NCBI GenBank assembly: GCA_021373015.1
Contig: JAJFTJ010000021.1
Location: 1-64,000 of the forward strand
DNA length: 64,000 nucleotides
Origin: Nitrospiraceae bacterium
Lineage (GTDB): Bacteria > Nitrospirota > Thermodesulfovibrionia > Thermodesulfovibrionales > UBA1546
Direction: 5' to 3'
Positions 1 to 64,000 of the stretch are shown in pieces. Within the stretch, counting starts at the first letter, position 1; the number at the start of each line of letters is the position of its first letter. The notes below the pieces were generated by a model. That model was not told the DNA's origin. It made no database searches and saw nothing but the letters and a program-made list of their open reading frames with translations. The position numbers were made by a program, and so were the translations under genes.

Positions 1-1
1 A

Positions 2-190
2 AGGCTTGGATATGCCTCTGCAAATTGTGCCAAGTGCAAGATATGTGAGAGGGTATGTTATATGGATGTTAAGATATCTGAACATGTTGATCAGAAGACT
101 TTAAGAGATATAAACTGCATCTATTGCGGCAGATGCTTGGACTCATGCAACATCAAGAAAAAACTTTTAAATATGAAACTGGGAGGATGA
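2..190 (+). CDS. 4Fe-4S dicluster protein, C-terminal fragment (NapH-like)
   Basis: The reading frame enters from the left edge and ends at TGA 188-190. The 62 visible residues carry two ferredoxin-type cysteine clusters, CAKCKICERVC and CIYCGRCLDSC, each able to bind a 4Fe-4S cluster. The spacing resembles the C-terminus of the NapH-like protein at 58358-59026, so this is probably the tail of a membrane quinol-oxidising NapH/NapG-type iron-sulfur protein. The NapD-like gene begins 3 bp after the stop, which supports a periplasmic nitrate reductase type locus lying mostly to the left. The catalytic subunit is outside the window, so the NapH identity is inference. Confidence 0.7.
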   Translation, partial: RLGYASANCAKCKICERVCYMDVKISEHVDQKTLRDINCIYCGRCLDSCNIKKKLLNMKLGG

Positions 191-193
191 AAA

Positions 194-466
194 ATGGTAT
201 TTGCAAGCGGTTTTGTAGAAATAAATGATATCAATGAAATTGATAAGTTAAAAGAAGAATTGAAAAGCAGAAGCATTATAGTCGATGAGACTAAAGAAGA
301 AAAAATAATTTTTTTAGTTGAAAGAGAGACAATCGGAGACGTAAAAAAAACACTTGATGAATTAAGAGATGTGGACGGCATAAGAAGCGTTTATCTTGCC
401 TATTACAGCCTTGAAGGCGGTGATGAGGAAGCAAGTGAAGGAAGCGTTCCTTTTTTCAATGCATAG
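194..466 (+). CDS. napD: NapD-like chaperone
   Basis: This 90-residue protein begins with the short beta-strand motif MVFASGFVEI and follows the ferredoxin-like pattern of NapD: a hydrophobic strand, an Asp/Glu-rich helix, then a segment ending in IRSVYLAYYSLEG. NapD proteins bind the twin-arginine signal of the molybdenum enzyme NapA in the cytoplasm and delay export until the cofactor is in. GGAGGATG at 182-189, overlapping the previous stop, is the ribosome site, so translation is coupled to the upstream iron-sulfur gene. The acidic tail after residue 75 is longer than in typical NapD. Similarity is from pattern only; the NapA partner is not visible. Confidence 0.65.
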   Translation: MVFASGFVEINDINEIDKLKEELKSRSIIVDETKEEKIIFLVERETIGDVKKTLDELRDVDGIRSVYLAYYSLEGGDEEASEGSVPFFNA

Positions 467-494
467 ATAATTCTGAATTATATTTTTAACAATT

Positions 495-530
495 AAAGGA
501 TGAGATCAACGCTCATCCTTTTTTATTTTA
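495..530 (+). terminator. Rho-independent terminator after napD-like gene
   Basis: A perfect 10-bp stem pairs 495-504 (AAAGGATGAG) with 512-521 around a 7-base loop and runs into a T-rich tract to 530. It lies between the plus-strand napD-like gene and the convergent histidine kinase gene. Confidence 0.85.
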
Positions 531-549
531 AAGTAGATTTTATTTTCTT

Positions 550-1962
550 TTAAGATGATCTTTGCGTAGGCAGATTAACAATAATCACAGTACCCTTCCC
601 GTATTCGCTTTCAACTCTAATGCCCCCATTATGCGACTCTATTATTGCCTTGGAAATGCTCAATCCCAGACCTGAACCAGAAGAATATCCGCGTGATTGG
701 TCAGACCTGTAAAAACGTTCAAATACATATGGAATATCAGATGCCTTTATGCCAGGACCTGCATCTTTTACAATCACATTTATGCTGTTATTATCTTTTT
801 GCGTTGATATCTCAATAGAACCTCCATCCGTATTATATTTAACAGCATTTTCTATTATGTTAATAAAAGCCTCTATTAATCTATTCTTATCAGCCAGTAT
901 ATTAATCTCACTGCCAATTGTTATCTTAATATCTATCTTTTTCTTCTCTATAAAAATTTTAGTCAATTCAACAGCTTTTGATATAACTTCGCTTATATTT
1001 ACAATCTTAAAAGAATCTTTTCCCATAAGTCCGGAATCAAGCTGAGCAAGAGAAAGCATATTTTTTATAATCTCGCTCATATGAGCTGTAGTTTCATTTA
1101 TTATATGAAGTCCTTCCGTATATTCTTGAACAGTCCGCTCCTTTTGGAGGAGCACATCGCAATGACTTTTAATTACTGAAACTGGCGTTTTAAGTTCGTG
1201 AGATGCGTCAGACACTATCCTTTGTTCCGCGTCAAATGCTTTTTGAAGTCTGTCAAGCATGGTGTTAAATGAATACGAGAGATCGTTTAATTCTTTATTT
1301 TGATCTTCTGGGTTTATTCTCTCGCCTAAACTTTTGTGTGTTATTGTGTTGATCTTTGCAGAAAATGTCCTCAGCGGTGATAGAGCCAATTTAGTTATCA
1401 ATAAACCAGCAGTTGCTATTAAACAAATACTTACAAATGTTATTGCGAATAAAAATAATTTCAACCTTTCCAGAAAAACAAGACTTTCATTCAAACTTCT
1501 AGCCACTATGATAGTTGAAGGTATCCCTGTTATGTTTATTTCCTGCTGCATTACCCTGACAGGTTCTTCATCAGGTCCAAACGAATTATAAGTTTTCAAA
1601 TGTTTTTTTATATCATTAAGCAGAAGAGTTCCAGATGCAAAATTAAAATCATCTTCAACAAGTGAAGGTGAAGCAGCGAACAATTTATTGTTAATCAGTA
1701 TTTTATAATAGTGCCCTGACAATGGTATTGCATAATCGCCGCTTACAACTTCACTCAGATCAAATCTGACTTTGCCGTTTTCTGCATTGAGAAGTCCTGT
1801 GAAAATTTGAATGTCTGAATGAAGATTGTCATCTACAGTGGCAAATATTATTGTTTTGACCTCTTTAAAAAAAACAAAACCCGAGCTGATTAATAAAATA
1901 GATGCTACAATGAAAATCCAAAGAAACAGTTTTATAGAAATTGATCTAAGTTTAATTTTCAT
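550..1962 (-). CDS. HAMP-domain sensor histidine kinase
   Basis: The 470-residue protein has a membrane segment at about 11-31, a periplasmic sensor domain at about 32-165, a second membrane segment at about 168-190, a HAMP linker, a HisKA helix with phospho-acceptor His255 in SDASHELKTP, and an HATPase domain with N box (Asn368, Asn372), DAGPG at 400-404 and SGLGL near 430. This is the transmembrane-kinase layout of the CusS/QseC group. Its start abuts the stop of the OmpR-type regulator (no intervening bases), so the two form one operon and a cognate pair. The gene lies last in the leftward cytochrome locus, so it may sense a redox or envelope signal for that module; the signal is unknown. 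Confidence 0.9.
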   Translation of the reverse strand: MKIKLRSISIKLFLWIFIVASILLISSGFVFFKEVKTIIFATVDDNLHSDIQIFTGLLNAENGKVRFDLSEVVSGDYAIPLSGHYYKILINNKLFAASPSLVEDDFNFASGTLLLNDIKKHLKTYNSFGPDEEPVRVMQQEINITGIPSTIIVARSLNESLVFLERLKLFLFAITFVSICLIATAGLLITKLALSPLRTFSAKINTITHKSLGERINPEDQNKELNDLSYSFNTMLDRLQKAFDAEQRIVSDASHELKTPVSVIKSHCDVLLQKERTVQEYTEGLHIINETTAHMSEIIKNMLSLAQLDSGLMGKDSFKIVNISEVISKAVELTKIFIEKKKIDIKITIGSEINILADKNRLIEAFINIIENAVKYNTDGGSIEISTQKDNNSINVIVKDAGPGIKASDIPYVFERFYRSDQSRGYSSGSGLGLSISKAIIESHNGGIRVESEYGKGTVIIVNLPTQRSS

Positions 1963-2634
1963 TTATTCTGCGCTCAAAACGTATCCTGCTCCTCTCACAG
2001 TCTTAATGAGCTTTTTATCAAATCCTTTATCTATTTTATTACGCAAATAATTAACAAAAACATCTACAATGTTGCTGTCAAGATCAAATTCAGAATCATA
2101 GATATGATCTATTATTTCAGTTCTTGAAATGACTCTGTTTTTTTGAGATACAAGATATTCAAGCAGATTATATTCTTTTGCTGAAAGCTTTATTTCTTTG
2201 CCAGCCCTTTTAACTGTTCTTGAATTTGTATTAATAATAAGATCTCCTGCTTCAATATATGGTGAAACCGTTCCTTTATCCCTCCTAATAGCAGATCTTA
2301 CCCGAGCAAGCAGCTCAGAAAAATCAAAAGGTTTAGGAATGTAATCGTCTGCGCCAGTGTTTAATCCATGTATGCGGTCATCGACCTCCCCTTTTGCTGT
2401 AAGCATAAGAATTGGCGTATTATAGCCTTTGCTTCTCAGGGTTTTCAAAATGGTTATGCCGTCAATTGAAGGAAGCATTATATCGAGAAGCACTGCGTCA
2501 TACGTATAATTTTCAGCCATGTAAAGACCTTCTTCGCCGTCAAAAGAAAGCTCTACGGTAAATCCGTTCTCCGCAAATCCCCGCTTAAGGATATTTGCAA
2601 GATTTTGTTCATCTTCTATTATAAGTAAGCGCAT
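1963..2634 (-). CDS. OmpR/PhoB-family response regulator
   Basis: The 223-residue protein has a receiver domain with the acidic pair Glu7/Asp8, phospho-acceptor Asp51 in DIMLP and the conserved LMLTAK strand, followed by a winged-helix effector domain ending in RTVRGAGYVL. It is full length for the family. It is co-transcribed with the downstream kinase. OmpR-type regulators bind direct repeats spaced by one helical turn. Such repeats occur at 4655-4675 and 6975-6995 before genes of the adjacent cytochrome locus and are the natural candidate targets, though that link is inferred. Confidence 0.93.
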   Translation of the reverse strand: MRLLIIEDEQNLANILKRGFAENGFTVELSFDGEEGLYMAENYTYDAVLLDIMLPSIDGITILKTLRSKGYNTPILMLTAKGEVDDRIHGLNTGADDYIPKPFDFSELLARVRSAIRRDKGTVSPYIEAGDLIINTNSRTVKRAGKEIKLSAKEYNLLEYLVSQKNRVISRTEIIDHIYDSEFDLDSNIVDVFVNYLRNKIDKGFDKKLIKTVRGAGYVLSAE

Positions 2635-2669
2635 TTTTACTTTATAAAAAAAATTCCTGAAACAGCAAG

Positions 2670-3263
2670 TTAATCCTCATATTTCATGAAAATTATTCTT
2701 TTCCAGTAATGTCTTCCCTGTAGTGCGTGAAGAACAACAGCGCTGACATGTGCAAAAAGAAAGGTCGGCATAAGAAATTCACCGAATTCGTGCATTTCTT
2801 TTACGAAATGCATAGGCCCGTTGTCGATTTTATTGCCTGGTTCAAGGTAGAAAAACATTATTGCCCCAGTTACAGCCATATATACTAACCCTGCAAGACC
2901 GTATATCATTACAAGCCCTGCAATGCCTTGATGCGTCTCCCTTACAGGCAGCTTCATTTTAAATAAATTTTTTATATCCTGAAAGATAAGATTTAAACGT
3001 TCTTTGCCAAACGGCATCCATTCACTAAAACGATCGCCTCTTGCCCCAGCGAATCCTGCAACGAGCCGCATTGCCACTAAAACAGCTAATGCAATGCCTA
3101 TCCAGCCATGGATTGTAAATCCTAAATGCTCAATTTTCTTATAGTCATCAGCTATTTCTCCCGTAAGCCAAGCGGTAATTCCTAAAAAAATAAACCCAAG
3201 ATGAATGATTCTTACAAAAGTACTGATAGAATTGTTTTGTTCGGCAATGTTTTGTTTTGACAT
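2670..3263 (-). CDS. Cytochrome b561-type membrane protein
   Basis: The 197-residue protein has four hydrophobic helices with histidines at the usual haem-ligand positions: RIIHLG in helix 1, GFTIHGWIG in helix 2, and EFLMPTFLFAHVSAVVLHAL in helix 4 (HxxxxxxH). This matches the small cytochrome b561 / Ni-hydrogenase-type b family that passes electrons between quinol and periplasmic cytochromes. It lies between the DUF5666 genes and the two-component genes on the same strand. GAGGAG before the ATG gives the start. It would be a second b-type subunit beside the fused one at 4670-5890. Confidence 0.85.
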   Translation of the reverse strand: MSKQNIAEQNNSISTFVRIIHLGFIFLGITAWLTGEIADDYKKIEHLGFTIHGWIGIALAVLVAMRLVAGFAGARGDRFSEWMPFGKERLNLIFQDIKNLFKMKLPVRETHQGIAGLVMIYGLAGLVYMAVTGAIMFFYLEPGNKIDNGPMHFVKEMHEFGEFLMPTFLFAHVSAVVLHALQGRHYWKRIIFMKYED

Positions 3264-3332
3264 TATGTTTCTCCTCTTGAGTTATTTCTTTAATAGAGAC
3301 TTATTCAATCCAAGCGCAATTTGCTTCAATTT

Positions 3333-3881
3333 TCACTTCCGATATTCTGAATCAAATTTTGTCGCTCTTTTTACATATATTTTCCCGGCTGTAAAAACCT
3401 TTCCTGAATAACTGCCTTTTATCTCGATATAGGCTCCAATAGCAACTTTGCCATGTTCTTCATCAATATAAGTGTCTTTTGTAATAAGTATTTCTTTTCC
3501 ATTCACAACCCAAACACCAACAATACCAGACGGCAGACTTTCGATTATTCCGTAAAGCCTAGCACGATTTTTGTCTCTCTTCACTTCAATCTTATACGCA
3601 GTAAATGTCTTTCCTGAATAAATCCCCTTAACCTCAACGTATGCACCAATATCTGCCTTTCCGTGTTCCTCCTTTAAAAGGGTATCCTTATTTACAAAAA
3701 TTTCTTTTCCATTCACAATCCAAGTGCCATAGATGCCTTGAGGGATCCGCTCAACAGTACCATAAAATTTCGCTCTATATGCATTCTGGTTGTCAAAATA
3801 GCGTTCTGCATCAGAAGCATAAACCAGTCCGCACAAACCTGAGATGAAACATATCGAAAACAGTATCGCTATTGTTTTCAT
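3333..3881 (-). CDS. DUF5666-type secreted repeat protein
   Basis: A signal peptide occupies about residues 1-22, followed by two tandem copies of a beta-rich repeat of about 65 residues. Each repeat has the core pattern YGxxExxPxGIxGxWxVNGKEI, then K-D-T, then IGAYxExKGxYSGKxFTAxKI. This is the DUF5666 pattern, whose function is not known. The gene is 4 bp downstream of a paralogous gene. Its place inside a cytochrome operon suggests a periplasmic partner, for example a scaffold or binding protein, but nothing in the sequence indicates a cofactor: there is no CxxCH motif and no conserved Cys after the signal peptide. Confidence 0.75.
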   Translation of the reverse strand: MKTIAILFSICFISGLCGLVYASDAERYFDNQNAYRAKFYGTVERIPQGIYGTWIVNGKEIFVNKDTLLKEEHGKADIGAYVEVKGIYSGKTFTAYKIEVKRDKNRARLYGIIESLPSGIVGVWVVNGKEILITKDTYIDEEHGKVAIGAYIEIKGSYSGKVFTAGKIYVKRATKFDSEYRK

Positions 3882-3885
3882 TCTG

Positions 3886-4587
3886 TTATTTTCTAACCTC
3901 TATCTCTTTCGCCTTAAATACATCTTTTATATAGCTTCCTTTAATATCAACAAAAACGCCTACATCTGCCTTACCATTCAACTGCTTGATTATTGTGCTC
4001 TCAGAAACATAGACCTCTTTTCCATCAACTATCCAAGTACCAAGTCCGCCAACAGGGATTTTATCAATTCTGCCTTGAGGATTTACAGTATCAGGATTAA
4101 CAGGACTTAGCACATAATCCTGTGTTTCGATCGTAAGTGCAACAAGATTTTTCCCTAAGTAACTACCTTCTCCTATTACTCCTCTACCGATTATCACTTT
4201 ACCATATTTTTCACTAATTAAAGTGTTTCTTGTCACAACAACCGTCTGGCCGTCAATTGTCCATATTGAAGGATCACCTTTGGTCATTTTTTTAACAATA
4301 CCGTAAAATTTTCTTTTCGCAGGTTTCCTGTCATTAGAGCTTATGTTCTTGAGATTTTCTTCGTTCTGATTGATTTCTTGCTGATATGGCTTGTTTTGGA
4401 AATCTCCCTGGTAGTTATCGTAATTATTTTGCTGGTAATCACCAGAATGTTTTGTCTTGGACTTCTTGTTATAGTCGTGCTGGTCTTTGTGTTTATCATG
4501 GTGATCATCATGATCTTTATCTGCAAATACAACCACCGGGAAAGTTAAAATCAAAAATACAGCTAATATTCTTACAAAATCTTTCAT
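3886..4587 (-). CDS. DUF5666-type secreted repeat protein with His-rich linker
   Basis: The start is set at the ATG at 4585-4587, because GGGAGG lies just upstream and a signal peptide (MKDFVRILAVFLILTFPVVVFA) follows directly. A longer in-frame ORF begins at 4626 but puts 13 residues before this signal. After cleavage comes a stretch rich in Asp, His and Lys (KDHDDHHDKHKDQHDY), which could bind metal, then an Asn/Gln-rich linker and two DUF5666-like repeats. It is a paralogue of the next gene. A direct-repeat regulatory site lies 68 bp upstream of the start, so this gene may head its own transcript within the locus. Confidence 0.75.
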   Translation of the reverse strand: MKDFVRILAVFLILTFPVVVFADKDHDDHHDKHKDQHDYNKKSKTKHSGDYQQNNYDNYQGDFQNKPYQQEINQNEENLKNISSNDRKPAKRKFYGIVKKMTKGDPSIWTIDGQTVVVTRNTLISEKYGKVIIGRGVIGEGSYLGKNLVALTIETQDYVLSPVNPDTVNPQGRIDKIPVGGLGTWIVDGKEVYVSESTIIKQLNGKADVGVFVDIKGSYIKDVFKAKEIEVRK

Positions 4588-4654
4588 AACATCCTCCCAC
4601 TCAAGTTTTTTTAAAGGTACATCCATAAATTCTTAAATACAGATTATCAAATAT

Positions 4655-4675
4655 GATATTAAAGCAAGATTAAAA
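4655..4675 (-). promoter_or_regulatory. Candidate OmpR-type direct-repeat site A
   Basis: Read on the minus strand this 21-bp block contains TTAATC and TTTAATA-like half-sites with an 11-bp repeat step (TTAATC-N5-TTAATA). It starts 68 bp upstream of the ATG at 4587 and overlaps the 3' end of the preceding gene. Nearly the same block occurs at 6975-6995, 67 bp before the SHP-like gene. The 11-bp period is typical of OmpR/PhoP-type regulator sites. Confidence 0.55.
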
Positions 4676-5890
4676 CCTCTTGTTATTGAAATTTTTATCT
4701 ACAAAAAAAACGAGTTTGCTAAAAATATTTTCTTTTTTATCAGGAGCTTTTGCATATTCTGCTTTCGTAGGTATTTTTATGTCATTGTCTTCAAATGAAC
4801 CGTACTCAGCCCACTTGTGGCACGCAACACAATTTGACTTGCTCTTTACAGAATCATGTTTAAAAACATTGTTGTTGATATTGTCATGTTTATCTTTCCA
4901 GTATGAAATCTTGGTTATAGCTGCTGGCATCTGGTCACCTTTTATTGATGCTGTAAGTTTTATTGATGCCTCTTCTTTAGATGTTTCAGCTGAGTTTTCT
5001 AACAGATAATTTTCTATTTCTTTTCTTAAAGGCTCATCAATTGAAGCATCATCTCCAAAGTGATCGCTTAAATCTGCCATTACCAACTTCCAGCCTTTTG
5101 CAGGCAGCATATTAGGGGTGAAACCCATATGACAGGAACCGCATTCATTCTTATAAACAACAGGCACTGATGTCATGCTTGGCTTGTATGAATTTATTTT
5201 GTTATACACATAGAAGCCAGCAGGCAAAGTCAATGCAATCAGAAAAAAAGAAGCTAAAGCCCTGATCATTCCAGTCTGTATCCTGCCAGAATAGTCATAA
5301 CCCCTTTTTTTACCTGTAAACATTGACTTTATTATTCCTGTTTTGTGTCTTAATGTCTCAAATAATACACCTGAGATATGTATCGCAATCACTGTAACTA
5401 AAAAAACTCCAGTTGCATAATGAATATATTTTGTTAATGCTGAATAGTGATAATAGCCGTCATGCAAAAACCTTAAGAAACCTCTCCCCTCTTCTATTCC
5501 ATAAAGAACTACACCTGTCAAAACCTCCAGTAAACTCAGTGTAATCATTACTATTACAGCCCATGATGCTCCTGGGTTATGTCCTATATATAAGGGCTTC
5601 TGTTTTTTGAAAAAGTCTTTTATATAGCTTCCAAGCTTATCCATATGAAGATGAAATGAGTTGAATCTTGAATATGCAGGACCAATAAATCCCCAAAGCA
5701 TTCTGAATATTAACAAAACAAGAACTGCTGTTCCAACAGCTACATGGGATGCAAGCCACATATCAGAGTGAACAAGTTTAATGCAAAAATATTTTGTTAT
5801 GTCAGATGTGAGAAAGGAGAATGCAATTAATATTGCAAGGCTCCAGTGAAATATGCGGGTTTGAATATCCCAGACTTTTATCTCTTTCAT
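4670..5890 (-). CDS. Cytochrome b561 domain fused to diheme cytochrome c (DHC)
   Basis: Residues 1-190 form a cytochrome b561-like four-helix domain with candidate haem histidines in TRIFHWS, WLASHVAVG, KYIHYATG and IAIHISG. A fifth hydrophobic segment near 208-230 leads into a periplasmic domain with two haem-binding motifs, CGSCH (250-254) and CVACH (354-358). The spacing and the DHFGDDASI segment match the DHC family (diheme cytochrome c). The C-domain is a clear paralogue of the next gene. The fusion would carry electrons from quinol through haem b to haem c in one polypeptide. GAGATG precedes the start at 5890. Confidence 0.88.
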   Translation of the reverse strand: MKEIKVWDIQTRIFHWSLAILIAFSFLTSDITKYFCIKLVHSDMWLASHVAVGTAVLVLLIFRMLWGFIGPAYSRFNSFHLHMDKLGSYIKDFFKKQKPLYIGHNPGASWAVIVMITLSLLEVLTGVVLYGIEEGRGFLRFLHDGYYHYSALTKYIHYATGVFLVTVIAIHISGVLFETLRHKTGIIKSMFTGKKRGYDYSGRIQTGMIRALASFFLIALTLPAGFYVYNKINSYKPSMTSVPVVYKNECGSCHMGFTPNMLPAKGWKLVMADLSDHFGDDASIDEPLRKEIENYLLENSAETSKEEASIKLTASIKGDQMPAAITKISYWKDKHDNINNNVFKHDSVKSKSNCVACHKWAEYGSFEDNDIKIPTKAEYAKAPDKKENIFSKLVFFVDKNFNNKRF

Positions 5891-5905
5891 CTCTTATATC
5901 CTTTT

Positions 5906-6454
5906 TTATTGCCCTGGTATTCTGACAAAGCGCTCTTTGTAATTTCCAATGTCTGCTGTTGTGTGGCATGCAATGCAATTCCCTGCAAAACCGATGGACT
6001 TCCTTTTATACACATCAGGCCTGATCTCATCATGCTTTGTCTTAAAATAAATCGTTTCTGTTATCTTGATTGGCGTTTCGTTATTTCTTATGGATTTAAG
6101 AAACTTCATTGCCCTTTTTGAATTACTTTTTTCAGCACTGCCAAGCATTAAATACTGGTAAATTTTAGACCATTCAGGCTCACTAATCGAAGCGTCATCC
6201 CCAAAATGATCCTTAAGCGTATTCATTAACTTATTCCATGAACGTGCAGGAAAAAGTTCGGGTTGATATGCAAAATGACATGAACCGCATTCAGTAAGAT
6301 ATGTCTCGTTTGTTACAATTTCAAGGGAACTTTGATATTTTGCATAATATACATTACTGTTTTTCTTATCGTTGTCAGCACCAGCATAAGAAATTACACT
6401 AATCAAACATATCAAATTCAGAGTTAAGCTTAAAATAGTAATTTTAAATTTCAT
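5906..6454 (-). CDS. Diheme cytochrome c (DHC family)
   Basis: The start is taken at the ATG 6452-6454, where AGGAGG sits 5 bp upstream and a signal peptide follows; a longer frame to 6481 lacks a ribosome site. The mature protein has CGSCH (56-60) and CIACH (160-164), with DHFGDDASI between them, as in DHC. In characterised systems DHC is the electron donor to the SHP cytochrome and is encoded beside a cytochrome b561. The same gene order (SHP, DHC, cytochrome b) is seen here, so this is likely the periplasmic shuttle between the membrane cytochrome b and the SHP-like protein. Confidence 0.87.
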   Translation of the reverse strand: MKFKITILSLTLNLICLISVISYAGADNDKKNSNVYYAKYQSSLEIVTNETYLTECGSCHFAYQPELFPARSWNKLMNTLKDHFGDDASISEPEWSKIYQYLMLGSAEKSNSKRAMKFLKSIRNNETPIKITETIYFKTKHDEIRPDVYKRKSIGFAGNCIACHTTADIGNYKERFVRIPGQ

Positions 6455-6470
6455 ATATCCTCCTAATCCT

Positions 6471-6908
6471 TTAATTCTCATTTATAAAAAGAAGTGCATC
6501 GCCTTTTTCTCTTGCAGTGCCTTCTCTGTTAAAAACATCTTTGAAATTTCTTTTAAGCCATTTTTCGATATTCTTAACCGTTGTTAAAGACTGCTTGTTG
6601 ACAGAAGGCGCAAGCGGCTCAATAATCTTGCCGGTTTTGGCGTTTTTGCCCTGTTTTTTCAAATCATTTGTGTGACATGTTGCACAGGAAATTTTGCCGA
6701 GCTCTTTATGCGAAACTTCTTCAAAAAAAAGTTTTCTGCCTCTTTCAGCGCTAAAACCTTTAAACGATGAGTCTTCTTGCTTTGCCTGCTTTTCGAGTGT
6801 CTGCATGTACGTATTCACTTCAGGATTAAACTGCGAAGCAGAGGAACCAGCATTTACTGTTCCTAAGATTATGGTTATTGCTCCTAAAATAATTAACAAA
6901 CTTTTCAT
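6471..6908 (-). CDS. SHP-like monoheme cytochrome c (DUF1924)
   Basis: This 145-residue protein has a signal peptide (about 1-24) and one haem motif, CATCH (75-79), within the pattern AERGRKLF, then GKxxEPLAPSVN, then VxNIEKWLKRN. From recollection of the Rhodobacter sphaeroides haem protein SHP, these blocks align closely. Asn121 in KWLKRN would correspond to the Asn that serves as the labile axial haem ligand, which leaves on reduction so that oxygen or nitric oxide can bind. The two cysteines that form a disulfide next to that Asn in SHP are replaced here. It is the first gene of the leftward cytochrome operon and has a regulatory repeat 67 bp upstream. Confidence 0.85.
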   Translation of the reverse strand: MKSLLIILGAITIILGTVNAGSSASQFNPEVNTYMQTLEKQAKQEDSSFKGFSAERGRKLFFEEVSHKELGKISCATCHTNDLKKQGKNAKTGKIIEPLAPSVNKQSLTTVKNIEKWLKRNFKDVFNREGTAREKGDALLFINEN

Positions 6909-6974
6909 GTTGTATTTCCTCTCTTTAGTTTTTTATTTACTTTTCTAACTTCTTGGGATCACTTTAACAAACAA

Positions 6975-6995
6975 AAGATTAAGGCAGGATTAAAA
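6975..6995 (-). promoter_or_regulatory. Candidate OmpR-type direct-repeat site B
   Basis: Read on the minus strand this block is TTAATC-N5-TTAATC with an 11-bp step. It is the same motif as at 4655-4675, and the block lies almost the same distance (67 bp) upstream of its gene, the SHP-like cytochrome starting at 6908. Confidence 0.6.
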
Positions 6996-7029
6996 CTTAA
7001 GTTTTCAATCAAAAATATTTTTATTTAAG

Positions 7030-7050
7030 TTTTAATTCTTCCTGATATAC
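7030..7050 (+). promoter_or_regulatory. Weaker plus-strand copy of the direct-repeat site (site C)
   Basis: On the plus strand TTTTAATTCTTCCTGATAT aligns with sites A and B but keeps only the first half-site well. It points toward the cupin gene at 7072. The spacing to that start is much shorter than for A and B, so its role is uncertain. Confidence 0.3.
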
Positions 7051-7071
7051 TTAATAACAAAGGAGGATTAC

Positions 7072-7392
7072 ATGGAAACACTGGATCTGAAAAAACTTAT
7101 TAAATTTTATCCTGACAAAATATTCAGGGAAATGCTTGATGACAAGCCTGAGATGAGAATTGCATTAATGTGTCTTGATAAAGATCAAAAGCTTGATCCG
7201 CACAAAGCGCCTTTAAGATTGTTAATGTATGTTGTCGAAGGCAAAGGCACTTTCACAGTTGGAGATAAAAAGATAGAGGCTGATGAAAAAACCTGTATCC
7301 TTTGCGACCCTATGGTGCCGCACGGTTTTGCAGCAGATAAAGGCGATAAACTTGTTGTAATGGCAGTTGTGACCCCAGCAGATGAAATATAG
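7072..7392 (+). CDS. Small cupin-domain protein
   Basis: The 106-residue protein is a single cupin barrel. The first motif region reads LDPHKAP...MYVVEGKGTFTVGDKK and the second PMVPHGFAADKGDKLVVM, with His at the expected metal-binding places but fewer ligands than in classical enzymes. AGGAGG lies 6-7 bp before the ATG. It is divergent from the SHP/DHC cytochrome operon and shares its 160-bp intergenic control region. Such proteins bind small ligands or metals; no substrate can be assigned. Confidence 0.75.
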   Translation: METLDLKKLIKFYPDKIFREMLDDKPEMRIALMCLDKDQKLDPHKAPLRLLMYVVEGKGTFTVGDKKIEADEKTCILCDPMVPHGFAADKGDKLVVMAVVTPADEI

Positions 7393-7394
7393 GA

Positions 7395-8246
7395 TTAGTA
7401 AAATCCTTTTATTGTAGACTGCAATTTTGACAACTCAGGAACCTGCCTAACTAGCGTAGTATCTTTAATAGCAGAGATACGCTCTTCTAAAATTTGCCTG
7501 TTATTTTTATAAATAATTCCAATTGGGATTTTATCACTCCATTCTGCTGCTTTTTTAAAAGCCTCTGATTTATCAGATGAATTGTATTCAGGTTCTATGT
7601 GATAAACTCTTTTTCTATACCACTCATATGTGTTTATTTTGTTAAATGTGACGCATGGCTGCAAAATATCAACCAATGAAAATCCTTTGTGATTTATTGC
7701 TTCTTTAATTATTCCCTTAAGATGTTCCATATCGCCTGCAAAACTACGTGCAACAAAACTGCAGTCAAGAGCAATAGCTAAAGCAATAGGATTGAGCTGT
7801 TCTGAAAAGACACCGAATGGCTGGTTCTTTGTTCTCATGCCTTCCATGCTTGTCGGCGATGCCTGTCCTTTTGTAAGACCGTATATCTGATTGTTATGTA
7901 CAAAAAGTTTGACATTGATGTTTCTTCTGATTGCATGGATGAGATGATTTCCGCCTTCTCCATAGCAGTCTCCGTCGCCTGCAACAGCGATTACAAGCAT
8001 CTCATGATTTGCAAGTCTTATCCCTGTTGCCACAGGAAGTGTCCTTCCATGAAGTCCATTGAATGTATTGCATTTAAGATAATGCGGGAATTTGCCTGCC
8101 TGTCCTATTCCAGAGACAATAGTAAACTGATGCGGCTCGATACCAAGGTCAACCATTGCATTTTTAAATGCACTGAGTATGCCGAAATTGCCGCAGCCCA
8201 TACACCACGTTGGTGTCTGTCCTTTATAGTCTCCTAAGTTAACCAT
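7395..8246 (-). CDS. korB: 2-oxoacid:ferredoxin oxidoreductase, beta subunit
   Basis: The 283-residue subunit has the thiamine-diphosphate motif GDGDCYGEGGNH...NNQIYGLTKGQASPTS and cysteines for the 4Fe-4S cluster (WCMGCG at 14-19, a later KCN and QPC). It catalyses CoA-dependent oxidation or reductive carboxylation of a 2-oxoacid with ferredoxin. HGRTLPVATGIR is typical of the KorB/OforB group. The start overlaps the end of the alpha subunit gene by 8 bp, giving translational coupling. Whether the substrate is 2-oxoglutarate, 2-oxoisovalerate or pyruvate cannot be told from sequence alone. Confidence 0.92.
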   Translation of the reverse strand: MVNLGDYKGQTPTWCMGCGNFGILSAFKNAMVDLGIEPHQFTIVSGIGQAGKFPHYLKCNTFNGLHGRTLPVATGIRLANHEMLVIAVAGDGDCYGEGGNHLIHAIRRNINVKLFVHNNQIYGLTKGQASPTSMEGMRTKNQPFGVFSEQLNPIALAIALDCSFVARSFAGDMEHLKGIIKEAINHKGFSLVDILQPCVTFNKINTYEWYRKRVYHIEPEYNSSDKSEAFKKAAEWSDKIPIGIIYKNNRQILEERISAIKDTTLVRQVPELSKLQSTIKGFY

Positions 8247-9972
8247 TTGTATTTACCACTTTTTTATTTATATCTGAAACTAAACCATCTAGGGTGAACG
8301 GCCTTCCGTCAAACTTGTTAATCCTATTTTTGAAATCAAATCCTGTCTCTGTTCTCACAAGTTTTGCAAACTGACCAGTTGCATTATTTTCTATACAAAT
8401 ACTAATTTTTGCATTATTAAGAATTTTTAGATAATCGAATTTTTCTATTGAGGGGAAAGGATAAATCTCACTGAAATGCAGCATCGCAATCTTTTTGTTT
8501 TTTGAAATCCTGTCAACTGATTCCATTATAATTCCATATGTAGAGCCCCATCCGACAAGAACAATTTCAGGCTCAGGATTACCATAAAATAAAGGCGGTT
8601 CAATCTCATTTTTAATTAGAGGTACTTTTTTAAAAAGTCTTTTGTGTATCATCTTTATCCTTGTCTCAGCATCTTCAACAATATGTCCTTCTTCATCATG
8701 CTCATCACTGTCTGTAACAACAAGGTGTTTAGCATCACCCGGAACACCAAATGGCGATATTCCACTATCTGTAAATGCATGTCTCTTATATTCTTTCAAG
8801 CTTTTAAATGCATCAGCCCTGAGCCTGTAATCATTATATTTGATTCTTTTGAGATCAAATTCTTTAAATGTCCACTCGCAATCTGCAATATACTGATCAA
8901 AGAGTATAAATGCTGGAATCTGGTATTTATCTGAAATATCGAATGCCTTGTTTGTAAGATAAAACGCCTGCTCAGGTGTACCCGGAGCAAAAATTATTCT
9001 TGGGAATTCACCATGTGCAGCATTAAGAACAAACTGAAGTTCAGCCTGCTCTGTTCTTGTTGGAAATCCTGTTGCAGGTCCTGGTCTCTGTCCGAGTGCG
9101 ATAACAACAGGTGTTTCAGTCATTCCTGCAAGCGCCAGGCCTTCAATCATCAAAGCAAAACCACCGCCTGATGTGCCTGTCATTGAGCGAACACCTGCAA
9201 ATGAAGCCCCGAGAGCCATGTTTATTGCTGATATCTCGTCTTCTGCCTGTTCAACTATAATATTGTATTCAGCTTCCTTGTCAGCAATATAATTCATTAT
9301 TCCGGTTGAAGGCGTCATTGGATATGCTGAATAGAACTTGCAGCCAGAGCTTATTGCTCCAAGTGCAATTGCCTCGATCCCGTTTACAAGAATAAAAGGT
9401 TTGTTGTTAGTTTTTTTAATAAAAAAATTACACCTGCTGCAATTATTCTTTGCAAAATCATATCCTGCCTTTGCAGAGGCTACGTTACCCTTTACAATAT
9501 CTTCGCCTTTTTTGCTGAATGTTTCTTTTAAAAGTTCAAAAAGAATGCCGAGATCAAGTCTAAACATTCCGAGAACTGCACCAATTGCAACAGTATTAGC
9601 CATTATCTTGTTTTTGCTGTTTTGAACAGCCAGATCAACAAACGGTATATCAAGAAATTTTTGCTTTGAATATTTTTGTTTTAATATTGCTGAATCATAA
9701 ATGATATGACCGTCTTCAGAAACTTCAGGCTCATGAAATTTTAGGCTGTCCGCATCAAATACAATCAAAATATCAGTTTTGTCTCTTGAAGACATAACCG
9801 GAGCATCTGAAAATCTTATCTGGTAAAAATTATGTCCGCCCCTTATGCGGGATTCGTAATCCTGATGTGTAAAAACATGGAAGCCATATCTTGAGAATAC
9901 CTTGGCGAGAGTATCGCCAATTGTCTGTATCCCCTGACCAGCTTCTCCGCCAATTTTAATAGAGTAGTCCAT
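8239..9972 (-). CDS. korA: 2-oxoacid:ferredoxin oxidoreductase, fused gamma-alpha subunit
   Basis: At 577 residues this is the fused form. Residues 1-180 are the gamma domain (IGGEAGQGIQTIG at the start), and residues about 190-577 are the alpha pyrimidine-binding domain with YPMTPSTGIMNYIAD, EDEISAINMALGASFAGVRSMTGTSGGG and GQRPGPATGFPTRTEQAEL. The latter blocks are hallmarks of the KorA/OforA family. It pairs with the overlapping beta subunit gene. In anaerobes this enzyme serves the reductive TCA cycle or amino-acid oxidation. The ferritin-like gene lies 11 bp upstream on the same strand. Confidence 0.92.
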   Translation of the reverse strand: MDYSIKIGGEAGQGIQTIGDTLAKVFSRYGFHVFTHQDYESRIRGGHNFYQIRFSDAPVMSSRDKTDILIVFDADSLKFHEPEVSEDGHIIYDSAILKQKYSKQKFLDIPFVDLAVQNSKNKIMANTVAIGAVLGMFRLDLGILFELLKETFSKKGEDIVKGNVASAKAGYDFAKNNCSRCNFFIKKTNNKPFILVNGIEAIALGAISSGCKFYSAYPMTPSTGIMNYIADKEAEYNIIVEQAEDEISAINMALGASFAGVRSMTGTSGGGFALMIEGLALAGMTETPVVIALGQRPGPATGFPTRTEQAELQFVLNAAHGEFPRIIFAPGTPEQAFYLTNKAFDISDKYQIPAFILFDQYIADCEWTFKEFDLKRIKYNDYRLRADAFKSLKEYKRHAFTDSGISPFGVPGDAKHLVVTDSDEHDEEGHIVEDAETRIKMIHKRLFKKVPLIKNEIEPPLFYGNPEPEIVLVGWGSTYGIIMESVDRISKNKKIAMLHFSEIYPFPSIEKFDYLKILNNAKISICIENNATGQFAKLVRTETGFDFKNRINKFDGRPFTLDGLVSDINKKVVNTNG

Positions 9973-9983
9973 AAATGAAACTC

Positions 9984-10454
9984 TCAGTCCTCAAGACCTT
10001 CCTTGAATTTATTAAGCCATGTAATATGGGTTCTCTCTTCGTTTATAATCTCATCCACCACTTCTTTTTCTCTGATCCCGTCTCTTACTCCAATATAATA
10101 TAGCAGGGTTTCTTTTTCAAATCCTATTGCAAAATTAACAGCATCATTGACAGAATTAGTTTTTTTAAGAAAAGCAGTTGCCTTTTCCTCGCCAAGGAAA
10201 AAAGCCGATTCAACAACAGCCCTGAGATAATGTGAAACTTCTTCCCAGTTTTCAGGAGATTCATCTTTAACAAAATTCATTAAATCCTCGAACATTTTTT
10301 CATGTCTAAGCTCTTTAGAAGCAAGCGTTATAAAAAACTTTCTTGTTTCTTCGTTATCCTTAAATCTGTCTGCTAATGCAGTATAAAACTCATATCCTAG
10401 TTTCTCTGTCTGGACAGCCTGCTCAATAACCTCGCGTACAGAAAACATCATCAT
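9984..10454 (-). CDS. Ferritin-like (rubrerythrin-type) diiron protein
   Basis: The 156-residue all-helical protein has ferritin-like carboxylate/His motifs: EKLGYEFY (about 17-24), ELRHEKMF (48-55), GFEKETLLYYIGVRD and NEERTHITWL near the C-terminus. Together they make an ExxY / ExxH four-helix diiron site. The C-terminal rubredoxin domain of classical rubrerythrin is absent. The likely role is peroxide or oxygen defence, or iron handling, next to the oxygen-sensitive ferredoxin oxidoreductase with which it appears to be co-transcribed. Confidence 0.85.
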   Translation of the reverse strand: MMMFSVREVIEQAVQTEKLGYEFYTALADRFKDNEETRKFFITLASKELRHEKMFEDLMNFVKDESPENWEEVSHYLRAVVESAFFLGEEKATAFLKKTNSVNDAVNFAIGFEKETLLYYIGVRDGIREKEVVDEIINEERTHITWLNKFKEGLED

Positions 10455-10468
10455 AAGAATCTCCTTTA

Positions 10469-10801
10469 TTAAACTTTCAAATCGTTTACATCTTTAGTGG
10501 TGATTTTTCCATTCTCAACTAGGTGGGCGAGAAAAATAAGTCCGCCGCATGGCAATGCATTTTCGCTCCCTTGGGCAAAATCACAATCTTCTTTATAAAA
10601 TAAGCATTGAGGACATATATTTTCTGCAAGTTTTTTGATTGATTTTATTTTTTTTATATCAATCTGGCTCAAGACAGGAACATCATTAGATAAATTCATA
10701 AAATGCTTGGCGATACAGTAGCCAGTACAATAAACTTTTTTATCTTCTGATGGTTTGTAATAGGAACAGAACTTATTGCAAAAAATATCAATCTTGTTCA
10801 T
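10469..10801 (-). CDS. Cys-rich hypothetical protein
   Basis: This 110-residue protein is not one I recognise. It has ten cysteines in two groups: CNKFC...CTGYC in the first 30 residues, and CPQC...EDC with ALPCGG near 63-85. The pattern could hold one or two metal ions or an iron-sulfur cluster. There are no membrane segments. The gene is the first of a four-gene minus-strand run with the ferritin-like gene (14 bp apart) and korAB, suggesting a redox or metal-binding partner of that set. The ATG is followed directly by a divergent radical SAM gene 43 bp away. Confidence 0.65.
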   Translation of the reverse strand: MNKIDIFCNKFCSYYKPSEDKKVYCTGYCIAKHFMNLSNDVPVLSQIDIKKIKSIKKLAENICPQCLFYKEDCDFAQGSENALPCGGLIFLAHLVENGKITTKDVNDLKV

Positions 10802-10832
10802 AATCTAATCATAGCAAAAATAAGTTGTGTTG

Positions 10833-10838
10833 TATAAT
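10833..10838 (+). promoter_or_regulatory. Consensus -10 box 6 bp before the radical SAM start
   Basis: A perfect TATAAT is followed by 6 bases and then the ATG of the radical SAM gene at 10845, with no Shine-Dalgarno sequence. A start of transcription at or very near the ATG is implied, i.e. a leaderless mRNA. No clear -35 box is visible. Confidence 0.5.
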
Positions 10839-10844
10839 TAAAAT

Positions 10845-11984
10845 ATGGGCTTGCACCTAACCGGACATTCTGTTTTGAAGCAACTCGAAAAACCCTCAGT
10901 CTACAACATAAAAAATGATGACCTTTATGAATTGGATCATGAGTCGTTTGAATTTTTAAGAAAATGTTCATCTGAACATGGATGTGATTTTGAGAATGAA
11001 GAATTCATAAACTACTGCATAAATGAAAATATTTTAACTAAAACTAAGACATGGAAGAATCATCCTGAAATTAAACAGTCTCCAATACCATCACTTAGAT
11101 ATCTAGAGTTACAGATTACTGACAGCTGCAATCTGCGGTGCAAACACTGCTATATTGAAAAACCAGATTCCATGGAACTTTCAACTCATCAAATTAAAAA
11201 AATATTACATGAGTTTCAGAAAATGCAGGGGCTAAGAGTTCTTATAACCGGAGGCGAGCCGCTGATCCATAGTAATTTTGACACGATTAATGATCTTCTC
11301 CCTGATTTCAGAATAAGAAAAGTACTTTTTTCTAATGGACTCTTAATCAGTAAAAAAATTCTCTCAAAACTTAATGTCGAAGAAATCCAGATAAGCATTG
11401 ATGGGCTTGAAAGCGGACATGATGCCCTTAGAGGAAAGGGAACATTTAAAAAAGCCTTTAACGCTTTAGAACTTGTGCTTAATCATGGATTAGATGCTTC
11501 AGTTTCAACAATGGCGCACTCTAAAAATCTTGGTGATTTTGATGAAATGCATAGATTATTTACAAAGATAGGAATAAAAGAATGGACAGTTGATGTGCCA
11601 TGCATAACAGGCAGACTGCAGAAATCCAGCGAGTTTTATATTTCTCCTGAAAAAGGCGGAAAATATCTTAGTTATGGTTATGGAGCGGGTCTTCATTCAA
11701 GCGAATCAGGATATGGATGTGGTCTGCACCTGATGTCAATAACAGCCGCAGGCAGCATTTCAAAATGCACTTTTTATTCTGCTGATCCAGTTGGTAAAAT
11801 TGATGACGGACTGGAAAAATGCTGGAAAAGAATTAAACCAATAATACTGGGATCTCTTCAATGCAATTGTGAATTTATAGAGACTTGCAGAGGTGGGTGC
11901 AGATACAGAGCAGAACTCTTTGGAAATGCTTTGGGAAAAGATCCGTACAGATGCGCTCTTTATATTGGATCACAACCTGCCTGA
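10845..11984 (+). CDS. Radical SAM/SPASM-domain protein
   Basis: The 379-residue protein has an N-terminal PqqD-like or leader segment (about 1-80), the radical SAM cluster motif CNLRCKHC (about 98-105), the SAM-binding GGEP (about 131-134) and a C-terminal SPASM region with many cysteines (CGLH...SKCTF...LQCNCEFIETCRGGCRYR...YRC), enough for auxiliary 4Fe-4S clusters. Such proteins modify peptides or act as maturases for redox enzymes. No precursor peptide or tailoring partner is visible nearby: the upstream gene is divergent, and the 3' end overlaps a convergent gene by 15 bp. The substrate is unknown. Confidence 0.88.
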   Translation: MGLHLTGHSVLKQLEKPSVYNIKNDDLYELDHESFEFLRKCSSEHGCDFENEEFINYCINENILTKTKTWKNHPEIKQSPIPSLRYLELQITDSCNLRCKHCYIEKPDSMELSTHQIKKILHEFQKMQGLRVLITGGEPLIHSNFDTINDLLPDFRIRKVLFSNGLLISKKILSKLNVEEIQISIDGLESGHDALRGKGTFKKAFNALELVLNHGLDASVSTMAHSKNLGDFDEMHRLFTKIGIKEWTVDVPCITGRLQKSSEFYISPEKGGKYLSYGYGAGLHSSESGYGCGLHLMSITAAGSISKCTFYSADPVGKIDDGLEKCWKRIKPIILGSLQCNCEFIETCRGGCRYRAELFGNALGKDPYRCALYIGSQPA

Positions 11985-13673
11985 TTTCAAGATAGAAATA
12001 ACAAGCCAGATTCCAAAAAGAAATGCAAAAATAAAAGCTAGAGTGCCTGGAATAGAAAAACCTGAAATTTCTGGGCCAACATGGAATGCATGCATAATTG
12101 ATGAACTCAGGATTATTGCACTGACAACAAGACTGAATGATATTCTATTTGTTGACTTATCCATGTCTTTTATAAATTTATCAAAGTCTGTATGTGTAAG
12201 CTTTACATGAATATCATCTTTCAGAATTTTTCTCATCAGATGTTTTAACTGACGAGGGAAAAGAGCAATAAAATCTGCGAATTCTTCGATATTGTTTTTT
12301 GTTTTTTCAAATATCCTTGAAGCGCTTATTTTTGTCTTTACAAATTTTATTGCATAGGGCTCTGCTGCCACGGCAAGATTAAAATCAGGGTCTAATTCTC
12401 TGCCGAGATATTCCAGAACAAGCATTGTCTTATTAACAAGCAAGAAATCTGAAGGCATTTTAATTTTGTGCTTTATTGCAATATGCAAAATAGCATCCAT
12501 ATACTGAGAAAAATTCAACTGGCCTACTGTAGTCTCATAAAGAGGCTCGGCAAATTCAACGATATCCGTTTTGAAATCTTTTTTAAAAGCAAAAACATCC
12601 ACATCATCGGGCACAAGTCCCATTTCAATATACTGATCAACAAGCTTGTCAAAATTTTTATTAATTAAAAATATGACTGTATCTGCCATATGTTCTCTGA
12701 GCTCAGTGCTAATGCTGCCGACAATACCAAAATCCATAAAACCTATCTGTCCAGAAGGCATTGCAAAAATATTGCCGGGATGAGGATCTGCATGAAAGAA
12801 ACCGTCTTCAAAAACCATCTTGAAATATGCATCAACGCCAATTTTTGTAAGATTTTTTTTATCCAATCCCATCCTATCGATCGACTCTATATCATCTATC
12901 TTTGCGCCGTTTATTTTTTCCATTACCAGAATTTTTTCTGTAATATACTTGCTATATAACTTAGGGAAATAAACATCCTTATTGCCTTGGAAATTCTTTG
13001 TAAACTTCAAACAATTTTTTGCCTCTTCGCAGAAATCAATTTCTTTTCTGATTGTTTTTGCGAATTCTCCTACAATCCCTACAGGATTGAAAAATCTGCT
13101 TTCAGGAAAATGTCTGTCTAATAGTTGTGCAATGGCATTTAGTATATTTATATCGGTTTCTATCTGTTCTCTTATGTCAGGTCTCTGAACTTTTATTACA
13201 ACATCGCTTCCGTCAAAAAGTTTTCCATGATGAACCTGTGCAATAGATGCCGCAGCAATAGGATTTTCATTAAATTCAGAGAAAATTTTATTCAGAGGCA
13301 GCCCTGTTTCTTCTTCTATGATTCTTTTTACCTGTTCACACGAAAATGGAGGAACTCTATCCTGAAGTTTTTTGAATTCATTCGCGTATCTGGTAGTAAT
13401 CAGATCCGGTCTTGATGACAGCAATTGACCTAGTTTTATAAAACTAGGTCCAAGTTCTGCAAAAGCCATCCTGAGCCGTTCAGGAACAGTGAGAACCTTA
13501 GGTTCAGGCCATCTGCCAAAAGTCTTGAGTCTTTTTATAATAGGGATGAACTTATGCAGACGAATCTGATCGATTAAATAACCAAATTCATATTTGAGGA
13601 AGACATTTACTATTTGTTTTAATCTTTTGAAGGTTCTGTATCTTCTTCCAAATTTCAAAAAACTTAAAGGCAT
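11970..13673 (-). CDS. ubiB: ABC1/UbiB-family atypical kinase
   Basis: The 567-residue protein contains the family motifs in order: FIKLGQLLSSRPDL (KxGQ), the alanine-rich PIAAASIAQVHHG loop, VVIKVQRP with the catalytic Lys, HADPHPGN and GFMDFG. Two hydrophobic helices close the C-terminus at about 515-560. UbiB-type ATPases support biosynthesis of ubiquinone or other polyprenyl lipids at the membrane. Length is normal. It follows the phasin-like gene by 12 bp, and its last 15 bases overlap the convergent radical SAM gene. Because the quinone type is unknown, the ubiB name marks the family rather than a proven role. Confidence 0.88.
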   Translation of the reverse strand: MPLSFLKFGRRYRTFKRLKQIVNVFLKYEFGYLIDQIRLHKFIPIIKRLKTFGRWPEPKVLTVPERLRMAFAELGPSFIKLGQLLSSRPDLITTRYANEFKKLQDRVPPFSCEQVKRIIEEETGLPLNKIFSEFNENPIAAASIAQVHHGKLFDGSDVVIKVQRPDIREQIETDINILNAIAQLLDRHFPESRFFNPVGIVGEFAKTIRKEIDFCEEAKNCLKFTKNFQGNKDVYFPKLYSKYITEKILVMEKINGAKIDDIESIDRMGLDKKNLTKIGVDAYFKMVFEDGFFHADPHPGNIFAMPSGQIGFMDFGIVGSISTELREHMADTVIFLINKNFDKLVDQYIEMGLVPDDVDVFAFKKDFKTDIVEFAEPLYETTVGQLNFSQYMDAILHIAIKHKIKMPSDFLLVNKTMLVLEYLGRELDPDFNLAVAAEPYAIKFVKTKISASRIFEKTKNNIEEFADFIALFPRQLKHLMRKILKDDIHVKLTHTDFDKFIKDMDKSTNRISFSLVVSAIILSSSIMHAFHVGPEISGFSIPGTLAFIFAFLFGIWLVISILKSGRL

Positions 13674-13685
13674 TTATAATCCTTT

Positions 13686-13994
13686 CTATTTCTCTGCATC
13701 CTCAAGTTTTTTTATTCTATTCGAAAGCTGATGAATTTTTTTGTTAACAGCTTCAATGTCATCTTTTGTCGGGATATTCATTTTTTCAAGCCCCTTTGCC
13801 ATCAAGTCAGAAAATGTCTTTGAAAGGTCTTCAGCCCCCTTCCCTGCTTTGTCAGTCCATTCCTTCACTATTTTTGCACCTTGTGATTCACTTAACTCAC
13901 CTTTTTTAATTAGTTCTTCTACAAACTCCTGAAGCTTCAACTGCATACCAAAACCTGCAAGCATCGCATCTCTTACCGATTCAAAAAATGTCAT
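13686..13994 (-). CDS. Phasin-like coiled-coil protein
   Basis: A 102-residue soluble protein with an N-terminal amphipathic helix (FFESVRDAMLAGFGMQLKLQEFVEELIKKGELSE) and a C-terminal heptad-rich helix (about 70-100). This is the arrangement of the phasin / polyhydroxyalkanoate-granule-associated family and of small UbiK-like accessory proteins. The start ATG overlaps the alaS stop (ATGA). Lying directly before the UbiB-family gene, it may act as a partner of that kinase, by analogy to UbiK. That is inference. Confidence 0.65.
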   Translation of the reverse strand: MTFFESVRDAMLAGFGMQLKLQEFVEELIKKGELSESQGAKIVKEWTDKAGKGAEDLSKTFSDLMAKGLEKMNIPTKDDIEAVNKKIHQLSNRIKKLEDAEK

Positions 13995-16627
13995 TTAATT
14001 CCTCCTTTCTTAATAAAATCATATACTGATTCAAGCGCGCTGTCCAGTTTATCTATGACTTTTGTTCCACCCTCTGCCATTTCAGGTTTCCCGCCCCCTC
14101 TTCCGTCTGCAAGCTTAGAAACCTCTTTGAGTATCAGCCCAGCGTTAAATTTGTCTGCAAGATCTTTTGTTACCATCGAGATAAGAGCTGCCTCGCCGTC
14201 TTTTACAGAGGCAAGCACAATTACGCCTGAATCTAGTTTCTCTTTAAGATTATCTGCAAGAAGTCTGATATCTTTTTTTTCAAGTCCGTCTATTCTGCAC
14301 GAAATAACCTTAACCCCATTGATATTCTTTACATTTTTCAAAAGGTCTGAAGAACTTTCATGTACTTCCTTGCCCTTATATCTATCTATCTCTTTCTCAA
14401 GTTCTTTTATCTGCGATAATAATTTTTCTATTTTTTCAGAGGGTTTTTCTGTCTTTAGCATCTGATTAATTTTCTGAAGTTCATTAGCTTTATCTCTGAA
14501 ATATTCGTTTGCATTCGTACCTGTAAGCGCTTCTATTCTTCTTATTCCAGAAGCAACGCTTCCTTCTGATGCTATTACAAATGTTCCTATGTCACCGGTA
14601 GCCTTGCAATGAGTGCCTCCGCAGAGTTCGGAGCTGAATCCAGGCACACTGACAACTCTTACTGTATCGCCGTATTTTTCGCCAAAAAGAGCAGTAGCTC
14701 CAGAGGCAATAGCTTTTTTTATGTCTGTGATCGTAAGGTTTAAATCTATATTCTCCAATATCTTATGATTCACCATATCTTCTATATCTCTTATCTCATT
14801 GTCGTCAATGGATGAGAAATGCGTAAAATCAAATCTCAGCCTGTAAGGATCAACCAGCGAACCTGCCTGTTTTACATGTTCGCCTACTATGTTTTTCATT
14901 GCAGCATGCAATAGGTGGGTTGCAGTGTGATTGCGCATTATTGCTTTTCTTCTTTCGCTGTCAACAATGCAATTCACCTTATCCCAGACTTTCAAGCTGC
15001 CGTCCTTTATTTTTATTACATGAGAATGAAGACCTTCTACAACTTTTTTTGTATCAATAACAGATGTCTTAGTTTTTTCAGATGTTATCTCTCCTGTATC
15101 TCCAACCTGACCGCCTGATTCGCCATAAAAAGGCGTCTTATCAAGAAAAACCTCGACCTCTTCTCCCTTGAATGCCTCTTTTATAATCTTGCCTTTTTTA
15201 AGTATCGCCTTGACCACAGATTCAGACTGCATTGTGTCATATCCCAAAAATTCAGTCTTGCCTGTCTCAGAAAGAAGTTCTTTATAAATTGATGCAACAG
15301 CTTCTTCTTCGCCAACCCATGAAGCCCTGGCTCTTTCCCTCTGCATCTCCATTTCTTTATGAAAACCTTCTTCATCAAACAAAAAATCATTGTCATGTGC
15401 TATATCACGTGCAAGGTCAACAGGGAAACCGTATGTATCATAAAGTTTGAATATCTCTTCACCGGGGATTGATTTGAGCCCTGATTTTTTTGCATTAGCA
15501 ATAACATCATCCATAATTTTCATGCCCTGTTCGAGTGTTCTTGAAAATCTTTCTTCCTCGAGAGTAAGAATCTTTGACGTCCTTTTATTTTCATCAACAA
15601 TCTCAGGGTAGAAATCGCGCATTGATTCAACAAGCGGGTCGATGAATCTGGAAAGCACAGGTTCGTGCATACCAAGAAGTTTCGCATGTCTTGATGCCCT
15701 TCTGATAATCCTCCTTAAAACATATCCTCTTCCTTCATTTGAAGGCATCAGACCTTCAGAGATAAGGAATGTTATTGCCCTTATATGATCAGCAATCACC
15801 CTCATTGAAGCATCTGTATCAACACTCTTACCGTAGTTAATATTTGCCCTTGCAGCTATCTCTGATATTATAGGCATGAATAAATCTGTATCAAAATTAT
15901 TTGTCTTTGACTGCAGAACTGCAGAAATTCTCTCAAGCCCCATTCCCGTATCAATGCTTGGTTTTGGTAAAGGTGTCAGCCTGCCTGATTCATCCCTGTT
16001 AAACTGCATAAACACAAGATTCCAAAGCTCAAGATATCTGTCACAGTCACATCCAACACTACATTCCGATTTTCCACAGCCAAGTTTCTCTCCCTGGTCG
16101 ATTATAATCTCTGAGCATGGGCCGCATGGGCCTGTGTCTCCCATCTGCCAAAAATTATCTTTTGCGCCAAGTTTCACAATCTTTTGTTTAGGGATTTCAG
16201 TCAGATCCGCCCATAAATTTGCAGCTTCATCATCTTCTTCGTAAACAGAAACCCAGAGTTTGTCTTTGGGAAGTTTATACCATTCTGTCAGCAGTTCCCA
16301 TGCAAAAATTATGGCATCTTTCTTAAAGTAATCTCCGAAAGAAAAGTTTCCCAGCATCTCGAAAAATGTATGATGTCTTGCAGTATGCCCTACATTTTCA
16401 AGATCATTGTGCTTGCCTCCAGCTCTTAGACATTTCTGGGATGATACTGCTCTGACATAATCTCTTTTTTCTTCGCCAAGAAAAACAGATTTGAATTGAA
16501 CCATCCCTGCATTTGTGAAAAAAAGTGTAGGGTCGTTCTTGGGGATTAAAGAAGCGCTTTTTAATTTCTTGTGCTTTTTTGACTCAAAATAATCAAGAAA
16601 TGTCTTTCTTACCTCACTGCTTTTCAA
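13991..16627 (-). CDS. alaS: Alanyl-tRNA synthetase
   Basis: This 878-residue protein is full length. The class II catalytic core is at the N-terminus (FFTNAGMVQFK, HHTFFEMLGNFSFGDYF, RYLELWNLVFMQFNR), followed by the tRNA-recognition helices, the editing domain with HTATHLLHAAM and the second zinc-site motif CGGTHC, and the C-terminal coiled coil and C-Ala domain with GRGGGKPEMAEGG. It charges tRNA-Ala and removes mischarged Ser or Gly. It overlaps the preceding lipoprotein gene by 4 bp, within a long minus-strand housekeeping run. Confidence 0.98.
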   Translation of the reverse strand: MKSSEVRKTFLDYFESKKHKKLKSASLIPKNDPTLFFTNAGMVQFKSVFLGEEKRDYVRAVSSQKCLRAGGKHNDLENVGHTARHHTFFEMLGNFSFGDYFKKDAIIFAWELLTEWYKLPKDKLWVSVYEEDDEAANLWADLTEIPKQKIVKLGAKDNFWQMGDTGPCGPCSEIIIDQGEKLGCGKSECSVGCDCDRYLELWNLVFMQFNRDESGRLTPLPKPSIDTGMGLERISAVLQSKTNNFDTDLFMPIISEIAARANINYGKSVDTDASMRVIADHIRAITFLISEGLMPSNEGRGYVLRRIIRRASRHAKLLGMHEPVLSRFIDPLVESMRDFYPEIVDENKRTSKILTLEEERFSRTLEQGMKIMDDVIANAKKSGLKSIPGEEIFKLYDTYGFPVDLARDIAHDNDFLFDEEGFHKEMEMQRERARASWVGEEEAVASIYKELLSETGKTEFLGYDTMQSESVVKAILKKGKIIKEAFKGEEVEVFLDKTPFYGESGGQVGDTGEITSEKTKTSVIDTKKVVEGLHSHVIKIKDGSLKVWDKVNCIVDSERRKAIMRNHTATHLLHAAMKNIVGEHVKQAGSLVDPYRLRFDFTHFSSIDDNEIRDIEDMVNHKILENIDLNLTITDIKKAIASGATALFGEKYGDTVRVVSVPGFSSELCGGTHCKATGDIGTFVIASEGSVASGIRRIEALTGTNANEYFRDKANELQKINQMLKTEKPSEKIEKLLSQIKELEKEIDRYKGKEVHESSSDLLKNVKNINGVKVISCRIDGLEKKDIRLLADNLKEKLDSGVIVLASVKDGEAALISMVTKDLADKFNAGLILKEVSKLADGRGGGKPEMAEGGTKVIDKLDSALESVYDFIKKGGIK

Positions 16628-16962
16628 TTAGTCGATACTCCTGCTTCATCAGAGATAATATGAGTAAGTTTATTATCAATAAAGAGCAAGCGTGTCTTTC
16701 CGAGCAAACCTCTTCTATATGTCCATTCTTCCCTGGATTTACCGTCATCAGCAGGCTTCAAAATATTTATCATTGTTGGCGCGCCCCATGCATATCTTAC
16801 CTGCTGAATAGTCATGCCAGGTTTAATCACGCCATGTTTGATACTTTCCTGGATATCAGGCGGAAATGTTTTTATTTCATCCGGAGAATATCTTATTGCC
16901 TCAATACAGCCTAAAGAAAAAACCAGCAACGACACACAAAAAACTAAATTAATTTTTTTCAT
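16624..16962 (-). CDS. BamE/OmlA-like small lipoprotein
   Basis: The start is set at ATG 16960-16962, preceded by GAGGAGGA. The longer ORF from 16995 adds residues before the signal peptide and overlaps recX. The sequence MKKINLVFCVSLLVFSLGC is a lipoprotein signal with the acceptor Cys in LGC. The mature part has IKPGMTIQQVRYAWGAPT and REEWTY, the helix-turn-beta pattern of the SmpA/OmlA (BamE) fold. Members sit on the inner face of the outer membrane in the BAM complex, but single-domain relatives have other uses, so only the fold is claimed. Confidence 0.72.
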   Translation of the reverse strand: MKKINLVFCVSLLVFSLGCIEAIRYSPDEIKTFPPDIQESIKHGVIKPGMTIQQVRYAWGAPTMINILKPADDGKSREEWTYRRGLLGKTRLLFIDNKLTHIISDEAGVSTN

Positions 16963-16963
16963 C

Positions 16964-17461
16964 TTATTCCTCCTCTGTTTTGTATTTGTATTCATTCAAA
17001 ACTTTCTTAATTGTATCAAAAGAATAACCTTTTCTTGCAAGAAACCGCCATATTTTCTTTTTTATTTCTTCATCGGAATAATTTCTCATAGTTCGTGTTT
17101 TTCTGTCTACAAGTTTTTTTGCGCGTTTGAGTTCATCAGGGTCATTATCAGAGGTCACATCTTTTATTATCTCTGCACCCAGCCCTCTGCTCTTTAAAAA
17201 CAGCCTTATTCCCTGCCTGCCAAGCAGCTTTATATCTTCTGCAGTCCTCTTCAATGAAAATGCGAGAATTTTGTCGTTAATAAAACCTTTTTCTTTTAAA
17301 TGTGTTATGGCAGACTGGATAATTTCCTCTGGGAAATCTTTTTCTCTGAATCTGTCTTCAAGCTCTTTCTCGCTCCTGCCGCGGTAGCTGAGAAGCCTGT
17401 AGGCATAACGAACAGCATCTGTCTTTGAATACGTCTTGTCTCTACTCTTTGAACCTTTCAA
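16964..17461 (-). CDS. recX: Regulatory protein RecX
   Basis: The 165-residue protein shows the three-helix repeats of RecX: AYRLLSYRGRSEKELEDRF, IIQSAITHLKEKGFINDKILA, GRQGIRLFLKSRG and the last repeat ending in ARKGYSFDTIKKVLNEY. RecX binds along the RecA filament and limits its activity. It overlaps the end of pilT by 20 bp, and recA lies just beyond pilT, so the classical recA-recX pairing is interrupted by one pilus gene. Length is normal. Confidence 0.9.
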   Translation of the reverse strand: MKGSKSRDKTYSKTDAVRYAYRLLSYRGRSEKELEDRFREKDFPEEIIQSAITHLKEKGFINDKILAFSLKRTAEDIKLLGRQGIRLFLKSRGLGAEIIKDVTSDNDPDELKRAKKLVDRKTRTMRNYSDEEIKKKIWRFLARKGYSFDTIKKVLNEYKYKTEEE

Positions 17462-18584
17462 TTTTCATCTGGTCTTTCGGGGTTTGTGGTATCTCATATG
17501 TAAGATCGCTCGTCGACTGAATACCTTTTACCTTCAAAGCAAAATCATCAGGATTTGTTGCGCCTCTAAGCGCCTCATCATAAGTTATATGTCCTGTTTT
17601 GTATAGGGTAAGAAGCGATTGATCAAAGGTCTGCATGTGATAATGAACAGCTCCTTGTGCAATTACATCAGTTATCATCTTTGTTTTATCAGGATCAACA
17701 ATGCATTCCTTTATAGTAAGAGTTGCCACAAGCACTTCGACTGCAGGAACCCTTCCCCGACCGTCCGCCCTTGGCATAAGCCTCATTGATATTATTCCCT
17801 TTAAAATAGAGGCCAACTGCAATCTAACCTGTTTGTGCTGGTAAGGAGGAAATACTGAGATGATTCTATTTATAGTCTCTGATGCATCTGTTGTATGCAG
17901 CGTACTAAGGACAAGATGTCCTGTCTCAGCAGCTGTGAGAGCTATTTGTATTGTTTCGAAATCGCGCATTTCACCCACAAGAACCACATCTGGGTCCTGC
18001 CTAAGAGCTGCCCTTAAGGCCTTACTGAATGATTCTGTGTCAGCGCCTACTTCTCTCTGATTTATTATACTTCGTTTGTCTCTGTGCAAAAACTCAATAG
18101 GATCTTCAATAGTAATGATATTTGACGTTCTGTTATTGTTTATATAATCGATCATTGATGCAAGGGTTGTTGATTTACCGCTGCCAGTTGTACCTGTAAC
18201 TAATACAAGTCCCCTTGGCTCAAGCGCGATCTTTTTAAGAACTTCAGGAAGGTTCATTGCTTCAATTGTAGGAATTTTAACAGGGATTGCTCTGAAAACA
18301 AGGCCTACAGCGCCTCTCTGGACAAAAACATTGCATCTGAATCTGCCTAATCCAGGCACGCTATAGGCTAGATCCAGATCATTTTTCTTTTTAAAAACCT
18401 CTCTCTGCCCAGGACTCATAACAGCAAATGCAATTTTCATCGCATCTTCCTGAGTCACTTTTTGTTCTCCGGTCAGAGGAACAAGTTCACCATTGATCCT
18501 TAATATCGGACTGGAACCTACTTTTACATGTAAGTCAGAAGCTCCCTTCTCAAGCGCATATTTAAGTAATTCATTTATATCCAT
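17442..18584 (-). CDS. pilT: Type IV pilus retraction ATPase PilT
   Basis: The 380-residue protein starts with MDINELLKYALEKGASDLHV and has Walker A GTTGSGKSTT, the Asp box ITIEDPIEFLH, Walker B RQDPDVVLVGEMRD and the His box GHLVLSTLHT. AIRAY/PilT-type signatures such as RGRVPAVEVL and a region near GAVHYHMQTFDQSL follow. It powers pilus retraction (twitching) at the inner membrane. The extension ATPase PilB is encoded separately at 38078-39781. The C-terminal tail after residue 345 is somewhat longer than in model PilT. Confidence 0.95.
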   Translation of the reverse strand: MDINELLKYALEKGASDLHVKVGSSPILRINGELVPLTGEQKVTQEDAMKIAFAVMSPGQREVFKKKNDLDLAYSVPGLGRFRCNVFVQRGAVGLVFRAIPVKIPTIEAMNLPEVLKKIALEPRGLVLVTGTTGSGKSTTLASMIDYINNNRTSNIITIEDPIEFLHRDKRSIINQREVGADTESFSKALRAALRQDPDVVLVGEMRDFETIQIALTAAETGHLVLSTLHTTDASETINRIISVFPPYQHKQVRLQLASILKGIISMRLMPRADGRGRVPAVEVLVATLTIKECIVDPDKTKMITDVIAQGAVHYHMQTFDQSLLTLYKTGHITYDEALRGATNPDDFALKVKGIQSTSDLTYEIPQTPKDQMKIERFKE

Positions 18585-18594
18585 ATTTGCTCCT

Positions 18595-19620
18595 TTACTT
18601 ACGGGTCATTGATTCAACTACAGCATCTTCTATCTTCTTCGTGATTTCATCGGCAATCTCAGGATTATTTTTCAGATATTCTTTTGCATTATCTCTGCCC
18701 TGACCTATCCTGTTGCCGTTATAGCTGTACCATGCGCCTGCTTTTTCTATTATGCCCTTTTCAGATCCAATATCAACAAGTTCGCCAGTTCTTGAAATCC
18801 CCTCGTTGAAATATATATCGAATTCAGCCTGCCTGAATGGAGGCGCCAGTTTGTTCTTTACAACCTTTACCCTGACCCTTCCGCCGATTGATACTTGATT
18901 ATCCTTAAGATTATCTATTCTTCTTATATCAAGCCTCATTGATGAATAGAATTTCAGAGCATTGCCTCCGGTAGTAGTTTCAGGGCTTCCGAACATTACG
19001 CCAATCTTCATTCGAATCTGGTTTATGAATACAACAGTTGTAAGGGATTTTGAGATAGCAGCAGTCAGTTTTCTTAAGGCCTGGCTCATGAGCCTTGCCT
19101 GAAGTCCTGGGAGGGAATCTCCCATCTCGCCTTCAATCTCTGCCTTTGGAACAAGAGCAGCAACAGAGTCAATCACAACTATATCAACAGCGCCGCTTCT
19201 TACAAGCGCTTCGGTAACTTCAAGCGCTTGCTCGCCTGTGTCAGGCTGGGAGATAAGAAGATCTTCCACTTTAACGCCTAATTTTGCCGCATAGATTGTA
19301 TCAAGCGCATGCTCTGCATCGATAAAAGCGGCTGTTCCGCCATTTTTTTGTGCTTGCGCTATTGCATTTAAAGCAAGAGTGGTCTTTCCTGATGACTCAG
19401 GACCGAATATCTCAACAACTCTTCCTCTGGGATACCCTCCTATTCCTGTTGCAATATCAAGCGCAACAGAACCAGTTGGAATTGTCTGGATTCCTTCTGC
19501 AGCCTCACCAGCGCCAAGACGCATTATAGCGCCCTTCCCGAAAGATTTTTCTATCTGTGATATTGCCATCTCAAGCGCTTTATCTTTTTCCTTGTCCTTG
19601 TTAACAGCTTCCTTGCTCAT
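18595..19620 (-). CDS. recA: Recombinase RecA
   Basis: At 341 residues this is full length, with Walker [32 protein letters not shown], loop L1/L2 region [28 protein letters not shown] and the C-terminal acidic part. It carries out homologous pairing and induces the SOS response through LexA cleavage. AGGAGG lies before the ATG. The gene follows thpR by 15 bp in the minus-strand run, so it may be transcribed from an upstream promoter as well as its own; no LexA box was identified. Confidence 0.98.
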
Positions 19621-19635
19621 TATTCCTCCTAGTAT

Positions 19636-20199
19636 CTAATTGCCAAAAAATATCTGGCTTAATTTGGAATGTTCTGCTCCTGCTTGTTTTAGTTCGCTCT
19701 TCATTAACGAAATATTTTTCACCTCTATCTTACCAAAATCCACTTCTTTTAGTGTAGTAAGTTCTTTAATAAGACTTCCTATATTTTTGAAAGATTTTAC
19801 TCTTCCTATTGTGAGGTGCGGCTTAAACTCTCTGCCATCTTTTTTAAATCCCAATTCACTCATCCCATCTTCTATATCTTGTTGGAGGTTAACAACATTT
19901 CCAGAATCTTTCAGCCCAAGCCATATTACCCTCGGCTGTTTTGTATTCGGGAATATACCTGCGCCTTGGATATATAAATGAAATTTATCATGAAGCCTTC
20001 CAATTGCAAGAAGTTTGTTGTTTATGTCTTGTATCATCCGTTCAGGAACATTGCCAAGAAATTTTAATGTAACATGAAGATTTTTCTCAGAAACCCACTT
20101 AACATCTGTTTTTATCTCTTTTAATTTTTGAATATAAATGCTAATGTTTTCCTTTATACTATCAGGAAGCTCTATTGCGATAAAACATCTTAAGTCCAA
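19636..20199 (-). CDS. thpR: RNA 2',3'-cyclic phosphodiesterase
   Basis: The 187-residue protein carries the two HxTx motifs of the 2H phosphoesterase superfamily, HVTL (in NLHVTLKFLGNVP, about residues 42-54) and HLTI (in FKPHLTIGRV, about 128-137). It begins with DLRCFIAIELPD, typical of ThpR/LigT. The enzyme opens 2',3'-cyclic phosphates on RNA and can ligate tRNA half-molecules in vitro. It overlaps the upstream cinA-like gene by 10 bp. This cinA-thpR-recA order is common in bacteria. Confidence 0.93.
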   Translation of the reverse strand: MDLRCFIAIELPDSIKENISIYIQKLKEIKTDVKWVSEKNLHVTLKFLGNVPERMIQDINNKLLAIGRLHDKFHLYIQGAGIFPNTKQPRVIWLGLKDSGNVVNLQQDIEDGMSELGFKKDGREFKPHLTIGRVKSFKNIGSLIKELTTLKEVDFGKIEVKNISLMKSELKQAGAEHSKLSQIFFGN

Positions 20200-20678
20200 A
20201 GTGAAACAGCCTCGCGTAAAAATTCCAATGCAGAGATTGATGAAAAATGTTTTATCTCATTTCTCGAGCCGTTAAACATCACACACTTTGATTCAGTGCG
20301 TTTTTCAAAAGAGACAGAAATGTAAACAAGCCCTGCTTCTTTGCCTTCAAGAACAGCTGGACCTAAATTTCCTGTAATAGCAAGTCCGCAATCAGTTTTT
20401 GTTGTTCTTCTGACAGAATCAGCCATTGCCTCAGCCGTTTCTTTGCTTATAACCCCGTATTTTTCTATTAGTGTTTTTTTAATTCCCAGCAATTTTATCT
20501 TTGAATCAACAGAGTAGCAGACTATTGAAGAATCAAAAAAATCTGATGCGCCGGGAAGATATGTTATTAAATGGCTGATGTATCCAGAAGTGCAAGATTC
20601 GGCAATAGAAAGTTTTATCTTCTTTTCTTTAAAGATTTTATGAATCTTCTTAATTACATCTAAGTCAGAATTTTCCAT
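20190..20678 (-). CDS. CinA C-terminal domain protein (nicotinamide-nucleotide amidohydrolase family)
   Basis: The 162-residue protein corresponds to the C-terminal amidase domain of CinA/PncC alone: LSIAESCTSGYISHLIT, FFDSSIVCYSVDSKIKLLGI and VISKETAEAMADSVRR are all in place. The usual GIAGPxGG loop is altered to ITGNLGPAVLEGKEAGLVYI, so activity on nicotinamide mononucleotide is less certain. It lies between pgpA (19-bp overlap) and thpR (10-bp overlap). The N-terminal molybdopterin-like domain of full CinA is absent. Confidence 0.85.
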   Translation of the reverse strand: MENSDLDVIKKIHKIFKEKKIKLSIAESCTSGYISHLITYLPGASDFFDSSIVCYSVDSKIKLLGIKKTLIEKYGVISKETAEAMADSVRRTTKTDCGLAITGNLGPAVLEGKEAGLVYISVSFEKRTESKCVMFNGSRNEIKHFSSISALEFLREAVSLWT

Positions 20679-21112
20679 ATCTGCAAAACTATATTAGTAT
20701 AAGCTGCTGCCATGATATCGTCGGCCATTATGCCTAACCCGCCTCTAAGTTTAAGCTCAATCTGTCGTATAGGGAATGGTTTGATTATATCAAAAAACCT
20801 GAACAACAAAAAAGCAGAGATGATATACTTCCAGTTCAAAGGAAGAAAAATAAGCGAACATACGTATCCTGCCAATTCATCAATGACAATACACTGAGGA
20901 TCTTTTTCATTGAATGATTTTTCTGCATGTCCAGAGGCAAAAATACCGATGATTATTAAAAAAACAGCCAGAAAAATATGAAGCTGCAGAACCGGGCTGA
21001 TAAAAACCATCAGGATCAGTCCTGCAGCAGTGCCGAATGTTCCTGGAACATAAGGAATATATCCTATAAAGAATCCTGTGGCTGCAGCCTTTGAAAGCGC
21101 TGACAAATTCAT
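20660..21112 (-). CDS. pgpA: Phosphatidylglycerophosphatase A
   Basis: The 150-residue membrane protein has [16 protein letters not shown] near the N-terminus, the conserved acidic block [10 protein letters not shown] (about 74-83) and the terminal [13 protein letters not shown]...[13 protein letters not shown] motif, which together define PgpA. Three or four hydrophobic helices are present. It removes the phosphate from phosphatidylglycerol phosphate to make phosphatidylglycerol. The start overlaps the end of the trpB2 gene by 4 bp. Confidence 0.92.
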
Positions 21113-22464
21113 TTAATAACCGGCAGCTTTGCCAGAGACTCTTTTATCTTTTCATCAGGATAAACATTATCGACAAGCTTTCCTGACAGATAATCAGCAT
21201 ACGCGGCAAGATCAAGATAGCCGTTACCGCTGAGGTTAAAGAATATGGTTTTTTGTTTCCCTTCTTCTTTGCATTTCATCGCTTCGTCAATCGCAGCAGC
21301 AATTGCATGTGAACTCTCAGGAGCTGGTATTATTCCTTCTGATCTGGCAAATTTAAGCGCTGATTCAAATACTTTTGTTTGTCCATATGCCTTTGCCTCT
21401 ATCAACTCATCGTGGACAAGCTGACATAAAAGCGGAGCAGCAGCATGATATCTTAGACCGCCCGCATGAATTCCAGGAGGCACAAAATCATGTCCAAGTG
21501 TATGCATCATTAAAAGCGGTGTAAGTCCTGCTGTATCTCCGAAATCATATCTGAATTCTCCCTTTGTGAGTGTAGGACAGGATGTTGGTTCAACAGCAAT
21601 AATCCTGATGTTTCTCCCTTTTATCTTGTCATGCACAAATGGAAAAGCAGCTCCTCCAACATTGCTTCCTCCTCCGCAGCAGCCGATAATCACATCAGGA
21701 TAATCATCGGCAATCTCGAACTGCTTCTTGGCCTCCAGTCCAATAATTGTCTGGTGAAGCAGAACATGATTCAAGACAGAACCAAGAGCGTAATTTGTAT
21801 CTTTGCGGTTAGCTGCGTCTTCAACTGCTTCTGATATTGCGATGCCAAGGCTTCCGGGACAGTCAGGATCAATCTCCAGAATTTTCCTCCCTGAATTTGT
21901 GACTTTTGAGGGACTTGGGTGCACATTCGCTCCCCATGTCTCCATAGCAATTCTTCTGTAGGGTTTTTGATCATAGCTGACCCTGACCATATATACTGTC
22001 ACTTCAAGACCAAACAAACACCCTGAAAGAGCCATAGCAGCGCCCCATTGTCCTGCGCCTGTTTCTGTAGCTATTCTTTTGATGCCAGCTTTTTTATTGT
22101 AATAAGCCTGTGGGATTGATGTATTTGGCTTGTGACTGCCAGCAGGACTAACTCCCTCATTTTTGTAATAAATCTTTGCAGGAGTTCCAAGAGCTTTCTC
22201 TAAATTATATGCCCTGTATAAAGGCGACGGCCTCCACAAACTGTATATATCCAAAACCTCTTCAGGTATGTCTATCCATTTTTGAGTTGAAACTTCCTGT
22301 TCTATCAACGCCATCGGAAATATTGAAGACAGATCATCAGGACCAATCGGCTTATGAGTTGCCGGATGCAAAGGTGGTTTCGGCAGATTCGGCATATCAG
22401 CCATAATGTTGTACCATTGTTTCGGGATCTCCCTGTCAGGCAGAACTATCTTTGTTTCACGCAT
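21109..22464 (-). CDS. trpB: TrpB2-type tryptophan synthase beta-like enzyme
   Basis: The 451-residue pyridoxal-phosphate enzyme shows the features of the TrpB2 subfamily: a long N-terminal extension with RPSPLYRA, the PLP lysine in [16 protein letters not shown], the glycine-rich [10 protein letters not shown] phosphate loop and ISGNGYLDL-like [11 protein letters not shown] near the end. TrpB2 enzymes make tryptophan from indole and serine without a TrpA partner, and no trpA or other trp gene is nearby. An inverted repeat lies just upstream at 22510-22531. Confidence 0.9.
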
Positions 22465-22509
22465 TTACTCCTCCCAATTTATTATCTGAAGTTATAAGTT
22501 AAGACCTAG

Positions 22510-22531
22510 AGTTTGGGTTAGATCCTAAACT
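22510..22531. repeat. Short inverted repeat between osmC and trpB2
   Basis: AGTTTGGG (22510-22517) and CCTAAACT (22524-22531) form a near-perfect 8-bp inverted repeat around 6 bases, 46 bp before the trpB2 start. A minus-strand TATAAT is at 22543-22548, immediately upstream of it. The position, just downstream of a -10 box, suits an operator, but no T run follows, so it is not a terminator. Confidence 0.35.
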
Positions 22532-22549
22532 TTGAAGTTAATATTATAC

Positions 22550-22969
22550 TCATTCTTCAATTATCTTCCAGCTCCATGTTATCTTTGCAGAGCCTTCGAG
22601 TGCAGCCTTAACAGAACAGTATTTAGTCATAGAAAGCTCAATGGCTTTTTTTACAGCCTCATGAGAAAGATTTCTGCCTTTTAATACAAACTCAACATCA
22701 ATTTCAGTAAACTTTTTCGGATAATTCTCTGCCTTATCACCTTTAATATTTATATGGAAAGAACTTACATCCTGTTTTTTCTTTTTGAGCACTGAAATAA
22801 CATCCATTCCAGAACATCCTCCAAGCCCCATCAAAAGAATCTCCATCGGCGTGGAGCCTGTATTGCTTCCTCCAAATTCAGGATCAGTATCCATTACTAC
22901 TGCATGTCCTGAATTCGCAGAAGCAACAAACCGGAGACCATCAATATATGTAACCTTTGCCTCAGTCAT
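22550..22969 (-). CDS. OsmC/Ohr-family protein
   Basis: The ATG 22967-22969 is preferred over an in-frame GTG at 22978, since GAGGTG then sits at ribosome-site distance. The 139-residue protein has the OsmC fold with both reactive cysteines: GGCSGMDVISVLKKK (about 50-64) and MTKYCSVKAAL (about 114-124). The insertion and motif pattern fit the YhfA-like OsmC branch more than Ohr. Such proteins use the two thiols in peroxide or sulfur chemistry. It is monocistronic or precedes trpB2 on the same strand. Confidence 0.88.
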   Translation of the reverse strand: MTEAKVTYIDGLRFVASANSGHAVVMDTDPEFGGSNTGSTPMEILLMGLGGCSGMDVISVLKKKKQDVSSFHINIKGDKAENYPKKFTEIDVEFVLKGRNLSHEAVKKAIELSMTKYCSVKAALEGSAKITWSWKIIEE

Positions 22970-23099
22970 ATTACGCACCTCACATATTTTGGCTAATTTA
23001 ATAAGTGTGACTGCACTTTGTCAAGAAGACTATACACTACAAATGTTATTTGAAATAGCTATTCTTTTTTAAATAAAATTCAGATACATTTCACTGAAT

Positions 23100-23129
23100 T
23101 TGACAACAACTTATTACATAAGTTACGAT
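23100..23129 (+). promoter_or_regulatory. Promoter of the tRNA-fMet gene
   Basis: TTGACA at 23100-23105 and TACGAT at 23124-23129 are separated by 18 bp. The tRNA begins 11 bp after the -10 box. It is a sigma70-type promoter placed exactly as expected. Confidence 0.7.
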
Positions 23130-23139
23130 ACACATCTAT

Positions 23140-23216
<77 letters not shown>

Positions 23217-23224
23217 AAACAGCT

Positions 23225-23264
23225 AAGAGGCTGTTATATAAAAATATAACAGCCTCTTTTATTA
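23225..23264 (+). terminator. Terminator after tRNA-fMet
   Basis: A perfect 15-bp stem (23225-23239 with 23244-23258) with a 4-base AAAA loop ends in CTCTTTT. It follows the tRNA by 8 bp. Confidence 0.8.
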
Positions 23265-23289
23265 ATAAACATCAGATTTAAAATTAGTA

Positions 23290-23319
23290 TTGACTGCGCC
23301 TATTAAAATCCAGCATAAT
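23290..23319 (+). promoter_or_regulatory. Candidate promoter of the pqqD-led island operon
   Basis: TTGACT (23290-23295) and CATAAT (23314-23319) are 18 bp apart, 50 bp before the start at 23370. AAGGAAAG before that ATG serves as the ribosome site. Confidence 0.5.
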
Positions 23320-23369
23320 TTCACACTTGGACTGAAAAAAATATTTTAATTATTAAGGAAAGATTTTTT

Positions 23370-23810
23370 ATGTTTGAAATACCTCAACAAGTTATACACG
23401 AAGCGATTGCCGGTGAAACTATGGTTGTAAGACTCGATACTGGGAACTACTATAGCTTCAATAGTACCGGGGGTTTGATCTGGGCGCTTATTGAGCAAGG
23501 CGCATCTCTCGATCAAATAGTCAGCGAATATTCAAAAACTTTCAACCTCAAAGAAGAAATAGCTAAGGAACAAATTCATCTTTTCATCGAAGAAATTATA
23601 AAAGAAGGATTACTTTTTCCTGCTGACAAATCACTAAATACAATTCATAAAGACAAGTTCAAAAGCGTTCCATACCTTGATACTTCATTTGAACCTCCGG
23701 TTTTAAACAAATATTCTGACATGCAGGAGTTGCTTATACTCGATCCCATACACGATGTGAGCGAAGCTGGTTGGCCAAATCCCAGATCAAACAACACAGA
23801 TAATGGATAA
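23370..23810 (+). CDS. PqqD-like peptide-binding protein with conserved-looking C-terminal tail
   Basis: Residues 1-95 match the PqqD winged-helix fold (VRLDTGNYYSFNSTGGLIWALIEQG, then a helix and EGLLFP), which in RiPP pathways grips leader peptides. Unusually it continues for about 50 residues: a linker, then KYSDMQELLILDPIHDVSEA followed by GWPNP. I recall similar DPIHDV tails on other PqqD-like proteins, but this is not verified. The tail resembles a leader or substrate segment. The gene overlaps the following kinase gene by 8 bp. Similar PqqD, HprK-like kinase and nucleotidyltransferase sets (the HPr-rel-A systems) are known as uncharacterised cassettes. Confidence 0.75.
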   Translation: MFEIPQQVIHEAIAGETMVVRLDTGNYYSFNSTGGLIWALIEQGASLDQIVSEYSKTFNLKEEIAKEQIHLFIEEIIKEGLLFPADKSLNTIHKDKFKSVPYLDTSFEPPVLNKYSDMQELLILDPIHDVSEAGWPNPRSNNTDNG

Positions 23811-24945
23811 GAGAGTTGTCAGTCAGGAACCACTAATACCAATAGACACAAATAATAAGAATGAACTTCTAGATATATATTTTAATTCAGCCGTAAAATT
23901 ATTCAACAGCATACAGAAAGATAATGACAAAAATTCAAGAGAACATTTCACCCTTTGCGGCAGCTCAATAGAATTAGTCTTTGCTAATGAACAACTCATG
24001 CCTTACATAATGCCTGCATTAAAACATCTTTCTAGTCTGAGCACAAAAAATACTTCGCTTAAAATATTCATATGGGACGATTTTACAACAAATACAGTTA
24101 TGTCTCAGCCTCCATGGTTTGGATATGCAGTGCATAAAAAAACCGGCGATATAGAAGGCGTCTATACGAATCGCGGAGATATTAAGGGTTTTAACGGTAG
24201 CGAGATTAAAACCGCCTACAACTGGTCCGCAAACGCCATAAGCATGTATAACCCTAAGAATAGAGTTGCTCTTTACTGGACCAGAGATATAAGAATGTTG
24301 CCTGCTTATGAGACAAGCGCTCCCTTAAGGACAATACTTAATTGGTGGGCTGAAGAGCACAATTGTCATTTTGCTCATGGCGCTGCTGTCGGTACTTCTC
24401 ATGGAGGAGTGCTTCTTGCAGGGAAAGGAGGTTCGGGCAAATCAACGGCAGCATTGGCATCTCTTAATTCAGGACTGCTTTATGTAAGTGATGACTATTG
24501 TCTTGTCACTGCAGATCCCTTTCCTGCTGCACATAGTGTGTTCAGTTCCGCAAAAGTCGATCCCAATAATATCTTCAGAGTAGCACACATAGCAAACATG
24601 AGAAGCAATATCAAAAATATTGAAGATGAAAAGGCTGTATTTTTTCTTTATCCTCAATTTGCCGAACAAATAACCACAGGATTTCCTCTCCGCGCGATAC
24701 TGCTGCCAAGCATTACCGGTAAACATGACTCGGAATTATTACCGGCTTCGAAAAAAGATTGTCTCAAAGCTCTCACATTAAGCACCATGTGTCAGTTCCC
24801 TGGAGCGGGTAAAAAAGTAGTGAATATAATGCTTCGGCTTGTTGAAACCCTTCCTTGTTACTGGCTGCATTTTGGAACAGATTTAACACAAGTTCCTAAT
24901 CTTATATATAACCTTCTTGAAAAAACAAAAAACATACAGCAATGA
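23803..24945 (+). CDS. HprK-like P-loop kinase
   Basis: In this 380-residue protein a divergent N-terminal part (1-180) precedes a kinase core with Walker A GKGGSGKST (207-215), preceded by HFAHGAAVG, and the acidic pair SDDYCLV (229-235), as in HPr kinase/phosphorylase. It has no HPr-binding N-domain of the classical type, and no HPr gene is present. HprK-like kinases next to PqqD-type proteins occur in lasso-peptide phosphorylation loci and in HPr-rel-A cassettes. The substrate here is unknown. It is translationally coupled to both neighbours (8-bp overlap before, 4-bp overlap after). Confidence 0.78.
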   Translation: MDKRVVSQEPLIPIDTNNKNELLDIYFNSAVKLFNSIQKDNDKNSREHFTLCGSSIELVFANEQLMPYIMPALKHLSSLSTKNTSLKIFIWDDFTTNTVMSQPPWFGYAVHKKTGDIEGVYTNRGDIKGFNGSEIKTAYNWSANAISMYNPKNRVALYWTRDIRMLPAYETSAPLRTILNWWAEEHNCHFAHGAAVGTSHGGVLLAGKGGSGKSTAALASLNSGLLYVSDDYCLVTADPFPAAHSVFSSAKVDPNNIFRVAHIANMRSNIKNIEDEKAVFFLYPQFAEQITTGFPLRAILLPSITGKHDSELLPASKKDCLKALTLSTMCQFPGAGKKVVNIMLRLVETLPCYWLHFGTDLTQVPNLIYNLLEKTKNIQQ

Positions 24946-26204
24946 AGATAATAATGATAAGCCCATTCGCACCTTATCCACCAAATTCAGGTGGTCGTAT
25001 TCGTCAGTGGGAATTGATAAAATATCTTGGCAGCAGACATGATCTGACCCTCGTATTTTTTATAAACAAAGGTGAGAAAAAAATACTAGACGGTGCGTTT
25101 AAAAATATATGTTCTAGAGTATCAACTATCACTCATCAACCTTTGCCTTGGCCAATGCGTATTTATAATAAGGTGCGCTCTAAAATATCTATGATTACCA
25201 ATGCAGGAGATAATATATTGAAACCTACTCATCGATCTCTGCCTTGGCCAATGCGTATTTATGATGTTGAGCCTATGCGCAGATTACTAAAAAATCTCTC
25301 TTCCAATAACTTTGACCTTCTTATAACTGAATTCATATACATGGCGCATTACCGCGATTTTTTCGATGCTCCAGCAGTACTTCACGAACACAATATAGAA
25401 TCATCAGTATTCAAACAATACTCAGAACTTCCTGATGTGCATAATAAAGATATTTTTGGAATCCGTAAAAATCCAGTTTTTTGGAAGGCAAGCTGGATGC
25501 ACATGCGTGATTACGAGAACAATACATGGCCTAAATTCGATCTTCGCATTACAGTCAGCAAACTAGATCAGAAAGAAATGGATTCACGCTGTCCAGACGG
25601 GAAAACGATAGTAGCTGAAAACGGTGTAAACACTGTTAGCATAAAAATGCTTCCTCCAAGCAAGTCGAAAAAAATATTGTTTGTTGGAACAATGAATTAC
25701 TTTCCCAATATAGATGGTGCTTTATATATGGCAGAATCAATCATGCCTTATATCTGGCGCACTGACCCTTCTATAAGGTTATGTATTGCTGGGAACAACA
25801 TGCCTAAACAGATACTTGATCTCAGCTCAGACCCAAGGATAGATATAATAAGAGACCCTTCTGATATCAGCACAGTAGCAAAGAATTGTTCTGTTTCAGT
25901 TGTACCTCTAAGAATTGGAGGAGGCACGCGAATTAAAATACTCGAGGCATTTGCTTTGGGACTGCCGGTGGTCTCCACTTCAAAAGGCTGTGAAGGACTA
26001 GATGCTGAAGACAATCTGCATCTCATGATACGAGACAATCCAGAAGAGTTTGCAGCTGCAGTAACAACAGTTGTTAACGATCACAATCTTTCAGAGCTCC
26101 TTCGTAAAAATGGACGAAACCTAGTTGAAAGTAAATACGACTGGCAAAATATATTTAAATCGGTTGAAGATAGAATTTTAGATCTGACAAATTCTGGAAC
26201 TTAA
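24942..26204 (+). CDS. GT4-type glycosyltransferase with internal duplication
   Basis: The 420-residue glycosyltransferase has a GT-B fold. The N-terminal MKIIMISPFAPYPPNSGGRIRQWELI is the acceptor domain start, and the donor-binding domain carries ILFVGTMNYFPNIDG and PLRIGGGTRIKILEAFALGLPVV with the catalytic-type E of family 4. Residues about 62-105 contain LPWPMRIY twice, 32 codons apart, reflecting a 96-bp in-frame repeat (see repeat entry). It probably adds a sugar to a surface or peptide acceptor made by this island. Confidence 0.85.
   Translation: MKIIMISPFAPYPPNSGGRIRQWELIKYLGSRHDLTLVFFINKGEKKILDGAFKNICSRVSTITHQPLPWPMRIYNKVRSKISMITNAGDNILKPTHRSLPWPMRIYDVEPMRRLLKNLSSNNFDLLITEFIYMAHYRDFFDAPAVLHEHNIESSVFKQYSELPDVHNKDIFGIRKNPVFWKASWMHMRDYENNTWPKFDLRITVSKLDQKEMDSRCPDGKTIVAENGVNTVSIKMLPPSKSKKILFVGTMNYFPNIDGALYMAESIMPYIWRTDPSIRLCIAGNNMPKQILDLSSDPRIDIIRDPSDISTVAKNCSVSVVPLRIGGGTRIKILEAFALGLPVVSTSKGCEGLDAEDNLHLMIRDNPEEFAAAVTTVVNDHNLSELLRKNGRNLVESKYDWQNIFKSVEDRILDLTNSGT
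25131..25262 (+). repeat. 96-bp-period tandem duplication inside the glycosyltransferase gene
   Basis: The block beginning ACTCATC at 25131 recurs at 25227, exactly 96 bp later, and both continue with TGCCTTGGCCAATGCGTATT. In protein both copies read LPWPMRIY. Only the first ~36 bp of the repeat unit are clearly alike; the intervening 60 bp have no second copy. Confidence 0.7.
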
Positions 26205-26238
26205 ATATAATGTATCTGCCTTTTTATAAATATTTATT

Positions 26239-26910
26239 ATGATAAGCGATCATTTTGAAAAAATATTTATAATAAATATGCTGCGTTCGTTCAAACGAAG
26301 GGCTTCGTCTCTTTTTCAAATAGGCAAGATGAATATTAAAAATGCCCATCTGATAGAAGCTGTTGATGGAATGTCCATTGATATCAGGAAAATGAAAGCT
26401 GAAGGAAGTCTTAAGTGGAACGATTGGGAACAAAGAGAACTCACACAAGGAGAAGTCGGCTGTTATCTTAGTCATCAAAAGATATGGGAGCTCATTGTTC
26501 AGCAGAATTTGAAAAAAGTCTTGATCTGCGAAGACGATATTATATGGCGGACAGACGCAAATGAGACTTCTGACTGGGACATTATACACTTTCACAGCAA
26601 TATAAGTGTCGGCTCCGGGCAGCATAATGATATCCACAGAAGAAAAATCAGCGAACATGTATGGAGAGGCTGTAATGAAGGTGGAGGTGCAGTCTGCTAC
26701 GCAATAAGTTTCCGCGGCGCAGGCTTTCTTCTCCAAAAAGCTTTTCCGATACGCTACGCTGTTGACGGTATATTAAACAAACTGACCAGTCCTAAGAGAA
26801 GTTCTGAATACCATGGATATGTGTGTTGGCCATTTCTTTGTGGACTTTCAAATAGCCCATCTGAAATCGATATTATAAATCCCCGCAGGGATAAAAATTA
26901 TAATTCATAA
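26239..26910 (+). CDS. GT25-family (LPS-type) glycosyltransferase
   Basis: The 223-residue protein opens with IFIINMLRSFKRRASSLFQ, the GT25 pattern, and has LTQGEVGCYLSHQKIWELI and the VLICEDDIIW acidic motif that binds the metal-nucleotide sugar. A later GAGFLLQKAFPIRYAVDG segment is also characteristic. These enzymes transfer galactose or related sugars to lipooligosaccharide or other acceptors. A 170-residue antisense ORF on the other strand is a shadow. It lies 34 bp after the preceding glycosyltransferase. Confidence 0.82.
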   Translation: MISDHFEKIFIINMLRSFKRRASSLFQIGKMNIKNAHLIEAVDGMSIDIRKMKAEGSLKWNDWEQRELTQGEVGCYLSHQKIWELIVQQNLKKVLICEDDIIWRTDANETSDWDIIHFHSNISVGSGQHNDIHRRKISEHVWRGCNEGGGAVCYAISFRGAGFLLQKAFPIRYAVDGILNKLTSPKRSSEYHGYVCWPFLCGLSNSPSEIDIINPRRDKNYNS

Positions 26911-26911
26911 T

Positions 26912-27631
26912 ATGAAAGCGAAAGAAGACATGATTGAAAGTCCATTGATCAGTGTAATTATACCTGTGTACAACGGTGAACGTTACATAGTAGAAGCTAT
27001 TGAAAGCGTAATCACGCAAAAATACAAAAATATTGAAATAATTGTAATCAATGACGGATCCACAGACAGAACTGAAGAGATTTTAAATTCTTATAAAAAT
27101 GTTAAACATTTATATCAATCCAAGCAAGGAGCTCCATCTGCCAGAAACACAGGGATAAAATTCTCGACCGGAGAACTCATTGCATTCCTTGACGCTGATG
27201 ATTTATGGACAAAAGATAAGCTTGAAATCCAGACTTCAATATTCAAAACCTTGCCAGACTTGGATATGGTTTTCGGACATGTAAAACAATTCTATAGTCC
27301 CGAGCTAAAAGCATCACAAAGAGAAAGAATATATATGATAGCTGACTCTATGCCCGGATACCTTCCGGGCACAATGCTCGTAAAGAAAAGGTCTTTTTTT
27401 AGGGTAGGACTCTTTAATTCTAAGTTCAAGATTGGTGAATTCATCGATTGGTATTCTAGGGCTGTAGATTATGGACTCAAAAGCTGCCTGGCATCTGAAG
27501 TGTTATTAAAAAGACGCATTCATGATTCAAATACCGGCATAACAGAAAGAGATTCAAGAAAAGATTATCTTCGAATTCTTAAAACATCACTCGACAGGCG
27601 ACGGTCTGCTGAAATTAAAGAAAGAAATTAA
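26912..27631 (+). CDS. GT2-family glycosyltransferase
   Basis: The 239-residue protein begins SVIIPVYNGERYIVEAIESV and has VINDGSTDRTEEIL, GAPSARNTGIKFSTGELIAFLDADDLW with the DxD metal site, the standard GT-A family 2 layout. No membrane segments are present. It starts 1 bp after the GT25 stop and ends 1 bp before the next gene, so the island genes are packed as one operon. Confidence 0.9.
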   Translation: MKAKEDMIESPLISVIIPVYNGERYIVEAIESVITQKYKNIEIIVINDGSTDRTEEILNSYKNVKHLYQSKQGAPSARNTGIKFSTGELIAFLDADDLWTKDKLEIQTSIFKTLPDLDMVFGHVKQFYSPELKASQRERIYMIADSMPGYLPGTMLVKKRSFFRVGLFNSKFKIGEFIDWYSRAVDYGLKSCLASEVLLKRRIHDSNTGITERDSRKDYLRILKTSLDRRRSAEIKERN

Positions 27632-27632
27632 A

Positions 27633-28802
27633 GTGACTACGCGAATTAACGATATTAAAGATGGATATTTCTGGCCGACGCCAGAACAGGAGTTGCTCCT
27701 TAAGGCATCACTTCTTAAAGGTGAAAATGCCATTAAAGCATGGCATGAATGGGCAGCTTCTGTAGACTTTGATACTCTTGATGCTGGTTCACAGCGTTTA
27801 CTGCCTATGCTTTACAAAAATCTTGTTAAACATAATGTGCAGCATCCTGCTATAAACATATATAAAGGATTTTACAGAATGACATGGTACAAGAATCGCC
27901 TCATTCGTAACCGTATAAACAAAGTATTAGGTCTCCTAAAAACCAATAATTTACCGGCAATATTGTTAAAGGGTGCAGCTCTAGTTCCTTTATACTATAA
28001 AGATTGGGCATTGCGTCCTATGAATGATTTTGATCTGATGGTTCAACAAAAAAACGCAATAAAAACCATCAATATCTTACAGAAAAACGGCTGGACACCT
28101 GTTGCTTCTATACCTGACGAATCAGATCTGCTGGTCAGACATGCATGCACATTGATAGATGATTCTGGCGTAGAACTTGATCTTCATTGGCACATTATGG
28201 CTGAATCAGGATATGCTGAAAATGATTATAATTTTATAAACAGCATAAAAACAATAGATTTAGACGGAGGCAACGTTTCAGTCCTCTCTCATACTGACCA
28301 ACTTTTTCATATACTTGTTCATGGTGCACGATGGAATATTGTTGCGCCTTTACGATGGATTCCTGATTCAATTATGCTCATGCAAGAAACAGGTTCAAAT
28401 ATAAATTGGCAACGATTATTTCATGAAGCCCGCAGCAGATGCCTTGTCATGTCCTTAAAAAAAACACTTGGTTATCTCCATGAAGTATTCAATACACCGC
28501 TTCCGTCAGATATAACATCAAACCTTAGAAAGCTTAATCCTTCTCTGACCGAGCGTATGGAATTTTGGATGAACGGCAGGCCGAGAAGTCTTATAAGAGA
28601 TATCTGCTATCTTTGGTTCAGGCATGTTAGGACATCCAGAAGCAAAGGAAATCTAAAACTCATGCTAAAATTTCCATTTTTTTTAAGAAGATTTTGGAAA
28701 GTTTCAGATGATAAAAGCCTTGCGGTTTTTTTAGTTCTAAGACTAATAACGAAGATAAAAAACAAGAAAAAAAGTTCATTAGGATTTAATCAATTTGCTT
28801 GA
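27633..28802 (+). CDS. Nucleotidyltransferase-fold protein (NTP_transf_5-like)
   Basis: The start is GTG at 27633. The 389-residue protein has ILLKGAALVPLYYKDWALRPMNDFDLMV (about 113-140), in which the GAAL and RPMxDxDLxV pattern marks this uncharacterised nucleotidyltransferase family, followed by GVELDLHWHI. Members accompany PqqD/HprK-like pairs, asparagine-synthase-like enzymes and exopolysaccharide loci. A nucleotide or phosphosugar could be the substrate, but no reaction is known. It overlaps the next gene by 8 bp. Confidence 0.75.
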   Translation: MTTRINDIKDGYFWPTPEQELLLKASLLKGENAIKAWHEWAASVDFDTLDAGSQRLLPMLYKNLVKHNVQHPAINIYKGFYRMTWYKNRLIRNRINKVLGLLKTNNLPAILLKGAALVPLYYKDWALRPMNDFDLMVQQKNAIKTINILQKNGWTPVASIPDESDLLVRHACTLIDDSGVELDLHWHIMAESGYAENDYNFINSIKTIDLDGGNVSVLSHTDQLFHILVHGARWNIVAPLRWIPDSIMLMQETGSNINWQRLFHEARSRCLVMSLKKTLGYLHEVFNTPLPSDITSNLRKLNPSLTERMEFWMNGRPRSLIRDICYLWFRHVRTSRSKGNLKLMLKFPFFLRRFWKVSDDKSLAVFLVLRLITKIKNKKKSSLGFNQFA

Positions 28803-29775
28803 TAAAACGAATATTTGGGAAAAAATATATCGAAGCATCTTGTTAAAATTCCATAATAAATTCTCTACTGCATCCCGATTAATTACGAATTTATACAATA
28901 ATAAACAAAAAGAAAGTTGGCATTGTTTTAGTATATCCGATGGAAAAATTTCACCGCCTTACAGCTGCGAAATCAACGCAGTGGATTATTGTAATATTTC
29001 CTGCATGGACTGCAATCATGCAGCATCAGCAGCCGGCAGCTCTAAGGCAGATCCGGACTCTATATTTGATGCTCTTTCTATCCTCTCAAAATATTACAGG
29101 TCTCATGCTCTAAAAATTGTTGGTGGCGAACCTTTGCTGCATCCCGATTTACTTTTACTGATCCGGGCAGTTAGGAAAAGCAATATCTGCAAACACCTGG
29201 CGTTAGTTACAAACGGAATATTTTTGAATAGGATGTCAGATGATATATGGAGAGAGCTGGATGAAGTTGAACTCTCCATATATCCTGAGACAAAATCAAT
29301 TCTGAAAAAATATCTGCCTGACATTAAACAATCAGCAGTAAAACACAAGGTCAAGCTTGTTATAAGTCCATACAAAAAATTTCGGATCACCTTTTCAACA
29401 ATCGGAACAACTAATGCTGAACTAATAAGGCTGATATATAAAAACTGCAGACTTGCAAATCTTTGGGGATGTCAGTCTATTCATGAAGGATATTTTTTCA
29501 AATGCCCTCAATGCATATATATACCAAGAATTCTAGATAGTAAAGCTGGATACGATTATAAAAGAGATGGAGTAAGAATTACTGATTCTCCAAATATTTT
29601 GCGTGATTTATCAGAATATCTCAGCTCACAGGAACCATTGAGAGCCTGCCGTTATTGTCTTGGCAGTTCAGGCAAACATCGTGATCATAAAATGGTAAAA
29701 ACTTCTGAATTTAAATATATTCATGCAAGACCGACAGAAGAGCTTGTTGATTATCAAAGATTTTTGAGGAAATAA
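28795..29775 (+). CDS. Radical SAM protein of the island operon
   Basis: This 326-residue protein uses a TTG start at 28795, coupled to the gene before. The radical SAM cluster motif is CNISCMDC (about 66-73) with the SAM-binding GGEPLL at about 107-112. Later cysteines (WGCQSIHEGYFFKCPQC and ACRYCLGSSGKH) suggest an auxiliary cluster region. Members of this group occur in glycosyltransferase and capsule loci and act on sugars or peptides. It closes the island; a tRNA-Pro gene follows 53 bp later. Confidence 0.82.
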   Translation: MLDKTNIWEKIYRSILLKFHNKFSTASRLITNLYNNKQKESWHCFSISDGKISPPYSCEINAVDYCNISCMDCNHAASAAGSSKADPDSIFDALSILSKYYRSHALKIVGGEPLLHPDLLLLIRAVRKSNICKHLALVTNGIFLNRMSDDIWRELDEVELSIYPETKSILKKYLPDIKQSAVKHKVKLVISPYKKFRITFSTIGTTNAELIRLIYKNCRLANLWGCQSIHEGYFFKCPQCIYIPRILDSKAGYDYKRDGVRITDSPNILRDLSEYLSSQEPLRACRYCLGSSGKHRDHKMVKTSEFKYIHARPTEELVDYQRFLRK

Positions 29776-29792
29776 TAACGAAATCTCAATTC

Positions 29793-29821
29793 TTGACTTT
29801 CATACAGCATGATTTTATTAT
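29793..29821 (+). promoter_or_regulatory. Promoter of tRNA-Pro
   Basis: TTGACT (29793-29798), a 17-bp spacer and TATTAT (29816-29821) stand 7 bp before the tRNA, a good sigma70-type promoter. Confidence 0.75.
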
Positions 29822-29828
29822 TCTTTAT

Positions 29829-29905
29829 CGGGGCGTAGCGCAGTCTGGTAGCGCACACGGTTCGGGACCGTGTGGTCGCCCGTTCAAATCGGGTCGCCCC
29901 GACCA
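29829..29905 (+). tRNA. tRNA-Pro (CGG)
   Basis: The 77-nt cloverleaf has acceptor stem CGGGGCG/CGCCCCG, an encoded ACCA end and anticodon loop TTCGGGA flanked by CACGG/CCGTG, giving anticodon CGG for proline. It bounds the island on the right. Confidence 0.96.
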
Positions 29906-29915
29906 AACTAAGTTT

Positions 29916-30671
29916 CTACTTTAGAATTCTTTTTTTCATCAATTTAAACGGCAAAGGAATAAGCATCAAAAATACAGCAATTATCCATATCATGTCTGGC
30001 AATGCGCTAGATATGCTTCCTGATGACAATGACCTGCAGACATTCACAAAATGATATAAGGGCATAAAGAATGCAATATCTGCAACAATCTTTGGCAGGG
30101 TCTCAACAGGGAAAAAAATTCCTGAGAACAGAAACATCGGGGTCATGAAAAGTGTGTAAAAATAATTAAAAGAGTCTATACCCGGGACGACTGAAACAAA
30201 TACCATTGATATTTCCGCAAATATTAATCCGTTCAAAAAAATAAAAGGCAGCGCAAGAAGTATCATAGGCGAATCAACAAGCCCGAAGAGCGATATAACA
30301 ATGATTATTGTAGATCCATAAAGCAGACTTTTTGACGCTCCCCACATCATCTCCGCAGCTACAAGATCGTCAATATTAACCGGTGTTGCAAGTATTGCAT
30401 CAAATGTTTTCTGAAAAGTCATTCTTACATATGTTCCGTAAGTACATTCATATATAGCAGCGAACATTGCTGAAGAAGCGATTATTCCAGGAGCGATATA
30501 TTTAATGTACGGCACTCCGTTTATCTGCTGAACATATACTCCAAGTCCAAGACCAAGCGCTGTGAGATAGAGTATGGGCTCTACAAAATTAAGAGCGATG
30601 CTTGATTTGTAAAGTTTTGTATAAACCTTGAGATGCCGCTGCCAGACCCTGAATGCCCTTTTAACCTTCAA
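29916..30671 (-). CDS. ABC-2 type exporter permease
   Basis: The 251-residue permease has six hydrophobic helices and the NodJ/ABC-2 features FVEPILYLTALGLGLG, TPVNIDDLVAAEMMWGASKSLLYG and FLFSGIFFPVETLP. It forms an exporter with the ATPase whose gene overlaps its start by 11 bp. Such pairs export polysaccharide, lipid or drugs. The proximity to the glycosyltransferase island makes a glycan or lipid substrate plausible, but the pair is on the opposite strand from it. Confidence 0.9.
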   Translation of the reverse strand: MKVKRAFRVWQRHLKVYTKLYKSSIALNFVEPILYLTALGLGLGVYVQQINGVPYIKYIAPGIIASSAMFAAIYECTYGTYVRMTFQKTFDAILATPVNIDDLVAAEMMWGASKSLLYGSTIIIVISLFGLVDSPMILLALPFIFLNGLIFAEISMVFVSVVPGIDSFNYFYTLFMTPMFLFSGIFFPVETLPKIVADIAFFMPLYHFVNVCRSLSSGSISSALPDMIWIIAVFLMLIPLPFKLMKKRILK

Positions 30672-31392
30672 GCGTCCTCCCTGTCAGCTTCAGGTAAACA
30701 CCTTCAAGTGTAGCATTATGCATACTCATAAGATTTTCAGGAGAGTCTATAGTTACTATTTTCCCCTTGTCCATTATAGCAACCCTATCGCAAAGATTTT
30801 CTGCTTCTTCCATATAATGCGTTGTAAGAATAAGAGTAGTATTTTTCCTTTTTAGCTGTTCGAGTTTTTCCCATACTGCTCTTCTGCTGTGAGGATCAAG
30901 TCCTGTTGTAGGCTCATCAAGGATCATAAGTTCAGGATTGTTTATAAGGGCTCGCGCCAGAATCAGTCTGCGTTTCATTCCGCCAGAAAGACTTATAACT
31001 TTTGAGTCGGCTTTTTCGCTGAGTTCTACAAAATCCAGCAATTCTCTCGCAAGACCAGTAGATTTATTTTTAAGAATATCAAAATATCTTGCATACACTA
31101 TCAGGTTTTCGATAACAGTCAGGTCAGGATCAAGATTATCATCCTGAGGCATCACACCTATCATGGATTTTATTTTGCTTGGATTTTCAGTAACGTTAAT
31201 GCCAAAAACACTAACATCTCCTGATGTAGGGAGCATAAAACAGTAGATGATGCCCATAACTGTTGTCTTGCCGGCTCCGTTAGGCCCGAGAAAACCAAAA
31301 CATTCGCCTTTCTTTATCTCGAAATTCAGATGGTTAACTGCTCTAAAATGCCCATAGTCTTTGACAAGATTTTTTACTTCTACAATATTCAT
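30661..31392 (-). CDS. ABC transporter ATP-binding protein
   Basis: The start is set at ATG 31390-31392, since MNIVEVKNLVKDYGHFRA matches the usual N-terminus and TATAAT at 31402-31407 leaves no room for a leader at the longer GTG start (31410). The protein has Walker A GPNGAGKTT, signature LSGGMKRR, Walker B LMILDEPTTGLDP and the H-loop LTTHYMEEAENL. It couples ATP hydrolysis to export through the ABC-2 permease, and the C-terminal part is short, as in NodI-type ATPases. Confidence 0.93.
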   Translation of the reverse strand: MNIVEVKNLVKDYGHFRAVNHLNFEIKKGECFGFLGPNGAGKTTVMGIIYCFMLPTSGDVSVFGINVTENPSKIKSMIGVMPQDDNLDPDLTVIENLIVYARYFDILKNKSTGLARELLDFVELSEKADSKVISLSGGMKRRLILARALINNPELMILDEPTTGLDPHSRRAVWEKLEQLKRKNTTLILTTHYMEEAENLCDRVAIMDKGKIVTIDSPENLMSMHNATLEGVYLKLTGRTLEG

Positions 31393-31401
31393 ATAGTGAA
31401 T

Positions 31402-31407
31402 ATTATA
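31402..31407 (-). promoter_or_regulatory. -10 box 9 bp before the ABC ATPase start
   Basis: On the minus strand a perfect TATAAT (31402-31407) lies 9 bases before the ATG at 31392, with no ribosome-binding site. This again suggests a leaderless transcript. Confidence 0.45.
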
Positions 31408-31479
31408 CACACTTCTCTGACAGGTTAATGAAGCTTAGATTTCAGGAAAGATTTTCAGTTTAAAAATACCAAAGAAATT

Positions 31480-32379
31480 CTAATTCAGTCTTCCTTCTTG
31501 TTTCAGGCGGTTTATTATTTCCTGAATCTTAGACATAGCTTCAAATGCAGCTTTTTCGCCTTCAAGAACTGCTTCGTGTCTTTTCGAAAAATCAGAACTT
31601 GCTATGTAGCCGACCTTGGGCTTTATCACAATATCAGCTTTCGCAAGCTGTATCGCAGAGAGCTTGGAGTACATGATGTTAATTGACTGTAGTATCGTTT
31701 CAATAGTGCTTTGAGGCAAAGTTGTATCAACATCTCCTGATATATCCACTACAATCACAATATCCGCACCAAGCATCTTTGCAGCATCAACAGCAACAGG
31801 ACTGACAACGCCGCCGTCAACATACATCTTCCCTAAAATATTTACCGGTTTGAATATCCCAGGGATAGAACAGCTTGCCCTTACGGCAATTCCTGTGTTG
31901 CCTGTTCCAAATATCATCTCTTTGCCGGCTTGTATATCTGTCGCAACTGCATAAAAAGGAATCTTTAGTTTTTCGAGAGGGGTATTTCTGATTGTTTTGT
32001 TCACATAATCCTGAAGCTTCTCGCCTTTTATAAATCCATTGTCAGGCAAGAACAGATCAACAATATCGCCCTTTTCTATAGCAAATGAAATCTTCTGAAG
32101 CTCAAATGCATTGTACCCATATGAATATAGTGCTCCTACAAAACTACCGGCGCTTGTTCCAATTATCATATGGATAGGAACCTTGTTTGCTTCAAGAACC
32201 TTTAGTACACCTATATGGGCAAATCCTTTTGATGCTCCTGCGCCAAGCACGACCGCAATCTTTGCAGGTTTTGGCGGCGGCTTTATCTCATCTTTAGCAG
32301 TAGTACATGCATACAAAAAAGAAAATAAAGATAAAACAGCTAAAAACCTTGCGTATCGCAGCATATTATTATTTATCAT
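31480..32379 (-). CDS. Patatin-like phospholipase lipoprotein (RssA-type)
   Basis: The 299-residue protein has a lipoprotein signal ending in LYAC. The patatin core contains the oxyanion loop GAGASKGFAHIG, nucleophile Ser in GTSAG (about 74-78), and the catalytic Asp in DGGVVSPV. It resembles NTE/RssA-type serine esterases of the envelope that act on phospholipids or acyl-esters. Two candidate ATGs are 5 codons apart; the first is used. The YtxH-like gene lies 31 bp upstream. Confidence 0.85.
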   Translation of the reverse strand: MINNNMLRYARFLAVLSLFSFLYACTTAKDEIKPPPKPAKIAVVLGAGASKGFAHIGVLKVLEANKVPIHMIIGTSAGSFVGALYSYGYNAFELQKISFAIEKGDIVDLFLPDNGFIKGEKLQDYVNKTIRNTPLEKLKIPFYAVATDIQAGKEMIFGTGNTGIAVRASCSIPGIFKPVNILGKMYVDGGVVSPVAVDAAKMLGADIVIVVDISGDVDTTLPQSTIETILQSINIMYSKLSAIQLAKADIVIKPKVGYIASSDFSKRHEAVLEGEKAAFEAMSKIQEIINRLKQEGRLN

Positions 32380-32410
32380 CTTAAATAGTATGGGTCTCTA
32401 CTGTTATACA

Positions 32411-32686
32411 TTATCCTTTAAATTTCTTTTTTTCGTTCTCATATGCCTTTTGCCCTGCTTCAATAGCTGCGCTGAGAACTGTTTTTCTTTCCTCGAAAAA
32501 GTCCTTCCCCTTTTCTACTGAATCTCCGACTTTGTCTTTGATCTCATCTGCAAATTCCCTAATCTTCTGCCTTGTCTCACGACCGGATTGAGGAGCAAGC
32601 AAAAGAGCTGCCCCTGCTCCAACAATTCCTCCAAGTAAAAAAGACAGAAAAACTGAACCTGCGCCATAGCCGCTTTCATCTTTCAT
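32411..32686 (-). CDS. YtxH-domain membrane protein
   Basis: The 91-residue protein has one membrane helix (VFLSFLLGGIVGAGAALLLA, about residues 11-30), followed by PQSGRETRQKIREFADEIKDK, the signature of the YtxH family, and a charged helix. Function is unknown; members are often stress-induced envelope proteins. It is 3 bp downstream of the DUF948-like gene, the usual neighbour of YtxH genes. Confidence 0.85.
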   Translation of the reverse strand: MKDESGYGAGSVFLSFLLGGIVGAGAALLLAPQSGRETRQKIREFADEIKDKVGDSVEKGKDFFEERKTVLSAAIEAGQKAYENEKKKFKG

Positions 32687-32689
32687 AAT

Positions 32690-33082
32690 CTAATCTCCTT
32701 TTCTTAAAAAAATATTTTTAAACAAGTACACTATTGTTGACTTAATGCCGGCTCTCAGTCCGAGAACCTTTAAGGATGCGCCAGCAGTAGCTTCATTAAC
32801 AACCTCAACAATACTTCTGATGCTGTGTCCAATATTTCTCAAACCTCCAGTGATGCTCCTTGCATCTCCGGTAAGCGCATTTATGTCATCGGTAATTTTT
32901 CGCAGACTTTTCATGGTCTGCTGGAATTCTTCCAAGGCTGGTTTTATTGTATCCTCAGTAACTTTTATAAAGCCTGTAACCATTTTTGCTACTCTTCGTA
33001 ATTCATAGAGAACGTACAAGAGCAAACCAAATACTATAAGAAAACCAATTCCTATAAAAATCATTATCTCTGTCTGGCTCAT
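32690..33082 (-). CDS. DUF948-like membrane protein
   Basis: The 130-residue protein has one N-terminal membrane helix (EIMIFIGIGFLIVFGLLLYVLYEL) and a long helical part with repeated small residues (LRKITDDINALTGDARSITGGLRNIG) and NEATAG, as in DUF948. It probably forms a membrane-anchored coiled coil at the envelope. GGAGGTG precedes the start. It heads a two-gene unit with the YtxH-like gene, in the well-known DUF948-YtxH pairing. Confidence 0.75.
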   Translation of the reverse strand: MSQTEIMIFIGIGFLIVFGLLLYVLYELRRVAKMVTGFIKVTEDTIKPALEEFQQTMKSLRKITDDINALTGDARSITGGLRNIGHSIRSIVEVVNEATAGASLKVLGLRAGIKSTIVYLFKNIFLRKGD

Positions 33083-33232
33083 TACACCTCCAAGATACAG
33101 CAGCAGTAAATCTTAGATAAATTATATCACACGTCATAATAAGTGCAATATGCTGGATAAAATTATCTTTAAATAAGATGTTATCTGTCATATAATTAAA
33201 TGGATTTCGATTGTTTCAAACAAGGAGGAATT

Positions 33233-34084
33233 ATGGACAGCAACAATATCATCGACATAATCAAAAACAAGACTACAAAAGGATTTAATTTAATCAAAAT
33301 AATCTTTTTTCTAGTTATTGGATTAATCGTATTCCTTATTATCAACCCTTTTGTAATAGTAGGAGCCGGAGAAAGAGGAGTAGTATTGAATTTTGGCGCT
33401 GTACAGCCAAATGTAATGAATGAAGGACTTCATATCAGGATACCGATAATGCAAAAGGTCATAAAAATAGATGTGAAGGTTCACAAGTCACAGACAGAGG
33501 CAGAGTCTGTATCAAAAGACCTTCAGGACACACATTCGATCATTGCCGTTAATTATCACATACTTCCTGAGAAAGCAAACTGGATATATCAGAACATCGG
33601 AATCGGATATAAAGAACGCATAATTGACCCGGCTGTTCAGGAAGTTGTAAAAGCAATTACTGCAAAATACACTGCTGTTGAACTGATAACACAAAGGGAA
33701 AAAGTAAGATATGAAATCAAAGATTTATTAAAACAGCGTCTGGTGGGTTATAACATCATAGTCGATGATTTTTCGATAGTTAACTTCAAGTTCTCCCAGC
33801 AATTTGCACAGGCAATCGAATCAAAACAAACAGCAGAACAATTAGCATTAAAAGCACAGAGAGACCTTGAAAGAATAAAAATTGAAGCAGAGCAGAAAAT
33901 AGCCAGTGCAAAGGCAGAGGCAGAGGCATTAAGGCTCCAAAAGGAAAATGTCACACCACAGCTTATAAAACTGAGACAAATAGAGGCAAACATAAAGGCA
34001 ATAGAAAAATGGGACGGCAAACTTCCGAAAATTACAGGAGGTGCTATCCCATTTATTGACATGAAGAGCTTTGATAAAGAATGA
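33233..34084 (+). CDS. Prohibitin/HflC-like SPFH protein
   Basis: ATG 33233 is chosen because AAGGAGGAATT precedes it; a longer frame begins at 33200 without a ribosome site. The 283-residue protein has an N-terminal membrane helix (about 17-40), an SPFH domain (VGAGERGVVLNFGAVQ, EGLHIRIPIMQKV, KDLQDTHSIIAVNYHI, VDDFSIVNFKFSQQFAQAIESKQ) and a coiled-coil tail rich in Ala/Glu. Prohibitins oligomerise into membrane rings that scaffold proteases such as FtsH. It ends 40 bp before mgtC. Confidence 0.9.
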   Translation: MDSNNIIDIIKNKTTKGFNLIKIIFFLVIGLIVFLIINPFVIVGAGERGVVLNFGAVQPNVMNEGLHIRIPIMQKVIKIDVKVHKSQTEAESVSKDLQDTHSIIAVNYHILPEKANWIYQNIGIGYKERIIDPAVQEVVKAITAKYTAVELITQREKVRYEIKDLLKQRLVGYNIIVDDFSIVNFKFSQQFAQAIESKQTAEQLALKAQRDLERIKIEAEQKIASAKAEAEALRLQKENVTPQLIKLRQIEANIKAIEKWDGKLPKITGGAIPFIDMKSFDKE

Positions 34085-34112
34085 TTTTCAGTGAAAATTT
34101 ACAAAAAGTTGA

Positions 34113-34118
34113 TATAAT
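34113..34118 (+). promoter_or_regulatory. -10 box 6 bp before the MgtC start
   Basis: TATAAT stands 6 bases before ATG 34125, without a Shine-Dalgarno sequence, the same arrangement as at 10833-10838. Confidence 0.4.
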
Positions 34119-34124
34119 TATTCC

Positions 34125-34796
34125 ATGATATCAGAAATAGAGATAACAATTCGTCTGTTGCTCGGCGCTGTTTTGGGCGGGATAATTGGGTTTGAAAGAC
34201 AGACTCATGGAAGACAGGCGGGGTTTAGAACTCAGATGCTCGTATGTATAGCGTCAGTTCTGCTTATGATCGTGTCTGAATATTATCAGCATCTAAGCTT
34301 CATGAATCCATCCTATGTCCGAGTTGATCCGGGCAGAATTGCAGCAGGTGCAATAACGGGTGTGGGATTTCTAGGCGCTGGTGTTATCCTGAAAACAGGA
34401 GCAACTGTGCAGGGACTTACTACTGCTGCATGCTTGTGGATGGTCTCTGCGATTGGACTGTCTGTCGGTGCAGGATTCTATCTTGCTGGAATATTATCAT
34501 GCGGAATTACTCTCTTCGCCCTTTTATTCCTCAGAATGATCGAAAAAAAGATGCCCAAACTCATATACAGAAACATAACTATAACTGCTGAAGACAGTCT
34601 TGATATCGATACAGTCATAACCCAGATTACCGTCCCATATCTTCATATAAAGAATATCGACTACGAAAAAGACACTATTAAAAAAGAAATTACATATGAA
34701 ATAAACACATCATTAAAATACAGCGGTCAGATAAAAACAATTCTGACAAATCTGGCATCAATAACTTCTATAAAAAAGATTTCCATAAAGGGCTGA
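34125..34796 (+). CDS. MgtC/SapB-family membrane protein
   Basis: The 223-residue protein has the MgtC N-terminal domain with LLGAVLGGIIGFERQTHGRQAGFRTQMLVCIASVLL, RVDPGRIAAGAITGVGFLGAGVI and LTTAACLWMVSAIGLSVGAGFY, covering four or five membrane helices. A soluble ACT-like C-terminal domain (about 145-223) follows. Members are linked to magnesium limitation and control of membrane ATPases, but the biochemical role outside Salmonella is not settled. Confidence 0.92.
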   Translation: MISEIEITIRLLLGAVLGGIIGFERQTHGRQAGFRTQMLVCIASVLLMIVSEYYQHLSFMNPSYVRVDPGRIAAGAITGVGFLGAGVILKTGATVQGLTTAACLWMVSAIGLSVGAGFYLAGILSCGITLFALLFLRMIEKKMPKLIYRNITITAEDSLDIDTVITQITVPYLHIKNIDYEKDTIKKEITYEINTSLKYSGQIKTILTNLASITSIKKISIKG

Positions 34797-34809
34797 CAAA
34801 ACCCTCCTC

Positions 34810-35916
34810 ATGTCAAAAGTTTTTATCAGAAAAGCAAGTTATGACTATGCGCTGCTGAAACCTGTTATTTATGAATTAATGGATTTAACCTGTGGTCATT
34901 TGATAAATAAAAATTCAAAAGTTCTTATCAAGCCTAATCTTCTATCTCCCGAACCTCCTGAAACGGCAATCATCACACATCCTCTAGTAATAAAAAGCGT
35001 TGCAGAGTATACACTCGATAAAGGCGGACGAGTCTTAATATCAGACAGTCCGCCTATGGCCTCATTTGAAAAAATAATTATTGAAACTGGGATAAAAGAT
35101 GAATTTAACAGAATGGATGTTGAATTCAGGGAATTTAGAAAATCCGTAAAAGTTGATATCGGAGAGCCTTTCGGTAAAATTGATATTGCTGAAGATGCCA
35201 TGAATGCAGATGTATTCATCAATCTTCCAAAATTAAAAACACATGCGCAGATGCTTCTTACTTTAGGTGTTAAAAATACATTTGGATGCATTGTTGGGAT
35301 GAAAAAACCAGAGTGGCATTTCAGGGTTGGGATCGACAGAGATTTGTTTGCAAAGCTCATTGTCCAGATACACAAAGCCGTAAATCCCACTGTAACCATA
35401 ATCGACGGGATACTGGCAATGGAGGGACAGGGACCTGGGAAAAGCGGGATCCCCAGAGAATTAGGCATTTTACTTGCAAGCGCCGATGCCGTATCGCTTG
35501 ATGCTTCTATTGCCAAAATGTTGGGGTTAATCCCTGATGAACTACCAACTAATCTGGCTGCAAGAGAATTAGGGTTAACAAAAAGTTCAATAATAGATGG
35601 TGATATCCCCAATATAAAAAAATATGAACTGCCTGAGATAACACCGCTAATCTTTGGACCGAAAAAAATTCACAGATTCATGAGAAAACATATTGTTCAG
35701 CGCCCTGTGCAGAATGAATCATTATGCAGATTCTGCGGAAAATGCTGGAAGTTCTGTCCTGCCAAGGCAATAACCGCTAAAAGCAATAGACTTCATTTCG
35801 ATTATAAAAAATGCATTAGATGTTATTGCTGTATCGAAGTATGTCCTTATGGAGCATTAACCGCAAAAGGAACAGTGACAGGTAAAATATTAAGAAGAAT
35901 ACTTAAAATAACCTAG
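34810..35916 (+). CDS. DUF362 domain protein with C-terminal 2x4Fe-4S ferredoxin
   Basis: Residues 1-290 form a DUF362 domain (IKPNLLSPEPPETAIITHPLVIKSV, INLPKLKTHAQMLLTLGVKNTFGCI, GILAMEGQGPGKSG). Residues about 305-360 hold two ferredoxin clusters, CRFCGKCWKFCPAKA and CIRCYCCIEVCPYGA. The predicted role is a cytoplasmic iron-sulfur protein delivering electrons to an unknown acceptor. It starts 13 bp after mgtC, and its end overlaps the convergent tetratricopeptide gene by 14 bp. Confidence 0.87.
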   Translation: MSKVFIRKASYDYALLKPVIYELMDLTCGHLINKNSKVLIKPNLLSPEPPETAIITHPLVIKSVAEYTLDKGGRVLISDSPPMASFEKIIIETGIKDEFNRMDVEFREFRKSVKVDIGEPFGKIDIAEDAMNADVFINLPKLKTHAQMLLTLGVKNTFGCIVGMKKPEWHFRVGIDRDLFAKLIVQIHKAVNPTVTIIDGILAMEGQGPGKSGIPRELGILLASADAVSLDASIAKMLGLIPDELPTNLAARELGLTKSSIIDGDIPNIKKYELPEITPLIFGPKKIHRFMRKHIVQRPVQNESLCRFCGKCWKFCPAKAITAKSNRLHFDYKKCIRCYCCIEVCPYGALTAKGTVTGKILRRILKIT

Positions 35917-36667
35917 CAACGTATAGTTTTGTTGTTTTATGTATAAACATCCCTAAATATTTGTTCAAAGGATTTGATCTTTTCAAAAAAGGCACAGGCA
36001 GCTTTCCTCTTATGCCTAGTTTTTTAAGTTCAGCGATAATATCGTAATTACTGGCGTCTATTTTAAGACCTTTACGAAAAATGTCTGCTGCATTCTGTTT
36101 TCTGCCTGCCGCGATGTATACCCTCCCAAGATTTAAGTAAAAAAAGGGGTAAAAGAATTCTTGGCCGAAAGGCATCCGAATGTCCAGTTCTTGTATCGCT
36201 CTTTTGCATATCTCAATCCCCAACTTGAAGTTCTTATTAACAACAGCAACAAAGCATCCGTAATATGAGAGAAGGAAAGGGTCATCGGGATAAACAAGCA
36301 ATCCTTCATTAAGCAATTCCAGTGCGCTTTTATGATTTTTTTTCGCCAACAGGGTCTTCACACTGGTCACATATTCTTCTGAAGACATTCTCAAATCTAA
36401 TTTTTTTGTTTTCTCTTTCTTAAGCGCCTCAATCGTGAGATGGTGCTTTTCATTCATGAACTCGTGAAGCTGTTCTTCATTATCGATATCCGAAGATATT
36501 TGAGAAGTGGAAAGAACCTTACCTTGAAGATATATTCTTGTTACAACAAGAGGTCTTTTGGCGCCAGAGTTTTCTGTCTGAACCAGATATTCCTTACCTT
36601 CAATAGAAACCTTAGATGTAAGTTCCTTTACAAACTTAGATGTTAATTTAATCTTATCTTCATTCAT
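35903..36667 (-). CDS. TPR-repeat hypothetical protein
   Basis: The N-terminal half (1-110) of this 254-residue protein is unrecognised but contains a PilZ-like or binding segment (KYLVQTENSGAKRPLVVTRIYLQGKVLSTSQ). The middle (about 105-215) has two or three tetratricopeptide-type helix pairs (KSALELLNEGLLVYPDDPFLLSYYG, FYLNLGRVYIAAGRKQNAADIFRKGLKIDASN). No signal peptide is seen. It overlaps the convergent DUF362 gene by 14 bp at its 3' end, with no shared operon. Function is unknown. Confidence 0.6.
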   Translation of the reverse strand: MNEDKIKLTSKFVKELTSKVSIEGKEYLVQTENSGAKRPLVVTRIYLQGKVLSTSQISSDIDNEEQLHEFMNEKHHLTIEALKKEKTKKLDLRMSSEEYVTSVKTLLAKKNHKSALELLNEGLLVYPDDPFLLSYYGCFVAVVNKNFKLGIEICKRAIQELDIRMPFGQEFFYPFFYLNLGRVYIAAGRKQNAADIFRKGLKIDASNYDIIAELKKLGIRGKLPVPFLKRSNPLNKYLGMFIHKTTKLYVARLF

Positions 36668-36793
36668 CTATTTTTCAAATTTTACAATATATACGTTTAG
36701 AATTGCAAAAATACAATTGTCCTAACTCTTAATATTAAATAAGATATTGACATTATATTTTTTGAAGGAATGACTATGAAAAATTTTATCAGA

Positions 36794-37567
36794 TTACTGC
36801 AGATACTTGTCTATCCCTGTCTGTGCTCGCAACTGCCGATAAATTGTGTCTGCAATATTATGAAGATTAACTGTATCTTCTTTATTGTAAATCTTTAGCA
36901 GATCAAGATGTTCTTTGTTAGCAGTCCTGATATAATATTCCCAGATCCTGACAGCATCATAACCATTCATCCCTTTTACAGATTCGTCTCTCTTAACGCC
37001 AAGTTCTTCCTCCAGTTTTTTGAAACCTCCTGTGAATCCGATTTTTTTTGCGCTGAAACAGAGATCAAAATGCGGGATATCGAACTTTAAATCAGGCATT
37101 GTCCTAAGAAGAAACGGGATATCGAATGCCACGCCATAAAAAGTTATAAGATATTTATACGCTGAGAGCTCATTCATCAGGTTTTCAGCGGTAAGATCAA
37201 TGCCTTTTATAAAACATTTGTAATCATATCCATTATAAAGACCTACCATTGTTGCATAACCGCCCTTGTCAGGCATAAATCCATTCGTCTCTATATCAAG
37301 ACATACTGCGTCATTCTTGAAAACATCGTAGAGTCTCCAATGTTCTTTTCTCTTTACCGCTGATGCAAAATATTCGGCATTTGATTTGTCGAGTTCTTTT
37401 GAAGCAGTCGAAAGCAGGTGGTCAAATACAGGCTTTCTTTCTGGATTAATGCACAAGGGCTGAGGTGTTTTGATAAAATCATCCCATGTGAGAATCCCGC
37501 TGTCCCAGAGTCTTCTCTCAATTTTTTCGCCGATTCCGTTTAAAAGGCTGAATGTATTTCTTATCAT
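36794..37567 (-). CDS. RNase H-like 3'-5' exonuclease (YprB type)
   Basis: The 257-residue protein carries the DEDD-superfamily acids: DIETNG (about 91-96), FYGVAFDIPFLLRT (about 143-156), HFDLCF and YNKEDTVNLHNI. It resembles the YprB/RNase H-like exonuclease domain family. A short N-terminal helix-hairpin-helix (NGIGEKIERRLWDSGI) may bind DNA. The likely function is single-strand nucleic-acid exonuclease; the exact substrate is unknown. It is monocistronic, divergent from the zinc-ribbon gene. Confidence 0.82.
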   Translation of the reverse strand: MIRNTFSLLNGIGEKIERRLWDSGILTWDDFIKTPQPLCINPERKPVFDHLLSTASKELDKSNAEYFASAVKRKEHWRLYDVFKNDAVCLDIETNGFMPDKGGYATMVGLYNGYDYKCFIKGIDLTAENLMNELSAYKYLITFYGVAFDIPFLLRTMPDLKFDIPHFDLCFSAKKIGFTGGFKKLEEELGVKRDESVKGMNGYDAVRIWEYYIRTANKEHLDLLKIYNKEDTVNLHNIADTIYRQLRAQTGIDKYLQ

Positions 37568-37703
37568 AGCAATATCTCAGTATAATCTTTCTGCAGTTCA
37601 AAAATCGAGCTAATATTATTTTTCAAAAAACTGCCTGTTATGTTAACAATTTAATAAAAATTACTGTAAAATATTAACCAAGTCTGGAAACAAGGAGTGA
37701 AAA

Positions 37704-38078
37704 ATGATTTGCTATAAATGCTCAACAGACAATTCAGAGAGAAGAAGTTTCTGTAAAAAATGCGGAGTGCTTATTGTAAATTTCTGCTCTAATTGCGGGT
37801 TTCATAATGACCTGAACGACAGGTACTGCGGCGGGTGCGGAACCAATATATCAGAGGCTAAAAGATCTGGAACTAACAGCGCTTTATCACAACAAGAAAA
37901 CATATCGCGAGGAAAGTATTCTTCTGATGAAATGAATGAATTGATCTCCACAACTTCTCAAAAAGGAGCAGTAAAACCCAGGGCTAAAGATATCAGAGGC
38001 GATGACGAGATTTCCCAGAATGTAATTGATAATATTTTTGAAGCTGGGAATGAGGGGAAAAACAACAAGGAAAAATAA
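37704..38078 (+). CDS. Double zinc-ribbon protein preceding PilB
   Basis: The 124-residue protein has three CxxC knuckles or halves, CYKC...CKKC, CSNCGF and CGGCG, in residues 3-50, arranged as a double zinc ribbon. The remaining 70 residues are polar and probably disordered. AAGGAG precedes the ATG. The gene overlaps the pilB start by one base (TAATG), so it is co-translated with PilB. A zinc-ribbon adaptor in the pilus operon is unusual; no function is assigned. Confidence 0.75.
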   Translation: MICYKCSTDNSERRSFCKKCGVLIVNFCSNCGFHNDLNDRYCGGCGTNISEAKRSGTNSALSQQENISRGKYSSDEMNELISTTSQKGAVKPRAKDIRGDDEISQNVIDNIFEAGNEGKNNKEK

Positions 38079-39781
38079 TGCTTTCTAAAGAACTCAATTT
38101 AAAACTCGGTGACATACTTATTCAACAGGGAATTATAACCAAAGAACAACTTAAAACTGCGCTTGCCGAACAGAAGGCTCATCCTTCAGACCAGAAGAGA
38201 ATCGGGAGCTATCTCATAGACTTGGGATACTTAACAGAAGAAGATATAACAAAAGCGCTTGGCATACAGTTTAACTTGCCTGTAATGACTATCGAAGGCA
38301 TGAGGATAAAATCAGAAGTAATAGATCTTGTCACAGAAAACATGGCAAAAAAATTTAATATCATGCCGCTCTTCAAGATTGAGGATGAACTTACAGTAGC
38401 CATCTCGGACCCTACAGACATAACCCTGCTCGACATAATCAGCTCAGAGACAGGACATAAGGTAGTACCTGTCATGGCAGTATATTCAGAGATTACAAAA
38501 GCAATAAATAAAAATTATTCTAGAAAAATTGAATCCCTCATCGCAGAACCTCAGTCAGAAACCAAGATTACAGCAATCACACGATCTGAAATTGATGCGC
38601 TGAGATTAGCCGGCGGTGAAATGCCGATTGTAAAAATCGTTGACCGCATTCTTATTGAGGCTGTAGAAGAAGGCGCTAGTGACATTCATATTGAGCCAAG
38701 CGCCACAAAAGTAAGCGTAAGGTTCAGAGTTGACGGGATTCTTCATGAATACACACAACACCCTGTGAGGACTCAGCCTGGAATAGTATCAAGGATAAAA
38801 ATCCTTTCATCACTTAACATTGCCGAGAGACAAAAACCACAGGATGGACGCATACAGATAAAAATGGATAAAGACGAGATGGATATCAGGGTTTCTATTC
38901 TACCGACATTCTATGGTGAAAAAGTGGTTATGAGGCTCCTTCATAGGGATGCAGTGAGAGTAAAAATAGACGATCTCGGTTTCTCGGAAAAAAACCTTGC
39001 GGCATTTCTGGATATGATCAGAGAGCCTTATGGGATTATCCTTGTAACAGGGCCTACGGGAAGCGGCAAAACTACAACCCTGTATGCTGCGCTGAATGAG
39101 GTCAATTCGATAACCAAAAATATTATCACTGTAGAAGACCCCATCGAATACCAGCTGCCAATAATTAATCAGGTTCAAGTGAATCCTAAAAAAGACCTGA
39201 CATTTGCAAATGCCTTACGAACAATCCTCAGACAGGACCCTGACATAATAATGATCGGTGAAATAAGAGATCCTGAGACCGCAGCAATAGCTGCCGAATC
39301 AGCTCTTACAGGCCATCTGGTATTCAGCACACTCCATACAAATGATGCGCCAAGCTCAATAACCAGGCTGACAGACATGGGTGTTGAACCATTTCTTCTT
39401 GCGCCGTCTTTATTAGGCATTCTTGCCCAGAGACTTGTAAGAAAAATTTGCCCTAAATGCAAACAAGATTACACACCCACAGAGATAGAACTCAACGCCA
39501 TTGGTTTTGACAGTCATACAGAAAATATAAAATTTTATAAAGGTATGGGCTGCGATAACTGCAAACACACTGGATACAAAGGCAGATCAGGAATACATGA
39601 AATACTGGTTGTTGATGAAAAAATCAGGGAGTTGATAACAAACAAGGCATCTGTGAATATCCTTAGAGAAGAAGCAACTAAAAAAGGGTTTAAAGATATG
39701 CGATTTGACGGCATCAAAAAAATCATAGCAGGAGACACAACAGTTGAAGAAGTGCTTAGGGCTACAAGAGATATTAAATAA
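38078..39781 (+). CDS. pilB: Type IV pilus extension ATPase PilB
   Basis: Residues 1-160 of this 567-residue protein form the MshEN cyclic-di-GMP-type N-domain (LGDILIQQGIITKEQLKTALAEQKAHPSDQ). The GspE core follows, with Walker A GPTGSGKTTT, ITVEDPIEYQLP, RQDPDIIMIGEIRDPETAAIAAESALTGHLVFSTLHTND and a zinc site CPKC...CDNC before the C-terminus. It assembles pili at the inner membrane. Diguanylate cyclase 50054-51490 could supply its c-di-GMP ligand. It is followed 20 bp later by a single-domain response regulator. Confidence 0.94.
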   Translation: MLSKELNLKLGDILIQQGIITKEQLKTALAEQKAHPSDQKRIGSYLIDLGYLTEEDITKALGIQFNLPVMTIEGMRIKSEVIDLVTENMAKKFNIMPLFKIEDELTVAISDPTDITLLDIISSETGHKVVPVMAVYSEITKAINKNYSRKIESLIAEPQSETKITAITRSEIDALRLAGGEMPIVKIVDRILIEAVEEGASDIHIEPSATKVSVRFRVDGILHEYTQHPVRTQPGIVSRIKILSSLNIAERQKPQDGRIQIKMDKDEMDIRVSILPTFYGEKVVMRLLHRDAVRVKIDDLGFSEKNLAAFLDMIREPYGIILVTGPTGSGKTTTLYAALNEVNSITKNIITVEDPIEYQLPIINQVQVNPKKDLTFANALRTILRQDPDIIMIGEIRDPETAAIAAESALTGHLVFSTLHTNDAPSSITRLTDMGVEPFLLAPSLLGILAQRLVRKICPKCKQDYTPTEIELNAIGFDSHTENIKFYKGMGCDNCKHTGYKGRSGIHEILVVDEKIRELITNKASVNILREEATKKGFKDMRFDGIKKIIAGDTTVEEVLRATRDIK

Positions 39782-39801
39782 AATATGCTAAAATAATCCT
39801 T

Positions 39802-40170
39802 ATGTCAGAAAAGAAAATACTGATCGTAGACGATTCAGAAAACATAAGGCGCACCCTTAAAGAACTTCTAGTGAAAAATAACTACAACGTCATCGGCGAA
39901 GCCGCCAGCGGGATTGAAGCCATAAAACTTTTTAAAAGCCTATCGCCTGACATAATTATGCTTGATATAATTATGCCTCAGCTTGGCGGGATAGAAACTC
40001 TCAGGATGATCCGTTCATTCAGCAAAGATGTAAAGGTAATAATGGTCAGTGCTCTTGATTCTATTGACAGAGTAAAAGAATGCCTGAATGCCGGAGCCAA
40101 TCACTATATTCTAAAACCCTTTGATGAAGTGAAAGTAATAGACATACTCAGGAAGTTTGCAGAAGAATAA
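39802..40170 (+). CDS. CheY-like single-domain response regulator
   Basis: This 122-residue receiver domain has the acidic pair in VDDSE, phospho-acceptor Asp in MLDIIMPQ (about 54-60), a Ser/Thr in MVSALD and the conserved Lys in LKPFD. No effector domain is fused. It lies 20 bp after pilB and probably belongs to the same operon, so it may control pilus extension or motility, as PilG/PilH do; a kinase partner is not visible here. Confidence 0.9.
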   Translation: MSEKKILIVDDSENIRRTLKELLVKNNYNVIGEAASGIEAIKLFKSLSPDIIMLDIIMPQLGGIETLRMIRSFSKDVKVIMVSALDSIDRVKECLNAGANHYILKPFDEVKVIDILRKFAEE

Positions 40171-40183
40171 CAAGTCAATATTT

Positions 40184-40387
40184 TTAAGCCGCTATTTTGT
40201 AGCCTGCTTTCATTATTGCCGACTCAATATCATGTCTGCTTACTTTCTTCTCGTCATAAGTAACAGATGCACTGCCGACCTCAACAAGGGCATCAAGCAC
40301 ACCGGAAAGCCCCAGAAGCGTCTGTCTAACCTTGCCTACGCAGTGCATACAGCTCATTCCCTCTATCTTGATCTTAACCTCAGACAT
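40184..40387 (-). CDS. CopZ-like heavy-metal-associated domain protein
   Basis: The 67-residue single HMA domain has EGMSCMHCVGKVRQTLLGLSG with the copper-binding CxxC at residues 13-16 (MSCMHC), and the beta-alpha-beta pattern to GYKIAA. It is probably a cytoplasmic copper chaperone that could deliver to the copA-type ATPase encoded at 53801-56263. It lies alone between convergent and divergent genes. Confidence 0.9.
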   Translation of the reverse strand: MSEVKIKIEGMSCMHCVGKVRQTLLGLSGVLDALVEVGSASVTYDEKKVSRHDIESAIMKAGYKIAA

Positions 40388-40438
40388 AACTTAATTTTAT
40401 GTTAAACTTAATAAAAAATCAAAGTCGTTTTTAAAAAA

Positions 40439-41548
40439 ATGAAAAATAATTCGAACAAACAGAACTTAGGGCATATAAAGATTCCTCTTAAGAGGGTACA
40501 CATAGAATTAACAAACGTATGTGATTTCAACTGTGTCTTCTGTCCTAAATCAGAGATGAAGAGGCCATATGGTTACATGGAAACCGAATTTGCTAAAAAT
40601 ATAATCTCTGAATTAGCTTCAAACAATATCTGCGAAAAAATAACTTTTCATGTAATGGGAGAACCGACTTTACACAGAGATTTTTTAAAAATTCTGAGTC
40701 ATGCTCAAAATCAAAAAATGAAAGTGGGATTAACAACAAATGGAAGTAGCCTTAGCAAAGTAACAGGAGAAAAACTTCAGGAATACAACCTATACCAGAT
40801 AGACATTTCTCTCCAGACCCCAGATGAACAGTCTTTTGCCTTGAGAAAAGCCGGCAATATTACTTTTGAGAATTATTTAAACGGTATTTTTAGTTTTTTC
40901 AATGAATATCACAAAAAAAATTCCGGGACAATATTTAAATTCCGTTTTCTTAACACAAGATTTCGTAATAAACACATGGAGAAAAAAACAGGTTCATTAA
41001 AGGTAATGTCATCGACAAGAGAGCTAAGGGATACATTCAATTATTGGGCTGGCAAGATTTATGATTCGCTTGGTATTGCGCGTGACAAAAAAGAAAAATT
41101 TCTTGAACGCATTGAAAATCTTGTCTCCTATAAATGGAATGTTGTTGAAATTTATCCAAATGTGTTTTTCGAAACATATGTTCTGGATGATTGGGGACAT
41201 GCATTCAGCGATACAAAAATTCATGATGCATGGGGCGGTTATTGTTTTGGTATGCGCGATCATTTTGCCATTCTTCATAATGGCGATGTGACTTTATGCT
41301 GTATGGATTTTGACGGCCGCACAGCAATTGGCAATCTTCACAAATCCAGTTTAAAAGAAATCCTTTCATCTGTTAGATTAGGTGAGATCATGAAAGGCTT
41401 TAAAAAATTCAGATTCGTTCATCCTTACTGCAAACGCTGCATGGGAAGCAGGACATTTACTTCGTGGCTTTTTAAACCGATAATTGCTGTTGCAGGACTA
41501 AACATCCTAAAGCCGTTTTTTTACAAGCACACAAAAATTTATTCTTAA
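40439..41548 (+). CDS. Radical SAM/SPASM protein
   Basis: The 369-residue protein starts with KRVHIELTNVCDFNCVFCPK, a radical SAM cluster CDFNCVFC, and has the SAM motif HVMGEPTL. The C-terminal part has the SPASM-type cysteines: GYCFG, LCCMDFDGR and HPYCKRCMGSR. The N-terminus and EPT motif resemble radical SAM enzymes that modify lipid or sugar substrates. It is flanked by unrelated genes, so the substrate is not predictable. The CopZ-like gene is divergent, 52 bp away. Confidence 0.85.
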   Translation: MKNNSNKQNLGHIKIPLKRVHIELTNVCDFNCVFCPKSEMKRPYGYMETEFAKNIISELASNNICEKITFHVMGEPTLHRDFLKILSHAQNQKMKVGLTTNGSSLSKVTGEKLQEYNLYQIDISLQTPDEQSFALRKAGNITFENYLNGIFSFFNEYHKKNSGTIFKFRFLNTRFRNKHMEKKTGSLKVMSSTRELRDTFNYWAGKIYDSLGIARDKKEKFLERIENLVSYKWNVVEIYPNVFFETYVLDDWGHAFSDTKIHDAWGGYCFGMRDHFAILHNGDVTLCCMDFDGRTAIGNLHKSSLKEILSSVRLGEIMKGFKKFRFVHPYCKRCMGSRTFTSWLFKPIIAVAGLNILKPFFYKHTKIYS

Positions 41549-41576
41549 TAGACATTCTTAATTAATTGGGGAAAAA

Positions 41577-43208
41577 TTACATAATCTCCAATGCTTTTTT
41601 TGTAATTCTCTCTGCTGCTTCAAATACAGCATTCTTCCCCTCTTCTGTGCGCGCCTCTATATAAAAACGAACCTTAGGTTCTGTGCCTGAGGGCCTTATC
41701 ATCAGCCATGAGCCGTCATCAAAGACAAGTTTTGTTCCGTCTATAGTTATCACATCTTTGATAATTTTTTTTGTTTCTCCGATATTTATCTCTGTGCCTA
41801 TTTTGTAATGTTCTTTTATAACAGAAAGTTTTTTAATTAATGATTCTCCTGCAAGAGAACGGGCAACTGCAATCCCTGAACGGTCAGGATAATAATAGCC
41901 GAATTCATCCATTATGTCTTGAAGATATTCGTTCAGATTTTTTCCTCTTACAGCCATCATCTCTATCGCAAGCAACAAACCGAACATCGCATCTTTTTCA
42001 AGTGTGTGATTGTAGGCTGTTATGCCGTCTGATTCCTCAAATGCGCAAACAGCCCTTTCATTTGATATTGGCAAAAGATACGGCCGGAAATTCTTAAAGC
42101 CGACCTTTGTCTCTACTACATAAGTTCCGCATTTTTCTGCTATTGCATTTAAGAGATTGCTTGTGCCTGCTGACTTTACTCCGATTCCCGATATTTTTTT
42201 ATGGACATGCAAAAAATGAAATGCCATCGCACCGAAATAATTCATTGGTATCTGCATGTTGTGATCTGTATGTCTTATTCTGTCACCGTCAGGATCCATA
42301 ACAACTCCGAGCCTGAATTTTGCTTTGCTCTCTCTTAAAACTTTTTCAACTCCCAGCATATTAGTTGATGAGGGCTCAGGAGCAACTCCGCCGAATAAAA
42401 AATCATCCTCTGTTCTTAGATAAATGACCTTATTGCTTTTACCAAGTATTCTTTGTAGTTTCCCCCTTGTAGCGCCGTGCACGTTATCGATGCAGATTAT
42501 GCAGTCTTGTTTATCTATAAAATTGCGGATTTTTTCTAAATCAAGAGTTTTTCTTTGTTCGATATATTTGATATAAAGTGAGGTGAGATCAACCTTATCT
42601 ACACTATTTGGGTTGACTGGCTGAACTATTTTCGCATCTCTCATCATCCTATTGCTTATCTCTTCTATCTTTGATGTAATCTCTGTTCCTGCGGGCCCTC
42701 CGTCAGATGGATTGAATTTAAAACCTGAATAATTTGCAGGATTATGGGAGGGTGTAAGATTTATCGAGCACGCGGCATTAAGCATTTCTATTCCTGCTGA
42801 AAACTCAGGTGTTGCTGCTTCGCCTGCATACCAGGTTTTGATTCCCTGTTTCTGCAGAAGGCCTATCACTTCATAAGCAAACTCAGGCCCCAGAAATCTG
42901 TTGTCATGCCCGACAATAATCCCACGCTTTTGCACATCTTGAAAATTTTTGATGCCCATTGCATCCTTTAATGATTTATCATCAGTTTTAAGCATCTCTA
43001 TTATTGCCGATGTTACAATTCGAAGATTATTGAATGTAAAGTCTGTGCCAGTCTCGCCTCTCCATCCTGAGGTTCCAAAAATAATTTTTGCCGGAGATTT
43101 GTTTTCTCTTGCGAACTTTTCTATTACAGAAAGCAATTCTCTGTTTTTTTCAACATCAGAAAGTATCTCTTTCCAGCATGAAAATGCGTTTTTAAATTCC
43201 TGAGACAA
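41577..43208 (-). CDS. Phosphohexomutase (phosphoglucomutase/phosphomannomutase)
   Basis: The 543-residue alpha-D-phosphohexomutase has FGTSGWRGETGTDFTF at the N-terminus, the phospho-serine loop TPSHNPANYSG, the metal loop DPDGDRIR, the sugar loop FEESDGI and the phosphate-binding RPSGTEPKVRFYIEA. It interconverts hexose 1- and 6-phosphates for glycan and cell-wall precursors. Length is normal. Directly upstream (43233-43351) lies a palindromic repeat element between it and the transketolase gene. Confidence 0.93.
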   Translation of the reverse strand: MSQEFKNAFSCWKEILSDVEKNRELLSVIEKFARENKSPAKIIFGTSGWRGETGTDFTFNNLRIVTSAIIEMLKTDDKSLKDAMGIKNFQDVQKRGIIVGHDNRFLGPEFAYEVIGLLQKQGIKTWYAGEAATPEFSAGIEMLNAACSINLTPSHNPANYSGFKFNPSDGGPAGTEITSKIEEISNRMMRDAKIVQPVNPNSVDKVDLTSLYIKYIEQRKTLDLEKIRNFIDKQDCIICIDNVHGATRGKLQRILGKSNKVIYLRTEDDFLFGGVAPEPSSTNMLGVEKVLRESKAKFRLGVVMDPDGDRIRHTDHNMQIPMNYFGAMAFHFLHVHKKISGIGVKSAGTSNLLNAIAEKCGTYVVETKVGFKNFRPYLLPISNERAVCAFEESDGITAYNHTLEKDAMFGLLLAIEMMAVRGKNLNEYLQDIMDEFGYYYPDRSGIAVARSLAGESLIKKLSVIKEHYKIGTEINIGETKKIIKDVITIDGTKLVFDDGSWLMIRPSGTEPKVRFYIEARTEEGKNAVFEAAERITKKALEIM

Positions 43209-43232
43209 TTAATCCTCCATATTATTTGACTT

Positions 43233-43351
43233 GGGAGGTGAAACAGTCCTTAAGCGGATTTATTTTGCCGTATAATCCGCTTTTGCGGATAGGCAAAATA
43301 CCTCGGAGGTCGATACGACCGAGAATGAGCGAAAGGACTGTTTTGCCTCCC
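43233..43351. repeat. Palindromic repeat element, copy 1 (119 bp)
   Basis: The ends are 19-bp inverted repeats (43233-43251 and 43333-43351; 17 of 19 pair). Inside are two nested hairpins: ATTTTGCC/GGCAAAAT around ATCCGC-TTTT-GCGGAT, and CGGTCG-type GGTCG/CGACC with the core CCTCGGAGGTCG...CGACCGAGAATG. The same core recurs in the opposite orientation at 47939-48083, although the terminal arms differ. It fills the gap between two minus-strand genes and has no coding frame. Confidence 0.75.
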
Positions 43352-43360
43352 TAAAATTTA

Positions 43361-45409
43361 TTATCTCTTTAAAAGTTCTTTTGCTTTTTGAATGATGTTA
43401 TCTACAGTGAATCCGAATTTTTCCAAAAGTATTTCTCCGGGAGCAGAAGCTCCGAAATGATCTATTCCGATAACAACGCCATTTAAGCCAACATATTTGT
43501 GCCAGCCATGCGTTGAACCTGCCTCAATAGAAATTCTTCTGCTTATATTCTGAGGAAGAACTTTGTTTTTATAATCCTCAGGTTGTTCATCAAATATTTC
43601 GGCAGAAGCCATATTCACAATGCGCACATTTATTCCCTCAGCAGTGAGTTTTTCATAAGCTTTAAGTGCAATATGGATTTCTGAACCAGTCGCAATAATA
43701 ATAAGTTCAGGCTTGATGTTTTTAGAATCAGCCAGTATATAAGCTCCTTTTTTAAATTCCTCAGCAGAATAATATTTTGTTCTGTCTATTACAGGTATCT
43801 TCTGTCTTGTGAGTATGATTGCAACAGGTCCATTTTTGTATGAAATCGCAAATTTCCATGCTTCAGAAACCTCATTTGCATCAGCAGGTCGCATTACTAT
43901 AAGCCCGGGGATTGCTCTCAAACTCGAAAGCTGTTCTATCGGCTGGTGAGTCGGTCCGTCTTCCCCAATAGCAACCGAGTCATGCGTAAAAATATATATC
44001 ACATGAAGTTTCATCAGAGCTGCAAGTCTGATTGCAGGCCTCATATAATCGGAAAAGATAAGGAATGTGCTTGCAAAGGGTATTGTGCCTCCATGAAGCG
44101 CTATGCCGCTGGATATGCTGGCCATTGCATGTTCTCTGACACCAAAGGCAATATTCGATCCAGAATAACCCCACTCTCCAGACACTGCGCCCTGAATATT
44201 TTCTTTTTCATCAGATGGATGCTGAAAATTACCTTTGCCTTTGAGAGCAGTGTTCGTTGAAGGATTGAGATCAGCAGAGCCTCCAATAAGATATGGGATA
44301 TTCAGCGCTAAAGCATTAATTGTCTGACTGCCGGCAGAGCGGGTTGCAATGCCTTTTGGATCAGGAGAAAATTCAGGCAGGTTTTTATCCCAATTATCAG
44401 GAAGTTTTAATTTCATTGTGTCGTCAAATTCCATAGCAAGCTCTGGATATTTTTTTCTGTAATATTCCAGTTTGATATTCCATTCTTTTTCTAACCCTGA
44501 ACCTTGTTCTTTTGCTTTTCTGAATATTTTCAGCGTCTCTTCAGGGATATAAAAATCCTGTTCAAAATCCCATCCGAGATTTTTTTTAGTTGCAGAAACT
44601 TCTTCTTTCCCAAGAGGAGAGCCGTGTGCTTCGAACGTATCCTGCTTATGAGGGCTGCCAAATCCAATATGAGTTCTTACTGATATAAAAGAAGGCTTAT
44701 CTGTATTTTTCCGTGCATTTTCTATTGCATTAGAAATTGCTTCAATATCATTGCCGTTTTCTACTTTCTGGACATGCCAGCCGTATGATTCAAATCTTTT
44801 GCATACATCCTCTGTAAATGTAAGTCTAGTTTCTCCTGCAAGAGAGATATTGTTATTGTCATAAAGATATATTAATTTGTCGAGTTTTAGATGTCCTGCC
44901 AATGATGCTGCCTCAGATGAAATCCCTTCCATTAAATCTCCGTCACTGACAATTGCATATGTATAGTGATTTACAAGTTCGCAGTCAGATTGATTAAATT
45001 TTGAACCAGTAAATCTTTCTGCAATCGCCATTCCAACCCCATTGCCAAAACCCTGCCCCAGAGGCCCTGTTGTAGCTTCAACTCCTGGTGTTAACCCGTA
45101 CTCAGGATGTCCTGGTGTTTTGCTTCCCCATTGTCTGAAGTTCTTAATTTCATCAAGTGACAGATCATAGCCTGAAAGATAGAGCAGAGAATAAAGAAGC
45201 GCTGAACCGTGGCCTGCTGAGAGGATAAAACGATCACGGTCAAACCATGAAGGATTTTGCGGATTAAATTTCAGGAATCTTGTCCATAGCGCATATGCCA
45301 TCGGCGCTGCGCCCATAGGCATGCCAGGATGCCCTGAGTTTGCTTTTTGCACCATGTCGATTGAAAGCGTTCTGATAGTGTTTATGCAAAGCTCATCAAT
45401 ATTCATCAT
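43361..45409 (-). CDS. tkt: Transketolase
   Basis: The 682-residue protein is full length, with [34 protein letters not shown], the thiamine-diphosphate motif [16 protein letters not shown]...[10 protein letters not shown], the phosphate-binding [12 protein letters not shown] and the pyrimidine domain with [11 protein letters not shown] and [15 protein letters not shown]. It moves two-carbon units in the pentose-phosphate or Calvin-type pathway. The gene is followed (15 bp) by pyrF on the same strand. Confidence 0.97.
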
Positions 45410-45424
45410 GTTTGACTCTCGAAT

Positions 45425-46144
45425 TTATGCTGTGAGCATTTCAACAGATATTAATTCAAGCGCCTTGAGCGGATTAGGATAATTCAGTATTGATCTCCCC
45501 ATAACAAGATAATCAGCTCCCTCTCTTAATGCCTGCCTCGGTGTCATTGTTCTTTGCTGATCATCAGGTGGAACCCAAGAAGGCCTTATTCCAGGAGTCA
45601 CGATCACAAAATCCTTATGGCAGTGATTTCGTATCATAGCAACTTCGTGACCAGATGCAACAACTCCATCAAGCCCTGCTTTCATCGCAAGAGCCGAAAG
45701 ATGCCTGACATGAGTTCTCAGACTGTACTGAAGTCCAAGTTCGCTTTTTAAAACTTCATTGGATATGCTTGTGAGCACAGTAACGCCGAGCATCTTTGGC
45801 TTGGGCATATTTTCCTTAAGACATAATTCAACAACAGCATCTCTGCATTTTTTCATCATCTCTAACCCGCCTGAAGTATGCATATTGAACATATAAACTC
45901 CGAGTCTGGTTGCTGCAAGAGCTGCCTTTATCACTGTATTGGGGATATCGTGAAATTTGAGGTCTAGAAAAATTTTTTTATTTTTCCTCTGTATTTTTTC
46001 AACTATTTTAGGCCCAGCAACAGTATAAAGCTCTAATCCTATTTTATAAAATTCTATCTGAGTGCCGAACTGATCAACCAATTCGGTTGCATAATCAGGA
46101 TCTGACACATCAAGGGCAACTATTAACTTTTCTTTCCAGGGCAT
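45425..46144 (-). CDS. pyrF: Orotidine 5'-phosphate decarboxylase
   Basis: The 239-residue TIM-barrel enzyme has LIVALDVSDPDYA at the N-terminus, the catalytic KIFLDLKFHDIPNTV (Lys-Asp pairs), and GVVASGHEV...IVTPGIRPSW and the phosphate-binding GADYLVMGRSIL at the end. It makes UMP. It lies between the transketolase and dcd genes with short spacers (10-15 bp), a nucleotide-biosynthesis link. Confidence 0.96.
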   Translation of the reverse strand: MPWKEKLIVALDVSDPDYATELVDQFGTQIEFYKIGLELYTVAGPKIVEKIQRKNKKIFLDLKFHDIPNTVIKAALAATRLGVYMFNMHTSGGLEMMKKCRDAVVELCLKENMPKPKMLGVTVLTSISNEVLKSELGLQYSLRTHVRHLSALAMKAGLDGVVASGHEVAMIRNHCHKDFVIVTPGIRPSWVPPDDQQRTMTPRQALREGADYLVMGRSILNYPNPLKALELISVEMLTA

Positions 46145-46154
46145 TATTTGCTCC

Positions 46155-46703
46155 TTATATTTTTGAAGTTGTTATCCCTTTTTGCGCCTGATATTTTCCT
46201 GCCTTATCAGCATAGGAAGTTTCGCACATCTCTGACGCTCCAAGAAATATAAGCTGCGCGAGCCCTTCATTTGAATAAAGCTTTGCAGGAACAGGCGCAG
46301 TATTTGATATGGAGATAGTTATATATCCTTCCCATTCAGGCTCAAGGGGAGTTACATTCACAATAATCCCTGAGCGTGCATATGTTGATTTGCCAAGACA
46401 TATCACAAGCACATCCCTTGGAATTTTGAAATATTCAAAAGAACGGGCAAGAATATAAGAATTTGCGGGAATTACGCAGATATCTCCCTTGAAATCAACA
46501 AAATGAGTTTCGGCAAAATTTTTGGGATCAATGATAGCATTTTCTTTCATTTCAAAAATCTTGAATTCATCAGCTATCCTCATATCATAGCCGTAAGAAC
46601 TCACGCCGTATGATATAACTCCTTTTCTCACCTGATCGGCATCAAAAGGAGTTATCATGCCCTTCCCTGCCATCTCTCGTATCCATCTGTCATTTTTTAC
46701 CAT
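46155..46703 (-). CDS. dcd: dCTP deaminase
   Basis: The 182-residue protein has [15 protein letters not shown] near the N-terminus, the [15 protein letters not shown] strand and [33 protein letters not shown], which contains the catalytic Glu (E in EWEGY) and the trimer contacts. It turns dCTP into dUTP; bifunctional members also hydrolyse dUTP to dUMP. It precedes pyrF and shares its operon. Confidence 0.95.
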
Positions 46704-46781
46704 TGATAAGTTCCCGTATATTTTCGATGAAGATTAACATATCCTCATCCTCTTTTCAATAGAAGGATTTTTATTTAATTC

Positions 46782-46790
46782 TGTTATAAT
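46782..46790 (+). promoter_or_regulatory. Extended -10 promoter for the coiled-coil gene
   Basis: TGTTATAAT (TGN followed by TATAAT at 46785-46790) is an extended -10 element 33 bp before the ATG at 46824, with AAGGAGGAT as ribosome site. Confidence 0.5.
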
Positions 46791-46823
46791 TTAGCTATTA
46801 CAAACTACCTTAAGGAGGATATC

Positions 46824-47153
46824 ATGACTCTGTGGGACAAGATTAAGAAAGATATCAAAAAAGGAATTGACGAAGGCGTTTCTACTGTAAAGCAGGGCGC
46901 AGCAGTGGCAGTCGAAAAAGCAGGGGAATTGGCTGAGGAGGGGAAAAGAAGATACAAAATATTCGAACTCAAGCAGAAAATACATTCAAATTTCACGGAG
47001 CTCGGAGGGAAAATATACGATCTCACTATTAACAAAATAAAAAATCCTCTCAATGATGCAAAGGTCAAATCAGTTATTTCAAGCATAAAGAAACTTGAAG
47101 CAGAGACAGCTAAACTGGAAAAGATATCATCTGCCAAGAAGGTATTCAAATAA
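46824..47153 (+). CDS. Small coiled-coil hypothetical protein
   Basis: A 109-residue lysine-rich helical protein that I do not recognise as a named family. Charged heptads (DKIKKDIKKGIDEGVSTVKQGAAVAVEKAGELAEEGKRR) and a terminal IKKLEAETAKLEKIS make it coiled-coil. It has no signal peptide or Cys. A strong ribosome site and an extended -10 promoter suggest good expression. A further Cys-rich frame continues immediately beyond its stop codon (see 47114-47311), so the true product may be longer or there may be two products. Confidence 0.65.
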   Translation: MTLWDKIKKDIKKGIDEGVSTVKQGAAVAVEKAGELAEEGKRRYKIFELKQKIHSNFTELGGKIYDLTINKIKNPLNDAKVKSVISSIKKLEAETAKLEKISSAKKVFK

Positions 47154-47311
47154 AAAAAATATCTGACAAAAAATATAAAGTTAAGGCCGTCAAATCCGCA
47201 GAAGCGTACAAAGACAAGAAGAAGATCATTATTTGCATTAATCCATCCTGCCGTTTGAGAAAATTGGGATGTGAGGGATTTGAAGGTTGTCCGGGTTTTT
47301 TGTCAAAATAA
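47114..47311 (+). CDS. Possible Cys-rich small ORF lacking an AUG, -1 frame of the preceding gene
   Basis: After the TAA at 47151-47153 the overlapping -1 frame stays open for 65 codons, from after a stop at 47111-47113 to TAA 47309-47311. It has no ATG, GTG or TTG, only ATT, ATC or ATA codons. It encodes a lysine-rich stretch followed by CINPSCRLRKLGCEGFEGCP, whose four spaced cysteines look like a metal-binding knuckle rather than chance. It could be read by frameshifting from the upstream gene or from a rare start, or it could be a decayed gene. The match to any family is not established. Confidence 0.35.
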   Translation, partial: TGKDIICQEGIQIKKISDKKYKVKAVKSAEAYKDKKKIIICINPSCRLRKLGCEGFEGCPGFLSK

Positions 47312-47341
47312 TTCAACTAAAAAATAAAACAGGAGGGTTTA

Positions 47342-47926
47342 ATGAAAAAAATAATATATTTATTTGTATTACTGCTGTCGATTTTCAGTATTTCAGGCTG
47401 CGGGTACAATAAAATGCAGGCAAATGAGGAAGCTGTGAAAGCTGCATGGGGAGATGTTGAAGCATCTTACCAGAGGAGAAACGATCTCATCCCAAATCTT
47501 GTCGAGGTTGTAAAGGGATACGCAAAACATGAGAAGGACACACTCATTGCTGTAACTGAAGCAAGGGCAAAGGTCGGAAACATCCAGATATCGAAAGAAA
47601 TGGTTAATGATCCAAAGGCATTCGCTCAGTTTCAGGAAGCGCAGAGCGCAATGAGCAGTGCACTTTCAAGACTTATGGTTGTTGTAGAAAAATATCCCGA
47701 TTTAAAAGCAAATCAGAATTTCAAAGACCTACAACATCAGCTTGAAGGAACAGAAAACAGAATAAATGTTGCACGTTCCCGCTATAACAAGGCTGTAGAG
47801 ATTTTCAATACTTCAATCAGGATATTCCCAAATAACATCACAAACTCCGTACTCTTGCAGCTAAAACTTAAAGAACCGTTTAAGGCTGAAACAGGATCCG
47901 AAAAAGCTCCTCAGGTTAAATTTTAA
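47342..47926 (+). CDS. lemA: LemA-family lipoprotein
   Basis: The 194-residue protein has a lipoprotein signal (SISGCGYN), then NEEAVKAAWGDVEASYQRRNDLIPNLVEVVKGYAKHEKDTLIAVTEARAKV, the diagnostic LemA block, and a helical body ending with NTSIRIFPNN. LemA genes commonly precede TPM-domain genes, as here. The function is unknown, though envelope stress links exist. GGAGGG precedes the start. Confidence 0.9.
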   Translation: MKKIIYLFVLLLSIFSISGCGYNKMQANEEAVKAAWGDVEASYQRRNDLIPNLVEVVKGYAKHEKDTLIAVTEARAKVGNIQISKEMVNDPKAFAQFQEAQSAMSSALSRLMVVVEKYPDLKANQNFKDLQHQLEGTENRINVARSRYNKAVEIFNTSIRIFPNNITNSVLLQLKLKEPFKAETGSEKAPQVKF

Positions 47927-47938
47927 TTTGAAGAGTGT

Positions 47939-48083
47939 GGCAGGACATAGTATTTTCGCTCTCGAAGAGTCGTACCGACATTCTCGGTCGCAGACGACCT
48001 CCGAGGGTTTGCCTGCTTTTATATTTAAATTTTTGCTATACGTGTTGCAGGCAAAAAAACCGCTTAAAATACTATATCCTGCC
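47939..48083. repeat. Palindromic repeat element, copy 2 (145 bp), inside the TPM gene start
   Basis: Terminal inverted repeats of 18 bp (47939-47956 and 48066-48083) pair 17 of 18 bases. The inside contains the core cATTCTCGGTCG...CGACCTCCGAGGG, shared in reverse orientation with copy 1 at 43233-43351, and an inner hairpin TTTGCCTGC/GCAGGCAAA. Its right arm forms part of the signal-peptide coding region of the TPM protein. The long leading frame (47928 on) is largely repeat-derived. Confidence 0.75.
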
Positions 48084-48929
48084 TTTATTTTATCTTTTAT
48101 CCTTTTGCTTACTCTTTCTGCTCATGCCCTTGACGTCCCTAAACTTCAGGGATATGTTAATGACTACGCTGGAATGATATCACCCTCTGTAAAGACAAAA
48201 CTTGAAGCAGAACTAAAAACATTCGAACAAACAGATTCAACACAGATAGTTATCCTGACAATTCCATCGCTTGAAGGTGATGTCATTGATAGTTTCAGCA
48301 TTAAAGTTGCGGATAAATGGAAGATTGGGCAGAAGGGAAAAGACAATGGAGTCATAATCATTGCCGCGAAAAACAACAGGAAAATGCGCATTGAAGTTGG
48401 ACGCGGACTTGAGTCAACATTAACGGATCTGGCAACAGGGCGCATAATTGACCGTGTTATAGGTCCAAGTTTTAAAAAAGGTGATTTTGATGGAGGGTTC
48501 ACTGCGGGTGTTGCGGCATTAATTGCTGCAGCTAAGGGTGAATTCAAATCAGAAAAAAAATTTTCTCCTAAAAAACAGGAGAACCTTTCCCGTTTTCTTA
48601 CTTTCCTTATCTTCAGTGGTATTTTTATGCTGATCATGGGAAGCATCTCCCGCATCTTAGGCAGTGCAGCAGGAGCTATTAGTCTTCCCTTGCTTGCAAA
48701 ACTTACAATTGCAGGCTCGTCAGGGGTTTTCACTCTGATTATACTCGGCTTAGCCGGAGTTGTAATCGGAGGTTTGCTTCCAATCCTGTTTTCAAACAGC
48801 AGTAGACATTATGGCAGCCGCGGTCCATGGTCAAGCGGAGGATTTGGCGGGGTGGATATTGGAGGAGGCGGAGGATTTGACGGAGGAGGAGGCGATTTTG
48901 GAGGAGGAGGAGCATCAGGCGATTGGTAA
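48042..48929 (+). CDS. TPM-domain membrane protein with Gly-rich tail
   Basis: The frame stays open from a TTG at 47928, but the first 38 codons come from the repeat element, so a start at GTG 48042 (or TTG 48045) is more likely; it gives about 295 residues with a signal peptide (KILYPAFILSFILLLTLSAHA). The TPM domain follows: VNDYAGMISPSVKTKLEAELKTFEQ and DSTQIVILTIPSLEG...IGQKGKDNGVIIIAA, then two or three membrane helices and a glycine-rich end (GGGGGFDGGGGDFGGGGASGDW). No ribosome site is visible, suggesting coupling to lemA or damage by the insertion. Confidence 0.8.
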   Translation: MLQAKKPLKILYPAFILSFILLLTLSAHALDVPKLQGYVNDYAGMISPSVKTKLEAELKTFEQTDSTQIVILTIPSLEGDVIDSFSIKVADKWKIGQKGKDNGVIIIAAKNNRKMRIEVGRGLESTLTDLATGRIIDRVIGPSFKKGDFDGGFTAGVAALIAAAKGEFKSEKKFSPKKQENLSRFLTFLIFSGIFMLIMGSISRILGSAAGAISLPLLAKLTIAGSSGVFTLIILGLAGVVIGGLLPILFSNSSRHYGSRGPWSSGGFGGVDIGGGGGFDGGGGDFGGGGASGDW

Positions 48930-49570
48930 TGAAACGTAAAACAACAACAGTCAAATTTTTTTCTAAAGAAGAACTCAAAAAAATAGAGGATGCTGTTGCT
49001 AAAGCTGAAATGCGAACAATCGGAGAAATTGCGGTGATGGTCGTTGACAGCAGTGATAATTATTTAGATGCAGAAGTAATTGCCGCTGCTGCCCTGAGCA
49101 GTGTAAGTTCATTAATTGTCACGGCTGTTTTACTAGAATCATCCATATGGTTTTATATCCCCTTAAATCTTATTTTCTTTTTCCCGTTAAAGTTTATCTG
49201 CAGAAAATTTCCTTTTCTGAAAGCTCCATTCATCGGAAGCAAAAGAAAAAATCATGCTGTAAGAGAACGAGCGCTCAGGGCTTTTTATGAAAAGGGTCTG
49301 TATAAAACAAAAATGAATACCGGCGTATTGTTTTTTCTTTCTTTGTTCGAAAGAAAAGTCTGGGTGCTTGCCGACAGAGGTATAAATGAAAAGATTAAAC
49401 AGGAAAAGCTGAACAGTCTTGCAAATATCATTTCTGTTGGGATTATTGAAAATCATGCTTCTGATGCCTTATGTGATGCAATAAAAAAAGTAGGAAATAT
49501 GTTTGAAAAACATTTTCCAACTGTCTCAAGTGATACCAACGAACTCTCCAACGATGTGATAACAGAATAA
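48929..49570 (+). CDS. Second TPM-domain membrane protein
   Basis: The ATG at 48929 overlaps the previous stop (TAATG), so the two are coupled. The 213-residue protein starts with KFFSKEELKKIEDAVAKAEMRTIGEIAVMVV, the TPM domain, has one or two hydrophobic segments (SLIVTAVLLESSIWFYIPLNLIFFFPL) and then SLFERKVWVLADRGINEKI. It is a shortened TPM variant with the membrane part inserted. Such lemA-TPM-TPM runs are common, with unknown role. Confidence 0.85.
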   Translation: MKRKTTTVKFFSKEELKKIEDAVAKAEMRTIGEIAVMVVDSSDNYLDAEVIAAAALSSVSSLIVTAVLLESSIWFYIPLNLIFFFPLKFICRKFPFLKAPFIGSKRKNHAVRERALRAFYEKGLYKTKMNTGVLFFLSLFERKVWVLADRGINEKIKQEKLNSLANIISVGIIENHASDALCDAIKKVGNMFEKHFPTVSSDTNELSNDVITE

Positions 49571-49586
49571 ATTACTGCTGAAAGAT

Positions 49587-50057
49587 TTATTTCACTTTTT
49601 TTCTTTTTTGTTCCATTTTTATATCCAAAGCCTTTAATTTTTCCATAGTGTCTTTTAATTCTTTATTCTCTCTCATGATCTGCGCTGCCTTATGTTTTGC
49701 TTTATCGATTTCCCTTAAAAGACCAAGCAGGTTTTGAATCTCTTCATTTTTTGCGCCATCAGGATCAAGTAATATATAGGCCTCAAGTTCTTTTAATGCC
49801 ATATAATAATTCGGGTTTGGATTTTTATAAGACGAATAAAGCACTGCCAGACGGAGATGAACCTTTGCACGAACATCCATATCAGAATCGTTTTTGTTTT
49901 CATCAAGCTTTTTAATTTCAGAAGGTATATTTTCTGTTTTCGCAGTGGTGGTTAAAACTCTATCATCCTTTTTGTTAAATTCAGTGCAGGAAAATAAAAA
50001 AATAATTATTACAAAAAATAAAGCATGCCCTGTTTCCTTTATAAAATAAAAAATCAT
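49587..50057 (-). CDS. Small lipoprotein with coiled coil and TPR-like segment
   Basis: This 156-residue protein has a hydrophobic N-terminus ending in IFLFSC, compatible with a lipoprotein signal. Residues 60-110 (VRAKVHLRLAVLYSSYKNPNPNYYMALKELEAYILLDPDG) are TPR-like, and the end is a charged coiled coil. Its 3' end is convergent with the TPM gene. It overlaps the start of the diguanylate-cyclase gene by 4 bp (ATGA), so it follows that gene in an operon. Not recognised as a named family. Confidence 0.65.
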   Translation of the reverse strand: MIFYFIKETGHALFFVIIIFLFSCTEFNKKDDRVLTTTAKTENIPSEIKKLDENKNDSDMDVRAKVHLRLAVLYSSYKNPNPNYYMALKELEAYILLDPDGAKNEEIQNLLGLLREIDKAKHKAAQIMRENKELKDTMEKLKALDIKMEQKRKKVK

Positions 50058-51490
50058 GTTTTTTCATTTTCAGATTGTTTTTTTGCAAGGTTTTCCACAT
50101 TAGCAGAAAGTTCCTGCTCAGATTCCCTGTCAGACTCTTTTCTTCTCCTATCAACCACATATACGCTTCCCGGGATGCTCTTGGCGTATTCCTTTAATTC
50201 AGCTGCCAACTCGCCTATTTGGATCGGGCTTATGAGATTTTTCTGCAGATTAGTCACAACAGCAATTGACACAGACATTATTGGAAATTTTGCCTGCTGT
50301 CCTTGTCGTGTCTTGCTTATTATGTATCCGCGTTCAAGATCTGCAGGGTCGTAAAAAGTCGGCGCAATCTTATCAAATTTCTCGATTATGCTCTCGGCTA
50401 TCGGTCTGAATCTGTGCGGTTCTGATATAAGCACAAAATCATCTCCGCCTATATGTCCCGTAAAATCTTCTGCTAATCCAAATTCAGATACAGCCTCATC
50501 AATAATCTTTGCAGTTGCCTTAATAATTTCACTGCCTTTTGCATAGCCATATCTATCATTAAATGCCTTAAAATCATCGAGATCAATTAAGCAAAATGCC
50601 AAAATAGCATGTGATTCTATTTTTTTCTTCAAAATATTCTCGATTGCAATATTTCCGGGAAGTCTTGTAAGAGGATTTGCATCAAGATACATCTCTTCAA
50701 GTTTTTTTAATCGCGTTGTCATTCTATTAAAGGCATTGGCAAGGTCTCCAAGCTCATCCGTGCTTTTTATTTCCGTTATTGTCTGGAATTTGCCTTCTGA
50801 TATATGCCTTGTTGCATCTTTTAAAGCAGACAATGGCTTCGCTATGCTTTTTGTGATTACTATTGCGGAAGTTACTCCGAGAACTACGCTGAGAATAAAC
50901 ATCATGGCCGTCATCTTGAATGTCTTAACTCCAATTGCAGTGCTGATCATTGTTTTCTCGGTCTGATCCTGCCTCGCCTTAAATCCAATGCTTGTTATAA
51001 GACTTATGAGCTGCTCCTGCTTCACTTTTATTTCTTCGTCGTATTGCACAGAAAAAGCATATGGAGGCTTGCTCTGATATTTAATTCCTTTTATAAATAG
51101 ATTTTTATATTCGGTATGAAGCTGTGTTAACCGGTCTACAGATACGTCCTTTAATTTTTGCAAAGCGCCAATTTTGTCTATAAGGTCGTCAAACTCCCTG
51201 CTTTTTTCCCAGAACAAAGCAAGTATTTCCGGACTTTTCAATATAACATGACGCTTGGCATAAAGCTCCTGACTCAGAAGATTATCTACCATAGCATCCG
51301 TTGCCTCAACCAAAGGAACATCTACCTTAACAACTTCATTATTTATAGAATTCAGTCTTTCTAGATTTGAGAGGGTATAAACCGAGATTATCAGGATCAG
51401 GATAATGAGCATAAGATATCCCAAAAGAAGTTTTTTCCCTATACCAAAACCCAAAAATCTTTTAACAAAAGATCTTATTATACTTAGCAA
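50054..51490 (-). CDS. HAMP-GGDEF diguanylate cyclase
   Basis: The 478-residue protein has membrane segments at about 21-42 and 195-215, a periplasmic domain between them, HAMP at about 216-270 and a GGDEF domain with LIDLDDFKAFNDRYG and the active-site loop HIGGDDFVLI (a GGDDF variant still carrying the key acids). It makes cyclic-di-GMP from GTP. An I-site RxxD is not obvious. It is a plausible source of c-di-GMP for the MshEN domains of PilB and the orphan protein at 52672. The OmpA lipoprotein gene lies 18 bp upstream. Confidence 0.88.
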   Translation of the reverse strand: MLSIIRSFVKRFLGFGIGKKLLLGYLMLIILILIISVYTLSNLERLNSINNEVVKVDVPLVEATDAMVDNLLSQELYAKRHVILKSPEILALFWEKSREFDDLIDKIGALQKLKDVSVDRLTQLHTEYKNLFIKGIKYQSKPPYAFSVQYDEEIKVKQEQLISLITSIGFKARQDQTEKTMISTAIGVKTFKMTAMMFILSVVLGVTSAIVITKSIAKPLSALKDATRHISEGKFQTITEIKSTDELGDLANAFNRMTTRLKKLEEMYLDANPLTRLPGNIAIENILKKKIESHAILAFCLIDLDDFKAFNDRYGYAKGSEIIKATAKIIDEAVSEFGLAEDFTGHIGGDDFVLISEPHRFRPIAESIIEKFDKIAPTFYDPADLERGYIISKTRQGQQAKFPIMSVSIAVVTNLQKNLISPIQIGELAAELKEYAKSIPGSVYVVDRRRKESDRESEQELSANVENLAKKQSENEKT

Positions 51491-51508
51491 CTTTTCTGTT
51501 CCTTCTGA

Positions 51509-52270
51509 TTATTTTTTATCAATATCAAGAGGTATAAGGACAATCTCTATCCTTCTGTTCTTTGCCCTTCCTTCCTCCGTGTCATTTGGTTCTATCGGTT
51601 TATATTCTGCATATGCTGAAGAATGTAGAAGTTTGGGATCAACACCCTTTTCCTGCAAATACTTTACCACATTTGTTGCCCTTGCACCTGACAGCTCCCA
51701 GTTGGTTAGAAATTTTTTTGCGATCTTTGATCCTATAGGCACATTGTCCGTATGTCCTTCGATCATTATCTGTTTGTCAGAAATTGTTTTCAATATCTCT
51801 GCAACCCTGTCAAGCACTTTTTTGCCATTTCCCTTAACATCTTCGCTTCCAGAATCAAAGAGTATCCTGTCAACCATGCTTAGAGTGAGCTTATCCTTAA
51901 GCTGTGTAACAGCAATCTCGCCTTTTTTAATTTCTTCATTCAACTCTGCAATCATACTGTCATAAGTTCCCTGCATCTTGGATACTGTTTTTTCTTTTTC
52001 TTCCTTAAGGGCTGCAATCTCTGCCTTTAATTGAGTCACATTTTTTACCAATTCATCCTTTTTTGCATCAAGAAGTTTTTTAAAATCAGCACTTTCATCC
52101 TTGCTTTTTACAAGTTCCGCTTCCTTGGATTTAAGTCTCTCTTCAAGCATGGAATTGTCTTTTTTGAGTTTATCGATGTCGCTAACCCTTGCTTTGTACT
52201 CTGAAGTCGATACGCAGCCCGTTACAATAAATACAGAAAAAACAACCAGCAGCAAAAATATTTTTTTCAT
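51509..52270 (-). CDS. OmpA-family outer-membrane lipoprotein
   Basis: The 253-residue protein has a lipoprotein signal (FIVTGC, Cys19), a long coiled coil (about 25-125) and a C-terminal OmpA domain with ILFDSGSEDVKGNGKKVLDRV, IMIEGHTDNVPI and RRIEIVLIPL, which binds peptidoglycan. It tethers the outer membrane to the wall. GAGG before the ATG. It precedes the diguanylate cyclase gene (18 bp). Confidence 0.92.
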   Translation of the reverse strand: MKKIFLLLVVFSVFIVTGCVSTSEYKARVSDIDKLKKDNSMLEERLKSKEAELVKSKDESADFKKLLDAKKDELVKNVTQLKAEIAALKEEKEKTVSKMQGTYDSMIAELNEEIKKGEIAVTQLKDKLTLSMVDRILFDSGSEDVKGNGKKVLDRVAEILKTISDKQIMIEGHTDNVPIGSKIAKKFLTNWELSGARATNVVKYLQEKGVDPKLLHSSAYAEYKPIEPNDTEEGRAKNRRIEIVLIPLDIDKK

Positions 52271-52380
52271 ATAAAACCTCCTGAATATATTCGTGTCTTA
52301 GCTTTTATAATTATAGCAAGTTTTACACTTTAAATCTCTTGACATTTCTGCTTGAAAAATATGAAATTTAATCCAATAAA

Positions 52381-52662
52381 ATGCCAAAAGCGCGAGCACA
52401 TTTAATAATTTCAGGAAGGGTACAGGGAGTGTTTTACAGATCCTTCACAGAGGAGACTGCTTACTCTCTAAGTCTGAAGGGCTGGGTTAGAAACTGCAGC
52501 GATGGAAATGTGGAAGTGTTATTTGAAGGAGGGAAAGAAGACATCGAAAAAGCAATAAGTTCTTGCTATAAAGGACCTCCTTCATCTAAGGTTAATGCGA
52601 TAGATATCCGCTGGGAAGACTTTAAAAATGAATTTGATGTTTTTACAATCCGTTATTTTTAG
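52381..52662 (+). CDS. acyP: Acylphosphatase
   Basis: The 93-residue enzyme has HLIISGRVQGVFYRSFTEETA with the catalytic Arg (in VQGVFYR) and GWVRNCSDGNVEVLFEG with the catalytic Asn. It hydrolyses acyl phosphates. Length is standard for the family. The start lacks a good ribosome site; the gene is followed 9 bp later by an MshEN-domain gene with AGGAGG. Confidence 0.92.
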   Translation: MPKARAHLIISGRVQGVFYRSFTEETAYSLSLKGWVRNCSDGNVEVLFEGGKEDIEKAISSCYKGPPSSKVNAIDIRWEDFKNEFDVFTIRYF

Positions 52663-52671
52663 GAGGACAGC

Positions 52672-53340
52672 GTGAAAATAAAAGGCAAACTTTTAGGAGA
52701 ATTGCTTATTGAAAATAACGTAATAGATCAGTTTCAGCTCAGCGCTGCTTTAGGCCATCAAAAACAGTGGGGCGGCAAACTAGGATCCTCACTTATAGAA
52801 ATGGGATTTGTTGAAGAAAAAAAACTTGCATCTTTTCTTGAACAGCAGCTTGGTGAAAGATGTATTTATCTTGATGAAGTTGATATCTCTCCGCAGGCAT
52901 TAAAGACAGTAAAATTTGAGATTGCTAAAAAGCACTGCATAATGCCGGTTTCCTTTGAAAACAATACACTTGTTATTGCAACAGGAGATCCAACGGACAT
53001 TAAGATGCAGGATGAACTTTCTTTTAAACTAAATTGCAGGATAAAACCGATACTTGCTATAGAATCTGACATAAAAAATGCCATCTCTAAACATTACGAA
53101 GGAATAACCATAAATTCACCTCTAAGTTTCAGATCAAGCGCTGAAAAGCTTCCTGAAACTATGGATATAATAAGAAGTAAAAATTCTGAAGCTCAGACTG
53201 AAGGAATAACAAAAAAAGAAGAGACTGATGAAAGCGGTCTTCTTAACGCAATCGTATCACTTCTGCTCGAGAAAGGCATTATTACAAATGAAGAACTATT
53301 TAAAAAAGTCAATGCAAAAACAAAAAAATTTAATTTTTAA
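52672..53340 (+). CDS. Orphan MshEN (type II secretion ATPase N-terminal) domain protein
   Basis: The start is GTG, with AGGAGGACA upstream. The 222-residue protein begins LLGELLIENNVIDQFQLSAALGHQKQWGGKLGSSLIEMGF, the c-di-GMP-binding MshEN pattern of PilB/GspE, and includes FENNTLVIATGDPTDIKMQDEL, but there is no Walker A box: the ATPase core is missing. The tail ends with a short helix (LLNAIVSLLLEKGIITNEELFKKV). It could be a c-di-GMP sensor acting on the pilus or secretion motor. Confidence 0.8.
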   Translation: MKIKGKLLGELLIENNVIDQFQLSAALGHQKQWGGKLGSSLIEMGFVEEKKLASFLEQQLGERCIYLDEVDISPQALKTVKFEIAKKHCIMPVSFENNTLVIATGDPTDIKMQDELSFKLNCRIKPILAIESDIKNAISKHYEGITINSPLSFRSSAEKLPETMDIIRSKNSEAQTEGITKKEETDESGLLNAIVSLLLEKGIITNEELFKKVNAKTKKFNF

Positions 53341-53372
53341 TTACCAGAACAAAATATATTTATAAGCCAGTA

Positions 53373-53774
53373 TTATCTTTTGTATTCCTTCTCAACAATT
53401 TTTTTTATTTCTTTGACAGAATAACCTTTTTTATACAATTCGAAAGCCCGCAGGGCTTCCCCAAGGCAGATGTCTCAGACAGAAGCATGAAGATCAACAT
53501 AACAGCTCAAGAGACTTATATGTTTTGATGCTGACTCCTCGCAAAAACAATAGCAGTATATACTGTCCAGAACCCATGGTATTTCTTTAGCCACACGGTA
53601 TGCTTCTTTTACTCTGGGATTTGCGAACTGACTAGGATCAAGGGTTGCTCTTTTTTCCCCTTTTCTAAGGGATTCATTCTTTTGTGTACCGGTATTTTTC
53701 TGAGCACAACACACATGCGGCAGAAAAACCATAAAAAAACATGACACGACTATAAATATAAGAATCTTCTTCAC
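53373..53774 (-). CDS. Putative selenoprotein of the PCYCGC family (in-frame UGA at residue 100)
   Basis: Ordinary reading stops at a TGA (53475-53477) after 99 residues. If it is read through, the frame stays open for 33 more codons to TAA at 53373, giving 133 residues with a signal peptide (about 1-24). Before the UGA come YCYCFCEE and HISLLSCYVDLHASV; after it DICLGEAL and the helix ending KKIVEKEYKR. In PCYCGC-family proteins the same stretch reads H-S...DCxxxHxxxCDxCLxxA, so UGA falls at the first Cys of the CxxC pair and would make a UxxC redox site. A fitting SECIS hairpin follows (53442-53460). It lies 26 bp after copA, same strand. Read-through is inferred, not shown. Confidence 0.75.
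53442..53460 (-). promoter_or_regulatory. Candidate bacterial SECIS element
   Basis: On the mRNA, GGAAGCCC (53453-53460) pairs with GGGCUUUC (53442-53449) as 8 bp (one G-U), with a UGC loop. The loop has G at its second position. The UGA is 22 nt before the loop, inside the 16-37 nt range known for bacterial SECIS elements, which SelB binds. Confidence 0.7.
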
Positions 53775-53800
53775 CTTTACCTCACACTAATAAAATATCA

Positions 53801-56263
53801 TTAAAGCCTTATTCTTCGCAATCTCAGGGCATTTGTCACTACTGATACTGAACTGAAACTCATTGCTAATGCTGCAAGCATTGGATTTAATAAAATTCCA
53901 AAGAATGGGAAAAGCACGCCAGCTGCAACAGGAATAAGAATTATGTTATAAGCAAAAGCCCAGAAAAGATTTTGCTTTATATTTCTTATTGTTGCCTTGG
54001 AAAGCGCAATTGCGGTCACAACTCCCTTAAGACTACCTTTTATCAGTGTAATGTCTGATGCTTCCATAGCAATGTCAGTCCCAGTGCCAATCGCAATTCC
54101 TACATCTGCTTGTGCAAGAGCAGGCGCATCATTAATGCCGTCTCCAACCATTGCAACAACCTTCCCTTCATTTTGAAGTTTCTTAATTTCCTCTGCCTTA
54201 TCTTCAGGAAGCACTTGCGCAAGCACTCTGTCGATTCCTGCAATACGAGCAATAGCATCTGCTGTTATCCTATTATCTCCTGTAAGCATTGCAACTTCTA
54301 TTCCGAGTTTGTGCAATGATTTTACAATTTCTTTGGATTCGGGTTTAATTGTATCTGCAACTCCAATTATCCCATGAACAATTTTGTCTACAACAACAAA
54401 CACCATGGTCTTGCCATCAGAGGCAAGAGTTTCAGCTTTTTGCTTCAAGCCATTGAATTTAATTCTCTCATTTTCCAACATTGCAGCATTCCCCAGAATA
54501 ACACTTTTGCTTTTTACATCTGCTTTTATGCCTTGACCAGGCACTGCCTGAAATTGGGAAGGTGTCTCTGGAGAAATACCATCAATTTCACGGGCTTTTT
54601 TGATTATTGCCTCGCCGAGTGGATGCTCGGAATTTTTCTCAGCAGACGCAGCATAAAAAAGAATATCTTTTTTTGTAACTGAACCAGACGTGATTATATC
54701 GGTTACTGATGGTTCGCCTTTTGTAAGTGTTCCGGTTTTATCGAATACAACCATATTGATTTTATGAGCAGTCTCCAGAGATTCACCTCCTCGTATAAGT
54801 ATCCCATTTTCAGCGCCCTTCCCTGTCCCGACCATTATTGATGTTGGAGTTGCGAGACCAAGCGCACAAGGACACGCAATTATCAGAACAGCAATTAGAT
54901 TGAGAAGCGCATATGTTAATGAAGGTTCTGGACCGAATAAAAACCATACAAGAAATGTTATGAGTGCAATTATCATTACAACAGGAACAAATACGGATGC
55001 AATTTTGTCTGCCATTCTTGCAATAGGAGGTTTTGAACCTTGAGCTTCCTGAACCATATTAATTATCCGACTCAACACCGTATCTCTCCCGACTCTTGTT
55101 GCCTCAAATCTAAAGGAGCCTGTCTTGTTTATCGTTGCGCCTATAGCGGAATCTCCAGTCTTTTTCTCAACAGGAATAGATTCTCCTGTTAACATTGATT
55201 CATCGACTGACGAATATCCGTCTTTTATTATTCCATCTACAGGAATTCTCTCGCCCGGACGGACTATAATTATATCTCCTATTTCAACTTCTTCTATAGG
55301 AATGTCTTTCTCAACACCATTTTTTAGTACTCTTGCAGTTTTTGCCTGAAGCCCCATTAATTTCTTAATAGCTTCTGAAGTTCTTCCCTTTGCCCTTGCC
55401 TCGAACATCCTGCCTAAAAGAATGAGTACGATTATCGCGGCGGCTGTATCAAAATATACTTCTGCGGAATAGCCTTTTATCTCGAATAAGGAAGGATAAA
55501 AAGCTGCAAAAACACTATATATATATGCAGCTGATGTACCCACTGCAATAAGCGTGTTCATATTAGTAGTTCTATGTTTTGCAGCGCTTATTGCGCCTTT
55601 ATAAAACTGCCACCCAATCCAGAATTGAACAGGTGTTTCAAGGATAAGCTGGATAATAAAATTAATCTTTTTAGGCAATGAAAAAATTTTAATGCCAAGC
55701 ATGTCCCAATATGCAAGTATGATTACAGGAATTGCAAGAACTGCACCTATTAGAACCTTCATCTTCAGATTCTGATAATGGGCTTCTCTCTCATGTTTTT
55801 CTTTTTCAACAATATCCTCGCCCTTGTCAACTGTCAAAACGTCGTAGCCTGCATCTTTTACAGCCTGCCTGAGTTCTCTAAGACCAATCTGAGAGGGAAC
55901 ATATTCTACTGTTGCTCTTTCGGTTGCAAGATTTACTGATATAGATACAACACCTTCCAGAGAACTTAATGCATCCTGTACTCGCTTAACACAAGCAGCG
56001 CAACTCATTCCTTTTATAGGAATCGTCTGTTTCGCGATAACAACGCTGTAGCCAAGGTCTTTTATTTTTTTTACAAAATCGCTAATAGATACACTAAGCG
56101 GATTATATAAAACAGTTGCCTTTTCAGCGGTAAAATTAACGCTGGCTTTGTTCACACCTTTCATACTGGATAGATTCGCTTCTATGCTTGCTGCACAAGC
56201 TGTACAGGACATCCCTGTAATTGGTAGATCGATCCTTTTTATCTCTTTATCTTCTTTATTCAT
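53801..56263 (-). CDS. copA: Copper-exporting P1B-type ATPase
   Basis: Two N-terminal HMA domains have [10 protein letters not shown] (about residues 18-27) and [10 protein letters not shown] (about 84-93). The membrane part of this 820-residue protein has the ion-binding CPC ([12 protein letters not shown]), and the cytoplasmic loops have [22 protein letters not shown] and [29 protein letters not shown] near the end gives the MxxSS signature of copper-type enzymes. It pumps Cu(I) out of the cytoplasm. The selenoprotein candidate lies directly downstream and a ThiF-like gene upstream (4 bp), in one operon. A CopZ-like chaperone is encoded at 40184. Confidence 0.95.
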
Positions 56264-56267
56264 GATT

Positions 56268-57071
56268 TTATTCAGGTGTCTCAGCTAATTTTTTTATTCT
56301 CGGATTATCACTGCATACATGGCAGTCTGGATTTTTCGGAATATGAATCTTTCTGAAATTTGTTTTTAGCGCATCATAAATTAAAAGCTCGTTTTTTAAA
56401 ACACTGCCGATATTCAATATAAGTTTTAAAACCTCTGCTGCCTGAAGCGAGCCGATAACACCAGGTAACACACCCAGCAAACCCGTATCCGGGCTTGACG
56501 GAACAACTCCCTCGGCAGGAATGTCTTCAAAAAGACATCTGTAGCAATGTCCTTTTTTCGGAATGATCGTTGTAACATGCCCTTCGAATTTCAATACTGC
56601 GCCGCTCACAAGCGGTTTATTTAAAATAACACACGCATCATTGATAAGATATCGGGAAGGGAAATTGTCACTGCAATCAACAATAACGTCATAATCCCTG
56701 ATTAATGTCATGATATTTTTTTGAGTGACTCTTTCTCCATATGTTATGAAATTCACATCGGGATTCAGTGCATTGAATGTTTTTTTTGCAGATTCTGTTT
56801 TCGAGGTTCCAAGCGTATTCACACTATGGGCAATCTGCCTTTGTAGATTGCTTAATTCAACATTATCATTGTCAGCCATCCCTATTGTTCCTATTCCGGC
56901 TGCTGTCAGATAAAAACCCAATGGAGAACCCAAGCCGCCGGCACCAACAACAAAAACTTTTGCGCTTAAAAGTTTTTTCTGGCCTTCAATTCCAACTTCA
57001 GCAAGCTTTATATGTTTGTCGTATCTTTGCAGTTGTTCTTCGGTAAGCTCGATCATTTTATCCTTGTACAT
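56268..57071 (-). CDS. ThiF/MoeB/HesA-family adenylyltransferase
   Basis: The 267-residue protein starts [46 protein letters not shown], the E1-like nucleotide site, and has [15 protein letters not shown], a zinc ligand pair CYRC and CHVC, and the adenylylation-type Arg/Gln residues (NLQRQ). Such proteins adenylate the C-terminal Gly-Gly of small sulfur carriers for thiamine, molybdopterin or cysteine. No sulfur-carrier gene is visible here. It is 4 bp upstream of copA. Confidence 0.88.
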
Positions 57072-57099
57072 GATAATTTTTGCTTTTTGAATTTATATG

Positions 57100-57384
57100 C
57101 TAGATTGGGATCATAATATCAAAGTTTGTTAACTTATTAGCAATTTCCTCTGTCGACATCTGTTTAAATTTATTAGAAGGATTATTCGAGATAATATCCA
57201 CATTCATCATCTTTAGTGTTTCGATTCCAATCTTGGTCTCTTCTGTTATCGCAAGTTGCCGGTCAACAATAAAAACTGTGACCGAATCTTCAGCTAAAGT
57301 AAGACCGATAGCAGTCTTAATAGCAACCGTCTGTCTGTCTCTGGCAATTACTGCAATTTTTTTTGTAATGTTCTTTTTGTCCAT
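57100..57384 (-). CDS. Small hypothetical protein (possible DsrE-like fold)
   Basis: The 94-residue protein opens with KKIAVIARDRQTVAIKTAIGLTLAEDSVTVFIVDR, an alternating strand-helix pattern that resembles DsrE/TusD-like sulfur-relay proteins, but it lacks a conserved Cys in the usual place. Identification is weak. It sits between a LigD-type phosphoesterase gene and the ThiF-like gene, on the same strand as copA, so a link to sulfur-carrier chemistry is only suggested by position. Confidence 0.45.
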   Translation of the reverse strand: MDKKNITKKIAVIARDRQTVAIKTAIGLTLAEDSVTVFIVDRQLAITEETKIGIETLKMMNVDIISNNPSNKFKQMSTEEIANKLTNFDIMIPI

Positions 57385-57393
57385 ATAATTAAT

Positions 57394-57816
57394 CTAAGTT
57401 TCTTTAATCACTGTCTTAAGCTTGAATTTTTCATCAGCATATTTATCTTTCTTTTTTATCAAAAGCCATTCCTTAATTTTATCTTTAAATCTTGTCAGTA
57501 CAAAAACACCGTTTAACTTACTGCCTTTAAGATATATCTCAAGTTTACCACTTTTCATATCGCCGCTGAAAATTTGATATGCTCCCTTGTCCCATATCAG
57601 CACAGTTCCAGCTCCATACATGCCTTCAGGGATACTGCCCTCGAAAGTGCCGTAGTCGAGCGCATGGTCTTCAACCATTATTGCAAGCCTTTTTTCTGAA
57701 GGATTCATCGAAGGACCTTTGGGTATTGCCCATGATTTAAGGACTCCGTCCATTTCGAGCCTGAAATCAAAATGCAGATGACTTGCATGATGTTCATGAA
57801 CTACAAATTTAGGCAT
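57394..57816 (-). CDS. Stand-alone LigD-type 3'-phosphoesterase domain
   Basis: The 140-residue protein is essentially the DNA-ligase D phosphoesterase domain alone: FVVHEHHASHLHFDFRLEMDGVLKSWAIPKGPS and MVEDHALDYGTFEGSIPEGMYGAGTVLIWDKG carry the His/Asp/Arg metal site. It removes a 3'-terminal ribonucleotide or phosphate from DNA ends. The polymerase and ligase domains are missing, and no ligD or ku gene is visible in the window. It precedes the small hypothetical gene by 9 bp. Confidence 0.9.
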   Translation of the reverse strand: MPKFVVHEHHASHLHFDFRLEMDGVLKSWAIPKGPSMNPSEKRLAIMVEDHALDYGTFEGSIPEGMYGAGTVLIWDKGAYQIFSGDMKSGKLEIYLKGSKLNGVFVLTRFKDKIKEWLLIKKKDKYADEKFKLKTVIKET

Positions 57817-57928
57817 TAAACTCCTTTATGGCTCGCCATTTTTAAAAGTTATCATTAATCAGATTTATTGTCAAAGCTTTTATATTAAAAATAATTACGC
57901 TATTAACCTTAAACTTGTAAAAATATTC

Positions 57929-57968
57929 TTGACAAAAAATCTAAAATCATATAACAATATAGTTATAT
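57929..57968 (+). promoter_or_regulatory. ArsR promoter with overlapping palindromic operator
   Basis: TTGACA at 57929-57934 and TATAAC at 57950-57955 are 15 bp apart. The perfect inverted repeat ATATAAC-N6-GTTATAT (57949-57968) covers the -10 box and reaches the start codon at 57967. This is the layout of an ArsR-family autoregulated operator. Confidence 0.65.
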
Positions 57969-58374
57969 GAAAAAAACTGTAACATTATATAAGCTTTTGG
58001 GGGATGAAACAAGGCTGAGAGTTTTGACGCTCCTTACTAGAAAAGAACTCTGCGTATGCCAACTAGTGGGAGTTCTCGGCACATCGCAGCCTTTAATATC
58101 CAGAAACCTATCGCTTCTAAGAAATGCAGGGTTTTTAGACGAACGCAGAGAAGGCAAAATGATTATTTATTCTATGAAGAAAAAACCTTCTGAAATAATT
58201 TTTGAGATATTAAAGATAACAAAAAAACACCTTAATAAAAACAGAACTTTTATAAATGACTTGGGATTACTCAGAGAATGCACTGAGTATAATAAAAAAA
58301 CAGGCAAATGCAGTATGAAAGAATTTCTTGAATACATGAAGAAGAAGCGGAGAAAAAATGCTCGAAAAACATAG
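57967..58374 (+). CDS. ArsR-family transcriptional regulator
   Basis: The 135-residue winged-helix repressor has LYKLLGDETRLRVLTLLTRKELCVCQLVGVLGTSQPLISRNLSLLRNAGFLDERREGKMIIYSM. The cysteine pair ELCVC lies in the helix 3 position used for arsenic or metal binding, with further cysteines in ECTEYNKKTGKCSM near residue 105-120. It likely represses its own operon through the palindrome at its start and releases it upon binding metalloid. It overlaps the NapH-like gene by 17 bp. Confidence 0.88.
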   Translation: MKKTVTLYKLLGDETRLRVLTLLTRKELCVCQLVGVLGTSQPLISRNLSLLRNAGFLDERREGKMIIYSMKKKPSEIIFEILKITKKHLNKNRTFINDLGLLRECTEYNKKTGKCSMKEFLEYMKKKRRKNARKT

Positions 58375-59026
58375 CAAAAAAAGAACAAAATTACAGTCGC
58401 TCACATGGGTAGGACTGCCTCTTATTGTAATCGGAGGATGGTTTTATCCCATATTGGGATATTTCCTTATAGGATGCATGATAGGTGGAATTGGAATAGC
58501 CTTTTACAAAGGCAGAGCTTGGTGCGACTGGATGTGTCCAAGAGGAAGCTTCTATGATCTTTTGATAAAAAAAACGAGCAGAGGGACTAAAATCCCGAAA
58601 TTTTTAAAAGACATGCGTCTAAGAATAGCTGTTCTTGTTACATTAATAACAGTTCTTGGAGCGCAAATATACTCTGCATATCCTGACATAAAAGAGATGG
58701 GACTTGCTATGGTAAAGGTATTGTCAATAACAACGATAATAGGGATTACCATCGGAATATTTTACCATCAGCGCGCATGGTGCTATATATGCCCCGTAGG
58801 AACAATAAGCAACAGCGTCTCTGATGGGAAAAACCTGCTGAACGTGAAATCATCGTGCATCGACTGCAAGATCTGCTCAAAAGTATGTCCTATGCAGATC
58901 AAACCATATAAATATAAAAACCAAGGCATCATGGAAAATAACGACTGCATAAAATGTTCTACTTGTGTTGCTGCATGCCCAAAGAGATCTCTTGAGTTTA
59001 GAGACGAGATCAAGAAAGCAGCATAA
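58358..59026 (+). CDS. NapH/MauM-like membrane 4Fe-4S protein
   Basis: The 222-residue protein has four hydrophobic helices. The first pair brackets WCDWMCPRGSFYD and the second WCYICPVGTISN (the repeated CxxxCP motif of NapH), and two ferredoxin clusters follow, CIDCKICSKVCPM and CIKCSTCVAACPK. It is thus a membrane electron-transfer protein that passes electrons from quinol to a periplasmic or membrane partner. ArsR control suggests a role in arsenic or metal detoxification respiration. The reductase partner is not visible. Confidence 0.85.
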   Translation: MLEKHSKKRTKLQSLTWVGLPLIVIGGWFYPILGYFLIGCMIGGIGIAFYKGRAWCDWMCPRGSFYDLLIKKTSRGTKIPKFLKDMRLRIAVLVTLITVLGAQIYSAYPDIKEMGLAMVKVLSITTIIGITIGIFYHQRAWCYICPVGTISNSVSDGKNLLNVKSSCIDCKICSKVCPMQIKPYKYKNQGIMENNDCIKCSTCVAACPKRSLEFRDEIKKAA

Positions 59027-59047
59027 GTTTAATACAAGGAGATAACA

Positions 59048-59215
59048 ATGCGAAAAAACTATGTCTGTCTGGAATGCGGCTATCAGCTTGAACTAGATAG
59101 TGACACAGAAATCAACACAAATGAAGGGCAAAAAGAAAAGCTCTGCCCCTCATGCCAGAGTTCAAAAATACTGAAGATGGAGATTCAAAATCCTTTTAAT
59201 TGCAGCGGTGGATGA
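59048..59215 (+). CDS. Small zinc-ribbon protein
   Basis: A 55-residue ORF with AAGGAG upstream: YVCLECGYQL and KLCPSCQSS form the two CxxC halves of a rubredoxin-like zinc ribbon, with NCSGG at the end. It lies 21 bp after the NapH-like gene on the same strand. The stop is TGA; reading it as Sec would add only four residues, and the hairpin after it is too close for a SECIS element, so it is taken as a true stop. Confidence 0.7.
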   Translation: MRKNYVCLECGYQLELDSDTEINTNEGQKEKLCPSCQSSKILKMEIQNPFNCSGG

Positions 59216-59258
59216 ACACCTTTTGTCTAAAAAGGCCGGTCAGGTCTTTATGAAAAGG

Positions 59259-61904
<2,646 letters not shown>

Positions 61905-62039
61905 AAGTTCAATTTCAAATCAGGGATGCCGCAGACAAGACAATAAAATCATAGATTATGCTTGCTGTTTGTCCCAAAATTTCTCCTAAACTAACAATAT
62001 TTTTGTGGTCAAAATCATCCTCAGTCGAATATACATTTA

Positions 62040-62071
62040 AGGGGGACGATTCTGCTAAAAATCATACCCCT
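62040..62071. repeat. Two-step hairpin between glutamate synthase and nrpR
   Basis: AGGGG (62040-62044) pairs with CCCCT (62067-62071), and GATT (62048-62051) with AATC (62060-62063), with symmetric 3-nt internal loops. On either strand there is no T run after it, so it is not a simple terminator. It lies 33 bp downstream of the glutamate synthase stop. Confidence 0.4.
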
Positions 62072-62103
62072 CAAATATATTTACATAAACTATAGCGCAA
62101 AAA

Positions 62104-63699
62104 TTATTTCGAGCCTAGTATTTTTAGCGCCTCTTTTCTGTACGAATCCATAATATACGGTATCCCTGTTATTTTTTCACATTCTTCTGTGAGAGACATA
62201 AGATCGTTTCTTGTGATAGATTCAATGTTGAAGCATCTGGTTCCTGCCATAATCTGCTGGAGGCCGACTTTAATTTTCTGGGAGTAGCTGTATATGCCTA
62301 CAGCGCCTAATGGTATTTTCTTGATCTCGGAATTTCCGACAATATTTTTAACATCTTCATAATTAACGAATATCTCTTCAATAGTTGAACCAAATTCGCT
62401 CACTGTTTTTGGCAGATCATTTTCTTTTATCCATTTATCGATGTTTTTGCCGACCATGCCAGGAATCATCAATGCACGGCCCATGCAGACAGCCTTGGTA
62501 AACGGAGATCCCAATGACAAGGCCTTGAATACGCCGTCTTCGCTGCTGAATCCTCCTGCGAATGCTATGTCAGGCACGCGCTGTTTCTTCTTCTGAAGTA
62601 TGCTGCAGAATTCCGCTGCTGCTGAATGCAGATAAAGAGAAGGCATTCCCCACTCTTCCATCATTCTCCATGGGCTCATTCCTGTGCCGCCCGGAGCTCC
62701 GTCAATTGTGAGCAGATCAATCTTCGCATTTGAACTCCATTTGATCGCCATAGCTAACTCGCGCAGTCCATATGCTCCTGTTTTTAGAGTTACTCTTTTG
62801 AAACCAAGCTTTCTAAGTCTGTTAACTTCTGCGTAAAAGCCTTTCTCATCGATAAATCCGAGTCTGCTGTGGCGTTCGAATTCCTTGATCGCCCCGTCCC
62901 TGAAAGCTGCCTGCACAACAGGATCGGATGGATCAGGAGTTACGATATATCCGCGCCTCTGCAGTTCCAAAGCACGTTCAATCGTAGGAACTTTTATCTC
63001 TCCCCCGATGCATTTTGCTCCCTGACCCCATTTGAGTTCGATTGTCTCTATGCCGTGCTTGTCGATTATGTATTCGGCGACGCCGAGCCTTGTGTCTTCA
63101 ACATTCATCTGGACGAGTATCTCGCCGTACCCCTGATGATAGCGTCGGTATTCCTCTATCCTTCTATCCATGTCAGGAGATTTTACTATCTTGTTCTTGC
63201 TGTTAAGTTCAAGCTTTGGATCTATACCGCATACATTCTCGCCGCATACAATGGTTACGCCTGAGATTGCTGCGCCTACAGCAAAGTGTTCCCAGTTCTT
63301 TCTGGCTATTTCTGTTGAACCGAGCGCACCCGTAAATATTGGCATCTTCATTTTTACTTTTTTTGTCCAGCCGTATTCCGTCTCTGTATTAACATCAGGA
63401 AATCTGGCTGTATCAGAATCGCCTTTAGTCCCTTTAGGAAGGCCTTTTGCGCCAAGGGCATAACCATGTATGTTCAGATGAGAATAATCAACAGGATAAT
63501 CTTTGTCTCCGCCTGCTGTCACTTCGCCAAATGGACCGGGATAGATAACCTCTCTGCCTCTGAATGTCGCCTTGAAAACTTCACAATTTCCGCGGCATCC
63601 GTCAATACAGCGTGTGCATATTCCGCTCATTGGCGCTACGTTTCTTGAGCGGTTGCTTGTTCTTGTTGCGTCATTACTATTAGGCCGTTGTAAATTCAT
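62104..63699 (-). CDS. gltB: Archaeal-type glutamate synthase, FMN-binding large-domain protein
   Basis: The 531-residue protein has the Glu_synthase FMN barrel: MPIFTGALGSTEIARKNWEHFAVGAAISGV, ELKWGQGAKCIGGEI, TIDGAPGGTGMSPWRMMEEWGMPS and the loop DIAFAGGFSSEDGVFKALSLGSPFTKAVCMGRALMIPGM. A Cys-rich N-terminus (CTRCIDGCRGNC) could hold an iron-sulfur cluster. The amidotransferase domain of the large bacterial GltB is absent, as in archaeal split systems, so glutamine may be processed by another protein. It heads the nitrogen block. Confidence 0.9.
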   Translation of the reverse strand: MNLQRPNSNDATRTSNRSRNVAPMSGICTRCIDGCRGNCEVFKATFRGREVIYPGPFGEVTAGGDKDYPVDYSHLNIHGYALGAKGLPKGTKGDSDTARFPDVNTETEYGWTKKVKMKMPIFTGALGSTEIARKNWEHFAVGAAISGVTIVCGENVCGIDPKLELNSKNKIVKSPDMDRRIEEYRRYHQGYGEILVQMNVEDTRLGVAEYIIDKHGIETIELKWGQGAKCIGGEIKVPTIERALELQRRGYIVTPDPSDPVVQAAFRDGAIKEFERHSRLGFIDEKGFYAEVNRLRKLGFKRVTLKTGAYGLRELAMAIKWSSNAKIDLLTIDGAPGGTGMSPWRMMEEWGMPSLYLHSAAAEFCSILQKKKQRVPDIAFAGGFSSEDGVFKALSLGSPFTKAVCMGRALMIPGMVGKNIDKWIKENDLPKTVSEFGSTIEEIFVNYEDVKNIVGNSEIKKIPLGAVGIYSYSQKIKVGLQQIMAGTRCFNIESITRNDLMSLTEECEKITGIPYIMDSYRKEALKILGSK

Positions 63700-63797
63700 C
63701 CTCTTTCTCCTTTATTGTTTTTCTTTGCAACATCTCCTAAAATCAAAAGCTTAAATTAATTTCTCTCAATTTCACCTCCCTATTTTAGTATTAATAA

Positions 63798-63824
63798 CAA
63801 TACTTTTAAAATAATTAAGTATTG
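63798..63824. promoter_or_regulatory. Palindromic operator candidate upstream of gltB
   Basis: CAATACTT (63798-63805) and AAGTATTG (63817-63824) form a perfect inverted repeat with an 11-bp spacer, about 100 bp before the glutamate synthase start. It is extended further by TTAAT/ATTAA outside. No GGAA-N6-TTCC site (the archaeal NrpR operator) was seen. Which protein binds is open. Confidence 0.4.
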
Positions 63825-63837
63825 ATTAAGCCTATGG

Positions 63838-63878
63838 ACAAAAAAATTTTGGATTTTCTCTTATGAAAATCCAAAATT
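63838..63878 (-). terminator. Terminator of the right-edge cupin-regulator gene
   Basis: A perfect 13-bp stem pairs 63845-63857 with 63866-63878 around an 8-base loop. Read on the minus strand it ends in a run of T (63840-63846), so it terminates the minus-strand gene that enters from the right edge. Confidence 0.8.
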
Positions 63879-63894
63879 GATAACTATCTCCATA

Positions 63895-64000
63895 TCAAAA
63901 ACACACTACCAGCAATTCGGCTTCTTTATCATTAATGTTAGTCCATTGCTCAGGCAGAAAATCCTTCAGATGAATCGAATCACCCTGTCTGAGCTCTTTT
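63895..64000 (-). CDS. Cupin-sensor domain protein, C-terminal fragment (probable HTH regulator)
   Basis: The visible 35 residues, ending at the TGA on the minus strand at 63895-63897, read ELRQGDSIHLKDFLPEQWTN then INDKEAELLVVCF. This matches the last strands of the C-terminal cupin barrel of HTH-type regulators (GDSI, then LLVV). The rest of the protein, presumably an N-terminal XRE helix-turn-helix, lies beyond the window. The identification is from the tail only. Confidence 0.6.
   Translation of the reverse strand, partial: KELRQGDSIHLKDFLPEQWTNINDKEAELLVVCF

Follow-up and report, generated by a model that had tools for sequence, protein, structure and literature searches.

A further member of the known CYCXC/OS_HP4 selenoprotein family, probably exported, encoded directly behind a CopA-type ATPase gene in a Nitrospirota genome

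The DNA analysed here, referred to below as the window, is a stretch of 64,000 nucleotides from a Nitrospirota genome. On its minus strand, a reading frame opens with GTG at 53774 and runs for 99 codons to a TGA at 53477-53475, and the same frame then stays open for 33 codons to a TAA at 53375-53373. The gene for a CopA-like ATPase lies on the same strand and ends 26 nt upstream of the GTG. The features of the locus are as follows.

53801..56263, minus strand: copper-translocating P1B-type ATPase, CopA-like, with two HMA domains (TIGR01511, 656.9 bits against a cut-off of 397; TIGR01525)
53779..53783, minus strand: likely Shine-Dalgarno sequence GAGGT, 5′ of the GTG start (from the sequence)
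53373..53774, minus strand: complete CDS of a CYCXC/OS_HP4 selenoprotein, 133 aa, Sec100, GTG start, TAA stop at 53375-53373
53703..53774, minus strand: probable Sec-type signal peptide, residues 1-24 (hydrophobic N-terminus and A-Q site in the alignment)
53475..53477, minus strand: in-frame TGA, selenocysteine codon (Sec100 of UxxC; TGA in 11/11 same-family matches; U in 60 and C in 23 of 84 homologues)
53442..53460, minus strand: bSECIS-type hairpin of 8 bp with a UGC loop at 53452-53450, its stem starting 14 nt and its loop 22 nt past the UGA

Translation confirmed the statement of the original prediction that the frame remains open for 33 codons beyond the TGA as far as the TAA; standard gene calling, as also stated there, ends at the UGA and yields a protein of 99 aa. 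The readthrough product has 133 residues with a hydrophobic N-terminus and the UGA as residue 100, and its C-terminal part reads ...HASVUDICLGEALRAFELYKKGYSVKEIKKIVEKEYKR. It contains the motifs CYCFC at residues 74-78 and UDIC at residues 100-103. A24-Q25 is invariant in the alignment of close relatives, and this A-Q site and the hydrophobic N-terminus suggest that residues 1-24 are probably a Sec-type signal peptide.

The protein matched PF13798 (PCYCGC) with 43.2 bits against a gathering threshold of 25, which bears out its proposed assignment to the PCYCGC family. It also matched the NCBIfam model NF041379 ('OS_HP4_CYCXC, CYCXC family (seleno)protein') with 119.7 bits against a cut-off of 90, covering positions 2-90 of the 90 in the model, and it has both CYCXC/OS_HP4 motifs, CYCFC at 74-78 and U/C-x-x-C at 100-103. 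The claim that this is a new selenoprotein did not stand: with the NF041379 cut-off passed and UxxC listed in two reviews, the family is the known predicted selenoprotein OS_HP4/CYCXC. Table 1 of one of them, from 2026, has the entry 'CYCXC family protein (hypothetical protein OS_HP4), PF13798, UxxC' (PMC13188914), and the other enters OS_HP4 with the motif UxxC (PMC9312934). The source of OS_HP4, as cited in PMC13188914 (its ref. 60), is the work of Zhang and Gladyshev (2007) on the Olavius algarvensis Delta 1 symbiont. Because the family was previously known, the word 'new' can apply at most to the gene itself, which is a solid further example of a known selenoprotein family and not a discovery. 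Its model, truncated by standard gene calling, is now corrected.

The window protein and OS_HP4 of the Olavius algarvensis Delta 1 symbiont share the NF041379 family, the UxxC motif and a single Sec. The symbiont is deltaproteobacterial, whereas the host here belongs to Nitrospirota and has the gene directly behind that of a CopA-type ATPase. The Parageobacillus lipoprotein AOT13_14730 (PMC13068155) has in common with the window protein the PF13798 domain, a CYCxC-type motif and additional conserved cysteines. However, AOT13_14730 is a Cys-only Bacillales lipoprotein adjoining an Fe3+ substrate-binding protein, while the window protein contains Sec and its putative signal peptide has no obvious lipobox. 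Sec also occurs in heavy-metal-linked proteins, namely the UxxU metal-binding protein NF041115, Sec-containing cation ATPases and MerT-like proteins (PMC13188914, Table 1), although these belong to different families.

Selenocysteine insertion at this codon presupposes selA, selB, selD and tRNA-Sec, and all four were found in the host genome, which is 1.69 Mb in size and 100% complete according to its record. The tRNA-Sec scored 69 bits, above the Rfam cut-off, and ARAGORN confirmed it, with anticodon TCA; SelB and SelA scored 382.8 and 610.7 bits, respectively, and SelD is present with one in-frame TGA. The TGA of this SelD (L018, G000:C14:134970-135890) lies near the N-terminus (AAGUAGKVGP), and the host SelD is likely to be a selenoprotein itself.

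The hairpin that follows the UGA, GGAAGCCC-UGC-GGGCUUUC, has a 3-nt loop with G at loop position 2 and a folding energy of -10.4 kcal/mol. The bacterial SECIS model calls for a loop of 3-9 nt, a stem of 4-16 bp, G in the first two loop positions, a distance of 16-37 nt from the UGA and an MFE of -7.5 or lower (PMC13188914), and the hairpin conforms to it. When 1500 TGAs were picked at random from the window, 11 (0.7%) were followed by a conforming hairpin. TGA is the stop of 16 of the 73 ORFs in the window, and of the 16 TGA-ended ORFs with a length of 80 aa or more, only the selenoprotein ORF is followed by a conforming hairpin; it is therefore the sole ORF that combines a hairpin with at least 33 open downstream codons. 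An Rfam scan around the gene returned chance matches only, with no SECIS family among them.

An ungapped alignment of the 51 nt from the UGA onward in 58 Sec forms showed the eight hairpin pairs to be formed in 95.2% of cells, a level reached in 0 of 500 shuffles, and pairing fell to 64-67% when the partner was slid by one column. Both sides had changed in 16 cells, and such changes affect three of the pairs; columns 21/33, for instance, go from G-C to A-U, and columns 24/30 from C-G to U-A. In 22 Cys forms, by contrast, the same columns were 46.6% paired, which is no higher than the shuffled level, and a similar peptide is encoded without the hairpin. The fact that the hairpin is kept with covariation in Sec forms and lost in Cys forms indicates that it belongs to the Sec genes and does not stem from the protein code. 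The fit to the bSECIS model and the covariation thus lend support to the earlier claim of a hairpin with the right geometry.

Searching 296 genomes of the phylum together with named Nitrospirota/Thermodesulfovibrionia MAGs gave 84 non-redundant Nitrospirota homologues. A homologue was present in 11 of 16 genomes of the host's own family, with TGA in every case. In the column of residue 100, U (TGA) occurred in 60 of the 84 homologues, C in 23 and an unreadable NGA in one; the exchange of Sec and Cys is thus exact and confined to one column, which agrees with the prediction that the UGA takes the place of the first Cys of a CxxC pair. The NGA, with its ambiguous base right at the Sec position, belongs to genome G123 (L064/L153), where SelB is present and the hairpin is intact. 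Past the UGA, protein-level conservation of the frame extends to about 80 homologues, and the Cys forms run through it without interruption; the invariant residues among 64 sequences include C74, C76, H85, C91, H96, U/C100 and C103. On a tree of 80 homologues about three Sec/Cys exchanges are needed, at least two of them forced by well-supported branches. SelB above the cut-off was found in 46 of 48 genomes with a Sec form and in 5 of 18 with the Cys form only (Fisher p = 3.7e-8, with genomes treated as independent of phylogeny); its absence from two Sec-form MAGs, G009 and G056, is most simply explained by incomplete assemblies. These genomes offer a natural experiment, in which one protein exists in Sec and Cys forms and a SECIS accompanies the former only.

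It is virtually certain, judging from these comparisons, that the TGA at 53477-53475 is a selenocysteine codon and that the recoding is real. The best overall explanation of the locus, to which we assign a probability of about 0.93, is an exported CYCXC/OS_HP4 selenoprotein with Sec100, for which a periplasmic metal or thiol function is proposed. Sec would be inserted at residue 100 by SelB and charged tRNA-Sec acting with the bSECIS hairpin that closely follows the UGA, while in the absence of selenium translation would stop at 99 aa. Once its signal peptide is cleaved off, the protein would be expected to act in the periplasm.

Several neighbours of the Sec forms point to copper. CusC/CusB/CusA-type genes lie within 5 kb of 18 of the 50 Sec loci, and a metal gene cluster (efflux, P-ATPase, YHS-reductase or Met-rich) lies within 5 kb of 24 of 50 Sec loci compared with 1 of 23 Cys loci, with about half of the Sec loci having no metal gene nearby and with neighbourhoods that share phylogeny and are not independent. 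Of 12 sampled genomes that have a CusA/CzcA above the cut-off, 9 have such a gene within about 4 kb of the selenoprotein gene, the sample having been picked partly because CusCBA had already been seen there. The Cys forms adjoin other genes, ResB/ResC-like and SmpB-like. The invariant set of Cys, His and U residues could bind a soft metal, and from the gene neighbourhood and the conserved thiols and His we infer that a role like that of the copper chaperones CusF/CopZ may be played in the periplasm. The selenol/thiol pair of UxxC, with the conserved C74-x-C76-x-C78, H85, C91 and H96, might handle Cu(I)/Ag(I); alternatively, the UxxC protein might keep periplasmic thiols reduced during metal stress. 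Either way it would work beside copper export, through CopA here and CusCBA in many relatives. We think it most likely, at about even odds, that this selenol/thiol protein acts in the periplasm in copper handling or thiol redox. What the gene may add beyond the known family is a lead on function, by which a family of 'hypothetical proteins' would gain its first testable role, the handling of copper or of periplasmic thiols.

A different emphasis is possible, though we regard it as tentative: UxxC may be a CcmH-like selenothiol:disulfide centre for periplasmic cysteines, as in apocytochrome c, and copper export would then be linked to it only secondarily, through the attack of copper on such thiols. 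In a profile comparison with CcmH (PF03918), a thiol-disulfide protein of cytochrome c maturation, U100-x-x-C103 was aligned to the RCxxCQN site with a probability of 65-74%, whereas 42 control families gave 6.6% or less; the UxxC falls on the CxxC active site, and a helix and a G-x-S-x-x-E-I-like motif come after it. This alignment, however, spans just 34-35 columns and requires a gap of 13 residues, and the window protein differs from CcmH in its extra CYCxC half, so that the similarity is remote. A Pfam search with the window protein gave no match to PF03918 and thus does not place it in CcmH. The AlphaFold2 model has a mean pLDDT of 84, with most 10-residue blocks from residue 41 onward above 95. 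A Foldseek search of this model against the PDB produced no significant match, the second match being the N-domain of CcmH (E 4.4), and a PDB sequence search with two profiles gave no match up to E = 10. The CcmH and PCYCGC domains occur in a natural fusion with cytochrome c (L158), but this is one case. Finally, six Cys-form loci adjoin cytochrome c biogenesis genes that are ResB/ResC-like (named from sequence inspection), and a thioredoxin-like gene is present at most of these loci, but the window gene has no ResB/ResC neighbours. A proposal for CYCXC/OS_HP4 as a whole, in which a periplasmic function in selenol/thiol redox or in Cu(I) handling, exerted together with CopA/CusCBA, is combined with a UxxC distantly related to CcmH and with at least one paralogue that is now UxxU (G280, L145), is more doubtful and rather unlikely to hold in full.

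The UGA might instead be an ordinary stop, leaving either a 99-aa protein with chance similarity downstream or a pseudogene. Standard gene calling does end there, TGA is a normal stop in the window, and genomes G005 and G006 keep remnants of the gene only. Nevertheless, the post-UGA frame is conserved and, in the Cys forms, read through, and the hairpin covariation is confined to Sec forms; the conservation of the frame across Sec and Cys forms refutes this explanation, which is highly improbable. Least probable of all is that the UGA is translated as a different amino acid (UGA = Trp) or that TGT/TGC was misread as TGA in sequencing: the window sequence alone would look the same as for Sec, but homologues without TGA have Cys and never Trp in this column, many window ORFs end at TGA, and error is excluded because 60 separate homologues carry the TGA.

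Besides the selenoprotein gene, two minus-strand ORFs of the window that end at TGA and have long open extensions were considered as selenoprotein candidates and rejected, a rubrerythrin-like one (9984-10454) and an ABC1 kinase (11970-13673). Neither has a SECIS-like hairpin, and in both the family match is confined to the part before the TGA; their TGAs were therefore taken as ordinary stops.

The remnants in G005 (L031/L159) and G006 (L032) consist of the last 40-45 codons including the Sec codon; G006 has kept the hairpin intact, whereas that of G005 is damaged, and a YHS/thioredoxin-reductase-like gene follows the G005 remnant. In eight Cys-form loci (L129, L143, L127, L128, L152, L108, L135 and L146), an SmpB-like gene, named by inspection, is located directly upstream. 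Genome G280 has a paralogue with two in-frame TGAs (L145:5879-6214; G280:C1:1192438-1192707), in which HAAAUNLUQDEA gives UxxU (UNLU) in place of UxxC, a form absent from the OS_HP4 family entry in PMC13188914; this is a single case from a single-contig MAG, and sequencing error is possible. The same contig carries the fusion L158 (5600-6568, minus strand, G280:C1), a protein of 323 aa in which the cytochrome c, CcmH and PCYCGC domains all score above their Pfam cut-offs.
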